From assembly GCA_016458225.1 (NCBI GenBank), contig JAEMGR010000034.1:62001-126000 (forward strand): DNA of 64,000 nucleotides. The letters are read 5' to 3'. Made by a program: the position numbers and the translations under genes. This DNA is from Myxococcaceae bacterium JPH2 (GTDB lineage: Bacteria; Myxococcota; Myxococcia; Myxococcales; Myxococcaceae). This document shows, piece by piece, positions 1-64,000 of this stretch; positions within the stretch are counted from its first letter, which is position 1, and every line of letters starts with the position of its first letter. The notes beneath the pieces are model-generated. The model was not told where the DNA came from and searched no databases. It saw nothing but the letters and a program-made list of their open reading frames with translations.

Positions 1-1
1 C

Positions 2-757
2 CTGGACCGAGCCGACGTCGTGCATCGGGCGTGGGCCGCGGGGCTGCAGGGACTCATCATCCCCGCGGTGGGCCCGAGCACGTGGGAGCCGCTGCTCGAG
101 TTGCCCCGGCGCGACGCGCGCATCCAGGTGGGCCTGGGCATCCATCCCCAGTTCCTCCCGGACCTCCCCGCGGAGGAGGACGGCGCGCACCTGGAGCGGC
201 TCGACGCGCTGCTCGGACAAGGGGGCGCGGTGGCGGTGGGCGAGTGCGGGCTCGATGGGCCTTCGCTGTCGGGCGCACCGCTGGAGCGACAGTTGGCGGT
301 GCTCCGAGGCCACCTCGCGCTGGCGCGAAAGCACCACCTGCCGGTGCTGATGCACTGCCACCGACTGCACCCCGCGCTCATCGACCTCTTCAAGAACGAG
401 CCGCTGCCCGAGGCAGGCATCCTGATGCACAGCTACAGCGGCGGCGCGGAGCTGGCGCGCTTCTACATCCAGAAGGGCTGTCACTTCTCCTTCGCGGGCC
501 CCGTCACCTGGGCCGAGGCGCGCAAGCCGCTGGACGCCCTGCGCGTCATCCCCCCTGAGCGACTGATGGCGGAGACGGACGCGCCGGACCAGGCGCCCAC
601 GCCGCATCGGGGTGAGCGCTCGGAGCCCGCCTACCTGCCTCGCATCATCGAGGGCATGGCCCAGGCCCTGGGAGTGCCCGCCGACGTGCTCGCCCAGCGA
701 ACGACCGAGAACGCGCGCCGCCTGTTCCGGGAAGCTTTCCCCCCGGCTTCGCGGTAG
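2..757 (+). CDS. TatD family metal-dependent hydrolase (5' truncated by window edge)
   Basis: The frame is open from base 2, so the true start and the N-terminal HxH metal ligands lie outside the window; 251 residues remain. Visible TatD landmarks in order are GIHPQF, the metal-binding glutamate in VGECGLDG, histidines in LMHCH and LMHSYSG, and the C-terminal ETDAP, where the aspartate is a metal ligand. Family members are TIM-barrel, divalent-metal-dependent 3'-5' DNA exonucleases or deoxyribonucleases acting in the cytoplasm. It ends 28 bp before tcdA on the same strand and may be cotranscribed with it. Which TatD paralogue this is (TatD, YcfH or YjjV type) cannot be decided from the fragment. 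Confidence 0.85.
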   Translation: MDRADVVHRAWAAGLQGLIIPAVGPSTWEPLLELPRRDARIQVGLGIHPQFLPDLPAEEDGAHLERLDALLGQGGAVAVGECGLDGPSLSGAPLERQLAVLRGHLALARKHHLPVLMHCHRLHPALIDLFKNEPLPEAGILMHSYSGGAELARFYIQKGCHFSFAGPVTWAEARKPLDALRVIPPERLMAETDAPDQAPTPHRGERSEPAYLPRIIEGMAQALGVPADVLAQRTTENARRLFREAFPPASR

Positions 758-785
758 GCGAGCGGTCGCGTTATAGAGGACCGCC

Positions 786-1676
786 ATGAATTCGCAGCCC
801 GCTCCGCTCCCCCTGTCCGACGCCCCGTCGCACCCCTCTGCTCCAGCCCCGGCCTCGGTGGAACCTTCACTGGCGAAGCCCTTCAAGCTCTCACGCCGCT
901 TCGACCGCACGGCGCGGTTGCTCGGTGACGGCGCCATGGAGCGGCTGGCCAACGCGCACGTGGTCGTCTTTGGATTGGGCGGCGTGGGCAGCTTCACCGC
1001 CGAAGGGCTGGTGCGCAGCGGCGTGGGCCGGCTGACGCTCGTGGACCACGACGACGTCTGCGTCACCAACACCAACCGCCAGCTCCACGCGACGGTGAAG
1101 GCGGTGGGCAAGTCCAAGGCCGAGCTGATGGCGCAGCGCTGCCGCGAAATCAATCCCGAGGCGAAGGTGGAGGCCCTGCGCGAGTTCTACCGCGACGAGC
1201 TGGCCGAGACGCTGCTGCCACCCGGCCGCTACGACTTCGTGGTGGACGCCATCGACAACGTGAAGGCGAAGCTGCACCTGCTGCACCGCTGCGTCACGCT
1301 GGGCATCCCGGTGGTCAGCTCCATGGGCGCCGCGGGCCGCCTGGACCCCACGGCCATCCGCGTGGAGGACCTGTCCGAGACGCACATGGATCCGTTCGCC
1401 AAGGACATCCGCAAGCTGCTCAAGCGCAAGTACGGCGTAGAGACGGAGCGACACACCGGCATCACCGCCGTGTACTCCATCGAGGCGCGCCGCCAGCCCG
1501 TGGCCCTCCAGTACGACGACGCCACGGATGGCTTCCTGTGCGTGTGCCCGCAGGACAACGAGTTCCACACGTGCGACCACCGCACCCAGATTGACGGCAG
1601 CGTGGCCTTCGTCACGTCCGCGTTCGGCATGAACGCCGCGGGTGTGGTGGTGCGCCGGCTGGCGTCGGCGCGGTAG
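786..1676 (+). CDS. tcdA: tRNA threonylcarbamoyladenosine dehydratase (TcdA/CsdL, E1-like)
   Basis: A 296-residue ThiF/E1-superfamily protein. The nucleotide-binding loop GLGGVGS lies near residue 60, followed by LVDHDDVCVTNTNRQ, the layout of TcdA (formerly YgdL/CsdL), which adenylates and cyclises the t6A base at position 37 of ANN-decoding tRNAs. C-terminal Cys-containing segments (CVCPQDNE, HTCDH) are present. The first 40 or so residues are Pro/Ser/Ala rich and precede the conserved fold, so a later start is possible, although ATG 786 follows an in-frame gap cleanly. MoeB or ThiF are the alternatives, but no ubiquitin-like partner gene is nearby. Confidence 0.87.
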   Translation: MNSQPAPLPLSDAPSHPSAPAPASVEPSLAKPFKLSRRFDRTARLLGDGAMERLANAHVVVFGLGGVGSFTAEGLVRSGVGRLTLVDHDDVCVTNTNRQLHATVKAVGKSKAELMAQRCREINPEAKVEALREFYRDELAETLLPPGRYDFVVDAIDNVKAKLHLLHRCVTLGIPVVSSMGAAGRLDPTAIRVEDLSETHMDPFAKDIRKLLKRKYGVETERHTGITAVYSIEARRQPVALQYDDATDGFLCVCPQDNEFHTCDHRTQIDGSVAFVTSAFGMNAAGVVVRRLASAR

Positions 1677-1687
1677 GCCGCTCGCGC

Positions 1688-2653
1688 TCAGGCCACCTCG
1701 GCCCGGGCGCGCGCCACCGCCGCCTCGCGACCACACGGGCGGCGGAACACGCAGCGAGCGCAGGCGTTCAAGTCGTCGGTGGGCGTGAACGCCTCCGCTT
1801 CCTTCGGGGTGTTCGTCGCGGGGTCCTTCAGCAGCGCGCGCATGCTCGCCACGCTGGAGGTGAAGTGCTCGCGGAAGGAATCCAGCGCGGCCGGGTCGAC
1901 CGTCACGTCCTTCTCCACGCCCTCGTTCAAGTACACGAGCGACGCGCGCACCTTCTCCACGGGGAAGCGGTAGCGCTGCGCCACGTAGAGCGCGTAGCCC
2001 AGCACCTGCTCCTCGTAGCCCTCACGAAACTTGCCCGTCTTCCAGTCCACCACCACGGGCGCGCCGTCGTCGTCCACGTAGGCGAAGTCCGGGATGGCGA
2101 AGACCTTCAGGCCATCCAGCGAGAAGTGCGCGAAGTCATAGCCCGCGTCCACCTCCAGCCACTGCGCGGGCTTGAGTGCCTGCGACACGCGCGGCCACCG
2201 CGACGTGAAGAACCAGGACAGCGCCGAGCGCACCGTCTCGAAGTTCTGCTTCCACGTCTCGTCCGTCACGGCCTCGGCGTACTCGTGCTCCACGAGGCCG
2301 GTGAACTGCTTGCGGTACTTCTGCGTCCAGTACGCCTTGCCGCGCGAGTGGCGGAAGTCGTCCTGCATCAGCTTGCGCGCCCGAGACTCCACCGCCGCCG
2401 GATCCACCGCGCGCCCGGCCCGCCAGTCCAAGAGCACGTCCTTGAGGGTCTCGTGCACCACGCTGCCCGCCCACGTGTAGCGGTTGGCCAGCTTCTTCAA
2501 GACGTACAGCTCCCGCACGTCCTTCGCGGCGTCCGCCTCCCACCCACCCCAGGAGCGGTAGTAGTAGAGGTAGTAGGCCCGGAGGCACTCGGAGAACTTC
2601 TCGTGGCGGCTCTTGGACCAGGAGAAGTCGTTGCTGAGAGGGGGACGCCGCAT
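1688..2653 (-). CDS. PD-(D/E)XK nuclease family protein (RecB-like C-terminal domain)
   Basis: A 321-residue protein starting at ATG 2653 (MRRPPLSNDFSWSKS). It begins with the SWSKSRHEKFSECLRAYYL signature of RecB-type nuclease domains. The catalytic core is visible as PDFAYVDDDGAPVVVDWKTGKF, where Asp and the VDWKTG motif are the PD-(D/E)XK metal-binding residues. The C-terminus has four cysteines, CARCVFRRPCG plus upstream residues, resembling the Fe-S cluster-binding end of Cas4/AddB-like nucleases. It is likely a DNA exonuclease acting in repair; no cas genes are present. It is divergent from the SDR gene with 121 bp between them. The open frame extends upstream to 3058, but that part overlaps the SDR gene and lacks conserved content. 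Confidence 0.8.
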   Translation of the reverse strand: MRRPPLSNDFSWSKSRHEKFSECLRAYYLYYYRSWGGWEADAAKDVRELYVLKKLANRYTWAGSVVHETLKDVLLDWRAGRAVDPAAVESRARKLMQDDFRHSRGKAYWTQKYRKQFTGLVEHEYAEAVTDETWKQNFETVRSALSWFFTSRWPRVSQALKPAQWLEVDAGYDFAHFSLDGLKVFAIPDFAYVDDDGAPVVVDWKTGKFREGYEEQVLGYALYVAQRYRFPVEKVRASLVYLNEGVEKDVTVDPAALDSFREHFTSSVASMRALLKDPATNTPKEAEAFTPTDDLNACARCVFRRPCGREAAVARARAEVA

Positions 2654-2774
2654 GGAAGCGGCGCATCCTAGGCGGTCGCTCGCCCCACCAGAAGCGGAAC
2701 GAGCGGATGCCGCCTCCTCGGAGCCCGAGGAAAGACGCCGAGCGTAGGGAACCACACGGGTATGGTGCGCGCCG

Positions 2775-3584
2775 ATGAAAATCCCACCCTTCAGGGAGCG
2801 GACCGTCCTCGTCACGGGCGCCTCCAGCGGCATCGGGCGCGCGGCGGCGCTGGCCTTCGCGGCGGCCGGCGCGAACGTGGTGCTCGCCGCGCGCCGAGAG
2901 TCCGCGCTCCACGACGCGGCCCGTGAAGTGGAGGCGCTCGGTGTTCGCGCCCTGCCCGTGCGCTGCGACGTCACGAGAAGCGAGGACGTGGAGCGACTGC
3001 TTCGCGAGACGGACGCGGCGTTCGGTGGGTTGGATCTGCTCGTCAACAACGCGGGCATCGGACTCTATGGGCCGCTGGAGGACATCTCCGAGGCGCAGCT
3101 CCGCGAGGTGTTCGAGGTGAACGTCTTCGCCCTGTGGCGAGTGACGCGCGCCGCGCTCCCGCTGCTGCGCCGGAGGAAGGGCGCGCAGGTGATGAACGTC
3201 AGCTCGGTGCTGGGACATCGAGGTTTGCCGCTGCTGGGTGGCTACTGCGCGTCCAAGGCCGCGGTGAACGCCATGACCGAGTCCCTGCGCACGGAGCTGT
3301 CCTCCGAGGGAATCCGTGTGCTGCTCGTCTCTCCCGGCCTCACCGAGAGCGAGTTCCGCGAGCACCGACGGAACGCCGAGGGCTGGGCCCAGGACGCCAT
3401 TCCCCTTCGAGCCATGTCCGCCGAGGCCGTGGCCCAAGCCATGCTGCGCGCCGCGCGGCGTGGACGCCGCGACACGGTGCTCACCCTCCCCGGCCGCGCG
3501 ATGGTGCTCGCGAATCGCCTCGCGCCCGGATTGTTCGACCTCGTCGCTCGCCGCACCGCCAACCCTCGGAAGAAGTCGTCATGA
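2775..3584 (+). CDS. SDR family NAD(P)-dependent oxidoreductase
   Basis: A 269-residue classical short-chain dehydrogenase. It shows the cofactor loop TGASSGIG near residue 15, NNAG near residue 93, the catalytic Ser in NVSSVLG, and YCASK as the Tyr-x3-Lys pair. The substrate cannot be read from the sequence. The stop codon overlaps the mutY start in ATGA, so the two are translationally coupled, although no functional link between an SDR and MutY is obvious. ATG 2775 is the first start in the 121-bp gap to the divergent nuclease gene. Confidence 0.85.
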   Translation: MKIPPFRERTVLVTGASSGIGRAAALAFAAAGANVVLAARRESALHDAAREVEALGVRALPVRCDVTRSEDVERLLRETDAAFGGLDLLVNNAGIGLYGPLEDISEAQLREVFEVNVFALWRVTRAALPLLRRRKGAQVMNVSSVLGHRGLPLLGGYCASKAAVNAMTESLRTELSSEGIRVLLVSPGLTESEFREHRRNAEGWAQDAIPLRAMSAEAVAQAMLRAARRGRRDTVLTLPGRAMVLANRLAPGLFDLVARRTANPRKKSS

Positions 3585-4762
3585 GTCCGCGCCCGCGCAT
3601 CGCTCCCGTTCTCCCCACCGTCAGCCCCGAGCGACACGCCGCGCTGCGCGGCCCGCTCCTGAACTGGTACGACCACGGCAAGCGAGACCTGCCCTGGCGC
3701 CGCACGCGAGACCCGTACGCCATCTGGCTGAGCGAGGTGATGCTCCAGCAGACGCAGGTCTCCACGGTGATTCCCTACTGGGAGCGCTTCCTCGCGCGAT
3801 TCCCCACGGTGGGCGCGCTGGCCTCGGCGCCGCTCGATGACGTGCTCTCGGGATGGAAGGGGCTCGGGTACTACTCGCGCGCGCGAAACCTGCACCGCGC
3901 CGCGCAGGAGGTCGTGTCGCGCTTCCAAGGGCGACTCCCCGCCACCGCCGCCGAGCTGCTCACGCTGCCAGGCTTCGGGCGCTACACCGCCGGCGCGGTG
4001 GCCTCCATTGCCTTCGGCGAAGAGGCTCCGCTGGTGGATGGCAACGTGGCCCGCGTGCTGTCGCGCATCTTCGAGGTGGAGGGACTGCCCGGAGACCGCG
4101 CGCGCGAGGCCACGCTCTGGGCCTTGGCCGGAGCGCTGGTGAAGGGCGAGCGGCCCGGGGACTTCAATCAGGCGCTGATGGAGCACGGGGCCACGGTGTG
4201 TCGCCCGGAGTCTCCGCTGTGCCTCCTGTGCCCGGTGCGCGCGGGGTGCCTCGCGCACGCCAAGGGCCGCGTGGACGAGCTGCCCCCCGCCAAGGTGCGC
4301 GCCGCGCCCAAGAAGCTGGAGCTGGCGCTGGCGGTCTGGCCGCACGAGGGGAAGCTCCTCTTCGCTCGCCGCGCGGAGGAAGGGCTCTTCGGCGGACTGT
4401 GGGAGCTGCCCACTGCCGAGGTGGGAGAGGACACGTCCGACGCCGCGGCCGTCGAGCAGCTCTCGGCCGCGCTGGGCACGCAGGGTCTGAAGCTCGTGGG
4501 CGCACTGGGGAACGTGCGACGACAGCTCACCCACCGCTCACTCACGCTGCGCCTGTTGCGCGTGGATGCCCCCGCGCTGCCACGCCAGGCGAAGTCCTTC
4601 CAGGAGCTGCGTTGGTGCACGCCGCAGGACTCAGAGGCGCTCGGCATGAGCACCGCCATGCAGCGCGCCCTGGAGTCGGTGATTGCGCAAGACGTGCTCG
4701 CGGTGGCCATGCCCACTGCCCCCGCACCGACACGGAAGCGCCGCACGCGCGCGAGCACCTGA
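3581..4762 (+). CDS. mutY: A/G-specific adenine glycosylase MutY
   Basis: A 393-residue protein of typical MutY length. The helix-hairpin-helix glycosylase core carries the catalytic Glu in SEVMLQQTQVSTV and the catalytic Asp in VDGNVARVLSR. A 4Fe-4S cluster is indicated by Cys-x6-Cys-x2-Cys-x5-Cys in CRPESPLCLLCPVRAGC. The C-terminal 120 residues form the Nudix-like 8-oxoG recognition domain (LFARRAEEGLFGGLWELP). It removes adenine mispaired with 8-oxoguanine. The ATG overlaps the SDR stop by four bases. An upstream extension of the same frame inside the SDR gene is not part of the protein. Confidence 0.95.
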   Translation: MSPRPRIAPVLPTVSPERHAALRGPLLNWYDHGKRDLPWRRTRDPYAIWLSEVMLQQTQVSTVIPYWERFLARFPTVGALASAPLDDVLSGWKGLGYYSRARNLHRAAQEVVSRFQGRLPATAAELLTLPGFGRYTAGAVASIAFGEEAPLVDGNVARVLSRIFEVEGLPGDRAREATLWALAGALVKGERPGDFNQALMEHGATVCRPESPLCLLCPVRAGCLAHAKGRVDELPPAKVRAAPKKLELALAVWPHEGKLLFARRAEEGLFGGLWELPTAEVGEDTSDAAAVEQLSAALGTQGLKLVGALGNVRRQLTHRSLTLRLLRVDAPALPRQAKSFQELRWCTPQDSEALGMSTAMQRALESVIAQDVLAVAMPTAPAPTRKRRTRAST

Positions 4763-4902
4763 GTCCGCCTGCTCGCGGGTGTCCACCGCTCGACACGAAA
4801 CGACGGCTCGTGTCGCGCCGACAACCCCCGCGGCATGGGGGCGCTTTGTCAGGGCACGCACTCGGCGAAAGCTCCCCGCGCCCTCACCGCAGGAGAGCGA
4901 CC

Positions 4903-5121
4903 ATGGCACGCCACAGCGCGCAGAAGCCGACCAGCCCCCCGCCCCCGACGCCACAGGAGCGGCCCCAGGAGAACACGGCGACGGGCTCGCGCGAGCAGCC
5001 CTCTCACGAGCGCATCGCCCGCCGCGCCTACGAAATCTTCCTCGCTCGCGGCAGCGCGCCCGGTAGCCCGGAACAGGACTGGTTCCAGGCCGAGCGCGAG
5101 CTGCGCCTCGGCCGGCACTGA
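4903..5121 (+). CDS. Small DUF2934-like protein
   Basis: A 72-residue protein preceded by a strong AGGAG box at about 4891. The N-terminal 30 residues are Pro/Gln/Thr rich and probably disordered. The C-terminal 40 residues (HERIARRAYEIFLARG, then DWFQAEREL) match the short helical DUF2934 pattern RIxxRAYEIYxxRG...DWxxAExEL found in many soil bacteria. Its function is unknown. The 140 bp separating it from mutY hold no other recognisable feature, so it probably has its own promoter. Confidence 0.75.
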   Translation: MARHSAQKPTSPPPPTPQERPQENTATGSREQPSHERIARRAYEIFLARGSAPGSPEQDWFQAERELRLGRH

Positions 5122-5131
5122 CCCGCGTGAC

Positions 5132-6226
5132 TCAGTGAGGATGCGGCACGGCGCGGAGCACGGGGCGCTCGGCCTCCAGTGCCCCCTTGAGTCGCCGCTG
5201 GGCGTCCCGCAGCTCGGAGAGGATGCGCTCGGCATCGCCCACCGAGCGCATGGCCAGGCCACACGCGGGCGTCAGCAACACCGTGGAGAGCACCTGCGAG
5301 AAGGCGTGCCCCCGAGGCAGCGCCGCCTTGAGTGACGCCTCCACCGAGTCCACCAGCTCCGGCACGGCATACGACGACGCCAGGTCCGTGGGGACGATGC
5401 CCAGGCTCAGCGTGGCCCCCGCCGCGAGGAAGCGCTCCAGCGCGGCCTGCTCCTCCACCATCGCGTCCAACGACAGGCGCACGTCCAGCGACAAGAGGTC
5501 TGGCTGCACATCCAGCAGCGCGGCCCAGTCCGTGTTGCCGCAGCAGTGCAGCCCCACGAGCGCGCCCTCTCGCTGCAGCGCCACCACCAAGATCCTCAGC
5601 TCCTGAAGCGCCAGCAGGTGCCTCGGGTTGGTGCGGTCCAGGGCGTACAAACCCGGCTCGTCCAGGAAGAACAAGGGCGTGGTGTTGGTGCGACGGAGCG
5701 CCTTCACCATCGCGAGCGCCCGCGCCATCACCAGCCGGAACATCGCGGCGTCCAGCCCCGGAACGTCCAAGGTGGGCGTGCCCGTGCTGGCGCGCGCCAC
5801 GGAGCGGACCGTGAAGGGGCCCGCGAGCTGCGCCTTCGCGAAGGCCAGCTTCCGGTGCTCCACCTCCCACAGGAAGGGCCGCCACGCTCGGCACGCGTCC
5901 GGGGACGGCTCGTAGGACTCCAGCGCGCCCGCCGCGAGCGCCGCGTCCAGCCGCGCCTCGAACGCCTCGCGCCCGGCCTCCCAGGCGGGGAGGTCCACCG
6001 TGCACAGCCCCTCGTCGTCGAAGCGCAGGCCCGGCAACCCCTCCAGGGCCGCGGGAATCATCAACTCCGAGGGATGGCCCACCGGAAGCTGCGGAAGGAA
6101 GGGGATGTCCAAGGCCAACGCGGCCTGGAGCCCCAGCTCCACCTGGGTATGCGGGAGGCTGCCGATGCCCGTGGTGGCGCAGGCGGGCAGCAACTGGACA
6201 GCACGGCGGATGGTCGGCGCGCTCAT
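5132..6226 (-). CDS. Core-MetE-like cobalamin-independent methionine synthase family protein
   Basis: A 364-residue protein equal to the C-terminal catalytic half of MetE, lacking the N-terminal half of the full-length 750-residue enzyme. It starts with the substrate-binding TTGIGSLPHT and keeps the zinc ligands: His and Cys in GLHCCGNTDW and the distal Cys in TPACGLAMR. Family knowledge: such short core-MetE proteins transfer a methyl group to homocysteine, probably from a corrinoid protein instead of methyl-tetrahydrofolate. It sits 10 bp downstream of metH on the same strand, so it is the third gene of the methionine operon. Whether it makes methionine or does another methyl transfer is open. 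Confidence 0.75.
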   Translation of the reverse strand: MSAPTIRRAVQLLPACATTGIGSLPHTQVELGLQAALALDIPFLPQLPVGHPSELMIPAALEGLPGLRFDDEGLCTVDLPAWEAGREAFEARLDAALAAGALESYEPSPDACRAWRPFLWEVEHRKLAFAKAQLAGPFTVRSVARASTGTPTLDVPGLDAAMFRLVMARALAMVKALRRTNTTPLFFLDEPGLYALDRTNPRHLLALQELRILVVALQREGALVGLHCCGNTDWAALLDVQPDLLSLDVRLSLDAMVEEQAALERFLAAGATLSLGIVPTDLASSYAVPELVDSVEASLKAALPRGHAFSQVLSTVLLTPACGLAMRSVGDAERILSELRDAQRRLKGALEAERPVLRAVPHPH

Positions 6227-6236
6227 GGCCCGGACT

Positions 6237-9200
6237 CTAGCCCACGGAGAAGTACGAGGCCTGGGGATGGTGGAAGACGAGCGCGGACACCGACGCCTCC
6301 GGCTCCATCATGCAGCCGTCAGTGAGGCGCACGCCGATCTCCTCCGGCCGCAGCGCCTGGAAGAGCTTCGACTGGTCCTCCAGCCGAGGACACGCGGGGT
6401 ATCCGAACGAGTAGCGCTTGCCCGTGTACTCCGCGCGGAAGCGCTCCACCATCGTCATGTCCGCGCGGTCCGGGAAGCCCCACATGCTGCGCAGCTGCGT
6501 GTGCAGCAGCTCGGCGTAGCCCTCGGCCGTCTCCAGCGCGAGCGCCTGAACCGCGTGCATCTTGAGGAACTCCCCCTTCGCCTTCAGCTCCTCGGACAGC
6601 TCGCGGATGCCCGAGCCCGCCGTGGTGACGAACATGCCCAGGTGGTCCACCGGCGCGCCGCGCTCCAGCGGCTTCACGTAGTCCGCCAGACACAGGCCGT
6701 TCTCCTTGTCCTGGCGCGGGAAGTCGAAGGACACCACGGGCTCACCGGTGCGCCCGTCGAACAGGTGCACGCGGTCTCCCTCGCTGCCCGCCTTGAAGAA
6801 CTGGAACACCGAACGCGCCTGCATGACACCGCCGCGCAGCATCGCCTTCAGCTCCTCCACCGCCTCCTTCAGCGCGAGCGCCTTGCGGCCCTCCTCCGTC
6901 TTCGCCAGCTCCGCCTCCTGCGGCGTGCCCAGCGCGCGAGACGACGTGCGCAAGCCCAGGTGGCGCCCGTACAGCATCACGGGGTTGATGAACTTCCAGA
7001 TGTGATCCAACGGCGTGTTCGTCAGCACGTGCCGCTCATGGTCCGGTGGCGCCGGCACGGTCTCCACGATGGGCACTTCCGCGCTGCGGCCTCGGCGCGC
7101 GGTGGCGGCGGGGGCCGGGCGCTCCTTCACCTCCTGCGCGAGCCGCGCACGTCGCTCGGCCAGCTCCCCCCGCAGCTTCGCGTGCGAGCCCGGGTCGACA
7201 ATCTGCTTGGCCAGCTCCAGGCCGTTCATCGCGTCCTGCGCATAGGCCACGGTGCCGGCGCCATAGGCCGGAGCGATGTTGCGATCCACGAAGTTGCGGC
7301 TCAGCGCCGCGCCGCCCACCAGGATGGGCACCTCCACGCCCGCGCGCTTGAGGTCCTCCGCCGTGGACACCATCTGGTGCGCGCTCTTCACCAACAAACC
7401 CGAGAGGCCCACGATGTCCGGCCGATGCTCGCGCACCGCCTGCACGAGCTGCTCGGGCGGGACCTTGATGCCCAGGTTCACCACGTGGAAGCCGTTGTTG
7501 GCGAGGATGATCTCCACCAGGTTCTTCCCGATGTCGTGCACGTCGCCCTTCACCGTGGCGAGGACAATCTTCCCGCGCAGCGCCGCCTGAGCCTTGCTCA
7601 TGTGCGGCTCCAGGTGGCTCACCGCGGCCTTCATCGATTCGGCGCTCTGGAGCACCTCCGCGACGATGAGCTCGTTGGCCGCGAACAGGCGCCCCACCTC
7701 ATCCATGCCCTTCATCAGCGGGCCGTTGATGATCTCCAGCGGCGCGTACTTCTGCATCGCCAGGTCCAGGTCCGCCAGGAGGCCGTCGCGCGTGCCCTCG
7801 ATGATGTAGCGCTGGAGCCGCTCTTCCAGCGGCAGGCTGCTGACCTGCGCGCGCGCGGGCTTGCGCTCACGGAAGTGCGCCGCGAAGGGCGTCACGGGGT
7901 CCGTGCCCCGGTTGTACAGGAGGTCCTCGGCCAGCCGGCGCTCCTCCTCGGGCAGCGACGCGTAGCGCTCCAGCTTCTCCGAGTTGACGAGCGCCATGTC
8001 CAGGCCCGCCTGCACGCAGTGGTACAGGAACACGGAGTTGAGCACCTCGCGGCCCGCGGTGGGCAGGCCGAAGGACACGTTGCTGATGCCCAGCACGGTG
8101 CGGCTGCGCGGGAAGCGCTGTTTGATGAGGCGCACGCCCTCGATGGTCTCCACGCCGCTGCCCGTGTACTGCGCGTCGCCCGAGGCGCACGGGAAGACGA
8201 GCGGATCGAAGTACAGGTCTTCCTCGCGCATGCCGTACTTCTTCGTCAGCAGCTCCATGGACCGCTCGGCCACCGCCAGCTTGCGCTCGCGCGTGACGGC
8301 CATGCCCACCTCGTCGATGCAGCCCACCACCAGCGCCGCGCCGAAGCGCCGCGCGAGCGGAACCACCTTCTCGAAGCGCTCCTCGCCGTCCTCCAGGTTG
8401 ACCGAGTTGATGATGGCCTTGCCCTGGCTGTACGAGAGCGCCATCTCGATGACGCGCTCGTCCGTCGAGTCGATCATCAAGGGCACGCGCACCTTCTTGA
8501 CGACCACCTCCAGGAAGCGGCGCATGTCCTCCAGCTCATCGCGGTCCGGGTTCGCCAGGCAGATGTCGATGACCTGCGCGCCCCGCTTCACCTGCGCGCG
8601 AGCAATCTCCGACGCGTCGTCCAGTGCGCCCGCGACGATGAGCTCCTTGAACTTCTTGCTGCCGATGACGTTGGTGCGCTCGCCCACGATGAGCGGGCGC
8701 TGCTCGTCCACCACTTCCACGTAGTCCACGCCGGACAGCGTGGAGCGGCGCGGCGGCGTCTGGTTCCGGGGCTTCACGCCCTTCACCGCTTCAGCCAAGG
8801 CGCGCACGTGGCCCGCGTGGGTGCCACAACAGCCGCCCACCACGTTGAGCCAGCCCTGCTCACAGAAGCGCCGGAGCGAGCGGGAGATCATCTCCGGCGT
8901 CTCCAGGTACTGGCCATTCTCGTCCGGCAGGCCCGCGTTGGGCACGCACGACACGGGGAACGCGCTCATGCCCGACAGCGAGCGCAGGTGGTCCGTCATG
9001 AAGTCCGGACCCGTGGCGCAGTTGAGCCCCAGGTACAAGAGCTCCGAGTGCTCCAGTGACGTGGCCAGGCTCTCCACGGACTGGCCCGCGAGCATGGTGC
9101 CCATGGGCTCGATGGTCCCCGACACCGCCACCGGCAGCGCGTAGCCCAGCTTCCGGAACGCGCGCTCGATGCCCTGGAGCGCCGCCTTGACGTTGCGCGT

Positions 9201-9752
9201 GTCCTGCGCCGTCTCCACCAGCAGGTAGTCCGCGCCGCCCAGCGCCAGTCCCTCCGCCTGCACGGCGAAGTTGTCCACCAGCTCCTCGAAGGTGATGCCA
9301 CCGGTGACGCTGATGGCCTTGGTGGTGGGGCCGATGGAGCCCGCCACCCAGCGCATGCGCCCGTCCTTCGCCTCGGCGACGGCGGCGGCCTGACGCGCCA
9401 GCTTCGCGGACGCGATGTTGATGTCGAGCGCCTTGTCCCCGAGCCCGAACTCGGCGAGCACCAGCGGCGTGCCGCCGAAGCTGTCCGTCTCCGTCACGTC
9501 CGCGCCCGCGGCGAAGTACTCGGCGTGGATGGACTCGATGATGTCCGGGCGCGTGAGCACGAGGTTCTCGTTGCAGCCCTCGTAGTCCGGCCCGCCGAAG
9601 TCCGCGGCCTTCAGGTTGTGTCCCTGGAGCAGCGTCCCCATCGCGCCGTCGAGCACGAGGATGCGCTCGCGCATGGCCGCGCGCAGGGCTTCCACGCGTC
9701 GACCGTTCTCTCCCGGCGGAGGCGGCAGGGGGGTGGCATGCGGGCTCGTCAT
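6237..9752 (-). CDS. metH: Cobalamin-dependent methionine synthase MetH
   Basis: A 1171-residue full-length MetH. Domains run in order: homocysteine-binding barrel (LVLDGAMGTLLQ near residue 30, zinc Cys pair in VVGGCCGTHAGH), pterin-binding barrel (ERTNVIGSKKF), cap, B12-binding domain with the axial His motif DVHDIGKN and GLSGLLVKS, and the C-terminal SAM-binding reactivation domain (YPACPRLEDQ, LTDGCMMEP). It makes methionine from homocysteine and 5-methyl-THF. ATG 9752 overlaps the upstream regulator's stop by four bases. No cobalamin or SAM riboswitch is visible ahead of the operon; control is more likely through the encoded ArsR-type protein. Confidence 0.96.
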   Translation of the reverse strand: MTSPHATPLPPPPGENGRRVEALRAAMRERILVLDGAMGTLLQGHNLKAADFGGPDYEGCNENLVLTRPDIIESIHAEYFAAGADVTETDSFGGTPLVLAEFGLGDKALDINIASAKLARQAAAVAEAKDGRMRWVAGSIGPTTKAISVTGGITFEELVDNFAVQAEGLALGGADYLLVETAQDTRNVKAALQGIERAFRKLGYALPVAVSGTIEPMGTMLAGQSVESLATSLEHSELLYLGLNCATGPDFMTDHLRSLSGMSAFPVSCVPNAGLPDENGQYLETPEMISRSLRRFCEQGWLNVVGGCCGTHAGHVRALAEAVKGVKPRNQTPPRRSTLSGVDYVEVVDEQRPLIVGERTNVIGSKKFKELIVAGALDDASEIARAQVKRGAQVIDICLANPDRDELEDMRRFLEVVVKKVRVPLMIDSTDERVIEMALSYSQGKAIINSVNLEDGEERFEKVVPLARRFGAALVVGCIDEVGMAVTRERKLAVAERSMELLTKKYGMREEDLYFDPLVFPCASGDAQYTGSGVETIEGVRLIKQRFPRSRTVLGISNVSFGLPTAGREVLNSVFLYHCVQAGLDMALVNSEKLERYASLPEEERRLAEDLLYNRGTDPVTPFAAHFRERKPARAQVSSLPLEERLQRYIIEGTRDGLLADLDLAMQKYAPLEIINGPLMKGMDEVGRLFAANELIVAEVLQSAESMKAAVSHLEPHMSKAQAALRGKIVLATVKGDVHDIGKNLVEIILANNGFHVVNLGIKVPPEQLVQAVREHRPDIVGLSGLLVKSAHQMVSTAEDLKRAGVEVPILVGGAALSRNFVDRNIAPAYGAGTVAYAQDAMNGLELAKQIVDPGSHAKLRGELAERRARLAQEVKERPAPAATARRGRSAEVPIVETVPAPPDHERHVLTNTPLDHIWKFINPVMLYGRHLGLRTSSRALGTPQEAELAKTEEGRKALALKEAVEELKAMLRGGVMQARSVFQFFKAGSEGDRVHLFDGRTGEPVVSFDFPRQDKENGLCLADYVKPLERGAPVDHLGMFVTTAGSGIRELSEELKAKGEFLKMHAVQALALETAEGYAELLHTQLRSMWGFPDRADMTMVERFRAEYTGKRYSFGYPACPRLEDQSKLFQALRPEEIGVRLTDGCMMEPEASVSALVFHHPQASYFSVG

Positions 9753-10642
9753 GGCTTGACTCCGGTCAGCAAGAAGACGCGAAACGGACTCGCCCCATCT
9801 CGGGCGTGCGTCTCGCGGGAAAACGATGTGAAGCCCGCCTCGGACAGCGCGGACTCGAGGAACTCGGGCGCGAACCCCAGGTGCCGGTGGCCGAGCCGCT
9901 CGAGCACCCAGCGCTCGTCGTGCGGCATCAGCTCCAGCACCACCACCCGGCCCCCGGGCTTCAGGATGCGCGCCGCCTCCGACAGCACCGAGGCCGGCGA
10001 CTCCACGTGGTGCAGGCTCTGCGAAATCACCACCAGGTCCATGCTCCCGTCCGACAGCGACAGGCGATGCAGGTCCTCGCGCAGGAAGGTGATGTTGGCG
10101 CGCCCCTCGCGCTGGGCCCGCTCGCGCGCCTGGGTGAGCGCGTCGGCGTTCTGGTCGATGGCCCACACGTGCCGCGCCCATCGCGCCGTCGCCACGCTCA
10201 GCGGCCCCGAGCCACAGCCGAAGTCCGCCACGTCCAGCGGCGGCAGCAGCGACGCGAGCGCGCCCGCCCACAGGAACCACGACTGGCCCGGCTCCAAGAG
10301 CCGCTCGTTGAGCGCCTGGCGGTCCTCCCGCGCGCGCAAGAGGTCCTTCAGCCGCGCCGAGTCCCCGGCCGCATCCTCCGCTTCACGCGCCAGGCGGATG
10401 AGCGGCCAGCGCGAGTCCGCGGACTCCAGGGCCAGCGAGTAGTAGCTGAACCCCGCCTGCCGCTCCTCGCGGATGAGCCCCAGCCCGCGCAGCTTGCCCA
10501 GGTGATGCGACACCGACGACTGCGCCACGCCCACCAGCGACACCAGCTCCGTCACGTTCAACGGCGCCTCGGCCACCAGCCGCAGGATTCGCAGCCGCGT
10601 CGAGTCACCCAGTACGCGGAAGGATTGGGAAAGCTCGTCCAT
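9749..10642 (-). CDS. ArsR-type HTH regulator fused to a SAM-dependent methyltransferase
   Basis: A 297-residue two-domain protein. Residues 1-80 form an ArsR winged helix (FRVLGDSTRLRILRLV, recognition helix around VAQSSVSHHLGKLR). Residues 140-260 are a class I methyltransferase with the SAM loop VADFGCGSGPLS, acidic AIDQN, and ILKPGGRVVVLEL. It is the first gene of the metH operon and overlaps metH by four bases. The ArsR metal-binding cysteines are absent. Family knowledge: ArsR regulators such as SahR/SamR control methionine and SAH recycling in Proteobacteria. Inference: this protein senses SAM or SAH through its methyltransferase fold and represses its own operon through the palindrome at 10651-10666. 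Confidence 0.85.
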   Translation of the reverse strand: MDELSQSFRVLGDSTRLRILRLVAEAPLNVTELVSLVGVAQSSVSHHLGKLRGLGLIREERQAGFSYYSLALESADSRWPLIRLAREAEDAAGDSARLKDLLRAREDRQALNERLLEPGQSWFLWAGALASLLPPLDVADFGCGSGPLSVATARWARHVWAIDQNADALTQARERAQREGRANITFLREDLHRLSLSDGSMDLVVISQSLHHVESPASVLSEAARILKPGGRVVVLELMPHDERWVLERLGHRHLGFAPEFLESALSEAGFTSFSRETHARDGASPFRVFLLTGVKP

Positions 10643-10650
10643 ATCGCCGC

Positions 10651-10666
10651 ATCAACATATGTCGAT
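10651..10666. promoter_or_regulatory. Candidate operator of the ArsR/metH operon
   Basis: ATCAACATATGTCGAT is a 16-base palindrome centred on CATATG with a single mismatched pair. It lies 9 bases upstream of the regulator's ATG, within a locally AT-rich patch that stands out in this GC-rich sequence. The position would block RNA polymerase or ribosome access for the metH operon. It also sits between the operon and the divergent patatin gene. That the ArsR-type protein binds here is inferred. Confidence 0.6.
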
Positions 10667-10740
10667 ATCACCACCGCGCGCCAGCCGTACCTCAACGCGA
10701 CGCGTTGCCAGAAGGGCAACAGTTCCGTAAAAATCCGCTC

Positions 10741-11616
10741 ATGCCGCCTCCCACCCTGCATTCCCTCCTCGAAGGTAAGCGCTTCGGGCTCGTGCTATCC
10801 GCCGGATATTTCGGCTTTTACGGGCACGCGGGCTTCCTCAAGGGGCTGGCGGGGGCGGGGCTGAAGCCGCACGCGTACGCGGGCACGTCCGCCGGAGGCA
10901 TGGTGGCGGCCTACGCGGCGGCGGGCGCGTCGGTGCAGGGCATCGAGGAGCTGGTGCTGAGCCAGACGCGCGCGAACTTCTGGGATCCGGACTTGTTGGG
11001 CGCGGTGATGAACGGGGTGACCGCGGGCCATGGCTTGACGGGGTTGCTCAAGGGCGAGCGCTTCCGCCGCCTGCTGGAGTCCACCCTCCCCGCGCGCACC
11101 TTCGAGGAGCTGCCGCACCCGCTGCTGCTGGTGGCCGCCAACCTCACCCACGGCACGCACGACGTCTTCACCACCGGCGAGCTGGCGCCGCGCGTCCACG
11201 CCACGTGCGCGTACCCAGGCCTGTTCCGCGCGGTGCCGCTGGACGGCAACCTCTACTGGGACGGCGGGCTGGTGGAGAAGGCTCCGGCGCTGGCGCTGCA
11301 TGAGAGCGCCATCGGCTCGGAGCTGGATGCCATCCTGGTGCACTTCCTGCCCAGCCACACGCGCAAGGTGGTGGGCGGCCCCATGGCCTACGCGCAGGGC
11401 ATCGCGGCGGGCTCGGCGGCGCTGCGGCGCGACCACTTCCGCCTCCAGCTCACCGTGCTGGGCCAGCGGCAGGTGCCCGTCTACGTCGTCGTCTCCAACC
11501 TGCCGCCCGTCACGCCCACCACCATGGAGCGCGGCTTCGACGCGCTGGACCAGGCGCGCCTGTCCGCCGAGCGCGCCCTGGCGCGCCCGCCCGTGCCCTT
11601 CGAGCAGGCCCGCTAG
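10741..11616 (+). CDS. Patatin-like phospholipase family protein
   Basis: A 291-residue protein with the patatin catalytic dyad: Ser in GTSAGG (residues ~42-47) and Asp in the DGG motif of YWDGGLVEKAP. The N-terminal LVLSAGYFGFYGHAGFL is the oxyanion-hole region, slightly variant from the common GGGxRG. It has no signal peptide, so it is probably cytoplasmic or membrane-associated lipid acyl hydrolase activity. ATG 10741 is preferred; a TTG at 10705 in the same frame would add 12 non-conserved residues. It is divergent from the metH operon. Confidence 0.85.
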   Translation: MPPPTLHSLLEGKRFGLVLSAGYFGFYGHAGFLKGLAGAGLKPHAYAGTSAGGMVAAYAAAGASVQGIEELVLSQTRANFWDPDLLGAVMNGVTAGHGLTGLLKGERFRRLLESTLPARTFEELPHPLLLVAANLTHGTHDVFTTGELAPRVHATCAYPGLFRAVPLDGNLYWDGGLVEKAPALALHESAIGSELDAILVHFLPSHTRKVVGGPMAYAQGIAAGSAALRRDHFRLQLTVLGQRQVPVYVVVSNLPPVTPTTMERGFDALDQARLSAERALARPPVPFEQAR

Positions 11617-11628
11617 GTCCCGCGGCGT

Positions 11629-12072
11629 TCACCGCGCGCCGTAGCGACGGTGGTCCACCATCAGGCAGCGGTCCTGCACCACCTGGATGCCGGCCTTCGC
11701 CAGCCGCGCCGCCGCGGCGTCGTTGCGGATGCCGGACTGGAACCACACCGCCTTCGGCTTCTTCGCGATGAGGTCGTCCAGGTGCCCGTCGATGTCCTGC
11801 GGGCGCCGGAACACGTCCACCACGTCGATGTCGCCCGGGATGTCCACCAGCCGCCGATACACCGGCTTGCCGAGGATGTGCGTCACGTCCGGGTAGTAGA
11901 CCGGCACCGGCACCACCTCCACGCCCGCTTCCGCCAGGTAGCGAGGCACGTAGAAGGCGGGCTGGTCCGCGTGCTGCTCGGTCTTGATGCCCAGTACCGC
12001 CACGCGACGCGCGCCCCTCACCACCTTCTCCACGCCGGCTTCGCTCGTCACCAGGTTGTCCTGCTCACTCAT
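11629..12072 (-). CDS. CoA-binding (YccU-like Rossmann) protein
   Basis: A 147-residue single-domain protein. It has the CoA-binding fold: VAVLGIK near residue 25, YYPDVTHILGKPVYRRLVDI, and VDVFRRPQDI, then KAVWFQSGI and QDRCLMVDH, all typical of the YccU family. The molecular role is unknown; the fold binds CoA and resembles the succinyl-CoA synthetase alpha N-terminal domain. Its start (ATG 12072) overlaps the stop of the upstream lipoprotein gene by four bases, so the two are coupled. It converges on the patatin gene 12 bp away. Confidence 0.85.
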   Translation of the reverse strand: MSEQDNLVTSEAGVEKVVRGARRVAVLGIKTEQHADQPAFYVPRYLAEAGVEVVPVPVYYPDVTHILGKPVYRRLVDIPGDIDVVDVFRRPQDIDGHLDDLIAKKPKAVWFQSGIRNDAAAARLAKAGIQVVQDRCLMVDHRRYGAR

Positions 12073-12968
12073 TGCGCTTCCTCCTGAAGCTGCTGCGCGT
12101 GCGTCTCGGTGGTCCATGTCCACGTCTCTCCGCGCACCGTCGTGCTCACCGTCAACCGTCGATGCACCGGCACGAAGCGACTGCGGGCCACCACCTGCTC
12201 ACCCTGGCACGACACGCCCGACGTGAGCGCTGGCGAGCCCGCCTCGGACCAGGCCTCCAGCAGCTCGCGGGAGGCGTCCTTGGGCACCTTGTCCAAGCAG
12301 CGCAGCGAGAACACCACCGCGTCGCCATACTCGGTGGCCCGCGAGCCCTGCACCGTGCGCTCCAGCAGGAAGTGGCCCTCGGAGTCCCCGGTCGTGAAGG
12401 CATCCACCGCCCACGTGCGCTGCCCCTCCACGAGGTTGCGCTGCAGGAGGCCGCCGTACTTCACCTCCCACTCGCGCCGCGCGCGGGCCTCCAGGGCCTC
12501 GGGCGCGAAGAAGCGCTCCAGGAGGGCCATCTCCGGGCCCGCGGGAAGCGCCTGCCGCACCGCCTGACGTGCCGCGTCCGCGCCCTCCAGCCGGATGAAG
12601 GAGCCATCCGCGGACAGCCGCTGCTGGAGGGAGAAGCGCGTCAGCAGCTCGTCCACCGCCGAGGTCACCTCCTGCCCGTCGTGCACCCGCCGCGCGTGCT
12701 GAACGGTCTGCGTCAGCAGCCAGCCTCCCTCGGACGGCGTGAAGCGCGACTGCGTGGTCAGCTCCGCGTCGTCGCGCGTGCGGGCGCCGCCACGCTCCAC
12801 CGTCCGCGAGGTCTGCAGCAGTTCGGTGAGGACGCGGTCGACCGGGGGCCGGAAGTCCAGGCGCAGCGGAGGCGGCGGACTCGACACGGGCACCAGCCGG
12901 GGCCGCGAGTGGCACCCCAGCGACAGGGACAGCAGCGCACAGCACGACACCAGGAGGAGGGAACGCAT
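12069..12968 (-). CDS. Predicted lipoprotein of unknown function
   Basis: A 299-residue protein with a lipoprotein signal peptide: a hydrophobic stretch from residue 3 and lipobox LSLGC (Cys 19). The mature part starts with a Pro-rich linker. It then has mixed alpha/beta sequence with no motif I recognise. Two later cysteines (RCLDK, VSCQG) might form a disulphide. A family of similar Myxococcus lipoproteins may exist, but no name can be assigned. It is coupled to the downstream CoA-binding protein gene by a 4-base overlap. Confidence 0.7.
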   Translation of the reverse strand: MRSLLLVSCCALLSLSLGCHSRPRLVPVSSPPPPLRLDFRPPVDRVLTELLQTSRTVERGGARTRDDAELTTQSRFTPSEGGWLLTQTVQHARRVHDGQEVTSAVDELLTRFSLQQRLSADGSFIRLEGADAARQAVRQALPAGPEMALLERFFAPEALEARARREWEVKYGGLLQRNLVEGQRTWAVDAFTTGDSEGHFLLERTVQGSRATEYGDAVVFSLRCLDKVPKDASRELLEAWSEAGSPALTSGVSCQGEQVVARSRFVPVHRRLTVSTTVRGETWTWTTETHAQQLQEEAQ

Positions 12969-13045
12969 GCGGCCCGGGACGCTGGCAGAAAGCGCCAGCG
13001 CCCGCGAGCGTCTTCATGCCGCCGGGGTGCGCCGGGCGACACGCC

Positions 13046-13363
13046 TCAGGGGTGGCGCGTGTGGCCCTCGGGCGCGTGCTCCACCGCGTCTCGCCCGATG
13101 TTGCGCCGGTCACGATTCACGCCGTCGTCATCGCGCAGGCCTCCGCTGGCGAAGCGCCGCGCGGCCTCGGCCAGGTCTCGCATGGCATCCTCGCGCGACG
13201 CGTACTCCTCGCGCGGCAGCGACTTGAGGACGTTGATGATGTCCACGGGTGCGCCGTTGTCCTCGGCCGCCTGGACCATCTCCTCGCGCTGCGCCGGGTA
13301 CTCCACCGCGTCGAGCTGCGCCGAGATGGAGAGCCCTGGGTCCTCCGCCTGTCCGAATGCCAT
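13046..13363 (-). CDS. Small DUF2795-like protein
   Basis: A 105-residue hydrophilic protein with ATG at 13363. The central segment (LDAVEYPAQREEMVQAAEDN, then VINVL-like IINVLKSLP and EEYASREDAMRDLAEA) resembles DUF2795, a small helical domain of unknown function that usually reads YP..K.ELV..A...GA...V...L..LP...Y.s..dv..A. The last 30 residues are charged and probably disordered. It is divergent from the YiiX-like gene at 13552; the 188-bp gap holds both promoters. Confidence 0.7.
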   Translation of the reverse strand: MAFGQAEDPGLSISAQLDAVEYPAQREEMVQAAEDNGAPVDIINVLKSLPREEYASREDAMRDLAEAARRFASGGLRDDDGVNRDRRNIGRDAVEHAPEGHTRHP

Positions 13364-13551
13364 CGTGCGTCCACCTTTCCGCCCGGGCCACGTCGCCCGA
13401 GCCCTGCGTCCTGCCCTCACAACGTGGGGCCAATCTCCGCCCGGGACCACCGGGGCCCCCCAGACCCCTCCGGTCCCCGGCCGGGGGGCCAACCGCCCTG
13501 CGCCCGGCGGGATAGAGTGACACCCCACCCCCGCTCCCTGGAGTCGCGTCG

Positions 13552-15138
13552 GTGCCTGCCTCCCCTGTCCTGCTGCTCGCCTGGCTCGCGCTCGCCGAGC
13601 CCGCCCCCGCGCCTGCCGCCGACCCGGCCCCGGCCTCTGACGTGTACGCGCTCGACGACGCGGCGTTCGTGGCCCAGGCCCAGCGAGACCTGGAGGCGCT
13701 CCAGCGGCATGCCCAGGGAATGCGGCGCCTGGAGGAGGACATGGCCAGCGCCCGCGCCCTCTACGCGCAGGCGCGCGCGGTGCCGTACACGCCGGACCAG
13801 AAGCAGCGCCTGGTCAGCACGTGGGCCGCGTTCTTCGACTACTTCGTCTCGGTGGAGGTCATCCGCCAGCGCTACTGGGAGTTCCTCAAGGCGCCCGCGC
13901 CCACCCAGCCCATCAAGCACGGCTGGGGCTTCCTGCTCACGCACGGCGCGCTCACCACGGAGCTGGCCCGCGGGCTCACCTTCGTGGACCTCGCGGGTGG
14001 ACGGCCGCAGTTGGAAGTGCTCCTCGACGAGCCCTCACCCGAGTACGGCCTTCCCGCGCGCACCTTCGCCCGCTTCCGCGAGAAGGTGGTCCACGTGGGC
14101 ACCGCCACGCAGCTCTTCACCGGCGATGGCTACAAGGAGCAGCTGCGCCCGGTGTTCGCGGACTCGGGCGCGATGGGCCAGCCCCGCGTGACGTGGCTCT
14201 TCCAGGAGATGAAGGAGAACAGCCGCGTGGCGCGCGGCAAGCTCGTCAAGCGAGGCGCGCCCCTCTTCGTCCAAGCCGCGGCGGGCGTGACGCAGGACTC
14301 CACGCTGCGCGCCATCTTCCCCGTGCAGAAGGCGGTGGCCGAGTGGATGGGCGACACCCGCGTGCGCCGTTTGGGCAAGCCCCTCATCACCCGCGCGCAG
14401 GTCGACGCCGTGCTCGCGCGCATGGAGCCGGGCGACATCGTCCTCGCGCGTCAGAACTGGTTTCTCTCCAACATCGGGCTGCCGGGCTTCTGGCCTCACG
14501 CGGAGCTGTATGTCGGCACGCCCGCGCAGCTCGCCGCCGCGTTCGACGCGGATCCAGAGGTCCGCGCCTGGGTGGCCACGCTGCCCGGAGGCAGTGGCAC
14601 GTTCACCGAGCACCTGGCGCACGCCTTCCCCGCCAAGTGGGCCGAGTACTCGGGCCACGACGCGCACGGTGACGCCCTCCGCATCATCGAGTCCATCAGC
14701 GAGGGCGTGTCCTTCACCGGCCCCGAGCACGGGCTGCACGTGGACTATCTGGGCGTCATGCGTCCGCGCCTGACCCAGCGCGAGAAGGCCCAGGCCATCC
14801 TCCGGGCCTTCACCTTCCAGGGGCGCCCGTATGACTTCAACTTCGACTTCTTCTCGGACCAGACGCTGGTGTGCACCGAGCTGGTGTGGAAGTCGTATGC
14901 CCCCGCCCAGGACATGAAGGGCCTGGTGATTCCGCTGGTGGACGTGGCCGGTCGGCGCACCTTGCCGGCCAATGAAATCGTGCGCGTCTTTGACCGGGAG
15001 TTTGGCCAGCCCGGGCAACAGCTCGACTTCGTGGCGTTCCTGGACGGGCGAGAGGGCTCGGGCGACGCAGTCGCGGCAAACGCCGAGGCATTCCGTTATT
15101 CGTATCGCCGGCTGAAGTGGGACATCGCCCAGGAGTAA
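13552..15138 (+). CDS. Exported YiiX/YebB-like permuted NlpC/P60 cysteine hydrolase
   Basis: A 528-residue protein with GTG start and a short signal peptide (PVLLLAWLALAEPAPAPAA). The N-terminal 270 residues are helical and without recognised motifs. The C-terminal 230 residues match the circularly permuted papain-like NlpC/P60 type: MEPGDIVLARQNW, the His in GFWPHAELYVG, and the catalytic Cys in QTLVCTELVWKSY following DFNFDFFSDQ. Such proteins hydrolyse amide or ester bonds in envelope substrates, possibly peptidoglycan or lipids. It is about twice the length of YiiX; the extra N-terminal domain is unexplained. Confidence 0.75.
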   Translation: MPASPVLLLAWLALAEPAPAPAADPAPASDVYALDDAAFVAQAQRDLEALQRHAQGMRRLEEDMASARALYAQARAVPYTPDQKQRLVSTWAAFFDYFVSVEVIRQRYWEFLKAPAPTQPIKHGWGFLLTHGALTTELARGLTFVDLAGGRPQLEVLLDEPSPEYGLPARTFARFREKVVHVGTATQLFTGDGYKEQLRPVFADSGAMGQPRVTWLFQEMKENSRVARGKLVKRGAPLFVQAAAGVTQDSTLRAIFPVQKAVAEWMGDTRVRRLGKPLITRAQVDAVLARMEPGDIVLARQNWFLSNIGLPGFWPHAELYVGTPAQLAAAFDADPEVRAWVATLPGGSGTFTEHLAHAFPAKWAEYSGHDAHGDALRIIESISEGVSFTGPEHGLHVDYLGVMRPRLTQREKAQAILRAFTFQGRPYDFNFDFFSDQTLVCTELVWKSYAPAQDMKGLVIPLVDVAGRRTLPANEIVRVFDREFGQPGQQLDFVAFLDGREGSGDAVAANAEAFRYSYRRLKWDIAQE

Positions 15139-15177
15139 TCGCCCAGGCGCAGTCGCCCAGGAGTAGAAACACGCACC

Positions 15178-15453
15178 ATGACGGAAGAGACAGCCCACGA
15201 AATGCTCGAGCTGGGAGCCCAGCTCTACGAGCGGATGATTTCCCAGCAGCAGGCGAAGGTGCTTCGCCTGGCCCGGGAGGCGGTGCCGAACATGACGCCC
15301 GAGGAGCTGCGCAACCCTCACGACTTCCCAGAACTCAAGGAACATCCGACGTTCGAGTTCGAGGATGGAATCCTGGCCGGGCTCATTTCCGCCCATGTGG
15401 CCCTGCGGGCCGAAATCAAGGGGCGCCTGCCCCTGAGGCCTCCGGCGAGCTGA
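15178..15453 (+). CDS. Small hypothetical protein
   Basis: A 91-residue acidic, helical, soluble protein with no signal peptide or cysteine. The sequence (LELGAQLYERMISQQQAKVL, then a PHDFPELKEHPTFEFEDG block) carries third-position GC bias like its neighbours, supporting translation. I do not recognise a family. It lies 39 bp after the hydrolase gene and 54 bp before the SirB1-like gene, on the same strand, so it may share their transcript. Confidence 0.6.
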   Translation: MTEETAHEMLELGAQLYERMISQQQAKVLRLAREAVPNMTPEELRNPHDFPELKEHPTFEFEDGILAGLISAHVALRAEIKGRLPLRPPAS

Positions 15454-15507
15454 CGCTCGGCCGCCTGCCTTTGCCGTTGGAGCGCCCGTGCGTTACTGGT
15501 TCCCCCT

Positions 15508-16362
15508 GTGAGCATCCCCATTGGATTCGGGCCGCCGCTCGCCCGGGAGCGGTTGGTGTCTGCGTTGGCCGCGGATCCGCCTCGCCTGGACCTGGCGGCG
15601 CTGGCCATCGCTACCCTCGACCGCTCGGACCTGGACGCGCCCGCGTGCCTGCACACACTGGACGCGCTGGCGTGCCGGGTACAAGTGGAGGCCGAACGGC
15701 TCATGGAGCGCGGCGAGGCGCTCGCCCCGTTGCGTGCGCTGCGCCATGTGCTGGCGGACATCGAGGGGTTCCGCGGTAACGCGCAGGACTACCACTCGCC
15801 GGAGAACAGCTTCCTCGACCGCGTGCTGGAGCGGAAGGTGGGGCTGCCCATCACGCTCTCGGTGCTCTATCTGGAGGTCGCGCGGCGCGCGGGCATCTCG
15901 CTCTACGGCGTGCCATTTCCTGGCCACTTCCTGGTCGCGTGCGACGCGGGCGACCACAAGCTGGTGATGGATCCGTTCCACGAGGGCGACATCCTCACCG
16001 AGCACGGCTGCGAGGAGCTGCTCAAGCGCGTGGCGCCGCAGCTCAAGTTCGACCGGGCCATGCTGTCGCCCGCGCCCGTGGAACTCATCGCGTACCGCAT
16101 GCTGTCCAACCTGCGCCGCGTCTATCTGGGGCGCGAGGACTGTGAGCGCAGTCTGGCGGTGGTGGATCTGCTCTTGCTGCTCGCGCCGGATCATCCGGGC
16201 GAGCTGCGCACGCGCGCGGCGCTCCTGGCCAGCCTGGGTGCCTACCGCGCGGCGCTCAAGGACGTGGAGCGCTGCCTGGAGCTGTCGCCAGACGCGCCAG
16301 ACCGCGAGCGGCTGGAACTCACCGCGCGGGAGCTGCGCGAGCGCGCCGCCCTGCTGAACTGA
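15508..16362 (+). CDS. SirB1-like transglutaminase-fold/TPR protein
   Basis: A 284-residue protein of the SirB1 family. The conserved core reads DYHSPENSFLDRVLERKVGLPITLSVLYLEVARR (shown in part: NSFLDRVLERK, GLPITLSVLY) and GVPFPGHFLV, the transglutaminase-like region with the His in GHFLV. The C-terminal 80 residues form TPR-like helices (LGAYRAALKDVERCLELSP). The start codon is GTG 15508 (GTGAGCATC). Family members are widespread beside prmC/prfA in other bacteria; the biochemical role is unknown. It sits 27 bp upstream of a Nudix gene. Confidence 0.8.
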   Translation: MSIPIGFGPPLARERLVSALAADPPRLDLAALAIATLDRSDLDAPACLHTLDALACRVQVEAERLMERGEALAPLRALRHVLADIEGFRGNAQDYHSPENSFLDRVLERKVGLPITLSVLYLEVARRAGISLYGVPFPGHFLVACDAGDHKLVMDPFHEGDILTEHGCEELLKRVAPQLKFDRAMLSPAPVELIAYRMLSNLRRVYLGREDCERSLAVVDLLLLLAPDHPGELRTRAALLASLGAYRAALKDVERCLELSPDAPDRERLELTARELRERAALLN

Positions 16363-16389
16363 CCCACAGCCACTCAGAAGGAGTCCGCC

Positions 16390-16941
16390 GTGTCTCGGAC
16401 GGTGAAGCCCTGGCCGCGACTGCGCAAGGGGCCGGAGCATGACTTCCGCGTCGTCCAGGTGCGCCAGGACGTGGTCGCGGATCCGCGCACGTCGCGAGAG
16501 CACCCGCGCGTGCGCATCGGCTGCGCGGACTGGGTCAACGTCATCGCGGTGACGCCCGGGGACGAGCTGGTGCTCGTGCGGCAATACCGGTTCGGCACGG
16601 AGACGGCGACGCTGGAGATTCCCGGCGGCGTCATCGACCCAGGCGAGACGCCCGAAGCCGCCGCGGCGCGCGAGCTGGAAGAGGAGACGGGCCATGTCGC
16701 GGGCCGCTGGGTGGCCTTGGGCTCGGTGCACCCCAACCCCGCGCTCCAGCCCAATCGGTGCTTCAGCTTCCTCGCGCTGGACTGCGTGAAGGTCCACGCG
16801 GGCAAGCAGGACGAGGGAGAGGACATCCTCGTGGAGCTGCACCCGCGCGCGGACGTGCCTCGGCTCATCCTCGAAGGGCACATCACCCACTCGCTCGTGG
16901 TGGTGGCCTTCTTCCTGGAGCAGCTGCGCGGCGCGCGTTAG
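16390..16941 (+). CDS. Nudix hydrolase (ADP-sugar pyrophosphatase-like)
   Basis: A 183-residue protein starting at GTG 16390, 8 bp after an AGAAGGAG box. The Nudix box is complete: GGVIDPGE, then RELEEETG seven residues later. It is preceded by ELVLVRQYRFGTETATLEIPGG, the arrangement of ADP-ribose/ADP-sugar pyrophosphatases (NudF type), which cleave nucleoside diphosphates linked to sugars. The gene is the last of the 13.5-16.9 kb rightward run and converges on a small lipoprotein gene 23 bp away. Confidence 0.87.
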   Translation: MSRTVKPWPRLRKGPEHDFRVVQVRQDVVADPRTSREHPRVRIGCADWVNVIAVTPGDELVLVRQYRFGTETATLEIPGGVIDPGETPEAAAARELEEETGHVAGRWVALGSVHPNPALQPNRCFSFLALDCVKVHAGKQDEGEDILVELHPRADVPRLILEGHITHSLVVVAFFLEQLRGAR

Positions 16942-16964
16942 CTCACCGTTGGCCCCCTGTCAGC

Positions 16965-17207
16965 TCACAACGCGGGCAGCGCGCAGCCACAGCCGCAGGC
17001 GGTCAGGAAGGCCGTCTCTCCTGGGCGACAGACGAAGTAGAGGTCGTGGCAGTCCTGCTGCGCCCGCGACACGTAGCGCAGCTCTGGAGTCCGGTCCGCG
17101 CACCGCTTGCGCGCGCCCTCCGCGGTGGCCTCGGCGGAGTCCGTCTCGCCGCAAGCCACGCTGCCCAGCACCAGGGCGGCCGTGAGCGACGCCAGCGCGA
17201 ACGACAT
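16965..17207 (-). CDS. Small Cys-rich exported protein, possible lipoprotein
   Basis: An 80-residue protein with a hydrophobic signal segment (FALASLTAALVLGSVAC) followed by a mature region with six more cysteines, ending in ACGCGCALPAL. The cleavage site could be a weak lipobox (SVAC; Ser at -3 is unusual) or signal peptidase I. The CxCxC tail resembles small disulphide-rich periplasmic proteins or a metal-binding tail. No family is recognised. The frame is open further upstream to 17348, but the signal sequence fixes ATG 17207 as the start. About 245 bp to its right hold its promoter and no other gene. Confidence 0.6.
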   Translation of the reverse strand: MSFALASLTAALVLGSVACGETDSAEATAEGARKRCADRTPELRYVSRAQQDCHDLYFVCRPGETAFLTACGCGCALPAL

Positions 17208-17453
17208 GCTCCGCAGCACCCCGCCACCTCCTGGCTCGGACGTCGTGGCGTCACGGGCCCCGGGATATCGACGCGCCCAATCTGACGGGGTGGGCCGCGC
17301 GGCGGGAGTCCCCGGCACTGATGACCCGGCGGCATCGTCATGAGGCACACGACCGCCTCGTGAGGGAGTGAACCTCGCCCGGGACTCCGGGCCTTCGAGT
17401 GTCCGGCCCTCAACGGCGCGAGCGCCTTCGAGCCCACGTCCCGGCCGAGGATG

Positions 17454-17936
17454 TCAGGCCCGACGCGCTGTCTTCTTTCGAGCACGAGGCGGTGGCGTGG
17501 GCTCGGCCCGCTCCCACGTCCCCGAGCGCCCGCCCGACTTGTGCTCGAGTTGGACGGACTCGATGACCATGCCCCGGTCCACGCTCTTGCACATGTCGTA
17601 GACGGTGAGCGCCGCCGCGCAGGCCGCGGTGAGCGCCTCCATCTCCACGCCCGTGCGGTCCACGGTCTTCACCCGCACCTGGACGGACAGGCCCGCGTCC
17701 ACGGGAGTCAGCACCACCTCCACCCCCGCCAACGCGATGGGGTGGCACAGCGGCACGAAGTCCGGCGTGCGCTTGGCCGCCATGATGCCCGCGAGCCGCG
17801 CCGCCGCGAGCACGTCGCCCTTCTCCACCTTGCCGGCCAGGATGCGCTCGCGCGTGGCAGGGAGCATCCGCAGCAGCGCGGTGGCCACCGCCACGCGCTC
17901 CGTCTTCTCCTTGTCGCCCACGTCGATCATCTTCAT
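17454..17936 (-). CDS. moaC: Cyclic pyranopterin monophosphate synthase MoaC
   Basis: A 160-residue protein of normal MoaC length. It keeps the substrate-binding and catalytic motifs PLCHPIAL (residues ~73-80), GVEMEALTA, and VYDMCKSVDRGMVI, and the K-SGG-R end. It converts the GTP-derived 3',8-cyclo intermediate (made by MoaA) to cyclic pyranopterin monophosphate in molybdenum cofactor biosynthesis. Its ATG overlaps the stop of the upstream transsulfuration gene by four bases; no other moa gene is in the window. The final 15 residues are basic and variable. Confidence 0.95.
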   Translation of the reverse strand: MKMIDVGDKEKTERVAVATALLRMLPATRERILAGKVEKGDVLAAARLAGIMAAKRTPDFVPLCHPIALAGVEVVLTPVDAGLSVQVRVKTVDRTGVEMEALTAACAAALTVYDMCKSVDRGMVIESVQLEHKSGGRSGTWERAEPTPPPRARKKTARRA

Positions 17937-19120
17937 GGGCGCGCCACCTTCGCCACCGCTTGGAGCAGGTCATCCGCCACGTCGTCCGGATCCTCCAGCC
18001 CCACGGACACGCGGATGAGGCTCTCGCGAATGCCGGCCGCCTCGCGCTCCTCGGGCGTCATGCGGCGCGCGCTGGCGCTGGCCGCGTGCATCACGAGCGT
18101 GCCCACGTCTCCCAGCGAAGGGCCTGGCTTGCAGATGCGCAGCGCCTCCAGGAACCGGTCACCCTCGGGGCGTCCCGCGCCCTTGATTTCAAACGCGACC
18201 ATCGGACCGAAGCCGCCGTCCAACAGCTCGCGCGCCACGGCGTGGTCCGGGTGTGACGTCAGCCCGGGGTAGATGACGCGCTCCAACAGCGCCGAGCCCT
18301 CCAGCCTTCGGGCAACGTGCGCCGCATGCTCGGCATGGGCCTTCATGCGCACCGGAAGCGTGCGCAGGCCGCGCAGCGTGAGCCACGCCTCGAAAGGTCC
18401 GAGCACGTCGCCCGCGAGGATGCGCGCGGCGCGCAGCGGCGCCATGCGTGACAGGGAGCCACTGACCGTGCCGCCCAACGCATCGCTGTGCCCGTTGAGC
18501 CACTTGCTGGTGGACTGCACGGCGTAGTCCGCGCCGAGCGACAGCGCGCGCTGCCCATGCGGCGAGGGGAACGTGGCGTCCACGACGAACGCCGCGTCCA
18601 CGTCCACGCATGCGTGGGACAACGCGCGCAGGTCCGGCACGCGCAAGAGCGGGTTGGTGATGCTCTCGGCGAGCACCATGCGCGGACGCAGCTCGCGGAT
18701 GCGCGCCGGAGCTTGCGCATCCGTCAGCAGGAGCGCGTGCAGCTCCACGCCCAGGCGGGCGCAGAGGTTCTTGTAGAGCAGCCGCGTGACGCCGTAGCCA
18801 TCCGCCGGCATCACCAACCGGTCTCCGGGTCGCCACGCCTGGGCGTCGAAGACGGAGCGCAGCGCGGCCATCCCGCTCGCGTAGGCCACGCACGCCTCGG
18901 CGCCCTCCAGCGCGGCCACCGCTTCCTCCAACAACGAAGCGTTGGGGGCGCTGATCCGCGCGTAGGCGAAGTCCTTGCCATCCAACGCGTCCGACAGGTC
19001 CTCACTGCTGTCGAACCAGTTCACCGCCGCCGGGAAGACGGGCGGCGCCACGGGCACGGCCTTGCTGCCCGTGAGCCGCGAGCCCGCGTGCACCGCCAGC
19101 GTCTTCTGCTTCTTGCTCAT
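17933..19120 (-). CDS. PLP-dependent transsulfuration enzyme (cystathionine gamma-synthase/lyase family)
   Basis: A 395-residue Cys/Met metabolism PLP enzyme. Features are YARISAPNASLLEEAVAALEG near residue 55, the PLP-phosphate region ASGMAALRSV, VDATFPSPHGQ (Asp contacting the pyridine nitrogen) and the PLP lysine in QSTSKWLNGHSD. The C-terminus has SLGDVGTLVMHAAS and IRVSVGLEDPDDV, normal for the family. It could be a cystathionine gamma-synthase, cystathionine lyase or O-acetylhomoserine sulfhydrylase; sequence alone does not settle it. It overlaps moaC by four bases. Confidence 0.88.
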   Translation of the reverse strand: MSKKQKTLAVHAGSRLTGSKAVPVAPPVFPAAVNWFDSSEDLSDALDGKDFAYARISAPNASLLEEAVAALEGAEACVAYASGMAALRSVFDAQAWRPGDRLVMPADGYGVTRLLYKNLCARLGVELHALLLTDAQAPARIRELRPRMVLAESITNPLLRVPDLRALSHACVDVDAAFVVDATFPSPHGQRALSLGADYAVQSTSKWLNGHSDALGGTVSGSLSRMAPLRAARILAGDVLGPFEAWLTLRGLRTLPVRMKAHAEHAAHVARRLEGSALLERVIYPGLTSHPDHAVARELLDGGFGPMVAFEIKGAGRPEGDRFLEALRICKPGPSLGDVGTLVMHAASASARRMTPEEREAAGIRESLIRVSVGLEDPDDVADDLLQAVAKVARP

Positions 19121-19162
19121 GCGCGTGTCGTTCCTCGTGCCGGCGGCGGTGGGCGCGGGCGA

Positions 19163-20128
19163 TTACTCGCCCTGCTCGATGAGCCAGCGCTCGGTGTCGA
19201 TGGCGGCCATGCAGCCCGTGCCGGCCGCGGTGATGGCCTGCCGGTAGTAGCTGTCCTGCACGTCGCCGCAGGCGAACACGCCCTCGATGTTGGTGCGCGT
19301 GGAGCCGGGGTGCGTCTTCAGGTAGCCGCCCTGGTGCGTCTCCAGGATGCCCTGGAACAGCTCCGTGTTCGGCGTGTGGCCAATGGCCACGAACAGGCCC
19401 GTGGCCTTGAGCAGCTGGCTGTCCCCGCTCTTGAGGTTGCGCACCACCGCGCCGTTCATGCCCTTGGCGTCGCCCACGACTTCCTCGACCGCCGAGTTCC
19501 ACAGGATGGAGATCTTCGGGTTGTTGAGGACGCGCTCCTGCATCACCTTGGACGCGCGCAGCGAGTCACGGCGGTGGATGAGGGTGACGTGCTGGACGAT
19601 CTTCGCCAGGTACGTGGCCTCCTCCATGGCCGTGTCGCCGCCGCCCACCACCAGCACGTCCTGCTTCTTGAAGAAGGCACCGTCGCAGGTGGCGCACGCG
19701 GACACGCCGCGGTTCTTGTAGGTGTCCTCGCCCTTGACGCCCAGCCACTTCGCGGTGGCGCCCGTGGCGATGATGACGCTCTCCGAGCGGTAGCTGATGC
19801 CGCTCTCGCCCTGGATGAAGAAGGGGCGCGAGGAGAAGTCGATCTTCGTGACGTTCTCCATGTGAATCGTGGTGCCGAAGCGCTCGGCCTGCTTCTGGAA
19901 CCGCTCCATCAACTCCGGGCCGGTGATGGCGTCGGGGAAGCCGGGGTAGTTCTCCACGTCCGTCGTGACCATGAGCTGGCCACCGGGAACCCGTTGCGGG
20001 TGGTCCAGGGTGGGACCGCCGGCGAACACCACGGGCTCGAGGTTGGCGCGAGCGGCGTAGATGGCGGCGGTGTAGCCCGCCGGGCCCGACCCGATGATGG
20101 TCACCTTGTTGATCTTCTCCTGCGACAC
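19163..20128 (-). CDS. trxB: Thioredoxin-disulfide reductase TrxB
   Basis: A 321-residue flavoprotein of standard length. The FAD loop GSGPAGYTAAIYAARA is at residue ~12, the redox-active pair is in SACATCDGAFF (CxxC near residue 140), the NADPH loop is VVGGGDTAMEEA, and FACGDVQD closes the FAD site. It reduces thioredoxin with NADPH in the cytoplasm. The start is GTG 20128, preceded by GGAGGAGC; an upstream in-frame extension to 21031 runs antisense through the next genes and is rejected. It is divergent from the cNMP-binding gene with a 72-bp shared promoter region. Confidence 0.95.
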   Translation of the reverse strand: MSQEKINKVTIIGSGPAGYTAAIYAARANLEPVVFAGGPTLDHPQRVPGGQLMVTTDVENYPGFPDAITGPELMERFQKQAERFGTTIHMENVTKIDFSSRPFFIQGESGISYRSESVIIATGATAKWLGVKGEDTYKNRGVSACATCDGAFFKKQDVLVVGGGDTAMEEATYLAKIVQHVTLIHRRDSLRASKVMQERVLNNPKISILWNSAVEEVVGDAKGMNGAVVRNLKSGDSQLLKATGLFVAIGHTPNTELFQGILETHQGGYLKTHPGSTRTNIEGVFACGDVQDSYYRQAITAAGTGCMAAIDTERWLIEQGE

Positions 20129-20200
20129 GGCTCCTCCTATTCGATGCGAGGCCGCGAAGGTACCAGAGGCCCTCGGGCACGTGATACGAAGCTGGGCCCT

Positions 20201-20659
20201 ATGGATGCTGCGGTCCTCAAGAAGGTTGCGCTCTTCGAGGGATTGACCCAGGGCCAGCTCGCCAAGGTGGCCCAGATTGCTCAGCCTCGGAGCTACCCGA
20301 CAGGCGCCTTCCTGTTTCGCGAAGGCGAAGCAGGCCAGGACATGTTCGTCATCGCCGAGGGCAAGGTCCGCATCTCCAAGTCGGTGCCCGGCATCGGCGA
20401 GGAGGCGCTCGCCATCCTGGAAGCTGGGCAGTATTTCGGCGAGATGGCGGTAATCGAGGACTCGGCCCGCTCGGCGGACGCCATCGCCCATGTCGCCTGC
20501 ACGGTCTGGGTCATCGAGCGGTCGCGGTTGGACCAGCTCATGTTCACCGACAAGGACCTCGCCTACGTCCTGTTGTGGACGTTCGTCCGCACGCTGAGCG
20601 AGCGACTTCGCGAGACGAACGAGAAGATCAAAGGCTTCTTCGCCATCTCGCGCTTCTAG
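20201..20659 (+). CDS. Cyclic nucleotide-binding domain protein
   Basis: A 152-residue protein consisting almost only of one cNMP-binding beta-roll: PRSYPTGAFLFREGEAGQDMFVIAEG (parts: LFREGEAGQDMF), the phosphate-binding cassette YFGEMAVIEDSARSADA (FGEMA and R-S-A-D), then a C-terminal helix. No HTH domain follows, so it is not a CRP-type transcription factor; it may be a cNMP-regulated adaptor. The open frame extends far upstream, but the domain and ATG 20201 define the gene. The neighbour trxB is divergent. Confidence 0.85.
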   Translation: MDAAVLKKVALFEGLTQGQLAKVAQIAQPRSYPTGAFLFREGEAGQDMFVIAEGKVRISKSVPGIGEEALAILEAGQYFGEMAVIEDSARSADAIAHVACTVWVIERSRLDQLMFTDKDLAYVLLWTFVRTLSERLRETNEKIKGFFAISRF

Positions 20660-20845
20660 CGCGCGCCGGGCCGCTTGCTCGGCGGTCTGGCGTCTTGAAC
20701 GGCGAGAGACAGGCTGGCGCATGCGCGCCCGTCCTCGCGGTGAGCCTCTGCCCACGATGTGAGACGGAGGACGCTCGCCTCGCCCCAGCGGCGGGGACAG
20801 GCATGCGGGTTGCTCAGCCAACGCCCCGGCGTGTCGGGAGGCGGG

Positions 20846-21619
20846 ATGGCCAGAGGCGGAACGAGGGCGGAGGGACAACGGGCCTCCGTGAGCGAAGTCA
20901 CGGAGAGGGCACGGGAGACGGACGCGGAGGCGGCGCGAGAACGCCTCTTCCGGCTGGGCGTCGCGGCCCTCACGGACGTGGAGCTGCTGGGGCTCTTGTG
21001 GGAGCCGGGGCCACGCGACGGAGGACGGCAAGAAGGCGCGGCCCAGGTTCTGGACAGCGGCGGCCTCAAGTCGTTGGCGAGAGAGGATGCGGTGGCGCTG
21101 AGCGTGCGACCCGGACTCGGCCCCTCACGGGCCATCCAATTGGTCGTGGCGCTGGAGCTGGCCCGCCGCGCGAGGCGCAGCGAGGAACCTCGCCCGCGGC
21201 TCTGCAATGCCCGGCAGATTCACGCCTACCTGGAGCCTACGCTGGGTGCGCTGCGCCGCGAGGTGTTCCACGTGCTGTGCTTCAACGCGCGCAACGTGCT
21301 CGTGCATGACGCGCGGGTGGCGGAGGGCACCATGAACATGTGCCCGGTGGATCCGCGCGAGGTCTTCAGCGCGGCGCTGGCCTCGCGGGCCACGGCCATC
21401 GTGCTCGCGCACAATCACCCGTCCGGAGATCCGGAGCCCAGCGCGCAAGACATCGCGCTCACCCGCCAGCTCGCCGCGGCGGCGGGCCTGCTGGGCATCA
21501 AGCTCTTGGACCACCTGGTGGTGGGGGACACGGGCTACGTGTCGCTGATGGAACGGCGGCTCTTGCCCGGTGACGAAGACGGGAGACGCGCATGGGGCGT
21601 AGCTGGGAGGGGCTCGTGA
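20846..21619 (+). CDS. radC: RadC family JAB/JAMM domain protein
   Basis: A 257-residue RadC-like protein. The N-terminal helix-hairpin-helix part reads LGVAALTDVELLGLLWE and RPGLGPSRAIQLVVALELARR. The C-terminal MPN/JAMM domain has EGTMNMCPVDPREVF and the metal motif AHNHPSGDPEPSAQD. RadC proteins were once tied to repair, but their activity is unsettled. ATG 20846 follows GGAGGCGGG closely; longer starts (GTG/ATG from 20759) are possible but non-conserved. The stop overlaps the next small gene. Confidence 0.88.
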   Translation: MARGGTRAEGQRASVSEVTERARETDAEAARERLFRLGVAALTDVELLGLLWEPGPRDGGRQEGAAQVLDSGGLKSLAREDAVALSVRPGLGPSRAIQLVVALELARRARRSEEPRPRLCNARQIHAYLEPTLGALRREVFHVLCFNARNVLVHDARVAEGTMNMCPVDPREVFSAALASRATAIVLAHNHPSGDPEPSAQDIALTRQLAAAAGLLGIKLLDHLVVGDTGYVSLMERRLLPGDEDGRRAWGVAGRGS

Positions 21620-21870
21620 TGGTGTGCGGAGTACTGGGGCTGGGGAGCGGGGCCGTGCGGGTGGAGCTGCTGGAGGACGACCGAGCGCTGGTGGTGGACA
21701 CCGCCCAGGGGCGGGCGTGCACGGTCGAGCGGTGGCGCGTGCCCCCCAAGGCGAGGGAGGGAGACGTGGTGGTGGACGGCGTGGTGGACCTGGAGCGAAC
21801 GGAGCGACTGCGCCAGGAGGTAGCGACAGCGCGTCGGGCGATTCCCGTCCCACCGGGGCTGGAGCTGTGA
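21619..21870 (+). CDS. Small DUF3006-like protein
   Basis: An 83-residue soluble protein. The pattern (VRVELLEDDRALVVD, then VERWRVPPKAREGDVVVDG and a charged helical tail ERTERLRQEV) resembles DUF3006, a short domain of unknown function. GTG 21616 or ATG 21619 are both possible starts and overlap the radC stop; a GGGAGGGG box lies about 6 bp before. Translational coupling to radC is likely. A start at 21592 would overlap radC by 28 bp and is less likely. Confidence 0.55.
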   Translation: MVCGVLGLGSGAVRVELLEDDRALVVDTAQGRACTVERWRVPPKAREGDVVVDGVVDLERTERLRQEVATARRAIPVPPGLEL

Positions 21871-21918
21871 GGCCGAGGAAGCAACAGGCGGGGGATTGGC
21901 GTTGACGGCCGACCCAGG

Positions 21919-23994
21919 ATGGTGAACATGCGCGCGATGCCGGAGTCCCTGCCCTTTCTCGAAGAAGCCCAGCGGGGGCTGGTGCGGCATTTCGGCCTCG
22001 CGGAGTTCCGCCCCGGTCAGGCCCCCGTCATCAACTCGGTGCTCGGCGGGAACAACACCGTGGTGGTGATGCCCACGGGTGCGGGCAAGAGCCTGTGCTA
22101 CCAGCTGCCAGCCACGCTGTTGCCGGGGCTGACGCTGGTGGTGTCTCCGCTCATCGCGCTGATGAAGGACCAGGTCGAGCAGCTCACGGCGCGCGGCATC
22201 CCCGCCACGTACATCAACTCGTCGCTGTCAGACCTGGAGCGGGCCGAGCGCATGCGCCGGGTCCGCATGCGCGAATACAAGCTGCTCTACGTGGCGCCGG
22301 AGCGCTTCCGCAGCGCGCGCTTCCTGGAGGCGGTGACGGAGCTGGGCGTGGACCTGTTCGCGGTGGACGAGGCGCACTGCATCTCCCAGTGGGGCCACGA
22401 CTTCCGGCCGGACTACGCCCTGCTGGGACAGGTGCGCAAGAAGCTGCGGCCCCCGCGCACGGTGGCGCTCACCGCCACGGCGACGCCAGAAGTCCGCGAG
22501 GACATCGTCCGGGTGCTCCTGATGAAGGACCCGCGCGTGTTCACGCAAGGGTTCGATCGCCCCAACCTCTTCCTGGAGGTGATGAACGTCGGCGGTGACG
22601 AGGAGCGGCGCGAGGCCTGCGCCCAGCTCGCCGCGCGAGGGGGCAGCGGCATCGTCTACTGCTCCACGCGCAAGGCCGCCGAGAGCGTGCATGCGGCGCT
22701 GCTGACGCGGAAGGTGCGCGCGGTGCTGTACCACGCGGGCATGGATGTGGAGGCGCGCAAGCGGGCGCAGGACGACTTCATGTCCGCCAAGGAGGCGGTG
22801 GCCGTCGCGACGAATGCCTTCGGCATGGGCATCGACAAGCCGGACATCCGCTTCGTCGCGCACGCCAACATCCCCAAGGCGGTGGAGGCGTACTACCAGG
22901 AGATTGGCCGCGCGGGCCGAGACGGCGGACCCGCCTCCGCGGTGCTGCTGTTCAACCACGCGGACGTGTACACGCAGGAGCGCCTCATCGAAGGCAGCCA
23001 TCCTTCCGAGGCGGTGATGGCGGACGTGTGGAACGTGCTCCAGGCCGAGGGTGACTTCGAGCGCGGCGTTCACGCGCTCGCGGCGCGGGTGGGTTCGAGC
23101 GAGTTCGAGGTCTCCGCGGCGCTGAAGGTCTTTGAGCGCGAGGGCCTGCTGGAGCGCGGCGGCCGAGGCGAGGGCGAGTACAACCTGACGCTGACCGAGA
23201 AGGCCTCGGGCACCCATCCGCACGCGGACGATGCCCGTCGGCTCTTGAAGTCCTTGCTGGAAACGTTTCCGCTGGGGCGTCAGTCCACCACGGAGCTGCC
23301 CATCCTCGCGCGGCGCACCGGCCTGTCGTCGGAAGAGGTCCGCCACGCGCTGGGGCTCCTGGAGAAGTCCGGCGCGGTGATGGTGCGAAAGCCCTTCGTG
23401 GGCCGCACCCTTCGCGCCCTCAAGCAGGGCGCCTTCCGCGACCTGGAGCTGGACCTGAGTCGCGTGCGCGAGCAGGAGCGCCGCAGCCTGCTGAGCCTCA
23501 AGCGGATGACGGACTACGCCTATACGCAGCGCTGTCGGCGGGCCTTCATCCTGCGCTACTTCGGCGAGCTGGACGCCGACACCGTCTGCGGCAAGTGCGA
23601 CCGCTGCGCGGGCACCATGATGCCTCGGCTGTCTCGCACGTCCTCCTCACGCGCGGCGCCCTCGACGGCGGGTACGCCCGTGATGGAGTACAGCGAGCTG
23701 GCCTCCACGGAGCTGCGGCGCTGGCGCAAGGACCTGGCGAGGGACCTGGGCATCGCGCCGTTCATCATCTTCAACGACGCGACGCTGCTCGGGCTGTCCT
23801 CCGCCCTGCCCGTGGACCGTGAGGCCTTCCTCGCGGTGAAGGGCACGGGCGAGAGCCGCTGGGAGCGCTTTGGCCCGAAGGTGGTGGAAATCTGCCTGAT
23901 GGCCCGGGCGGCGGGACACGAGCCCCAGGCCGTGCCCTTCACACCGCCCAAGGTGAGAAAGCCTCGGGCGCGGCGCGCGGCCGGCCCCGAGTAG
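21919..23994 (+). CDS. recQ: RecQ family ATP-dependent DNA helicase
   Basis: A 691-residue superfamily 2 helicase with RecQ motifs in order: motif 0 FGLAEFRPGQ, Walker A MPTGAGKSLCYQLP, motif Ia VVSPLIALMKDQV, DEAH box AVDEAHCISQWGHDFRPDY, TATATP, and motif VI QEIGRAGRDG. The RQC zinc ligands follow as CRRAFILRYF and CGKCDRC near residue 560. The C-terminus has an HRDC-like helical domain (ELRRWRKDLARDLGIAPF). It unwinds recombination and fork intermediates 3'-5'. Three candidate ATGs lie at 21919, 21928 and 21937; the first is given. Confidence 0.94.
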   Translation: MVNMRAMPESLPFLEEAQRGLVRHFGLAEFRPGQAPVINSVLGGNNTVVVMPTGAGKSLCYQLPATLLPGLTLVVSPLIALMKDQVEQLTARGIPATYINSSLSDLERAERMRRVRMREYKLLYVAPERFRSARFLEAVTELGVDLFAVDEAHCISQWGHDFRPDYALLGQVRKKLRPPRTVALTATATPEVREDIVRVLLMKDPRVFTQGFDRPNLFLEVMNVGGDEERREACAQLAARGGSGIVYCSTRKAAESVHAALLTRKVRAVLYHAGMDVEARKRAQDDFMSAKEAVAVATNAFGMGIDKPDIRFVAHANIPKAVEAYYQEIGRAGRDGGPASAVLLFNHADVYTQERLIEGSHPSEAVMADVWNVLQAEGDFERGVHALAARVGSSEFEVSAALKVFEREGLLERGGRGEGEYNLTLTEKASGTHPHADDARRLLKSLLETFPLGRQSTTELPILARRTGLSSEEVRHALGLLEKSGAVMVRKPFVGRTLRALKQGAFRDLELDLSRVREQERRSLLSLKRMTDYAYTQRCRRAFILRYFGELDADTVCGKCDRCAGTMMPRLSRTSSSRAAPSTAGTPVMEYSELASTELRRWRKDLARDLGIAPFIIFNDATLLGLSSALPVDREAFLAVKGTGESRWERFGPKVVEICLMARAAGHEPQAVPFTPPKVRKPRARRAAGPE

Positions 23995-24024
23995 CGCGCA
24001 GTGCTTCCGCTGAGCGTCCCGCGC

Positions 24025-24396
24025 TCAGTGCTTCGCGGCGCGCCGCTGGAGCAGGTAGCGCAGGCCGCCCATCACGCTGCCCACCACGAGGGCCAGCATG
24101 AAGATGACGCCCACCGTGGTGATGCCGAAGAGGATGCGCACCTGCGCCTCGGTGAGTCGCCCGGTGAAGTACGCCGTGCGCAGGGGCTCCATGGCCCCCA
24201 CCAGCTCCAGCGCGCGCGCGGGCAGCGAGTCCAGCGACAGCGACAGGCGCTGCAGGAGGCGCGACGGGTACAGCCGCCGCGCCACCTCCACGCCAATCCC
24301 CGTCAACAGGTAGAGGACGGAGAGCAGAAACGCGTTGCCCCACATGATGCGCAAGAGGGGCGAGTCCGTTGGCCGGCGGGAGTGCACGGGGCTCAC
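24025..24396 (-). CDS. Small inner-membrane protein, two predicted TM helices
   Basis: A 123-residue protein with two hydrophobic helices, residues ~20-40 (NAFLLSVLYLLTGIGVEVA) and ~88-112 (TTVGVIFMLALVVGSVMGG), and a soluble loop of about 45 residues between them. The start is GTG 24396, one base after the stop of the giant TPR gene, which strongly suggests cotranslation. A role as membrane partner of that TPR protein is inferred from the coupling only; no family is recognised. Confidence 0.6.
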   Translation of the reverse strand: MSPVHSRRPTDSPLLRIMWGNAFLLSVLYLLTGIGVEVARRLYPSRLLQRLSLSLDSLPARALELVGAMEPLRTAYFTGRLTEAQVRILFGITTVGVIFMLALVVGSVMGGLRYLLQRRAAKH

Positions 24397-24397
24397 C

Positions 24398-27300
24398 CTA
24401 CTTCGCGGCCTTACGCTTGAGGATCGGAAGTGCCTTCTTCACGCGCGAGGCCTCGGACGACCCGCCGGCCAGCCGGAGGAAGGCCTCATACGCGTCCACG
24501 GCCCGGGCCAGCTCGCTTGGCTCATGGACCAGCAGGTCCGCCAGCGCCAGGTGCGCCAGCCCGTCCGTCGGCTCCAGCTCCACGGCCTTGAGCAGGGCCT
24601 CCTTCGCCGGAGCCTCCTGCCGCTGCTTCAGGGCCACCAGTCCGAGGGCCAGGTAGCCACGGCCCGTGAACGGCGCCAGCTTCACGGCCTCGTCCGCCGC
24701 GGCGCGCGCCTCCTTCACCGCCCCGGCCCCGAGCTGCACGCGCGCGATGGTGGTCTGCGCGAAGGCCTTGTCCGCCACCGAGGGCGCCTTGTCCGCCAGG
24801 TCCTGCAGCGTCCGAGCCGCCGCGCGTCCTCCGGCGGGCACCTGCGCGTAGAGTTCGCCCACGCGACCGCACGCGACATCCGGCCCCTCGCGACGCGCCG
24901 CCGCGAAGGCCGCCTCCGCGTTGTCCACGTTGCCCTGGCGCAGGAAGGCCTGGGCAATCTCGCAGAACGTCTCCGGATCCTTCGGGTCCAGCTTGTTGGA
25001 GCGCTCCAGCGCGGCGAAGCCCCCTGCCCCGTCCCCTGCGGCGAAGAGGATGGCGGCGCGGATCCGCTGCCCCTCGGCGTCATCGGGCGCCAGCTTGACC
25101 GCGCGCCCCACCGCTCCGTCCGCGTCCTTGCGCCGCCCCAGCTGGTACAGCGCGAGCGCGAAGCCCTTGTGGGCCGCGGCGTTGCCCGGGTTGTCGAGCT
25201 GCCAGGTCTCGAACTGCTTGAGCGCCTCGGGCGCGCGGCCCAGGGCCAGGAGCGTGCGGCCCAGCGCGTCGCGGGCCTCACCGTGTGCGCCGTTGCGCTC
25301 GACGGCCTTCGTCAGCGGCGCCAGCGCCATGTCCGGCAACCCGCGCGACAGCAGCAGCCGCCCCAAGGAGCACGCAGCCTCGTACTCCCGCGGGTTCTTC
25401 ATGGCCTCTTCGAACTGGGTCTGTGCCTTGTCCAGCGCGCGCTCGCGCCAGTACACCTGTCCCAAGGCGACGCGCATGTCGTTGCGCGGGCGCTTGAGCG
25501 CGGCCAGGGCCTTCTCCAGGACCTCGCGGGCCTGCGCGCCGTTGCCATCGGCGGCGTCGGCCAGGGCCAGCCACGCGATGGCCTCGGGCGAGTAGCGGTC
25601 ATTGACACGCGTCCGAGCCAGCTCCGCGCGGGCGTGCTTCCAATCGCCCAGGCGGGCATAGGCGGCGCCTCGGACCAGCGACACCTTGCGCCCACCGTCG
25701 GGCTCCAGGCGCTGAAGGGCCTCGCGCTCACGGTCGCGGTCCAGCAGCGTGCGCCCGAGCCCCTCGCGAGCATCCTCGCTCTTGGGCTGGAGCTTGAGCG
25801 CGGCCTCATACGCCTGCTGTGCGATGTCCAGCTTCCCCGCCGCACGGCTCGCCGCGCCCAGCGCCTGCTGGAAGTCGAACGCCTTGGGCCCCTGCGCGCC
25901 GCGAGACAGCAGCGTGCGCGCCTCGTCATACCGCCCGAGCGCCGACAGGAGCTGTCCCTGCACCAGTTGCTGACGCGCCTGGAGGGCAGCGGGAAGCCGC
26001 GTATCGGTCGCCAGGGGCGCGACGTCGGCCAGCGCCTCGTCCAGCTCCTGCTCCAGCGCGAGCCGGCTCTCCGCCATGCCGATGCGCGCGGCGGGATGCT
26101 CGGGGGACACCTCGCGGGCGCGGCGGAACATCTCGAGCGCCTGCGGATGGTCCTCCGACGCGAGGTAGTAGCCCCCCAGCGACACGAGCGCGCGCACGTT
26201 GGTGGGAGACGCCTTCAGCGCCCGGTCGAAACGCTCCAGGGCCTTCTTCTCGTCCTTCGCCGCCAGGAGCAGCGAACCCGCGAGGGCATGCAGCTCCGTG
26301 GACTCGTCCGTCGAGGCGAGCAGTGCGCGCCGGGCAGGCTCACGGCCGCGGTCATCCGCCACGAGCACGTTGGTGGCCAGCATCAGGCCGGGGAAGCCCT
26401 CCTTGACGCCCGTCTTCTCCAGGGCCTCCAGCGCCTTCTGGCGCTCATCCGGAGCCATCCCGTGGTCCGCGAAGAGGATCGCGTGGACGTAGGCCGTCAG
26501 CGCCCAGGCCTGACTGCTGCCATCGTCCATCTCGTGGGCCCGGTCGAGCTGCTTGAGGGCCTCATCCAGCGACGCGCGCGTGTCCTGCGCCACCAGGCGA
26601 CTGGTCCGGTCCAGCGTCTCCTTGAGGGTCTGCCCCCCTTGCCGAGCGCGGTAGGCGACGAAGGCACCCACGCTGACGACCACGAACACCGTCGCGACGA
26701 TGGCCGACGCGAGCTTCACGCCGTTGCGAGCCAGGAACGACCGCTTGGCCGACTCCTTCGCCAGCTTCTCGCGCAGCTCCTGCTCGTACTTCGCGGCGAG
26801 CTTCTCGGTGTCCTGCGCGCTGGCCGCGACCTTCGTGGCACCAGAGGGAGCATGGACCTCCGCCGCGTCGGGGATGTCATCGAGCAACGAGCGCTTGCCC
26901 CCCGACGCACGAACAGGCTCCGGAGCCCGAGCCGCCACCGTCCGTCGCGCGCCCGTCTCCTCGGGAGGCGGCAGCTCTCCGAGCAGTCCGCCACCCCGAG
27001 CTGAAGACTCCGCAGAATCCGCACCCGATGCATCCGGGAGGTCCGCCAGCAGACCGTCACTGTCGCCCGAGGCCTCACGCGCGGGAGAGGTCTCCCCCGC
27101 CGACGCGAGCGACTCCGAGCCACCAGGGGCCTCCTCATTCCCCAGCTCTGGAATGAGTCCTCCCTGTGCATTCGCAGAGGCCTCGCGCGCCTCAGGCCCA
27201 GAGGCGTCATCCAGGCCGCCCAGGTCCACGGACTCGGAGCTGTCGTCGCCCGAGTTCGACGCGGAAGCGTCTCGCGAACCATCCGCCGAAGCGCCTCCGA

Positions 27301-28324
27301 AATCCGAGAGGGAGTCGCCCGCGCTGGAGCCACTGGGCGCAGCCGCCTCGGAGCCGAATGAAGCGCCACCGTGCGCGTCGGCTCCCTGCTTGGATCCGGA
27401 AGCCGAGTCGCGCTCGGGACTCAGCCCCCCAGAGGCGTCGGAAGTCGCGTGGCCCGCTGGCCGTGCATCACGCCCCTGCGGCGCATCAGCGCCCGTCGCG
27501 CCCTGAGCGCCATCGCCACCTGCGTCCGCAGTGGGCCCTCGCGCATCGGATGCAGGAGCCGCGTCGGAGCCGCCCGTTCCGCGAACCCGTGAAGGAGCAG
27601 CCCGCGACGCCCCATCACCGATTCCAGTTCCGCGAACCTGCGCATCGGAGGAACGGGCTGCATCCGCGGCACCGGCCGGGCGAACCTGCGCGTCGGAGGC
27701 AGTGCCGGCCCCACCACCGTCTGCCGCCGGTCGCGCGGCTCGCGCCCGCGCCTCCGCGCCAACCCGTCCCGCAGCCGCAGCGGAGCGCGCCTCGAACGCA
27801 GAGGGATGCGCGGCTTCCGGCCGAGCCTGCGGACCAGTCTCGGATGGCACAGCGTCGGGCGGTGGCTCGGCGGGCTTCTCCAGCCCCATGAGGTCCGCGA
27901 AGATGGGCGCGGGCCCTCCGGACACGGCCTGCTGGGCCTGCTCCAGCCACAGCTTCACGCGACCGTCATTCGGCTGGAGCGTCACCGCCTTGCGCAGAAT
28001 CGGCAGCGCCGAGCGATACAGCCCGCGCTGCAACAACACCTCGCCAATGAGGTTGTACGCGTAGGGGTTGTCCTTCTCAATGGCGATGGCCTGATCGAAC
28101 TGCTCCATCGCCTCGGCGGGCCGCCCCAGTTGGATGAGCGCCTTGCCCCACAGCACCCGGCCCACCGTGGAACCCGCGTGGTGCGAGACGCCTTGCGCGC
28201 AGACCTCGATGGCACGCGCGGCTTCCCCTTTTTCCAGCAGGAGCTTGGCGAGCTCGACGAAGACGGAAGAGGTCGGATCCTGCCGGAGGAGCTGCTCGTA
28301 ACGCTCCACCATCGACTTGGCCAT
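24398..28324 (-). CDS. Giant bitopic TPR protein (TPR - disordered - TM - TPR array)
   Basis: A 1308-residue protein with ATG 28324 (MAKSMVERYEQLL). Residues 1-140 form TPRs (EQFDQAIAIEKDNPYAYNLI). Residues ~150-510 are low-complexity Ala/Ser/Gly/Asp/Glu and likely disordered. One TM helix lies at ~537-558 (SAIVATVFVVVSVGAFVAY) after a basic stretch (KRSFLARNGVK). Residues ~600-1290 are about twenty TPR-like helical pairs. Orientation by the positive-inside rule puts the N-terminal TPRs in the cytoplasm and the long array in the periplasm. The topology resembles motility-complex TPR proteins of Myxococcus, but no specific member is recognised. The following membrane protein gene starts one base after its stop. 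Confidence 0.8.
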   Translation of the reverse strand: MAKSMVERYEQLLRQDPTSSVFVELAKLLLEKGEAARAIEVCAQGVSHHAGSTVGRVLWGKALIQLGRPAEAMEQFDQAIAIEKDNPYAYNLIGEVLLQRGLYRSALPILRKAVTLQPNDGRVKLWLEQAQQAVSGGPAPIFADLMGLEKPAEPPPDAVPSETGPQARPEAAHPSAFEARSAAAAGRVGAEARARAARPAADGGGAGTASDAQVRPAGAADAARSSDAQVRGTGIGDGASRAAPSRVRGTGGSDAAPASDARGPTADAGGDGAQGATGADAPQGRDARPAGHATSDASGGLSPERDSASGSKQGADAHGGASFGSEAAAPSGSSAGDSLSDFGGASADGSRDASASNSGDDSSESVDLGGLDDASGPEAREASANAQGGLIPELGNEEAPGGSESLASAGETSPAREASGDSDGLLADLPDASGADSAESSARGGGLLGELPPPEETGARRTVAARAPEPVRASGGKRSLLDDIPDAAEVHAPSGATKVAASAQDTEKLAAKYEQELREKLAKESAKRSFLARNGVKLASAIVATVFVVVSVGAFVAYRARQGGQTLKETLDRTSRLVAQDTRASLDEALKQLDRAHEMDDGSSQAWALTAYVHAILFADHGMAPDERQKALEALEKTGVKEGFPGLMLATNVLVADDRGREPARRALLASTDESTELHALAGSLLLAAKDEKKALERFDRALKASPTNVRALVSLGGYYLASEDHPQALEMFRRAREVSPEHPAARIGMAESRLALEQELDEALADVAPLATDTRLPAALQARQQLVQGQLLSALGRYDEARTLLSRGAQGPKAFDFQQALGAASRAAGKLDIAQQAYEAALKLQPKSEDAREGLGRTLLDRDREREALQRLEPDGGRKVSLVRGAAYARLGDWKHARAELARTRVNDRYSPEAIAWLALADAADGNGAQAREVLEKALAALKRPRNDMRVALGQVYWRERALDKAQTQFEEAMKNPREYEAACSLGRLLLSRGLPDMALAPLTKAVERNGAHGEARDALGRTLLALGRAPEALKQFETWQLDNPGNAAAHKGFALALYQLGRRKDADGAVGRAVKLAPDDAEGQRIRAAILFAAGDGAGGFAALERSNKLDPKDPETFCEIAQAFLRQGNVDNAEAAFAAARREGPDVACGRVGELYAQVPAGGRAAARTLQDLADKAPSVADKAFAQTTIARVQLGAGAVKEARAAADEAVKLAPFTGRGYLALGLVALKQRQEAPAKEALLKAVELEPTDGLAHLALADLLVHEPSELARAVDAYEAFLRLAGGSSEASRVKKALPILKRKAAK

Positions 28325-28415
28325 GTTCGGTCGCGACTCCGGTGCTCGTGCGGGGGAGCAGGACCATAGCACCGAGCCCCTCGTCCGGTGCGAGGGCCAG
28401 GTGTAGCCTCGGCCC

Positions 28416-28835
28416 GTGAATCGCCTGCCCGTCCTCGTCCTCGCGCTCCTCCTCGGTGGGGCCTGTGCCCACACTTCCAAGAAGGCCAACCCGGAGACCC
28501 TCAAGCCCACCGTGGAGGCCTTCCACGAGAACATCCGCTGGAGGAACTTCCGCAACGTCTCCCGAATCCTCGTCCCCGAGCGCCGCGACGCCTTCGAGCG
28601 CGCCCGCCGCGAACACCAGGACGACCGGGACCTCACCATCACCGACTACGAAATCGAGGACGTGAAGCTCTCCGAGGACGGCCAGCGCGCCACCGTGCGC
28701 AGCACCATCCAGTGGATGCGCCTGCCCTCGGCCTCCGCGCACACGGACACCGTCACCTCGGAGTTCATCTTCCGCGACGGTGCGTGGCTGCTGGAGCGAC
28801 AGGAGTCCGGCCCGTTCGAGGGCGAGCTCCCCTAG
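28416..28835 (+). CDS. Predicted lipoprotein of unknown function
   Basis: A 139-residue protein with GTG start at 28416 and a lipoprotein signal peptide ending in lipobox LGGAC (Cys 17). The mature part looks like a small alpha+beta fold (VEAFHENIRWRNF, then strands LTITDYEIEDVKL and RATVRSTIQWMRL), similar in pattern to NTF2-like or SnoaL-like lipoproteins. The role is unknown. It is divergent from the giant TPR gene (91-bp gap). The stop codon touches the U-run end of the candidate sRNA transcribed from the opposite strand. Confidence 0.7.
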   Translation: MNRLPVLVLALLLGGACAHTSKKANPETLKPTVEAFHENIRWRNFRNVSRILVPERRDAFERARREHQDDRDLTITDYEIEDVKLSEDGQRATVRSTIQWMRLPSASAHTDTVTSEFIFRDGAWLLERQESGPFEGELP

Positions 28836-28879
28836 AAAAGAAACCGCCCACCGTCTCGGGGCCGGCCGAGGCGGTGGGC
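28836..28879 (-). terminator. Rho-independent terminator of the candidate sRNA
   Basis: On the minus strand the arms GCCCACCG (28879-28872) and CGGTGGGC (28853-28846) form an 8-bp stem, with a further CTCGG/CCGAG pairing inside. GGTTTCTTTT follows directly. On the plus strand no T-run follows, so it acts mainly leftward, although the hairpin could slow rightward transcription from the lipoprotein gene. Confidence 0.8.
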
Positions 28880-28962
28880 GTCGAGGGTTCCCCCATGGAA
28901 CCCTCTACCAGGGTGGCCCGTCGACGCTGTGCTGCCAGCCCGCGTCGTCGTGCCTTCTTGCC
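28836..28962 (-). ncRNA. Candidate sigma-54-dependent small RNA, ~127 nt
   Basis: Reading leftward from the sigma-54 promoter at 28974-28988, a transcript starting near 28962 would run to about 28836. It contains three stem-loops: SL1 with a 6-bp stem (28922-28927 pairing with 28942-28947), SL2 with a perfect 9-bp stem GAGGGTTCC/GGAACCCTC and 5-base loop (28883-28905), and SL3, a GC-rich terminator stem (28846-28879) followed by GGTTTCTTTT in the transcript sense. There is no convincing reading frame. Size and promoter type recall Pxr of Myxococcus xanthus, but Pxr is reported beside a GNAT acetyltransferase gene and no such gene is here, so this looks like a separate RNA. Expression is predicted, not shown. 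Confidence 0.72.
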
Positions 28963-28973
28963 TGGCTCCTAGA

Positions 28974-28988
28974 GCAATGCAGGTGCCA
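28974..28988 (-). promoter_or_regulatory. Sigma-54 (-24/-12) promoter
   Basis: The minus strand reads TGGCAC-CTGCA-TTGCT, matching the sigma-54 consensus TGGCAC-N5-TTGCW with the exact GG to GC spacing. The flanking T before TGGCAC also fits. A start point 12 bases beyond the -12 C falls at about 28962. It points into the hairpin-rich region ending at the terminator at 28836, not into a protein gene. Confidence 0.8.
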
Positions 28989-29044
28989 ACTGCCCGCGCG
29001 CGTCCGCGTCCTCGGGCCTGCTTCCGGAAATCGGGCACTTGCGC

Positions 29045-29136
29045 CTGTCAGCCCCCCGACATCCCCCTGCCCCGCGTGACATGCCTGTCAGAGCCCGCCA
29101 ACGCTGTCATCCCCTCGGGACTGACAGGGCTGTCAG
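29045..29136 (-). promoter_or_regulatory. CTGTCAG/TGACA motif array upstream of the sigma-54 promoter
   Basis: Six TGTCA/TGACA elements occur in 92 bases: CTGTCAG at 29045, TGACA at 29077, CTGTCAG at 29085, CTGTCA at 29104, CTGACAG at 29121 and CTGTCAG at 29130. The last two form the perfect dyad CTGACAGGGCTGTCAG. They lie about 83-174 bases upstream of the predicted start at 28962, where NtrC-like enhancer-binding proteins usually bind. The remaining sequence between 28990 and 29165 holds no gene. Confidence 0.6.
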
Positions 29137-29165
29137 GGCCCCCTCGGACTTCTCAAGCCCCAGGG

Positions 29166-30089
29166 TCACTCGCCCAGGACGGAGCGGATGGTGTCCCGCA
29201 TCGAGTGGCGCGGCTTCCAGTGGATGTCCTTCACCCACCGGGAGCCATCCACGGCGCACAGGAACTGGATGTGGTCCAGCTCCGGCGGCGGGAAGCTGGC
29301 CAGCCGGTAGCGGAACAGCAGGCCCAGCAGCGGGCGCGCCACGGGATGCGGCACGGGCAGCGGGGTATTGCCCAGCTCGCGCATCACCGAGGACAGGGGC
29401 ACCTCGCCCGGCCCCACGACGTTGTAGACGCCGCGCAGCTCGGGCTGGAGGGCGGCGACCATGGCGCGCGCCACGTCCTCCACATGGATGAGCTGCACCA
29501 TGGGGTCGAAGCCCGCGAGCGTCCACGGGTGGCGCAGCCGCAGGTAGTTGGACGGCGCGTTCTTGATGGTGGGCCCGACGATGTGGACGGGCCTGAGAAT
29601 CACCGTCTCGATGTCCGGGTGCTTCCAGAAGAAGCCATGCGCGAGCATGTCCACTTCGATGAGGTCGCGCACGCCGGAGAACCGGCTGGCCGCCATCAGC
29701 GGCGCGTCCTCGGTGAGGAAGTTGGAGTTGTCCGGACTGGGGCCGTAGACGTTGGCCGAGGACAGCACCACGACCTTCTTCACCCCGTACTTGGCGCAGT
29801 ACTCGAGCAGCCGCGTGGTGCCCACCACGTTGAACGAGTGGTGCTCCTCCTCGCTCATCCGGGGGTCATGCATGATGCCCATGTGGATGACGGCGCGGAC
29901 GTCGTTCTTGCGAAAGACGTCCTCGGCCTTCTTCTTGCGAAGGTCGAGCTGGTACATCTCGACGTCCTTCGGCCGCCCCAGGAAGGGACGCCGGTCGATG
30001 CCGATGATGCGCTCCTGCTTGTGGAGGAGCTTCGCGAGGGTGCGGCCGAGGTTTCCGCTGATGCCCGTGACGACGACGGCGGGTCTCAT
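29166..30089 (-). CDS. NAD-dependent epimerase/dehydratase-like (extended SDR, degenerate catalytic motif)
   Basis: A 307-residue extended SDR. The NAD-binding loop VVTGISGNLGRTLA is at the N-terminus, GIDRR follows as the second cofactor strand, and VLSSANVYGP corresponds to the catalytic Ser/Thr strand. Where YxxxK is expected, the sequence reads FSGVRDLIE, so both Tyr and Lys seem replaced (Phe and Arg). The fold and cofactor site are intact, so it may bind NAD(P) without normal epimerase chemistry. It is the last gene of the leftward 34.1-29.2 kb run and lies 37 bp from the acyltransferase gene. Confidence 0.8.
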   Translation of the reverse strand: MRPAVVVTGISGNLGRTLAKLLHKQERIIGIDRRPFLGRPKDVEMYQLDLRKKKAEDVFRKNDVRAVIHMGIMHDPRMSEEEHHSFNVVGTTRLLEYCAKYGVKKVVVLSSANVYGPSPDNSNFLTEDAPLMAASRFSGVRDLIEVDMLAHGFFWKHPDIETVILRPVHIVGPTIKNAPSNYLRLRHPWTLAGFDPMVQLIHVEDVARAMVAALQPELRGVYNVVGPGEVPLSSVMRELGNTPLPVPHPVARPLLGLLFRYRLASFPPPELDHIQFLCAVDGSRWVKDIHWKPRHSMRDTIRSVLGE

Positions 30090-30126
30090 GTGCCCGCCGT
30101 CTTAACATCACCGCCGGTCCGGGCGC

Positions 30127-30981
30127 TCACCAGAAGACGCCTCGGCGCTCCTTGAGGCCCTGGTGGAGCATGGCCTGGATGGCGGCCTTCACGGTGCGGA
30201 CCTTCTTGTCCAGCTCGCTGTCCTCGTCATCCGCCCGGCCGGTGAAGCGCAGCGGGTCCCCGAAGTAGATGCGGTACTTGGTGGGCAGCGGGATGGGCAG
30301 CCCCGTCGGGGTGATGGGGAACGAGGGGAACCCCAGGAGCTTGGCCAGGGGCTTGAGGTCCATCAGCGCGGGGGCCTGCTCCTCGGCGCCGACGACGGCG
30401 ATGGGGACGATGGGCGTGTCCGTCTCCAGCGCCAGCCGCATGAACCCCAGACCGAACTCCTGGAGCTGGTAGCGCTGGGGCCACAGCTTGTTGATGCCGC
30501 GCGCGCCCTCGGGGAAGACGAGGATGGCCTCGCCGGCCTCCAACAGCCGCCGGCAGTTCTCCGGCGTCCCGACAATCTGGCCCACGCGGGCCATGAAGGT
30601 GGAGACGTACGGGAGCGACGGCACCCACTTCTCCACCATGCTGCGGATGGCGCGGGGCGGCTGGGCCTCCACCATGAGCGAGATGCCAATCATCGCGCCG
30701 TCCATCGGCAACTGCCCCGAGTGGTTGGACACGAGTAGCACGCGCCCGCTGGGAATCCGGTCGGCCCCGTAGGCCTCCACGCGGAAGTAGTGGCGGTACA
30801 GCCACAGGAACGGAGCGATGGCGGCCAGGCTGTAGTCCAGGTTGAACCCGAACGGGTCCACGCCGTACTCGTTCTCCGTGCGAGCCAGGGCCTGGAGCTG
30901 CTGCTGCTGCTCGGTCCCGGCCATGCGCTCGGTCCAGCCGCGCAGACCCTTCTTCACCTTGTCGCTGAAGCGCTCCAGCAT
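30127..30981 (-). CDS. PlsC-like lysophospholipid acyltransferase
   Basis: A 284-residue acyltransferase. The acceptor motif is VSNHSGQLPMDGAMIG, with His and Asp separated by six residues as in the NHSGxxPxD subfamily and not the usual HX4D. The second motif is FPEGARGINK, and VPIAVVGAEEQAP forms the P-loop-like motif IV region. No TM helix is strong, so it is probably a peripheral membrane enzyme that transfers an acyl group to a lipid or glycolipid. It lies in the envelope gene run, consistent with acylating a cell-surface lipid. Confidence 0.83.
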   Translation of the reverse strand: MLERFSDKVKKGLRGWTERMAGTEQQQQLQALARTENEYGVDPFGFNLDYSLAAIAPFLWLYRHYFRVEAYGADRIPSGRVLLVSNHSGQLPMDGAMIGISLMVEAQPPRAIRSMVEKWVPSLPYVSTFMARVGQIVGTPENCRRLLEAGEAILVFPEGARGINKLWPQRYQLQEFGLGFMRLALETDTPIVPIAVVGAEEQAPALMDLKPLAKLLGFPSFPITPTGLPIPLPTKYRIYFGDPLRFTGRADDEDSELDKKVRTVKAAIQAMLHQGLKERRGVFW

Positions 30982-31052
30982 GGCGGCTGTTTAACACCAC
31001 CCGCCCGCGCACCGGGAGAGGCCCTGTCGGGCACGCCACGTTTCCTGGGGCT

Positions 31053-31997
31053 CTAGAGCGTGGGCGCGAGCCGCTCCGCCACGACCTTCAAGGTGACGAC
31101 GTCGAAGTCCGCCTTGAGCCAGCGGAACACCTCGAGCAGCCGCTCCTGCTTCGGGGCCGCGGGTACGCGCAAGTCCCTCTGCTGCCGGGTCAGCTCGGGC
31201 GGGATGCCGTCCGCCGCGGACAGCACGTCCACGCCGTGCAGCTCGAAGTTGAAGAACGCCTCGCGCTGGAGGGCGCGGTAGGTCGAGCGCAGGACGGGGC
31301 GCGGGAGCGTGGCGGCGAACGTGCCGATGAACGGAAAGCGAACGCCCGGCGTCACCGCCATGGGCAGCTCCAGCACCGCGCCCGAGCCTCGCTGGTAGGG
31401 CCGCGCCGGGTCCGGACGGTACGGCACGCGCGGCGCCAAGAGCACCCGAGGCGTGTCCAGCACGGACCGGGACGGACGCCCCAGCACGGCCAGCGCCCCC
31501 ATCACCGCCGCCTTGGCCGCGTAGTACGGCGCGGCCGGAAAGGCCGACGAGCCATACCGGTACCCCTGCGCGACGGTGGCCGCGTACAGGTCCGGGCTGA
31601 GCGTGTACCCCGGCGCGCGAAACCCCGACGGGCGCTCACCCGTGGCGCGGGTGATGAGCGCGTCCGCTCGGGCAAGGTCCGCCTGGATGGCCTCCGCGCC
31701 CCGACGGCTCAGCGCATAGTCATGCGAGTAACTGTGGCTGGCCACCTCGATGCCGCCCGCGTGGCTTTGGCGCATGCCCTCGGCGGCGGCGAGGTCCGTC
31801 TCCAGGTCCTCGCCGATGACGAAGAACGTCCCGGGAGCGCCCACCGTGGCCAGCAGCTCGCGGAAGCGCGGCACCGCCACCGCGTGCACCAACGAGCGGG
31901 CGCGCGCATCCAGCAGGGACTCCGGCAACCCATGGATGCGGCAGTAGTGCGGCAGCGAGTCCAGGTCGACGGAGATGGACGCCAGCCGTTCCGCCAT
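31053..31997 (-). CDS. Polysaccharide deacetylase (NodB-type) family protein
   Basis: A 314-residue cytoplasmic-looking NodB homology protein with ATG 31997 preceded by GAGGGGC. Motif 1 is SVDLDSL (first Asp pair), motif 2 the metal-binding HSYSHDY, motif 3 GFRAPGYTLSP, and a late motif FELHGVDVL. The absence of a signal peptide suggests action on a lipid-linked sugar inside the cell, as in PssA/ArnD-like deacetylases, rather than on finished cell-wall polymer. It sits between a family 2 glycosyltransferase and an acyltransferase. Confidence 0.82.
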   Translation of the reverse strand: MAERLASISVDLDSLPHYCRIHGLPESLLDARARSLVHAVAVPRFRELLATVGAPGTFFVIGEDLETDLAAAEGMRQSHAGGIEVASHSYSHDYALSRRGAEAIQADLARADALITRATGERPSGFRAPGYTLSPDLYAATVAQGYRYGSSAFPAAPYYAAKAAVMGALAVLGRPSRSVLDTPRVLLAPRVPYRPDPARPYQRGSGAVLELPMAVTPGVRFPFIGTFAATLPRPVLRSTYRALQREAFFNFELHGVDVLSAADGIPPELTRQQRDLRVPAAPKQERLLEVFRWLKADFDVVTLKVVAERLAPTL

Positions 31998-32011
31998 GCG
32001 CCGCCCCTCGC

Positions 32012-32722
32012 TCAGGTCCCGCGGATGCGGATGACGTAGACCAGCTTGCCCACGTTCTTGAGCACGTTGGGCACGCGCCGGAACAGGTGGATGGAGGGCT
32101 GGCGCTTCTCGTGGAGCTGGATGGGGATCTCCACCACGTTCAGGCCCTCTCGCCAGGCGCGGACGACGAACTCGCTGGCGAAAACGTCCATGTCCACGAC
32201 GCACTTCTGGATGACGGGCAGCAGCGCCTCGCGACGAAACGCCTTGAGGCCGTGCGTGTCCGTGCCCTGGAAGCCCAGCGTCACCTTCAAGAGCTTGTTG
32301 TGCACCCGCGTGGCCGCGCGACGGATGAGGGGCCGCTGGTCGCTGGCGCCCTTGGCCGCCTTCGAGCCCACCACCATGTCCGCCTCACCGCGCTCCAGGC
32401 GAGGCAGCGCCGAGTCGTAGAACGAGAGGTCGCACAGGTCGATCTCATCGCAGACGACGTAGGTGCCACGGGCCAGCAGGATGCCCGCCTTCAGCGCGAC
32501 GCCATAGTTGGGCCGCTCCGAGTGGAACCACCGCATCCGCGGGTTCTTCGCGCACAGCTCCTCGAGGATGGCCGGCGTCGCGTCGCGCGAGCCGTTCTCC
32601 GCGAAGATGATTTCGTAGTCGAGCCCGCGCGCATCCAGGCCCTGGCGCAGCTCTTCCGCCGCCTGGGTGATGATGGACTCTTCGTTGTAGACCGGGATGA
32701 CGACGGAAAGGTACGGGGCCAT
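32012..32722 (-). CDS. Family 2 glycosyltransferase
   Basis: A 236-residue GT2/GT-A protein: LSVVIPVYNEESII at the N-terminus, ENGSRDAT as the nucleotide-sugar contact, CDEIDLCD where the usual DxD would lie, and RPLIRRAATRVHNKLLK with GTDTHGLKAFRREAL. It resembles dolichol-phosphate-mannose-synthase-like enzymes with no C-terminal TM helices, so it probably charges a polyprenyl carrier. It ends 14 bp before the deacetylase start. Confidence 0.85.
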   Translation of the reverse strand: MAPYLSVVIPVYNEESIITQAAEELRQGLDARGLDYEIIFAENGSRDATPAILEELCAKNPRMRWFHSERPNYGVALKAGILLARGTYVVCDEIDLCDLSFYDSALPRLERGEADMVVGSKAAKGASDQRPLIRRAATRVHNKLLKVTLGFQGTDTHGLKAFRREALLPVIQKCVVDMDVFASEFVVRAWREGLNVVEIPIQLHEKRQPSIHLFRRVPNVLKNVGKLVYVIRIRGT

Positions 32723-32808
32723 GTGTCAGGGGCGGGCGGAAAGGGGCGGGACCTAGCACGGCCCGCGACACCCGTCGACAGGACTCGCGCCAGGAGCGTT
32801 CGCCGGCG

Positions 32809-34122
32809 TCAGCGGTTCAGCGTCCGAGCGACAGCGCGCCCGGCCAGGATGGCGTCCTCCATGGACGAATACTCCCACTGCCCGTAGCGGCCCGCCGTGT
32901 GGATGCCCGCCTGGTCGAGGAAGCGAACCACCTCACTCTTCGCCGGGCCATACGCGTCGTCGTAGAGCACGTAGGCGTTGGGAATCTCACGCGCGCGGGC
33001 GAACAGGATGTCGTCCGCGGAGTGGATCATCTGCGAGCGCAGCAGGTCCTCCACCGCCTTCGCCTCGGCGTCCGCCAGCGACAGGCTCCCGTGGTGGCTG
33101 TACTCGACGGAGAACGTCGCGGTGTCCGGCGGCGCCAGCGGCGCGAACACGGCGGAGGGCGAGCCGATGCGGTAGCTGTGGAACTCCGACTCGGGCAGGT
33201 AGATCCAATGCCACGGCTGCCGGTTGGCCCCGCGCGCGGCGACGCAGACGTAGGTCACGGTGGTGGCGCGCAGCTGCTTCGCCGCGGCCTGCACTGACTC
33301 CGGCACTCCGGAGCCGCCCTTCGCCAGCAGTTGCACCAACCCGGGCAGCGAGATGGAGGACACCAGGCTCGCGTAGCCCAGCGAGCGCCCGTCCGACAGC
33401 GCCACCGTCTTCGCCTTCCAATCGATGGAGACCGGCTCGGTGTGGACACTCAGCTCGCCGCCCTTCAGGTGGCGGAGCATCGCGCGGGCCAGGCTCTCGA
33501 TGCCGCCCTCGCGCGGATACAGGAACGACGCGTTGTAGCCGAGCGCATCGCTGCCGCTGCCGAGCGCCCCGTCCACGACCTCCTTGAGCGTGGGCCTGGG
33601 GACGAAGCGGCCCACCCACGCGGCGGACAGCTCGCGCGGGTGCACGGTCCAGAGCTTCTGGTTGTACGGAACCATGAAGTTCCGGGCGAAGCCCTCGCCC
33701 ATGTAGCGGAGGATGAACTCCTCGAAGTTGCGCGGATCCCGCTCGCGCAGCTCACGGCCCTTCTCGCCGTAGATGGCCTCCACGTAGCCCACGAGGTTCT
33801 CGGCGACGACTTCAGCTGGGAGGCCGTGCGTATTCACCTGGTAGGGGAAGCGCGTGAAGACGCCGCGCGAGAACACGGCCGCCTTGCGCTGGATGCGGAC
33901 CAGCTCGCCGGGCAGCCACAGCGTGTTCACCAGCTCCTGCACCTCGGGGTCGCGCAGGTGGAGCCAGTGGCCGGTGGGGTCGAAGTAACACCCATCGATG
34001 ACCTCGGTCTTGATGAGGCCACCCACGCGGTCGGACCGCTCGATGAGGCGCCATGGGCGCTGAAGGAAGTGGGCGGTGGACAGGCCCGCCAGGCCCGCGC
34101 CGAGGATGACGATGGGGTCCAT
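32809..34122 (-). CDS. FAD-dependent amine oxidase/UDP-galactopyranose-mutase-like protein
   Basis: A 437-residue flavoprotein with the dinucleotide loop VILGAGLAGLSTAHFL and a GGL motif (RVGGLIKTEV). Conserved blocks such as FDPTGHWLHL, FMVPYNQKLWTVHP and GGIESLARAML are typical of protoporphyrinogen-oxidase/UGM-related proteins in glycan clusters. The final GRYGQWEYSSMEDAILAG is the C-terminal FAD-contact segment. It is the first gene of the leftward glycan/lipid run. The substrate is unknown. A 7-bp stem hairpin (34142-34162) lies in its upstream region. Confidence 0.8.
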   Translation of the reverse strand: MDPIVILGAGLAGLSTAHFLQRPWRLIERSDRVGGLIKTEVIDGCYFDPTGHWLHLRDPEVQELVNTLWLPGELVRIQRKAAVFSRGVFTRFPYQVNTHGLPAEVVAENLVGYVEAIYGEKGRELRERDPRNFEEFILRYMGEGFARNFMVPYNQKLWTVHPRELSAAWVGRFVPRPTLKEVVDGALGSGSDALGYNASFLYPREGGIESLARAMLRHLKGGELSVHTEPVSIDWKAKTVALSDGRSLGYASLVSSISLPGLVQLLAKGGSGVPESVQAAAKQLRATTVTYVCVAARGANRQPWHWIYLPESEFHSYRIGSPSAVFAPLAPPDTATFSVEYSHHGSLSLADAEAKAVEDLLRSQMIHSADDILFARAREIPNAYVLYDDAYGPAKSEVVRFLDQAGIHTAGRYGQWEYSSMEDAILAGRAVARTLNR

Positions 34123-34344
34123 GCTCGGGCGGGTCTACCACCTCCCCCCTCTCGCGGGGGAGACGAACGCGCGACGGCTGACTGCGGGTGAACCCGCTCC
34201 CCTGGCCGCTCGGGGGGCTCGAATCGGGACCGAGCGCGTTCTTTCCGGGCTCGAAACGCCTCTGGTAGCCTGCGCACCGCCCCGCGGGAACGTACCGAGC
34301 CCGCCCCACGTGCGCGCGCCAGCCGGTCCCGTCGAAGGAACCCC

Positions 34345-40934
<6,590 letters not shown>

Positions 40935-40958
40935 CGAAAGTCCGATCATCCATCTTGC

Positions 40959-40986
40959 TTGCAACGGGCAAGAAATGAGGTAGAAG
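40959..40986 (+). promoter_or_regulatory. Sigma-70-like promoter of the tRNA cluster
   Basis: TTGCAA (40959-40964) and TAGAAG (40981-40986) are separated by 16 bases, in the gap between serS and the first tRNA-Ser. A start near 40993 would leave a leader of about 47 bases before the tRNA 5' end at 41040. Confidence 0.4.
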
Positions 40987-41039
40987 GGCGGCCCCACGAA
41001 CGCCGTCGGTTCGCGGGGCACCGCCGGCGCAGTTGGTGT

Positions 41040-41126
41040 GGAGGCGTGGCCGAGCGGCTGAAGGCAGCGGTCTTGAAAACCGCAGAGGGTGCAAGCTCTC
41101 CGTAGGTTCGAATCCTACCGCCTCCG
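41040..41126 (+). tRNA. tRNA-Ser (UGA)
   Basis: Acceptor GGAGGCG pairs with CGCCTCC, with discriminator G at 41126. The anticodon loop CTTGAAA gives anticodon TGA. The long variable arm (AGAGGGTGCAAGCTCTCC region) is the class II hallmark of tRNA-Ser. The T arm reads GTAGG-TTCGAAT-CCTAC. CCA is not encoded. Confidence 0.97.
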
Positions 41127-41169
41127 AGATTTTGTTCTTGAGTTTGGTGGTTCTTTGACAGAGAAAGAT

Positions 41170-41259
41170 GGAGAGATGGCCGAGAGGCTGAAGGCACAGG
41201 TTTGCTAAACCTGCATACTCGAAAGGGTATCGAGGGTTCGAATCCCTCTCTCTCCGCCA
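41170..41259 (+). tRNA. tRNA-Ser (GCU)
   Basis: GGAGAGA pairs with TCTCTCC, discriminator G, and CCA (41257-41259) is encoded here, unlike its neighbours. The anticodon loop TTGCTAA gives GCT, decoding AGC/AGT. The variable arm is long, and the T arm is GAGGG-TTCGAAT-CCCTC. Confidence 0.97.
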
Positions 41260-41285
41260 CTTGTCGTTGAAGCGCCAGAAAGATT

Positions 41286-41359
41286 GCTCCCTTAGCTCAG
41301 CTGGATAGAGCGTCGGACTACGAATCCGAAGGCCGGAGGTTCGAATCCTCCAGGGAGCG
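41286..41359 (+). tRNA. tRNA-Arg (ACG)
   Basis: GCTCCCT pairs with AGGGAGC, discriminator G at 41359. The anticodon stem TCGGA/TCCGA encloses CTACGAA, anticodon ACG. The wobble A is the target of TadA deamination to inosine, and tadA begins 23 bp downstream. Confidence 0.97.
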
Positions 41360-41382
41360 CTGTTTTCCTCGGCGCGTGTCTC

Positions 41383-41850
41383 ATGAGTGACGATGTGAAG
41401 TTCATGCAGCAGGCTCTTTTGCTCGCGCAAGAAGCCTCGTCACTCGGAGAGGTCCCAGTCGGCGCAGTCGCAGTGCTCGATGGAAACGTCGTAGGCACTG
41501 GCTTCAACCGCCGCGAGATGGACCGCAATCCTTTTGCACACGCGGAAATGTTGGCTCTCGAGGCTGCCGCCAAGGCTGTGAATGCCTGGCGGCTGACGGG
41601 CATTACGTTGTATGTGACTCTGGAGCCGTGTGCCATGTGCGCCGGCGCGTTGGTTCAATCCCGAGTCACCCGGCTTGTTTTTGGAACGCAGGACCCCAAG
41701 GCCGGTGCCGTAGGTTCGCTGTACAATCTGGCCGAGGAGCCCCGACACAATCACCGGCTCCTCGTGACAAGCGGGATCCTGGCGGACGAGAGCCGCCTGC
41801 TTCTCAAGACGTTCTTCGAGCGCTTGCGCGCGAAGCGACGTGACAACTGA
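41383..41850 (+). CDS. tadA: tRNA-specific adenosine deaminase TadA
   Basis: A 155-residue cytidine-deaminase-fold protein. The zinc and proton-shuttle residues are in HAEMLALE (residues ~47) and TLEPCAMCAGAL (Cys-x2-Cys). QSRVTRLVFGTQDPKAG follows as in TadA. It converts A34 of tRNA-Arg(ACG) to inosine so that CGU, CGC and CGA can be read. It lies between tRNA-Arg(ACG) and tRNA-Ser(CGA). Its codon usage is a little less GC-extreme than that of neighbouring protein genes. Confidence 0.96.
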   Translation: MSDDVKFMQQALLLAQEASSLGEVPVGAVAVLDGNVVGTGFNRREMDRNPFAHAEMLALEAAAKAVNAWRLTGITLYVTLEPCAMCAGALVQSRVTRLVFGTQDPKAGAVGSLYNLAEEPRHNHRLLVTSGILADESRLLLKTFFERLRAKRRDN

Positions 41851-41855
41851 ATACT

Positions 41856-41942
41856 GGAGAGCTGGCCGAGTGGTCGAAGGCACCTGACTCGAAATCAGGC
41901 GTACCGGCAACGGTACCGTAGGTTCGAATCCTACGCTCTCCG
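41856..41942 (+). tRNA. tRNA-Ser (CGA)
   Basis: GGAGAGC pairs with GCTCTCC, discriminator G. The anticodon loop CTCGAAA within stem CCTGA/TCAGG gives CGA, decoding UCG. The long variable arm (GTACCGGCAACGGTAC) is present. It begins six bases after the tadA stop. Confidence 0.97.
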
Positions 41943-41955
41943 CTGCAGCTGTGTT

Positions 41956-42042
41956 GGAGAGGTGGCCGAGCGGTTGAAGGCGCACGCCTGGAACGCGTGT
42001 ATATCTGAAAGGGTATCGTGGGTTCGAATCCCACCCTCTCCG
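41956..42042 (+). tRNA. tRNA-Ser (GGA)
   Basis: GGAGAGG pairs with CCTCTCC, discriminator G. The anticodon loop CTGGAAC within CACGC/GCGTG gives GGA, decoding UCU and UCC. The class II variable arm and T arm GTGGG-TTCGAAT-CCCAC are intact. With the UGA, GCU and CGA genes it completes the serine set. Confidence 0.97.
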
Positions 42043-42071
42043 TTTCTGTTGTTGTCGAATGAAAGCTTTGT

Positions 42072-42151
42072 GGTCGGGACAACGTGGGGGCGCGAACCCC
42101 GCCAGGTCCGGAAGGAAGCAACGGTAGCGTACCTTCGCGTGTGTCCCGGCC
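42072..42151 (+). ncRNA. ffs: Signal recognition particle RNA (small, 4.5S type)
   Basis: The terminal stem GGTCGGGACA pairs with TGTCCCGGCC (42142-42151). The universally conserved SRP core is present: CAGGTCCGGAAGGAAGCA near 42103-42120, with the GGAA tetraloop and the asymmetric loop that bind Ffh. There is no Alu domain, so it is the short proteobacterial form, about 80-100 nt; exact ends are approximate. It targets inner-membrane and secreted proteins to the translocon. It lies 30 bp after the last tRNA-Ser. Confidence 0.93.
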
Positions 42152-42163
42152 GTTCTTGTCTGG

Positions 42164-42204
42164 AAGGGCCGATTCCCACCTCGGGAATCGGCCCTTCTGC
42201 TTTT
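42164..42204 (+). terminator. Rho-independent terminator after SRP RNA
   Basis: AAGGGCCGATTCCC (42164-42177) and GGGAATCGGCCCTT (42183-42196) form a perfect 14-bp stem with loop ACCTC, followed by CTGCTTTT. It ends the tRNA/SRP RNA transcript. The same hairpin faces the converging glycosyltransferase gene whose stop is at 42237. Confidence 0.92.
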
Positions 42205-42236
42205 GCGGGCTACGGCAGCGCGGTGCCGCGCAGCGC

Positions 42237-43766
42237 TCAATCGCGCGCCAGCACCGTCTCCCGCCCCACCTCTCGAACCACATGGAAGCCCGCGGCCTGG
42301 AGCTCCGGCAGCGCACGCTTCTCGAACGTCACGGCGCGGTTGAAGGCGGGGTCGCGGATGGAGGCCTGGAAGGCCGCGTCCTGAGGCCAGTCGCACGTGC
42401 GCCAGGGGATGTTCTTCCCGATGTAGAAGAACCCGCCCGCGCCCCACAGGCCCTCATTGACGATGAGCAGCCCCCGAGCGCCGTCTCGCGTCGCCGCGAC
42501 GATGGCCCGGAACTGGTCCGCGCGCAGGTCATCCGGAGGAAAGCCCTCCGCGTTGGCCATGCCCAAGACGACGGCCAGCACGCCGAGTCCCCACCGCAGG
42601 GACTGTCGCTGACGCGTGACGATGAAGTCCGCCACTCGCGGGGCGGCGGCCAGCAACACCAGCACCAGCGCGGGATAGAGGAAGCGCACCTCCTTGTGCG
42701 GCGTGGACAGCAGGATGGCGACATAGGCGAGCGCGCAAGCCAGGGGGAGCGAGACGGCTCGCGAGCGACGCAACGCGAGCAACCCCAGCGGCACCGCGGC
42801 CCAGCCCCACACCGGCACGGAGTTGAGGATGGGCTTCAAATAGTAGTCGGGCGGGGCCGCCCCGAAGTTCGCCGCAGCTCCGTCTGACAGGACGTTGAAG
42901 CGCGCGTACGCCAAGAACGAGTGGAAGGGCGAGCCCCACGTGGCCGCGTCGAGCGCTCCCAGTGCGACGGCGACACCCGCGCCGCCCAGGCAGGCAAAGG
43001 CAAGCACCCGCCAACGCCGCGCCACCACCAGCCACAGCAGCGCCGCCACCACGAAGACGCCCGAGGGGTAGCGCGCCACCACCGCCAACCCCAGCGCCAG
43101 TCCCCCCACGAGTCCTGCGCGGGCAGGCCGCGAGTCTCGGCGGTCGAGCGCCTCCATGGCCACGAGCAGGAAGGACGCCGACAGCGACTCGGCCATGGTG
43201 CGACCCGCGAAGACGAGCACCGGGCCATAGAGGCCGAGCATCAGGGTCGCGAGCCAGCCCCCCGTCGCTCCCGCGCGACTCTCCGCGAAGCGGTACACGG
43301 CCGACAAGCTCCAGGCATGAAGCGCCCACTGAGGCACCGCCACCAGCGCGCGATATGCCACCGGGTGCGTGAGCCCCAGCAAGTCCGCGAGGCGCAGGCA
43401 GCCGGCCACCACGAGGGGCGCGGCCCAGTTGCGCAAGCCCTGTTGCCACTCCCACGCCATGACGCCGTACCCGTGCACGCGCCACCAGCCCGGCTCGAGC
43501 ACCTGGTACACCTCGTCCGGATGGATGCGCCCCAACTGGGCCACCGCCAGCAGCGCGGGGACCAAGGCCACCGCGGCGAGCAGCCACCCCTGAAGCTCGG
43601 ACAGCGCCGATGGCGCCTCACGCACCTCCGAGGCAGCAGGAGGCAGGGCGCGCGGCTCGGCGGAGACGGACTCGGGTGCGGTGGCGTTCACGGGCGGCGG
43701 TGACTCTCTCCGCCCCTCCGTCCGGGTGCAAGCCGCACCGTGTTTGTCCGTCCGCCCTCCAGTCAT
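42237..43766 (-). CDS. GT22-like mannosyltransferase (integral membrane)
   Basis: A 509-residue multi-pass protein with about nine hydrophobic helices. After the first helix the luminal/periplasmic loop has HPDEVYQVLEPG, the HPDE motif of GT-C family 22 (ALG9/PIG-B-like) enzymes that use lipid-linked sugar donors. TPHKEVRFLYPALVL is another family-typical block. The first 45 residues are charged and non-conserved, so a downstream start is possible. With its divergent neighbour it splits the SRP RNA-dnaX order seen elsewhere. It probably glycosylates an envelope lipid or polymer. Confidence 0.78.
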   Translation of the reverse strand: MTGGRTDKHGAACTRTEGRRESPPPVNATAPESVSAEPRALPPAASEVREAPSALSELQGWLLAAVALVPALLAVAQLGRIHPDEVYQVLEPGWWRVHGYGVMAWEWQQGLRNWAAPLVVAGCLRLADLLGLTHPVAYRALVAVPQWALHAWSLSAVYRFAESRAGATGGWLATLMLGLYGPVLVFAGRTMAESLSASFLLVAMEALDRRDSRPARAGLVGGLALGLAVVARYPSGVFVVAALLWLVVARRWRVLAFACLGGAGVAVALGALDAATWGSPFHSFLAYARFNVLSDGAAANFGAAPPDYYLKPILNSVPVWGWAAVPLGLLALRRSRAVSLPLACALAYVAILLSTPHKEVRFLYPALVLVLLAAAPRVADFIVTRQRQSLRWGLGVLAVVLGMANAEGFPPDDLRADQFRAIVAATRDGARGLLIVNEGLWGAGGFFYIGKNIPWRTCDWPQDAAFQASIRDPAFNRAVTFEKRALPELQAAGFHVVREVGRETVLARD

Positions 43767-43798
43767 GTAGGAACAGGAGGAAAACCCGGAGAAAGCAT

Positions 43799-45337
43799 AT
43801 GCCAGACGTCATCGTGGTGGGCGCAGGACACAACGGACTTGTCACCGCGGCGATGCTGGCGAAACGGGGCCTGTCCGTCACGGTCCTGGAGGAGAAGGAC
43901 ACCGTGGGTGGCGCGTGCAAGACGGAGTACCCGTTCCGCAGCGCGCCCAAGCTGGGGGTGTCCACCGGGGCCTATCTGCTCGGGCTGATGCCACCGGAGC
44001 TGCTGAGCGAGTTGGAGCTGGACCTGCCGCTCAAGCGCCGCGACCCGCACTACTTCCTGCCCACCATGGACCGGCGCTATCTGCTCTTCGGCTCGGACGA
44101 GCGGGAGCTGGAGCGGCAGTTCCGTGAGTTCTTCTCCGAGGCGGACTGGCTCGCCAACCAGGCGATGAACGCGGAGCTGGCGGCCCTGCGCGAGGATGTG
44201 GCCCCGGCGTGGCTCCTTCCGCCGCTCTCCATCGAGGAGACGGCCGAGCGGTACATCCGCCCTGCCCTGCGGCACGCGTTCGTGCGGCTGTGTCGGGGCT
44301 CGGCGCGCGAGTACCTGGACCGCTTCGGCTTCAAGTCGGACTTCGTCAAGGCGATGTACGCGGTGACCGACGCGTTCTCCGGCCTGGACGGCGGCTACGA
44401 CACGCCGGGCACGGGCATGAACCTGCTGGTCCACAACATGTGCCGGCTGCCGGGCAGCGGTGGCACGTGGATGATTGTCGGCGGCGGCATGGGCACCGTC
44501 ACCCAGCAGATCGCTCGGGTGGCGCGCAAGTACGGCGCCGAGCTGCGCACGGGCGCGAAGGTGGCCTCGGTGCGCGTGGACAACGGCGTGGCCAAGGGCG
44601 TGGTGCTGGAGAACGGCGAGGAGCTGTCCGCGAAGGTCGTCGTGTCCAACGGCGACCCGTTCCGCACCCTGCGACTGCTCTCCTCCACCGCGGTGCCTTC
44701 CGACTACCGCGCCCAGGTGGAAGCGATGGCCGCGCCCGGCACCACGTTCAAGGTGAACCTGTGCCTCAAGGGCCTGCCGCGCTTCACCTGCCTGCCCGAG
44801 GACCGGGGCCAGTTCGGTCCCACCATCCACCTGCTCCCGCAGGAGGACGACGTGCTGGGCGCCCTGGCGCGAGGCTACGCCGAGACGAAGGCGGGCCGGC
44901 TCTCCGAGTTCCCCTCCATCGAGTGGTATGTGCACACCACGGTGGACCCGTCCCTGCGCGACGAGGAGGGGCACCACAACTCCGCGCTGTTTGTGGAGTG
45001 GGTGCCGCACACGCTCGCGGGCACCACGTGGGAGAAGGAGGAGGCGCGCTACGTCCAGCACCTGTTGTCCATCTGCGACCAGTTCGCCCCGGGGACGAGC
45101 GACCTCGTGCAGGAGTACTTCGCGCTCACGCCGCCGAAGATTGAGCAGCACTTCGGCATCACCCACGGCCACATCCACCATGTGGACAACAAGCGGGGCT
45201 TCAACGACCGCCTGCCCTACGAGACGCCGGTGCAGGGCCTGTACTTCTGCAGCGCGGGCTGCCATCCGGCCGGAAGCGTCATCGGCGCCGCGGGCCACAA
45301 CGCCGCCAACGTCGTCCTGCAGGCGCTCGGACGGTGA
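43799..45337 (+). CDS. FAD-dependent oxidoreductase (phytoene desaturase/PYROXD2-like)
   Basis: A 512-residue flavoprotein. It begins with VIVVGAGHNGLVTAAMLAK, the FAD/NAD-binding loop, and LEEKDTVGGACKTE. Near the C-terminus are GLYFCSAGCHPAGSVIGAAG and HNAANVVLQ, as in carotenoid desaturase-related PYROXD2 proteins. ATG 43799 follows a GGAGGAAAACCCGGAG stretch. No crt genes are adjacent, so a carotenoid role is not supported; the substrate is unknown. It diverges from the GT22 gene over only 32 bp. Confidence 0.83.
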   Translation: MPDVIVVGAGHNGLVTAAMLAKRGLSVTVLEEKDTVGGACKTEYPFRSAPKLGVSTGAYLLGLMPPELLSELELDLPLKRRDPHYFLPTMDRRYLLFGSDERELERQFREFFSEADWLANQAMNAELAALREDVAPAWLLPPLSIEETAERYIRPALRHAFVRLCRGSAREYLDRFGFKSDFVKAMYAVTDAFSGLDGGYDTPGTGMNLLVHNMCRLPGSGGTWMIVGGGMGTVTQQIARVARKYGAELRTGAKVASVRVDNGVAKGVVLENGEELSAKVVVSNGDPFRTLRLLSSTAVPSDYRAQVEAMAAPGTTFKVNLCLKGLPRFTCLPEDRGQFGPTIHLLPQEDDVLGALARGYAETKAGRLSEFPSIEWYVHTTVDPSLRDEEGHHNSALFVEWVPHTLAGTTWEKEEARYVQHLLSICDQFAPGTSDLVQEYFALTPPKIEQHFGITHGHIHHVDNKRGFNDRLPYETPVQGLYFCSAGCHPAGSVIGAAGHNAANVVLQALGR

Positions 45338-45390
45338 GTGAACGGGGCGGGCCCGGCATGCACATGGATCATTTCCGCCAGCATGTTTAG

Positions 45391-46590
45391 ATGCCCGCCC
45401 CCATGAGCTACCTCGTCCTCGCGCGCAAATGGCGCCCGCAGAAGTTCGATGACATGACCGGCCAGGAGCACGTGGTCCGGACCATCGGGAACGCCATCAA
45501 GATGGACCGGGTCGCGCACGCGTACCTGTTCTGCGGACCTCGCGGCGTGGGGAAGACGACGGCGGCCCGGCTGCTCGCCAAGGCGCTCAACTGCGAGCAG
45601 GGGCCCACGGCCACGCCGTGTGGCACCTGCCGCGCGTGCACGGAGATCGCCGCGGGCACCAGCGTGGATGTGGCGGAGATCGACGGGGCCTCGAACAACG
45701 GCGTCGAGAACGTCCGTGAGATTCGCGAGAACGCCAAGTACCTGCCGCAGCGAGACCGCCACAAGATCTACATCATCGACGAGGTCCACATGCTCTCCGG
45801 GGCGGCGTTCAACGCGCTCCTGAAGACGCTGGAGGAGCCGCCCGGGCACGTGAAGTTCATCTTCGCCACCACCGAGGCGCACAAGCTCCCGGACACCATC
45901 CTCTCGCGCTGCCAGCGCCACAACTTCCGCCGCATCTCGGCGGCGCGGATGCTCCAGCGACTCAAGGAGATCTGCCAGGCCGAGGGCGCGGGCATCTCGG
46001 ATGCGTCGCTGTCCATGGTGGTGCGCCAGTCCGAGGGCGGCATGCGTGACGCCCTCAGCTTGTTGGATCAGATCCTCGCCTCGTGCGGCCCCAACCCGAC
46101 CGACGAGGCCGTGGCCGAGGCCATGGGCGCCATCGACCGCACGGTGGTGCAGGACTTCGCCGAGGCGATGGTCCGCAAGGACGCCAAGCGCGTGCTGGAG
46201 CGCGTGGAGGAGGTCTTCAATCGCGGGCTCGACCTCAAGCGGCTCGCGGAGGAGTTGGCGCTTCAGCTGCGCCACCTCTTCGTCACCAAGGCCCTGGGCG
46301 AAGCCCCCGCGGAGTTGTCCGAGTCCGAGCAGAAGTCCCTGCTGGCGCTCGCCAAGGAAGCGGACACCGCGCAGCTGTCGCGGTTGTTCGATGTGGTGCA
46401 CGGCTGCATCTGGGACGTGTCTCGCGCGGCCCAGCCGAGGCTCGCGCTGGAGATGGCGCTGCTCAAGGCCATCCAGCTGTCGCCGGCCGGCTCCATCCCG
46501 GAGCTGCTCGCCCGCGTGGACCGACTCGCCGCCAAGGCCGATTCCGGAGCGTCCGGAGGTCGCTCCGGCCCCGCGAACTTTCGCGCCTGA
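45391..46590 (+). CDS. dnaX: DNA polymerase III subunit gamma/tau, gamma-length frame
   Basis: A 399-residue product. The AAA+ clamp-loader core is intact: YLVLARKWRPQKFDDMTGQ, Walker A GPRGVGKTTAARLLAKAL, zinc module with C-x8-C-x2-C-x2-C (LNCEQGP, CGTCRAC), DEVHML, sensor 1 and the arginine finger region in LSRCQRHNF. Domain III ends near 46540 and the frame stops at 46590, as long as a typical gamma product. The tau-specific tail continues in the +1 frame (next entry). The likely start is MSYLVLARK at 45403, as in homologues; 45391 adds four residues. The gene lies upstream of ybaB and recR. Confidence 0.93.
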   Translation: MPAPMSYLVLARKWRPQKFDDMTGQEHVVRTIGNAIKMDRVAHAYLFCGPRGVGKTTAARLLAKALNCEQGPTATPCGTCRACTEIAAGTSVDVAEIDGASNNGVENVREIRENAKYLPQRDRHKIYIIDEVHMLSGAAFNALLKTLEEPPGHVKFIFATTEAHKLPDTILSRCQRHNFRRISAARMLQRLKEICQAEGAGISDASLSMVVRQSEGGMRDALSLLDQILASCGPNPTDEAVAEAMGAIDRTVVQDFAEAMVRKDAKRVLERVEEVFNRGLDLKRLAEELALQLRHLFVTKALGEAPAELSESEQKSLLALAKEADTAQLSRLFDVVHGCIWDVSRAAQPRLALEMALLKAIQLSPAGSIPELLARVDRLAAKADSGASGGRSGPANFRA

Positions 46591-48427
46591 GCGCCCCTCG
46601 GAATCCCGCTCCGCTCCGCCCCATCACGAGAGCAGCACGCCGCCTGGGCCACAGGCCCGTAGCGGAATTGCGCCCGCATCCCCGTCGCACAGCGCGGGGA
46701 GTGCGCGCGAGCCCGCGGCCATGCCATCGCCGACGAGCAGCGGCACGGCACAGCCCCTTGGCGTTTCCGACACGGGAGATGCTCCGCGTGGCCCGCGACC
46801 TTCGGGAGACGGCGACGCACGTCCCCCCGCGCCTTCGTTCGCAAGCGGTGACGCGCACACCGCTCAGCATTCCGGCCAACCTGCGCCTTCGTTCGCGGGC
46901 GGTGACTTGCGAGCGGCAACACCGCCGCCTTCGGGCCAGAGCGAAGCTCGGCACGCCTCCGCGCCGTCGGCCGAAAGAGCCCCCCCCGCCCCTCAGTCCT
47001 CGCCGAGCAGCACCGAGCCCCACGCGCCCTCGTTCGCGGATCCGCGTAGCGCGCCGCGCCCAGACTCGGTCATGGAGGACTTGCCGCCGTCGGCCGCGCG
47101 TCCTCTGTCATTCCTGAAGAATGGCGGGGCGGGCACCCCGCCCTCGGCGACGTCGAACATCCCCGCAGGAGTTCCACAGCCGCGCCCACCCGGCCCCGCG
47201 ATGGACGATCTGCCTGCGTCGGCCGCGCGCCCGCTGCCCTTCCTCGGCAACGGTGCAGCCACGCCTGGCGCACCCGAGAGCCGGCCTCCAGCGTCGCCAC
47301 CGGAGATGGCGGACCCTCATCCCGGCTCGCGCCCGCTCTCCTTCCTGCGCAATGGCGCTGCGGGCACTCCGCCCACCGCTCCTGGCGCACCCGAGCCTCG
47401 CCCTCCAGCTTCGGCACCGGAGATGGCGGACCCTCCTCCTCCGGGCTCGCGTCCGCTCTCCTTCCTGCGCAATGGCGCTGCGGGCACTCCGCCCACCGCT
47501 CCTGGCGCACCCGAGCCTCGCCCTCCAGCTTCGGCACCGGAGATGGCGGACCCTCCTCCTCCGGGCTCGCGTCCGCTCTCCTTCCTGCGCAATGGCGCTG
47601 CGGGCACTCCGCCCACCGCTCCTGGCGCGGACACTCGCCCCTCCCCCACCGCTCCCGTGGGGGCTTCGCCGCTCGCTCGCGCTCCTGGGCCCGTCACAAG
47701 CCCGACCGCAGGCAACACTCCGCTCACGCGTCCGGCAGAGTCCGCGCCCACCGTGCGCGTGACCAACGTGCGGCGTCCGGAGCCCTCGGGGCCTCCCGAG
47801 CCTCCGTTCCCCACGGAAGACGACGCCCGACTGTTCGCGGAGGAAGGCTCGGCCGAGGGGTGTGCCTCGGGTGAGTGCCTCCCCGCTCCCGAGCCGGAAG
47901 CCCCCGAGCCGGAACCCGACCCCGTTGCCCCTGCGCCTCGCGTCGGGAACGGGCGCGACAACCCCAACCTCTCGCTGCCCGAGCGGTGGCGCGCCGCGGT
48001 GGAGAGCGTGAAATCCGCGTCGCCTCGCCACGGCGCGGCGCTCGCCAACGGCCGCATGCAGTCCATGCGCGCCGGGGAGATCATCCTGGGCTTCGCGCCT
48101 CAGGCCGGGTTCCACAAGAACGCCGTCACGTCTCCCTCGGGAAAGAGCACCGTCGACGCGGCCCTGGCCGACCACTTCGGCCGGCCGGTCAAGCTCACCA
48201 TCCAGGACATCGCCGCCGAGCCGAACGGGGGCTCGCTGAGCATCGCCGAGCAGGATGCCCAGAGCCGAGCGGCCCATGAGAAGAGCACGGAGGGCAAGGT
48301 GCGGAATCACCCCTCGGTGCGCGCCGTGCTCCGGCTGCTGGGGGGCGAAATCGAACACATCCAGGTCCTGGAAGCCGCGCGCCCTGCAGCCACCCCGTTG
48401 AGCGACACTCCGGAGGAGAGCCCCTGA
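46578..48427 (+). CDS. dnaX: DnaX tau-specific extension in the +1 reading frame
   Basis: About 616 codons lie in the frame one base ahead of the gamma frame and are open from before 46001. There is a Pro/Ala/Ser-rich linker (46600-47900) and then a conserved C-terminal domain (SLPERWRAAVESVKSASPRH, GRMQSMRAGEIILGF, EIEHIQVLEAA) like the DnaX C-terminus of other bacteria. It has no start signal of its own. A +1 shift could occur near TTTC (46577-46580) two codons before the gamma stop. Programmed frameshift, an indel mutation and an assembly error are all possible. Confidence 0.75.
47341..47628 (+). repeat. 120-bp tandem repeat in the dnaX tail
   Basis: Two 120-bp copies (47341-47460, 47461-47580) are essentially identical, followed by a partial third copy to 47628; diverged copies precede. 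Each encodes a 40-residue unit containing SRPLSFLRNGAAGTPPTAPG and EMADPPPPG. It is in frame with the tau extension, so the linker length can change without breaking the frame. Confidence 0.92.
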
Positions 48428-48524
48428 CAACCCCCGCGCGCAACGGTAGGGTGCGCGTCACAGTCCCATGTCCGAGCGGGGCCATGCCGGCGCCCGCTCC
48501 CACGTCCGCGGACCGAGGAAGCAC

Positions 48525-48842
48525 ATGCCTGGCATCGATTTGAACTACTTCATCCGGCAGGCGAACAAGCTGACGGAGAAGATCGAAGAGCGGAAGAAGC
48601 AGCTGGCGGACGAGACCGTCGAGGCCAAGGCCGGCGAGGGCCGCGTCACGGTGGTCGCCAACTGCGTGCAGGAGATCCGCAGCATCAAGATCGACAAGTC
48701 CGCCATCGACCCGAACGACCCGTCGATGCTCGAGGACCTCATCACCGCCGCCGTGAACGCCGCCCTGGCAAGCAGCCGCCAGCACATGCAGAGCGAGCTG
48801 GCCAAAATCTCCGGCGGCGTCAAGATCCCCGGCATTAACTAA
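48525..48842 (+). CDS. YbaB/EbfC family nucleoid-associated protein
   Basis: A 105-residue protein starting at ATG 48525 after GAGGAAGC. It has the YbaB pattern: an N-terminal coiled helix (IRQANKLTEKIEERKKQL), a central strand region (VEAKAGEGRVTVVANCVQEI) and a C-terminal helix (EDLITAAVNAALASSRQHMQ). It binds DNA as a dimer and is usually encoded between dnaX and recR, as here. The final SGGVKIPGIN is family-typical. It ends 6 bp before recR. Confidence 0.9.
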   Translation: MPGIDLNYFIRQANKLTEKIEERKKQLADETVEAKAGEGRVTVVANCVQEIRSIKIDKSAIDPNDPSMLEDLITAAVNAALASSRQHMQSELAKISGGVKIPGIN

Positions 48843-48848
48843 GGCCGG

Positions 48849-49442
48849 ATGACGCCCGATCCGCTCAATCGACTCGTCGCGCAGCTCGCGAAGCTCCCGG
48901 GCATCGGCGAGAAGACGGCCCAGCGCCTCGCGTTCCACATCCTGCGCGCGCCCGGCGAGTACGCCGTCGACCTGTCGCAGGCCATCCGCGAGGTGAAGGA
49001 GAAGGTGCACCTGTGCACGCGCTGCTTCTCCCTCACCGACTCGGAGCTGTGCGGCTTCTGCCGTGACTCGCGCCGCGAGGAGCGCTCGCTGTGCGTGGTG
49101 GAGACCTTCGCCGACTTGATGGCGCTGGAGCGCACCCGTGAGTTCAAGGGGCGCTACCACGTCCTGCACGGCGTGCTGTCCCCACTGGAAGGCGTGGGCC
49201 CCGAGCAGCTTCGCATCAAGGAACTGCTCGAGCGCCTCAACGACAGCCGGGTGGAGGAGATCATCCTCGCCACCAATCCGGACGTGGAAGGTGAAGCCAC
49301 CGCGCTCTACCTGACGCGCTTGCTCAAGCCGATGGGTCTGCGCCTCACCCGCATCGCCCAGGGCCTGCCCATGGGCGGCGACCTGGAGTTCGCGGACCAG
49401 GCCACCCTGGCCAAGGCGCTCTCCGCCAGACGCGACCTCTGA
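48849..49442 (+). CDS. recR: Recombination mediator protein RecR
   Basis: A 197-residue RecR of normal length. It opens with LNRLVAQLAKLPGIGEKTAQRLAF (helix-hairpin-helix), the zinc finger CTRCFSLTDSELCGFCRD, and then the Toprim domain (LCVVETFADLMALERT, LATNPDVEGEATALYL) and the Walker B-like GLPMGGDLEFAD. With RecF/RecO it loads RecA on gapped DNA. It is the last gene of the dnaX-ybaB-recR unit and is closed by the hairpin at 49450. Confidence 0.96.
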   Translation: MTPDPLNRLVAQLAKLPGIGEKTAQRLAFHILRAPGEYAVDLSQAIREVKEKVHLCTRCFSLTDSELCGFCRDSRREERSLCVVETFADLMALERTREFKGRYHVLHGVLSPLEGVGPEQLRIKELLERLNDSRVEEIILATNPDVEGEATALYLTRLLKPMGLRLTRIAQGLPMGGDLEFADQATLAKALSARRDL

Positions 49443-49449
49443 GGCACGT

Positions 49450-49473
49450 GCCCGCTCTCGACCGAGAGCGGGC
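49450..49473. terminator. Bidirectional hairpin between recR and the kinase gene
   Basis: GCCCGCTCTCG (49450-49460) pairs perfectly with CGAGAGCGGGC (49463-49473) around a two-base spacer. It fills the 33-bp gap between converging stop codons. There is no long T-run on either side, which is common in GC-rich genomes. Confidence 0.75.
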
Positions 49474-49475
49474 GC

Positions 49476-51410
49476 CTACTGCGTCACCCGCCAGGAGAAC
49501 GGCATCATCACCGTGACCTCCTGGTCGCGGTGAGCCGGGAAACGCAGCCGCTGCGCCTGCGACTCCAGGCACCGTCCCACCTCGGTCGAAGCCAGCGGGC
49601 CCTTCGTGTCCGCGGTCACCTTCCCCGACGAGACGATTCGAAGCTGGACCTGCACCTCGCCCTGGCTGGCGGGAAGGTCCGCCTTGAAGCGCTCGAAGCA
49701 CGAGGTGATGCGCGAGCGCCCACCCGACACGACACGCTGGATGTCCTCGATGCCCAGCGTCACCAGCTTCACGGGACGAGCCGCGCCCTTCGGAGTGGGA
49801 GTCGGAGCAGTCGTCCCCGTGTCCGTCGCGAACGCCACTGAACCCGGAGTTCCCGAGCCAACCGCGGGAACCGCCACCTTGTCCGGCTCCGTCGGAGTCG
49901 AGCCCGCAGGAGCCACGGCCGTCCCCGGCGCCGTCGTCCCGTCCGACGGAGGACCGGCAGTGTCCGATGGCGTCGGCGCGGCCCCCACCGCCGGAGCTGT
50001 CTCGGGGAAATGAGCCGTCGCCGGGTTCACCGCGGGAGTCGAAGGCGGAACCGGCGCGGCCGTCACGACAGCTGGACTGACAGGCTGCGCGTCACCCGGT
50101 GCCCATGCGCGCGCCGCCACGAACGCACCGCCCGCGAGCACCAGTCCACCCACCAAGCCCACGGCCAACGAGCGCCATCGCCGCGGCGCGGGAGCAATCT
50201 CCACGGGCCCGGAGCGAGTGGGCGTTCCCGGCGCCTTCTCCGATTCCGCCGTGACCGGAGGCACCCACGGCCGCCCCTGGACGGTGGCGCCATCCCCCGC
50301 GCCCGTCCGTGCAGGAACGGGAGCAACCGGAGGCGCGACGACGGGTGCCGCGGGCTGCGGCAGTCCCTCCGCCGGGTGCGAGACGTTCAGCGTCGCCAGC
50401 GTGGGGATGCGGGTGCGCTCGGTGAAGCGCTCCTCGCCGAAGTGCGAACGCAGGAACGCCGCGAGGGTCGTCGGTACGCCCGTGGCCCTGAGGTATTCGG
50501 CGAGGAAGATCTCCAGGTCCTGCGCGAACTCCTCGGCGGTGGCGTAGCGGTCATCGCGCTGGCCCGCCATGGCCTTGAGGATGATGGCCTCCAGGACCTC
50601 GGGCAGGTCCGCGCGCAGCTTCCTCGGAGGCTCGAACTCGGCGCGCGTCAGCGCGTTGAGGACGGCAAGGTCGTTGTCACGCGCGAAGGGCCGCACATGC
50701 GTGACGGCCTCGTACAGGCTGACGCCGAGCGCGAAGATGTCCGCGCGGCGGTCCACCTCCAAGCCCTGGGCCTGCTCCGGGGCCATGTACATGTACTTGC
50801 CCTTCACCACGCCGGTGCGCGTGTGCACCAGTCGCGACTCGGCCTTGGCGATGCCGAAGTCCAACACCTTCACCTGTCCCTGGTAGGTCAGGTACAGGTT
50901 CGAGGGCGAGATGTCCCGGTGCACCACGTGCAGCGACTGGCCCTGCTCGTTGGTGAACTCGTGCGCGTGGTGCAGGCCGTGCGCCGCGTCGATGAGCACG
51001 CGCAGCACCACAGGGAGCGGCACGTACTGACGACGGCGACCCGCGAGCCGCAGCGTCGTGGAGAAGTCCTCGCCCGCGAGGTACTCCATGCAGATGTAGT
51101 AGCAGCCGTCCGTGAACCCCAGCTCGTGGATCTGGATGATGTTCGGATGGGAGAGCTTGGCCGCGAGCCGCGCCTCGTCTCGAAACATCTCCACGAAGTC
51201 GGGGATGTTAGAGAGGTGCGGCAGCATGCGCTTGATGACGACGTTGCGCTCGAAGCCGTCGGTGCCGAGCAGCTTGGCGAGGAAGATCTCCGCCATCCCG
51301 CCCTCGGCCAGCTTCCGCACGAGCACGTACTGGCCATAAGGCCGCAGCAGGGGCGTGTCGGACGCGCCGGAGTTCTCCGGAATGGGGACGGTGGGCTGGG
51401 GGGGTGACAT
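49476..51410 (-). CDS. Transmembrane Ser/Thr protein kinase with AgmX/PglI-type C-terminal domain
   Basis: A 644-residue Hanks-type kinase. The glycine loop LAEGGMAEIFLA, catalytic lysine in VVIKRML, HRDISPSN, DFGIAKAES and MAPEQA are intact in residues ~15-290, so it should be active. A Pro/Ala linker with a TM helix follows at ~400-425 (SLAVGLVGGLVLAGGAFVAA). Residues ~545-644 form a domain (VVSGGRSRITSCFERFK, GEVQVQLRIVSSGKV) with a conserved Cys pair, as in AgmX/PglI C-terminal domains. The extracytoplasmic domain may sense or bind envelope components. It is the third gene of the operon with the FecR-like lipoprotein, 4 bp downstream. Confidence 0.88.
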   Translation of the reverse strand: MSPPQPTVPIPENSGASDTPLLRPYGQYVLVRKLAEGGMAEIFLAKLLGTDGFERNVVIKRMLPHLSNIPDFVEMFRDEARLAAKLSHPNIIQIHELGFTDGCYYICMEYLAGEDFSTTLRLAGRRRQYVPLPVVLRVLIDAAHGLHHAHEFTNEQGQSLHVVHRDISPSNLYLTYQGQVKVLDFGIAKAESRLVHTRTGVVKGKYMYMAPEQAQGLEVDRRADIFALGVSLYEAVTHVRPFARDNDLAVLNALTRAEFEPPRKLRADLPEVLEAIILKAMAGQRDDRYATAEEFAQDLEIFLAEYLRATGVPTTLAAFLRSHFGEERFTERTRIPTLATLNVSHPAEGLPQPAAPVVAPPVAPVPARTGAGDGATVQGRPWVPPVTAESEKAPGTPTRSGPVEIAPAPRRWRSLAVGLVGGLVLAGGAFVAARAWAPGDAQPVSPAVVTAAPVPPSTPAVNPATAHFPETAPAVGAAPTPSDTAGPPSDGTTAPGTAVAPAGSTPTEPDKVAVPAVGSGTPGSVAFATDTGTTAPTPTPKGAARPVKLVTLGIEDIQRVVSGGRSRITSCFERFKADLPASQGEVQVQLRIVSSGKVTADTKGPLASTEVGRCLESQAQRLRFPAHRDQEVTVMMPFSWRVTQ

Positions 51411-51414
51411 CGCC

Positions 51415-53415
51415 TCAGGGCCCTCGCTGTTTCAGGGTGCGCACCGTTTGAACCACCGGGACACCGGGACGACTCATCTTAAACACCAGCATCGGCGGCG
51501 TTCCCATTGGGACCGACCAGATATCGAACCGGTGCTTCCCGTCCAGCGTCACCGGACGTCCGTTGATGGACAGGTGCGCATCCACCGGGGCCACACCCGT
51601 CGCGTGAATCTTCGCCGCTGTCGGCTGGCCGTTGCGGGGCGACTCGATGACCAGCTCCTGCACGGAGTTGTCGTAGACCAGCTCCAGCTTGTTCATCCGT
51701 CCACCCTGGAGCGCCGCGCCCGCCGAGGACATCGGCGTCACGGACCACAGGTAGCTGCCCTCGCGCAGTGCGCCCGCGTCCAGCGCGGCGTGCGTATCCG
51801 TCACCGTGCGCTCGGCGACAGGGGTGGACAGCTCGCCCACGCGGTAGACCGCGACGCGGTAGCTCGCCGCGCGCGCCTCCGCGCCGTAGGTGAACGTCAC
51901 GGCTGGAGGCTTGTCCTGGTAGAAGATGGTCGTCTTCTCGGGGCCCTCGGGCACCACGTTACGCAGCCGCGCCAACTCCTTGGGAGGATCCTCCGGAGCG
52001 AAGCGCGCGCTGCCCGCCGACACCTGCGTCCCGTCCGACTTGCGCACCCGCCAGTACAGCGCGCCCCGCGCCGGAGCCGCCACGTTGACGAAGGGCTGAT
52101 GCACCAGGCCCGTCAGGACCGGCCGCGTGAAGGCCGAGTCCTGCGCCACCTCCACCACCGCATCCCCCGTGCCCTCCCAGGTGAGCGCCACCTGGGCCAG
52201 TCCCTTGTGGAACACCTCGCCGTTGTCGCCAGGTGCCAGCTCCATCGCGGCCCGCTCCAGCAACTCCACCCGAGGTGCCGCCGTGCCCGCGGACTCCACC
52301 GTGGCGCGCTCCCCCGCGCGCAGCGGCTGCCGGGCCTCGCCACGCACGAGGGTGACATCCCCCGCCTGCGCCTCCACGAGCAGCCCCGACGCCGTCCGCT
52401 GCACCGCGAGCCGAGCCGCGCCGGATCCCTCCAGCGACAAGTGGGGCAGCACCACCCGACTCGACCGCCCCGCGGCCAGCTGCAACCCGAGCGTGCCCTT
52501 GCGCAAGTCCAGCCGGGTCTCATCCGAAGTGCCGCCCTGCCCCGCGCCCTCGAGCACCGCCTCCGAGCCCGAGGTGAGCGACAGCAGTGACGCGCTGTCT
52601 TGCAGCGACAGCACCGCCGTGCCGCTGCGCACGCGAACCCCGTCGCCCGCGGCCAGCACCTCGCCATCTTTGCGAACCCAGCGCCACCGCGCCGAGCCCT
52701 TCGACTTCACCTCCGCGCGCCCAGACGTCGTTCGCAGCGTCACGGAGATGGGCGCCAGCTCAACGACGCGAGAGGCGCGCCCCACCACCTCCGCGCGCCC
52801 CGAGGCGACCTCCACGGACTCGCCCGCGTCAGCCTTCAGCGTCTGGCCATCCTTGGAGACGAACTCGATGGCGCCCAGCTTCACCTCGACGTGCGCGGCG
52901 TCCTCGGCCACGCGCACGCTCACCTCGCTCGGCTCCGAGCCCACTCGCGTGAGACCGAAGGGCGTGAGGATGCTCAACGCGACCCGCGTCGGAGCTGGGC
53001 CTCCCGAACCGGAGCCCGCACCCGCGCCAGCCGACGCCGGGACGCGCGACAGCACCACGCCGCGCGCCACCGTCAGCACGATGCCCTGCGCGTCCGAGCC
53101 CAGCGCGAACCGCGCATCCGAGCCCACCTCCACCGTGTGCCCGTCCGCGAAGCGCACCGTGGCCTTGCCATCCGCCCCGGTCTCCACCGCGTCCCCGGCG
53201 AACAGAGCGCCCGCGACCGCCGGGCCCGTCCTCCCCGCGCGTGACAGCCGCACATCACCTGTCACACCATCCAACTGAGCCAGCGCCACGGCGGTGCCCG
53301 CCTCCACGGGAGCAGCGGCGGCCACGGGAGCACTCGCGGGTGGAGGCGGCGTCTCCGGATCGCCACAGCCCGAGGCGACCACCAGGGACAACATCAGGAC
53401 GCGCGCGGATTTCAC
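51415..53415 (-). CDS. FecR-domain lipoprotein
   Basis: A 666-residue lipoprotein with signal peptide and lipobox VASGC (Cys 17). FecR-like segments occur twice or more: GDVRLSRAGRTGPAVAGALF with GDAVETGADGKATVRFADGH near residues 50-110, and a similar ADGVRVRSGTAVLSLQDSAS block later. The C-terminus has Ig-like beta segments (VTFTYGAEARAASYRVAVYR). FecR domains usually signal across the periplasm to sigma factors, but no FecI is adjacent. Its gene overlaps the upstream one by four bases and precedes the kinase gene by 4 bp, which suggests a sensor module. Confidence 0.83.
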   Translation of the reverse strand: MKSARVLMLSLVVASGCGDPETPPPPASAPVAAAAPVEAGTAVALAQLDGVTGDVRLSRAGRTGPAVAGALFAGDAVETGADGKATVRFADGHTVEVGSDARFALGSDAQGIVLTVARGVVLSRVPASAGAGAGSGSGGPAPTRVALSILTPFGLTRVGSEPSEVSVRVAEDAAHVEVKLGAIEFVSKDGQTLKADAGESVEVASGRAEVVGRASRVVELAPISVTLRTTSGRAEVKSKGSARWRWVRKDGEVLAAGDGVRVRSGTAVLSLQDSASLLSLTSGSEAVLEGAGQGGTSDETRLDLRKGTLGLQLAAGRSSRVVLPHLSLEGSGAARLAVQRTASGLLVEAQAGDVTLVRGEARQPLRAGERATVESAGTAAPRVELLERAAMELAPGDNGEVFHKGLAQVALTWEGTGDAVVEVAQDSAFTRPVLTGLVHQPFVNVAAPARGALYWRVRKSDGTQVSAGSARFAPEDPPKELARLRNVVPEGPEKTTIFYQDKPPAVTFTYGAEARAASYRVAVYRVGELSTPVAERTVTDTHAALDAGALREGSYLWSVTPMSSAGAALQGGRMNKLELVYDNSVQELVIESPRNGQPTAAKIHATGVAPVDAHLSINGRPVTLDGKHRFDIWSVPMGTPPMLVFKMSRPGVPVVQTVRTLKQRGP

Positions 53416-54971
53416 CGGGCCCTCGGGAGGAGATCGACGTTGAAGATGGCCCGCTCGCCGTCGCGCAGCATGACGCTCTTGCTCTGGGGCCGGTGCCCCG
53501 GCGCGGAGATGATGATGCGGTACGTCCCGCCGCGAACTCGGACGGAGAAGGCACCTGTCTTGTCGGCCCGCGTGCGGACACGCGCCTGCGGAATCGCGAG
53601 CGTCGCGACGAGCGGACGGCCTCCCCGCGTGCTGCGCACCTGACCTGTGAGGGTGGCCAGCTCGCCCGTCTTGCGCTCCACCGAGAGCGCCACGGCCAGC
53701 TCGGCCTGCTGCCCCGCCACGATGACCGCCGCGTCCTCCACGGGACGGAAGCCCGGCACCACCACCGCGACCGCCACGGGCCCAGGGGCAAGTCCCTCGA
53801 TGTTCGCCTTGCCGGACACATCCGCGCGCGCCTTGACGGTGCCCACCGCCACCCGCGCCTCCGGCAGTGGCGCCCCCGTCGCAGCGTCCACCACCGTCAC
53901 CCGCAGACTGCCCATCACCGGAGCAGGCTTCTGCGCTCGGACCTCCAGCTCCGCGCGTCCGCCCGCCACCACCTGCGCGCGCGCCTCGGCCTCCTCATGG
54001 CCCTCCACCTGGACGCGCGCCAGCACCTCACCCACCGGAAGCTCGGTCGCATCCACCCGACCCTCGGCATCCGCCGCGACGGGCTCCCGGGCCTCGCCGC
54101 CCACGACGAGCGTCACCCGAGCCCCCGCGAGCGGAGCGCCCGTCGCCGCGTCCACCACCCGCAGCGCCAAGGCCCCGCGTGCATCCAGCACCGGCTCGGC
54201 CGAGGCCTCCCGCGCGGGTGAATCCGCCTCCCAGGTGAACTCCAGAGCCGCCCCCACCCGACGCAGGCGCTGCTCGGAGCGCGTCACCTCCGCGAGCGTC
54301 ACCGTGTCGCGTACCTGCTGGAAGTCCAGCACCAGGGTGCCAGCCCAACCGCGAGCGCGCTTCAGCGGCACCAGCAGCGCGCCACCCACCGCGTAGCCCG
54401 AGGCCGTGGCCTTCGCCCCGGAGGCATCGCTCGCGGAGAGCGTCAGCGGAACCTCGCCGCGTCCCTCCAGACGCAGCCCCGCCGGCAGCGGAACCAACAC
54501 GCGCCCACCGACCAACGCGGCGTGCCGGATGCCGCGCGCCAACTCAGGAGACTCCGCCCCGGCGAAGAGCGGGAGCTGCGAGTACCCATAGCCCGCGCCC
54601 ACCTCCAACCGGACCGGCCCCAGCAGCGCACGCACCCGAGGCCCCACCGAGGCCCGCCACAGGCTGCCCCCCGTGACGCGCGTCCCCTCTGCCTTCAGAT
54701 CGAACGCCTCCCGCTGCACGCTCGCCCACGCCCCCAACCAGGAGCCCACCCACCCGGTCGCCTGCGCCGACACATCATTCGGCGTCATGCCGTCATAGGT
54801 GAGCCCCGGCCCTACATCGGACTGCTGGCCCTGGCGCAGCGAGAGCCCATAACGGAGGCGGAGCGAGGCATGCTCCGGGGCTCCTGAGGACTGCGCGAAC
54901 GCAGCAGGGGCGATCGCGACGAGCGCGAGCAGGAGCGGGACGATGGCGGACGGGCGGCTCGGGCGAGGCAA
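53412..54971 (-). CDS. Exported carboxypeptidase-regulatory-like/PEGA-type beta protein
   Basis: A 519-residue protein if it starts at TTG 54971, which gives an ideal signal peptide (PSAIVPLLLALVAIAPAAFAQ). Residues ~30-270 resemble an outer-membrane beta-barrel-like or porin-like repeat (GYGYSQLPLFAG, VLVPLPAGLRLEGRGEVPL). The C-terminal half holds three carboxypeptidase-regulatory-like modules (LRVVDAATGAPLAGARVTL, LRVTVVDAATGAPLPEARV, TLTGQVRSTRGGRPLVATL). No ATG or GTG is well placed; TTG 55010 is the other option. It is the first gene of the operon leading to the FecR lipoprotein and kinase. Confidence 0.72.
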   Translation of the reverse strand: MPRPSRPSAIVPLLLALVAIAPAAFAQSSGAPEHASLRLRYGLSLRQGQQSDVGPGLTYDGMTPNDVSAQATGWVGSWLGAWASVQREAFDLKAEGTRVTGGSLWRASVGPRVRALLGPVRLEVGAGYGYSQLPLFAGAESPELARGIRHAALVGGRVLVPLPAGLRLEGRGEVPLTLSASDASGAKATASGYAVGGALLVPLKRARGWAGTLVLDFQQVRDTVTLAEVTRSEQRLRRVGAALEFTWEADSPAREASAEPVLDARGALALRVVDAATGAPLAGARVTLVVGGEAREPVAADAEGRVDATELPVGEVLARVQVEGHEEAEARAQVVAGGRAELEVRAQKPAPVMGSLRVTVVDAATGAPLPEARVAVGTVKARADVSGKANIEGLAPGPVAVAVVVPGFRPVEDAAVIVAGQQAELAVALSVERKTGELATLTGQVRSTRGGRPLVATLAIPQARVRTRADKTGAFSVRVRGGTYRIIISAPGHRPQSKSVMLRDGERAIFNVDLLPRAR

Positions 54972-54981
54972 GGCCCGGCGG

Positions 54982-55010
54982 AGTATAGAGAAGGCCGTGA
55001 ACGCACCCAA
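54982..55010 (-). promoter_or_regulatory. Sigma-70-like promoter of the envelope/kinase operon
   Basis: On the minus strand TTGGGT (55010-55005) and TATACT (54987-54982) are separated by exactly 17 bases. A start near 54975 would put the TTG at 54971 almost at the 5' end of the mRNA, consistent with a near-leaderless start and the lack of a ribosome-binding site. Confidence 0.45.
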
Positions 55011-55266
55011 ACCCGAGGCACGAGGTAACCCCGCGTTCCGCGCCAGGACCCACCGGGCCGGGTGTGGGGCCTGGACTCCGACCGGGCGCGCCGGTCCCGG
55101 ATCCAGGAACCCGCACGGATCACGGCTGGCTTCTTGCTGGAGTGGAACTGCTTTGCTAAGCATGCCGACGGTCGGTAGCGCCTCGTCTAACCTCCGGGAT
55201 TCACTCCAGAAACATCGGAGCGCCGCCGTGAGCGGGGCGAGCGAACGCTGAGGAGCGCATACGCCC

Positions 55267-55746
55267 ATGGGCACGCAACTGGTGATGTACGAAGAGGAGT
55301 TCACCAAGATCAACGCGGTTTGCGACCGACTTACCAAGGACGCGAACGCGAAGGTCGTCTTCCTCGTCGACAAGAACGGCCAGCTCATCTCCTCCGCAGG
55401 CCAGACGCAAAACATCGACACGACGTCACTGGCGTCGCTGACGGCGGGCAATGTCGCGGCCATGGGTGGACTCGCCAAGCTGATTGGGGAGAACGAGTTC
55501 CCCAACCAGTTCCATGAAGGAGCGAAGGACTCGCTCTACATGACCATTGTCGGCAGCAGGGTGGTTCTGGTTGTCATCTTCGACAACCGGACGAGCCTCG
55601 GTCTGGTCCGCCTGCGCATCAAGAAGGCCAGCGACGAGCTGACCAAGATCTTCGAGAGCCTGGTGAAGAAGACGGACAGCCCCGGAGCCGGTTCGCCGTT
55701 CGCCGAGATCTCCGACGACGATATCGACAACCTCTTCAGCGAGTAA
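55267..55746 (+). CDS. mglB: Gliding motility GTPase-activating protein MglB (Roadblock/LC7)
   Basis: A 159-residue Roadblock/LC7 protein: [16 protein letters not shown], then [36 protein letters not shown] and the strand-rich [17 protein letters not shown], matching Myxococcus MglB. The C-terminal tail ([17 protein letters not shown]) is also MglB-like. MglB is the GAP for MglA and marks the lagging pole. The gene lies 11 bp upstream of mglA, the usual mglBA order. A GAGGAG box at 55249-55254 precedes the ATG. Confidence 0.96.
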
Positions 55747-55757
55747 CCCGGGAAGCC

Positions 55758-56345
55758 ATGTCCTTCATCAATTACTCATCCCGCGAAATCAACTGCAAGA
55801 TTGTCTATTACGGGCCGGGACTCTGCGGGAAGACGACCAACCTTCAGTACATCTACAACAAGACTGCCGCGGACACGAAGGGCAAGCTCATCTCGCTCTC
55901 CACGGAGACGGACCGCACGCTCTTCTTCGACTTCCTGCCGCTGTCGCTCGGTGAGATCCGCGGCTTCAAGACGCGCTTCCACCTGTACACGGTGCCGGGT
56001 CAGGTCTTCTACGACGCCAGCCGCAAGCTCATCCTCAAGGGCGTGGACGGCGTGGTGTTCGTCGCGGACAGCCAGATCGAGCGCATGGAGGCCAACATGG
56101 AATCGTTGGAGAACCTCCGCGTGAACCTGGCCGAGCAGGGCTACGACCTGAACAAGATTCCGTACGTCATGCAGTACAACAAGCGGGACCTCCCCAACGC
56201 GGTGACGGTGGAGGAGATGCGCAAGGCGCTCAACCCGCGCATGATTCCGGAATACCAGGCGGTGGCACCCACGGGGGTCGGTGTGTTCGACACGCTCAAG
56301 GCGGTCGCCAAGCTGGTGCTTACCGAACTTCGTAAGGGCGGCTGA
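55758..56345 (+). CDS. mglA: Ras-like GTPase MglA
   Basis: A 195-residue small GTPase. The P-loop is GPGLCGKT (residues 19-26), with Gly 21 where activating mutations are known. Thr 78 in YTVPGQ replaces the usual Asp of the DxxGQ motif, and Gln 82 and Arg 53, the catalytic residues of MglA, are present. QYNKRD is the guanine-specificity motif. MglA-GTP sets the leading pole and drives gliding and type IV pili. It follows mglB and leads a downstream run of exported proteins. Confidence 0.97.
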
Positions 56346-56409
56346 TTCCTGGGAGGACGAGACATGCCCTCCCCTCCGGGCGACCCGCCGGAAAGGATGG
56401 TATGACCAC

Positions 56410-57219
56410 ATGCCGCCAGGCTGGGCCGCTTTCAGAGGTCGCACCGTGCGTGTCGCTTCCGCCTCTCTCCGTCTCCTCGCGCTCCTGAGCGCCACCCTGT
56501 GCGTGCCAGCGCTGGCGCAGGAGTCGGCCGCCTCGCCTCCTCCCGGCGCGGCGGCAGCGCCCGCGGCGCCCGCGCCTTCGCCCACGTCAGCGGCTCCCGC
56601 CTCGGCGGTGGCCGCGCCGCAGACGGCGGACGAGGCCTTCAACACCCGCGTGAAGACGCTGGAGGAGCAGGTCGTCGACCTGAAGGAGAAGATCTACCGC
56701 TCCAAGGCGCGCCTGCTGTTGCTCCAAGAGACCGTGCTGGGAGGCGACCTCTCCATGGGCGCCCGCGCGGTCGTCATCCACAAGAACGAGATGGGCAACT
56801 CCTTCTTCCTGGAGTCCGTCGCGTATGCGTTGGATGGCGCGCCCATCTTCACCCAGGTGGACAGCAAGGGAGACCTCGACAAGCGCAAGGAGCTGGAGGT
56901 CTTCAACGGCCGCATCGTGCCGGGCCAGCATCAGATCGCCGTGCGGCTGGTGTACCGCGGCAACGGCTACGGCGTGTTCAACTACCTGGAGGGCTACAAG
57001 TTCAAGGTGCAATCCAGTTACACCTTCAACGCGGAGGCGGGGAAGGTGACCACCGTGAGCGTGGTCGGCCTGGAGAAGGGCGGCCTCACCACGGACATGA
57101 AGGACCGTCCGGCGGTGCGCTACGACCTCCAGGTCGCGCGCGACACGGCGAAGAAGGCCCCGCCTCCGGATACGTCCAGCCCTCCGGTGCCGGCGACCAC
57201 CACCTCCGAGCCGAAGTAG
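56410..57219 (+). CDS. Exported coiled-coil protein downstream of mglA
   Basis: A 269-residue protein with a signal peptide ending at VPALAQ. A Pro/Ala linker is followed by a predicted coiled coil (TRVKTLEEQVVDLKEKIYR, residues ~85-115). The rest is beta-rich (FFLESVAYALDGAPIF, GYGVFNYLEGYKFKVQ) and ends in a Pro/Thr tail. A GTG at 56446 is an equally good start (AGAGGT box ahead) giving 257 residues. Similar myxobacterial proteins carry a misleading acetyltransferase label; no catalytic motif is visible. It lies 64 bp after mglA and 13 bp before the next gene, so it probably shares the mgl transcript. Confidence 0.72.
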   Translation: MPPGWAAFRGRTVRVASASLRLLALLSATLCVPALAQESAASPPPGAAAAPAAPAPSPTSAAPASAVAAPQTADEAFNTRVKTLEEQVVDLKEKIYRSKARLLLLQETVLGGDLSMGARAVVIHKNEMGNSFFLESVAYALDGAPIFTQVDSKGDLDKRKELEVFNGRIVPGQHQIAVRLVYRGNGYGVFNYLEGYKFKVQSSYTFNAEAGKVTTVSVVGLEKGGLTTDMKDRPAVRYDLQVARDTAKKAPPPDTSSPPVPATTTSEPK

Positions 57220-57232
57220 GGGGACGCTCGTC

Positions 57233-59644
57233 GTGACCGCGTCGCTCCGCGCCCTCGCCCTCTCGGCCGCCCTGTTGGGTCCCTCCGCCGCGTCCGCCGC
57301 GGACCGGCCCTACTCCGGCCCCTCCGCCACGCAGCTTGAGCAGGTGGACGGACAGCTCCGAGGCGCCGAGGAGAACCTGCGCTTCGTGGAGACGCAGTTC
57401 ACCCTGCGCCCCGAGCCCAGCGACGAGGACTCGCGCACGCGCCGCTTCTCCGACGGCGAGATTCAGTACCTCCTCGGAGACTGGGCCGCCGCGTCCGTCC
57501 TCTTCTACGACCTCATCAGCGAGCCGCGCTTCAAGGCGAGCCCCCACTACGAAGACGCGCTCTTCTATCTGTCGGACTCGCTCTTCCAGCAGAAGAACTA
57601 CATCGGCGCGCGGGTGTACCTGCGCGAGCTGCTGTCGCGCCCCAACATCTCCGTCGCCCGCTTCAAGGACGCCCTCTCCCGCTTCCTCGCGGTGGCCGGG
57701 CGCCTCAATCAGTACGACGGCATCGACGGCTACGTGGAGCAGGCGCGGAAGCTGTCGGGCGGACAGCTCACGCCGGACATCGCGTACATCTACGCGCGCT
57801 GGACCTTCAAACGCACGGACCTGCCGGATGCCGAGCGCATCTCGCGCACGCGCGAGGCGTTCACGCCCCTGGCCGAGGCGCCCGGCCCGTTCCGCGCGCA
57901 GGCCGTCTACCACCTGGGCGTCGCATCCGTGCAGGCCGGAGACATCGCCAACGCCATCGGGTGGTTCCAGCAGCTCTTGCCCGCGCCGCCCGCCGCGCCG
58001 GGAAAGCAGCCCGCCGTGGCGCCCCCCGCGCCGCTGGTGTCCACCAACATGGCGGACGCGGACTCGCGCCGCATCCATGACCTGGCGCTCTTGTCGCTGG
58101 GGCGGCTGCTCTACGAATCGGGCCGCTACGACGAGGCGTTGGACCGCTACGGGCAGGTGCCGCGCGACAGCGAGTCGTTCCCGGAGTCCCTCTACGAAAT
58201 CGCCTGGACGCACGTGCGCAAGGGCGACTTCCAGAAGGCGAAGGACGCCACGGACATCCTGCTGCTGGTGGCGCCCGACTCTCAGCTCGCGCCCGAGGCG
58301 CAGATCCTCCAGGGCACGCTGCTCCAGAAGCTGCACAAGTACAGCCAGGCGCTGGAGACCTACGACGGCGTCGTCAGCACCTACGCTCCGGTGCGAGACC
58401 AGATGGACGCGCTCCTGCGCGTGAACCACGACCCCGTCTCCTACTTCGACAACCTGCTCGCGCGCGGCGACCGGTTGATGGACGTGAACGCGCTCTTGCC
58501 TCCGCTGGCGCTCAAGTACGCGTCCACGCAGAAGGAAGTGGCCGGCGCGCTCAGGATGGTGAGCGACATCGACAGCGGCCGGAAGGGCGCGGGCGAGGCG
58601 CAGGCCATCGCGGACCGCATCCTCTCGGCGCTCGACTCTCGCGGCCTGGAGACGTTCCCCGAGCTGCAGGAAGGCTACACGCGCGCCGACGCGGTGGAGA
58701 CCGCGCTCACGCACGCCGAGCAGTCCCTGGTGCAGTTGGAGTCCTCGCTGGTGGAGGGCCGACTGACTGGTGACGAACTGCAGCGCCTCGCGGCCGCCCG
58801 CGCCGAGCGCGAGGCCCTGCGCGTGCGCTTCGCCTCGCTGCCCACCACGCAGAAGGAGCTGGAGGAGCGGCGCCGGCGCATGCAGTCCCGCGTGGACGAG
58901 GTGGACCGCGAGGCCTTCCGGCTCGGCTACGAGCTGCAGAGCCTCAACGCCATCGCCATGGCGGTGCGCAAGTGGGTGGACGACACGCGGCGCGACCGCA
59001 AGACGACCCCCGACGAGGAGCGCGAGTTCCTCGTCCAGCTCCAGGGCGAAGCGGAGACGCTGTCCGAGCTGAAGTCGGACCTGGACAAGACGCGCCGCCA
59101 GCTGGCGGACGAGCGCAACTCGGTGGACACGTCCCTGGCCGGGGAGGCCACCATCCGCACCCGCTACGCCGAGGCGCTCGTGCACGAGCACGACCTGCTG
59201 CTCGCGGGCGAGGGGCGGCTGCCCGAGGACAGTGCGCGCGCCATCCTCCGCGCCCATGAGATTCGCAACCGCGCCAACGCCCTGCGCGTGCGCGTGACGG
59301 CCGCCAAGGAAGTGCTGCACGCCCAGCTCCAGCGACGCGGGCGCGAGATTCGCGACAAGGTCCTGGCCGAGCAGGCGCTCCTGCAGCAATACGAGGCCGA
59401 GGTGACCACCGTGTCCGGCGACGCTCGCAACCTGGTGGGGCGCATCGCCTACGACAGCTTCCGCCGCGTGCGTCAGCAGTTCTACGACCTGGTACTGAAG
59501 GCGGACGTGGGCGTGGTGGACGTGGCCTTCAACCGCAAGCAGGACAACACCACGCGCATCCAGGACGTGTCGCAGCAGAAGGACGAGGCGCTGCGCGCGC
59601 TCGACTCCGAGTTCAAGGGCGTGCTGTCCGAAGGGGGCCAGTGA
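57233..59644 (+). CDS. Exported TPR/coiled-coil protein
   Basis: An 803-residue protein with GTG start and signal peptide (LRALALSAALLGPSAASAA). Residues ~60-420 are TPR-like helical pairs (AVYHLGVASVQAGDIANAI, SLGRLLYESGRYDEALDRY). Residues ~500-700 are charged coiled coil (LEERRRRMQSRVDEVDREAF, ELKSDLDKTRRQLADERNS). It is probably periplasmic and lacks a lipobox. Its stop is one base before the next gene's ATG. Function is unknown; its place behind mglBA suggests a role in the motility or polarity envelope apparatus. Confidence 0.8.
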   Translation: MTASLRALALSAALLGPSAASAADRPYSGPSATQLEQVDGQLRGAEENLRFVETQFTLRPEPSDEDSRTRRFSDGEIQYLLGDWAAASVLFYDLISEPRFKASPHYEDALFYLSDSLFQQKNYIGARVYLRELLSRPNISVARFKDALSRFLAVAGRLNQYDGIDGYVEQARKLSGGQLTPDIAYIYARWTFKRTDLPDAERISRTREAFTPLAEAPGPFRAQAVYHLGVASVQAGDIANAIGWFQQLLPAPPAAPGKQPAVAPPAPLVSTNMADADSRRIHDLALLSLGRLLYESGRYDEALDRYGQVPRDSESFPESLYEIAWTHVRKGDFQKAKDATDILLLVAPDSQLAPEAQILQGTLLQKLHKYSQALETYDGVVSTYAPVRDQMDALLRVNHDPVSYFDNLLARGDRLMDVNALLPPLALKYASTQKEVAGALRMVSDIDSGRKGAGEAQAIADRILSALDSRGLETFPELQEGYTRADAVETALTHAEQSLVQLESSLVEGRLTGDELQRLAAARAEREALRVRFASLPTTQKELEERRRRMQSRVDEVDREAFRLGYELQSLNAIAMAVRKWVDDTRRDRKTTPDEEREFLVQLQGEAETLSELKSDLDKTRRQLADERNSVDTSLAGEATIRTRYAEALVHEHDLLLAGEGRLPEDSARAILRAHEIRNRANALRVRVTAAKEVLHAQLQRRGREIRDKVLAEQALLQQYEAEVTTVSGDARNLVGRIAYDSFRRVRQQFYDLVLKADVGVVDVAFNRKQDNTTRIQDVSQQKDEALRALDSEFKGVLSEGGQ

Positions 59645-59645
59645 C

Positions 59646-62600
59646 ATGCGGCGCCCCATCCTCACCGCCCTGCTCTGCCTGGCCCCCTGGGCCACCCTGG
59701 CCCAGACACAACCTCCGGAGGCGTCCCAGGGACAGCAGTACCTGGAGGGACTCGGCCACACCGCCGAGCAGGAGGCGCTGCTCCAGGAAGTCAGCCGTGC
59801 GATGCGCGCGTACGAGGAGGAGTCGCGCCAGTTCCACCACGAAGTTCAGCTCCTGGTGGAGCGCAAGTACGAGCAGAAGCGCGGCGCGCTGGTGGCCACG
59901 TACGAGAAGTCGCTGGCCGACCTGGAAGCGCAGGAGCGCCGCGAGCGCCTGGACGCCATCGCGCGCTTCGAGGAGTTCCTCCGTCGCTACCCGAACGAGC
60001 CGCGCTACACGCCGGACGTGATGTTCCGGCTCGCGGAGCTCTACTACGAGCGCTCGTCGGACACGCAGCTGCTCGCCATGCGTGACTACGAGGAGCGGCT
60101 GAAGGCCATGCCCGAGGACTCGCAGGTGGAGACCCCACCCGAGCCCGATGTGGATTACGGCCCCTCCATCGCGCTCTACCGCGACCTGCTCAAGCGCTTC
60201 CCGGACTACCGGCTCAACGACGGCGCTTCGTACCTCCTGGGCTACTGCCTGGAGAAGGAGAACCAGTTCGAGGAGAGCCGCTCCGCGTACCAGGAACTCA
60301 TCGCGCGCTACCCCAAGAGCCGCTTCGCGACCGAGGCGCACGTGCGCATCGGCGAGTACTGGTTCGACAACTACGTGGATCCGGACGCGCTGCCCAAGGC
60401 GGCGGAGGCCTACAAGGCCGCGGTGAGCGACAAGGACCACCCGCTCTACGACAAGGCGCTCTACAAGCTGGGCTGGACGTACTACCGCATGGACCGCTTC
60501 GACGAGGCGGTGGATGCGTTCCTCACGCTCGCGGACTTCTACGAGGCCCAGAAGCAGGCCCAGGGCGACGAAGCGGGCGGCGGCGACCTGCGCGAGGAAG
60601 CGCTCCAGTACGTGGCCGTCTCGCTGGCGGACGAGAACTGGGGAGGCCTTGCCAAGGCCCAGGCGTTGTTCGCGCAGCGCGGCCCTCGGCCTTACGAGGC
60701 GGACATCTACCGCCGCCTCGGCAACGTCTACTTCGACCAGACGCACCACGCGGCGGCCATCGAGGCGTACCAGCTCGTGTTGAGCAAGGACCCCATGGCG
60801 AAGGACGCGCCGCAGTTGCAGCAGCGGATCGTCCAGGCCTACGAGCGGGACCGGAAGCTCGACGAGTCGTTCGCCGCTTCGGAGCAGCTGGCCACGCGCT
60901 ACCAGCCTGGCAGCGAGTGGTACGCCAAGAACAAGGGCGACCCGGAGGCGCTCTCCAACGCGAACGCGCTGGCGGAGAAGAGCCTGTACTCGTCCGCCAT
61001 CTACCACCACCAGCAAGCGCTGGTGTTCAAGAAGGAGGGCCGCTTCGACGAGGCCAAGGCCGGCTTCGAGGTCGCGGCCCGCGCGTACGGCGCCTACCTG
61101 GAGCGCTTCGGGCACAGCAAGAGCGCGTACGAGATGCGCTTCTATTACGCGGACTGCCTCTACTACTCGTTCCAGTTCGCGCCGGCCGCGGCGAACTACG
61201 CCCAGGTTCGCGACTCGGGGATGGACGAGAAGTACCGCAAGGACGCGGCGCTCAGCACGGTGCTGGCGTGGCAGCAGCAGCTCGCGCAAGAGGTGAAGGC
61301 GGGCACCACGCCCGACCTCAAGCCGCTGCGCTCCACCGAGCGCCCCGCGGGTGAGACCGTCAAGCCTCTGGCGCTCTCGGACACCGAGCGCAAGCTGGTG
61401 GAGGCCTCGGACAAGTACGTGGCCATGCTGCCGCGCGAGGAGAAGGCCCCGGGCATCGCCTACAAGACGGCCGAGCTGTACTACTCGCACAACGAGTTCC
61501 CCGAGGCGCGCCGGCGCTTCGAGGACATCGTGAAGCAGTACCCGAAGCACGAGGTGGCCAAGTACTCCACCAACCTCATCGTCGAGACGTTCCTCATCGA
61601 CAAGGATTGGCGCAGCGTGGAGGAGGTCAGCGCGAAGCTGGCCAGCAACACGCAGGTCATCGACCCGTCCAGCGAGCTCTACAAGGACCTCGTGAAGTTC
61701 AAGCTCGCCGGCCGCTTCAAGCTGGCGGATCAGCTCCTGGCCGAGGGCAAGAACGACGAGGCCGCGCAGAAGTACATCGCGCTGGTGAACGAGGAGCCTC
61801 GCCACGAGTTCGCCGACAAGGCGCTCAACAACGCAGCGGTCGCCTACGAGAACACGCGCCGCTTCGACTCGGCCCTGAAGCTGTACGAGCGCATCTACCG
61901 CGAGTACCCGAAGTCCACCCTGGCCGATGCGGCCCTCTTCCGCGTGGCCGTCAACGCGGAGAACTCGTACGACTTCGACAAGGCCGTGGCCAGCTACACG
62001 AAGCTGGTGAAGGACTACCCGACCTCCAAGGACCGCGAGGCGGCGCTGTTCAACTCCGCGCGCCTGCTCGAAGGCCAGCAGCGCTACCCCGAGGCCGCCG
62101 CGGCCTTCATGCGCTACGCGGACCTGTTCCCCACCACCGAGGACGCGCCGAAGAACCAGTACCGCGCGGCGCTCATCCTGGAGAAGCAGGGCGATGCTCG
62201 CGGCGAGGTGCGCGCGCTGGAGGAGTTCGTCCGCAAGTTCTCCACCAAGCCCGGTCAGGTGGAGCTGGTGGTGGACGCGCGCCGTCGCATGGGCGACGCC
62301 TGGAAGAAGCTCGGCAACGAGCGCGAGGCACAGCGTGAGTACGGCGCGGCGGCCGACGAGTTCGACCGGCGCAAGCTCAAGCCAGACGAGCACCCGCTCG
62401 CCGCGGACGCCGCCGCCTACGGCCGCTTCCAGCAGGCCGAGGTGGAGTTCCAGAAGTTCGACAAGCTGCGCATCGGCGGCAAGGGCAAGGCGCTGGAGCG
62501 CAGCTTCACCAGCAAGCGCGCGGCGGTGAAGTCCGTGAACGACGCCTACGCGCGCGTCTATCCCTACAAGCGCCTGGAGTGGACGCTGGCCGCGCTTTAC

Positions 62601-62990
62601 CGCCGCGGCAACGCGCTGGAGCGCTTCGCCAACACCATCGTCGAGACGCCCGTGCCGCCCGACGTGAAGCGGCTCGGTGACGAGGCCGTGGTGGCCTATC
62701 AGGACCTGCTCGCCCAGCAGACCGCGACGTTGGAGGACGCGGCCGTGGAGAGCTACGCGGCCACGCTCCAGGAGGCGCGCAAGAGCCGCATCACCAACGA
62801 GTGGACGCGGCGCACGCTGGAGGCGCTCAACCGGTTCCGCCCCAAGGAGTACCCGGTGCTCAAGGAGCCCAAGCAGGCCCTGGCCGCCGAGGCCGTCTAT
62901 CCGGACGGGTTGGTGGGCAGCGTGACGGGCCCTGTCGTGCGCGCGCCCGCGCCAGAGAGTCCGAAGCTGAGCGGCGGAGGGGACAAGTGA
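59646..62990 (+). CDS. Large exported TPR protein (GltD/NfsD-like architecture)
   Basis: A 1114-residue protein with signal peptide (PILTALLCLAPWATLAQ). It is almost entirely TPR helical pairs, with clear units such as EEFLRRYPNEPRYTPDVMFR, PEAAEAYKAAVSDKDHPLYD-like segments, LGNVYFDQTHHAAAIEAYQ and ALKLYERIYREYPKSTLADA. It has no TM helix beyond the signal peptide, so it is periplasmic or outer-membrane-attached. The size, and being followed by a TPR lipoprotein gene, recall the GltD-GltE and NfsD-NfsE pairs of Myxococcus; this is by layout only. It overlaps the next gene in GTGA. Confidence 0.78.
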   Translation: MRRPILTALLCLAPWATLAQTQPPEASQGQQYLEGLGHTAEQEALLQEVSRAMRAYEEESRQFHHEVQLLVERKYEQKRGALVATYEKSLADLEAQERRERLDAIARFEEFLRRYPNEPRYTPDVMFRLAELYYERSSDTQLLAMRDYEERLKAMPEDSQVETPPEPDVDYGPSIALYRDLLKRFPDYRLNDGASYLLGYCLEKENQFEESRSAYQELIARYPKSRFATEAHVRIGEYWFDNYVDPDALPKAAEAYKAAVSDKDHPLYDKALYKLGWTYYRMDRFDEAVDAFLTLADFYEAQKQAQGDEAGGGDLREEALQYVAVSLADENWGGLAKAQALFAQRGPRPYEADIYRRLGNVYFDQTHHAAAIEAYQLVLSKDPMAKDAPQLQQRIVQAYERDRKLDESFAASEQLATRYQPGSEWYAKNKGDPEALSNANALAEKSLYSSAIYHHQQALVFKKEGRFDEAKAGFEVAARAYGAYLERFGHSKSAYEMRFYYADCLYYSFQFAPAAANYAQVRDSGMDEKYRKDAALSTVLAWQQQLAQEVKAGTTPDLKPLRSTERPAGETVKPLALSDTERKLVEASDKYVAMLPREEKAPGIAYKTAELYYSHNEFPEARRRFEDIVKQYPKHEVAKYSTNLIVETFLIDKDWRSVEEVSAKLASNTQVIDPSSELYKDLVKFKLAGRFKLADQLLAEGKNDEAAQKYIALVNEEPRHEFADKALNNAAVAYENTRRFDSALKLYERIYREYPKSTLADAALFRVAVNAENSYDFDKAVASYTKLVKDYPTSKDREAALFNSARLLEGQQRYPEAAAAFMRYADLFPTTEDAPKNQYRAALILEKQGDARGEVRALEEFVRKFSTKPGQVELVVDARRRMGDAWKKLGNEREAQREYGAAADEFDRRKLKPDEHPLAADAAAYGRFQQAEVEFQKFDKLRIGGKGKALERSFTSKRAAVKSVNDAYARVYPYKRLEWTLAALYRRGNALERFANTIVETPVPPDVKRLGDEAVVAYQDLLAQQTATLEDAAVESYAATLQEARKSRITNEWTRRTLEALNRFRPKEYPVLKEPKQALAAEAVYPDGLVGSVTGPVVRAPAPESPKLSGGGDK

Positions 62991-64000
62991 GCCCCGTTCG
63001 GACGACCTCCCTCGGTGTGAGCGCCGCCCTCGCGGCGGTGCTGGGCCTCGTGCTGGGCGCGTGCGCGTCCGGTCCCAAGAATCGCCCGGACGCGCCGGTG
63101 ACGGCGGCGGCGAGTGCCGATGGCGGCGTTCCCGTGGACGCGGGCGTCGCGCAGAAGCCCGCCGCGCCTCCTCCGGCCCCTGCCCCCACCAGCGGCGCCC
63201 AGAAGGACTTCCAGCGCGCGGTGGAGATCGCCCGCCGCGGAGAGCTGACCGCGGCGGAGACCGCGCTCAAGGCCCTGCTCGACCACGAGCCGAAGCTCGA
63301 CTACGCGTGGACCAACCTGGGCATCGTGCAGGAGCGACAGGGCCGCGCCGACGAGGCCGAGCGCTCGTATCGCAAGGCCCTGGCCTTGATGCCCGAGCAG
63401 GAGGCGGCGTGGGATTGCCTCGCCCGGCTCTACGTCCGCACGAACCGCGCGGTGAAGCTGGAGGCCGAGCTGCGCGATGCGCTGAAGACCCGCGAGGACT
63501 CGGTGGCGCTGCACACGGCGCTCGCCTTCGTGCTCCTGCAGGAGAAGAAGCACGAGACCGCCGCCAACGAAGCCAAGCGCGCCCTGAAGGGCGATGAGCG
63601 CCACGTGCGCGCCATGCAGGTGCTGGCGCAGGTGTACTACCGCGAGGGCAAGTTCGAGCTGGCGCGCATGGTGCTGGAGAACGCGCGCGCCATCGACGCG
63701 GACGACGCGGCCACCCACAACGCGCTCGGGCTGGTGCACCTGGTGCTCAAGGCGCGGCCCCAGGCCCTGGAGAGCTTCAAGCAGGCCTCCCAGCTGCGCC
63801 CCGACTTCGCCGAGGCGCGCAACAACTACGGGGCGATGCTCAACGAGGCCCAGGACTACCCGGCCGCCGTCACCGAGTTGGAGGCCGCCGTGCGCGCCGC
63901 GCCGGACTTCGCCTCCGCGCGCCTGAATCTGGGCAACGCGTACCGAGGCCAGGGGGACTTCGCCCGAGCGCAGTCCGAGTACGAGCAGGTGCTCAAGCTG
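62987..64000 (+). CDS. TPR lipoprotein (3' end outside window; GltE/AglT-like layout)
   Basis: 338 codons are visible and the frame runs past the window end. GTG 62987 overlaps the previous stop and follows GGAGGGGA. The signal peptide ends in lipobox LVLGAC (Cys 26). After a Pro/Ala linker there are at least six TPR units (WTNLGIVQERQGRADEAERS, HNALGLVHLVLKARPQALES, LNLGNAYRGQGDFARAQSEY). Outer-membrane TPR lipoproteins of this kind (AglT/GltE, NfsE) belong to gliding or spore-coat machines. Which, if either, is not decided by the sequence. Confidence 0.8.
   Translation, partial: MSPVRTTSLGVSAALAAVLGLVLGACASGPKNRPDAPVTAAASADGGVPVDAGVAQKPAAPPPAPAPTSGAQKDFQRAVEIARRGELTAAETALKALLDHEPKLDYAWTNLGIVQERQGRADEAERSYRKALALMPEQEAAWDCLARLYVRTNRAVKLEAELRDALKTREDSVALHTALAFVLLQEKKHETAANEAKRALKGDERHVRAMQVLAQVYYREGKFELARMVLENARAIDADDAATHNALGLVHLVLKARPQALESFKQASQLRPDFAEARNNYGAMLNEAQDYPAAVTELEAAVRAAPDFASARLNLGNAYRGQGDFARAQSEYEQVLKL

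Follow-up and report, generated by a model that had tools for sequence, protein, structure and literature searches.

A predicted sigma-54-controlled small RNA family of the Myxococcaceae, distinct in sequence from Pxr

The gap between two convergent genes of Myxococcaceae bacterium JPH2 very probably holds a stand-alone, non-coding small RNA (sRNA) gene controlled by sigma-54 and an enhancer. This high confidence, drawn from sequence analysis, concerns the gene and its control and does not extend to its mode of action. The sRNA family appears to be new and its kind is known, being that of sigma-54-controlled sRNAs such as Pxr, Qrr and GlmY/GlmZ. It would be a second sigma-54-controlled sRNA in a model group for bacterial multicellularity; it occurs in Myxococcus xanthus itself and, by the tests used, is more widely found than Pxr. 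With a variable tandem copy number, an optional 5' hairpin (SL1) and an apparent switch of enhancer in one reduced lineage, it provides a good case of sRNA evolution.

Locus, promoter and enhancer

The gap extends over 330 bp, as the original prediction had stated, from the stop codon of a small gene here called lip (28835) to that of an epimerase gene (29166; Table 1). A Pfam search with the lip product gave no match. The consensus -24/-12 promoter claimed earlier for the minus strand is present at 28973-28988. It is the sole match to TGGCAY-N5-TTGC in the window, the 64-kb stretch of DNA analysed as a whole, where 0.19 would be expected. The longer pattern TGGCAY-N5-TTGCT occurs 17 times in the 9-Mb source genome, the sRNA promoter included, versus two occurrences of a control pattern. 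A minority of homologous loci give no match to the -24/-12 pattern used. The sigma-54 domain PF04552 is present in the source genome and in seven of eight genomes tested, G086 being the exception. The 5' end of the predicted RNA (28962, +/-3) was placed from the position of the -24/-12 element, counted from the GG at -24.

Table 1. Features of the predicted sRNA locus and its surroundings (positions in the window)
Feature	Position	Strand	Basis and remarks
lip, convergent neighbour, 139-aa protein with signal-peptide-like start	28416..28835	+	synteny; no Pfam match
Predicted sRNA, ~127 nt	28836..28962	-	fold (z -4.4); R1 (97.5 bits on 3' unit); conservation
SL3, terminator hairpin 28845-28880, then GGUUUCUUUU U-tail	28836..28880	-	apical CGGCCGGCCCCG; covariation
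SL2, perfect 9-bp stem, AUNGG pentaloop (here AUGGG)	28883-28905	-	fold, covariation
SL1, lineage-specific 5' hairpin	about 28908-28965	-	fold
Sigma-54 -24/-12 element TGGCAC-CTGCA-TTGCT	28973..28988	-	pattern match; distance conserved at almost every homologous locus
Possible IHF-like bending-protein site between enhancer and promoter	29028..29041	-	by eye, without statistic
Putative enhancer (UAS) site 1, TGACATGCCTGTCA	29077..29090		102 bp upstream of -24 element; fixed position, 4-bp spacer in relatives
Putative enhancer (UAS) site 2, TGACAGGGCTGTCA	29122..29135		45 bp further upstream (-147)
Epimerase, NAD-dependent epimerase/dehydratase, upstream neighbour	29166..30089	-	Pfam PF01370, synteny

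The strongest evidence for this promoter reading, missed by the earlier reader, is a pair of perfect TGACA-N4-TGTCA palindromes upstream of the sRNA, where 0.02 would be expected and none of 100 shuffles yields two. The exact palindrome is found at 56 of 87 oriented loci, several of the others ending at contig ends, and the spacer is 4 bp in all 83 palindromes at homologous loci; simple letter shuffling gives the palindrome at a rate of 0.06%. The positions are either -102/-147 or, in the Myxococcus-like genus, -112/-157, a shift of roughly one turn of the helix. Read by eye, deeper genera show a single degenerate copy near -101. The source genome contains four exact palindromes: the two upstream of the sRNA, one beside a TetR-like gene and one inside a coding frame; a pair with the 45-bp spacing occurs only at the sRNA. 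The same holds in 12 other genomes, where, among the matches listed, pairs 45-47 bp apart occur only at the sRNA. The possible IHF-like site is degenerate in the source genome and reads CAA-N4-TTGA in many relatives and genera (by eye).

The upstream layout, as predicted from these motifs, is the classic one of sigma-54 promoters that rely on an enhancer-binding activator. Transcription of the sRNA by sigma-54 RNA polymerase would start from the -24/-12 element, would depend on an activator that occupies one TGACA-N4-TGTCA site or two, some 100 and 145 bp upstream, and would end at SL3. No gene for an enhancer-binding protein lies near the sRNA at any locus scanned, and at 47 places of the source genome that encode enhancer-binding proteins, the surrounding stretches examined contain no TGACA-N4-TGTCA site, even with up to one mismatch allowed. 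The activator may have other targets, since each of the 12 other genomes has 4-10 exact sites, versus 0-2 for a control pattern.

RNA structure, distribution and variants

Three hairpins form in the predicted fold of the sRNA region (z = -4.4), and none of 200 shuffles is equally stable. SL3, with its U-tail, is not detected by a simple terminator scanner; a T-run directly follows it in 48 of 48 homologues of an alignment (A1) that has 76 columns and is gap-free. These results agree with the earlier claim that the hairpins and the terminator belong to one short transcript.

In the paired columns of A1, 95.5% of cells pair, and both sides change in 12 of 24 pairs (6 of 9 in SL2, 6 of 15 in SL3). 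The cells changed on both sides number 101, versus 35.7 after shuffling and at most 11 when the partners are slid; the A1 sequences are related, so that the shuffle counts are not probabilities, and the slide control keeps this relatedness. RNAalifold recovers the same fold from the alignment.

The loops are conserved in a distinctive way. The third base of the SL2 loop is U in 18, G in 15, A in 13 and C in 2 of the 48 homologues, and the sister families have another SL2 stem altogether, closing pairs included, while keeping AUNGG and the same two hairpins. The A1 homologues were chosen with loop motifs, which favours conserved loops; the unfiltered list shows identical loops. At the apex of SL3, CGGCCGGCCCCG does not vary across A1, which is unusual for a terminator loop, and it includes the self-complementary GGCCGGCC. 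A search of the window for further AUNGG hairpins returned SL2 of the sRNA alone. The SL1 apex (GGGCC in many relatives) and the SL3 apex both carry self-complementary letters of the GGCC type, and for this reason a loop-loop contact or dimerisation is possible.

A covariance model (R1) was built from the 48 homologues and covers the two 3' hairpins; the 3' unit of the window sRNA scores 97.5 bits. R1 matches 95 of the 96 genomes of the family (26 genera), the sole miss being a genome that is 79% complete. A DNA search likewise gives a match in 95 of 96; the one in G034 is an unrelated coding-like stretch, and R1 matches this genome at another place. Beyond the family, R1 finds one genome of sister family f7 and five of f8, all in the same order, and nothing better than about E 6e-4 in the rest of the phylum sample. 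About 35 pattern matches in unrelated phyla were re-scored with R1 and none exceeds 23 bits; matches outside the Myxococcota look like chance. Hosts include Myxococcus xanthus AM003, Pyxidicoccus, Corallococcus, Hyalangium versicolor and Archangium, and the order epimerase - sRNA - lip is kept in most of the family.

The architecture varies around this conserved core. A promoter was recognised at 80 loci. Of these, 30 have a short form lacking SL1, in which SL2 begins about 10-20 nt after the start and the RNA would be about 75-85 nt long; 49 have the SL1 insert, the stem sequence of which varies between genera. The Myxococcus/Pyxidicoccus genus has two to four SL2-SL3 units arranged head to tail, one every 71 bp: M. 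xanthus AM003 has two units and Pyxidicoccus fallax four pattern matches. Genome G001 carries a second, diverged copy (L124 9225-9300) with its own -24/-12 element and one palindrome, away from epimerase and lip. A record titled 'Comamonas sp. KCTC 72670' (L297) contains a Myxococcus-type tandem sRNA, and its label is probably wrong.

Three reduced Myxococcaceae MAGs of 2.1-2.7 Mb (G084-G086; L097, L098, L099 / L125-L127), probably from the termite gut, keep the sRNA, visibly beside the 139-aa gene in two of the three, with a -24 element of the TGGCC type. The palindrome is absent at their sRNA promoter. Upstream, a motif resembling TTGCATNTNGCA occurs three times; it is close to the LuxO site TTGCAWWWTGCAA (PMC10162802), and its copies may serve as enhancer sites. 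Each reduced genome has about six enhancer-binding proteins, for which the best source-genome matches are L163, L167, L181, L177 and L162, one protein being without a clear orthologue. When reduced and source genomes are compared, the recognition helices of L163, L167 and L181 are near-identical despite the changed sites, and that of the L177 type differs. L177 (G000:C15), L140, L142 and L143 are response-regulator enhancer-binding proteins with GAFTDA replacing the GAFTGA loop that contacts sigma-54.

Relation to Pxr and other small RNAs

Pxr blocks fruiting-body development in rich medium. Like the candidate, it combines a sigma-54 promoter, three hairpins and a U-tail in a host lacking Hfq, and pxr too forms tandem copies in some genera (PMC5568312). 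These likenesses between two sRNAs of the same bacteria are what would favour taking the candidate for pxr or a paralogue of it, a reading that now has very little probability. An intact pxr lies on another contig of the source genome (G000:C5:531445-531510), after the end of an activator-like gene, and has a -24/-12 element of its own; within 450 bp of it there is neither a TGACA nor a TGTCA half-site. The query was a 66-nt M. xanthus fragment of the 3' part, rebuilt from primers in PMC5684412 and used in place of an Rfam model; 80% of shuffles reach the score of its local alignment with the candidate. Pxr directly follows the gene for its own activator, the NtrC-like pxrR (nla19), and its SL1 and SL2 are conserved and its SL3 variable (PMC5568312, PMC5684412). 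The candidate shows the opposite conservation, with SL3 the most conserved, SL2 and SL3 forming the core and SL1 optional; locus, sequence and enhancer also differ, and pxrR is absent beside it, the neighbours being the epimerase and the 139-aa protein.

Identity with pxr is rejected at the level of sequence, and functional overlap is possible. The suggestion that the RNA is not Pxr had been made beforehand and stands; the missing GNAT gene that had been used as a criterion is a poor one, the telling facts being the absent pxrR, the intact pxr elsewhere and the lack of similarity. A reading as 'developmental or nutrient-responsive' is so far unsupported, and the sRNA is kept in the reduced genomes, where pxr was not detected. 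The Pxr fragment is found in 83 of the 96 family genomes, in some weakly, and was not detected in the three reduced genomes or in several deep genera. Several matches to it within 1-2 kb occur in G002-G007, G033 and G034, apparently in larger arrays than those described for Cystobacter.

No Rfam 15 family reaches its gathering score at the sRNA locus; the best weak match is ncS035 (Burkholderia sRNA 35), with 21.1 bits versus 79 required (E 0.014). The reading survives the sequence-level checks proposed for it, namely Rfam, conservation and covariation, with Pxr tested by the rebuilt fragment. No description of this sRNA was found in the open-access literature, to which the search was confined. 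Elsewhere in the window, Rfam gathering matches mark a cluster of five tRNA genes and a small SRP RNA at 41040-42159.

Other sRNA systems share parts of this design. The enterobacterial GlmY/GlmZ system (QseF/GlrR) resembles it in its sigma-54 promoter, upstream palindromes of TGTC/GACA half-sites and IHF sites. However, the QseF site is TGTC-N10-GACA (PMC8745638), whereas the candidate has GACA-N4-TGTC with a constant 4-bp spacer and gives no Rfam match. The Qrr RNAs of Vibrio, which are Hfq-dependent antisense RNAs, are likewise under the control of sigma-54 and an enhancer protein of the response-regulator type (LuxO). LuxO-like sites (PMC10162802) occur in the reduced-genome homologues; the enhancer in the window differs from them. 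The CsrB/RsmY sponges also have repeated hairpins, a conserved loop motif and a variable copy number, but the candidate has AUNGG in place of an ANGGA loop, and a search of 12 genomes from the order gave no CsrA, which was detected in three control genomes. Hfq was not found in the same number of genomes of the order and was detected in control genomes, and myxobacteria are described as lacking it (PMC5568312).

Possible modes of action

The motifs and their distribution suggest that the sRNA would act in trans, without Hfq or CsrA, via the AUNGG loop that SL2 exposes and via CGGCCGGCCCCG at the apex of SL3. The SL2 loop has five bases, a free middle base and an exchangeable stem, which suggests recognition by a protein rather than an antisense seed. 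If the sRNA is accepted, its most likely mode, tentatively put forward, would be to serve an RNA-binding protein as a binding platform or decoy, the dose being set by tandem units in Myxococcus, where repetition would raise the number of protein-binding sites. A fuller version is more speculative: AUNGG might be the site of an RNA-binding regulator that is titrated by the tandem-dosed sRNA under a dedicated sigma-54 activator, forming an order-wide post-transcriptional switch. Such a protein partner would address how sRNAs act in these bacteria, where neither Hfq nor CsrA was found in 12 genomes, a question left open by the authors of the Pxr work (PMC5568312, PMC5684412).

Again given an sRNA, the main alternative to the platform or decoy is base-pairing with mRNAs, which has a substantial though smaller share of the probability. 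In its more specific form, a trans-acting antisense RNA pairing through the loops of SL1, SL2 or SL3, as assumed for Pxr, it is a serious if less likely rival. Antisense pairing is the commonest mode of sRNAs, the SL3 apex is invariant in A1, and the SL1 hairpin, required by Pxr, is present in many genera. However, the SL2 loop motif offers five nucleotides with a freely varying middle base, SL1 is absent from about 30 of 80 loci, no Hfq was found, and the self-complementary SL3 apex would suit dimerisation equally well.

That the hairpins are a cis element is improbable, whether serving the epimerase gene as its terminator or 3' UTR or regulating the convergent lip gene. The synteny seen in most family members and the end of the RNA at the lip stop codon would fit such an element, but the hairpins are separated from the epimerase gene by a sigma-54 element and an enhancer, both conserved. 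In addition, the epimerase gene is not in the stretch examined in the reduced genomes, and lip is 1-2 kb away at other loci. A cis role is unlikely because the f8 copies (G156-G160) have no relative of epimerase or lip beside them and the second copy in G001 lies elsewhere.

Against the platform or decoy and its RNA-level rivals, a micro-protein read from the AUG in the SL2 loop has hardly any probability: the frame AUGGGGGAACCC... is open through the hairpins in the window, but it is unlikely because the loop AUG is present in only 15 of 48 homologues, and the stem substitutions are compensatory. An origin as a mobile or repetitive palindromic element inserted into the gap is just as improbable, for although the tandem units in Myxococcus and the second, dispersed copy in G001 recall one, many dispersed copies would be predicted and none are seen, each genome has few copies apart from the tandem array, and nearly the whole family shares one syntenic position of the sRNA, with promoter and enhancer conserved.
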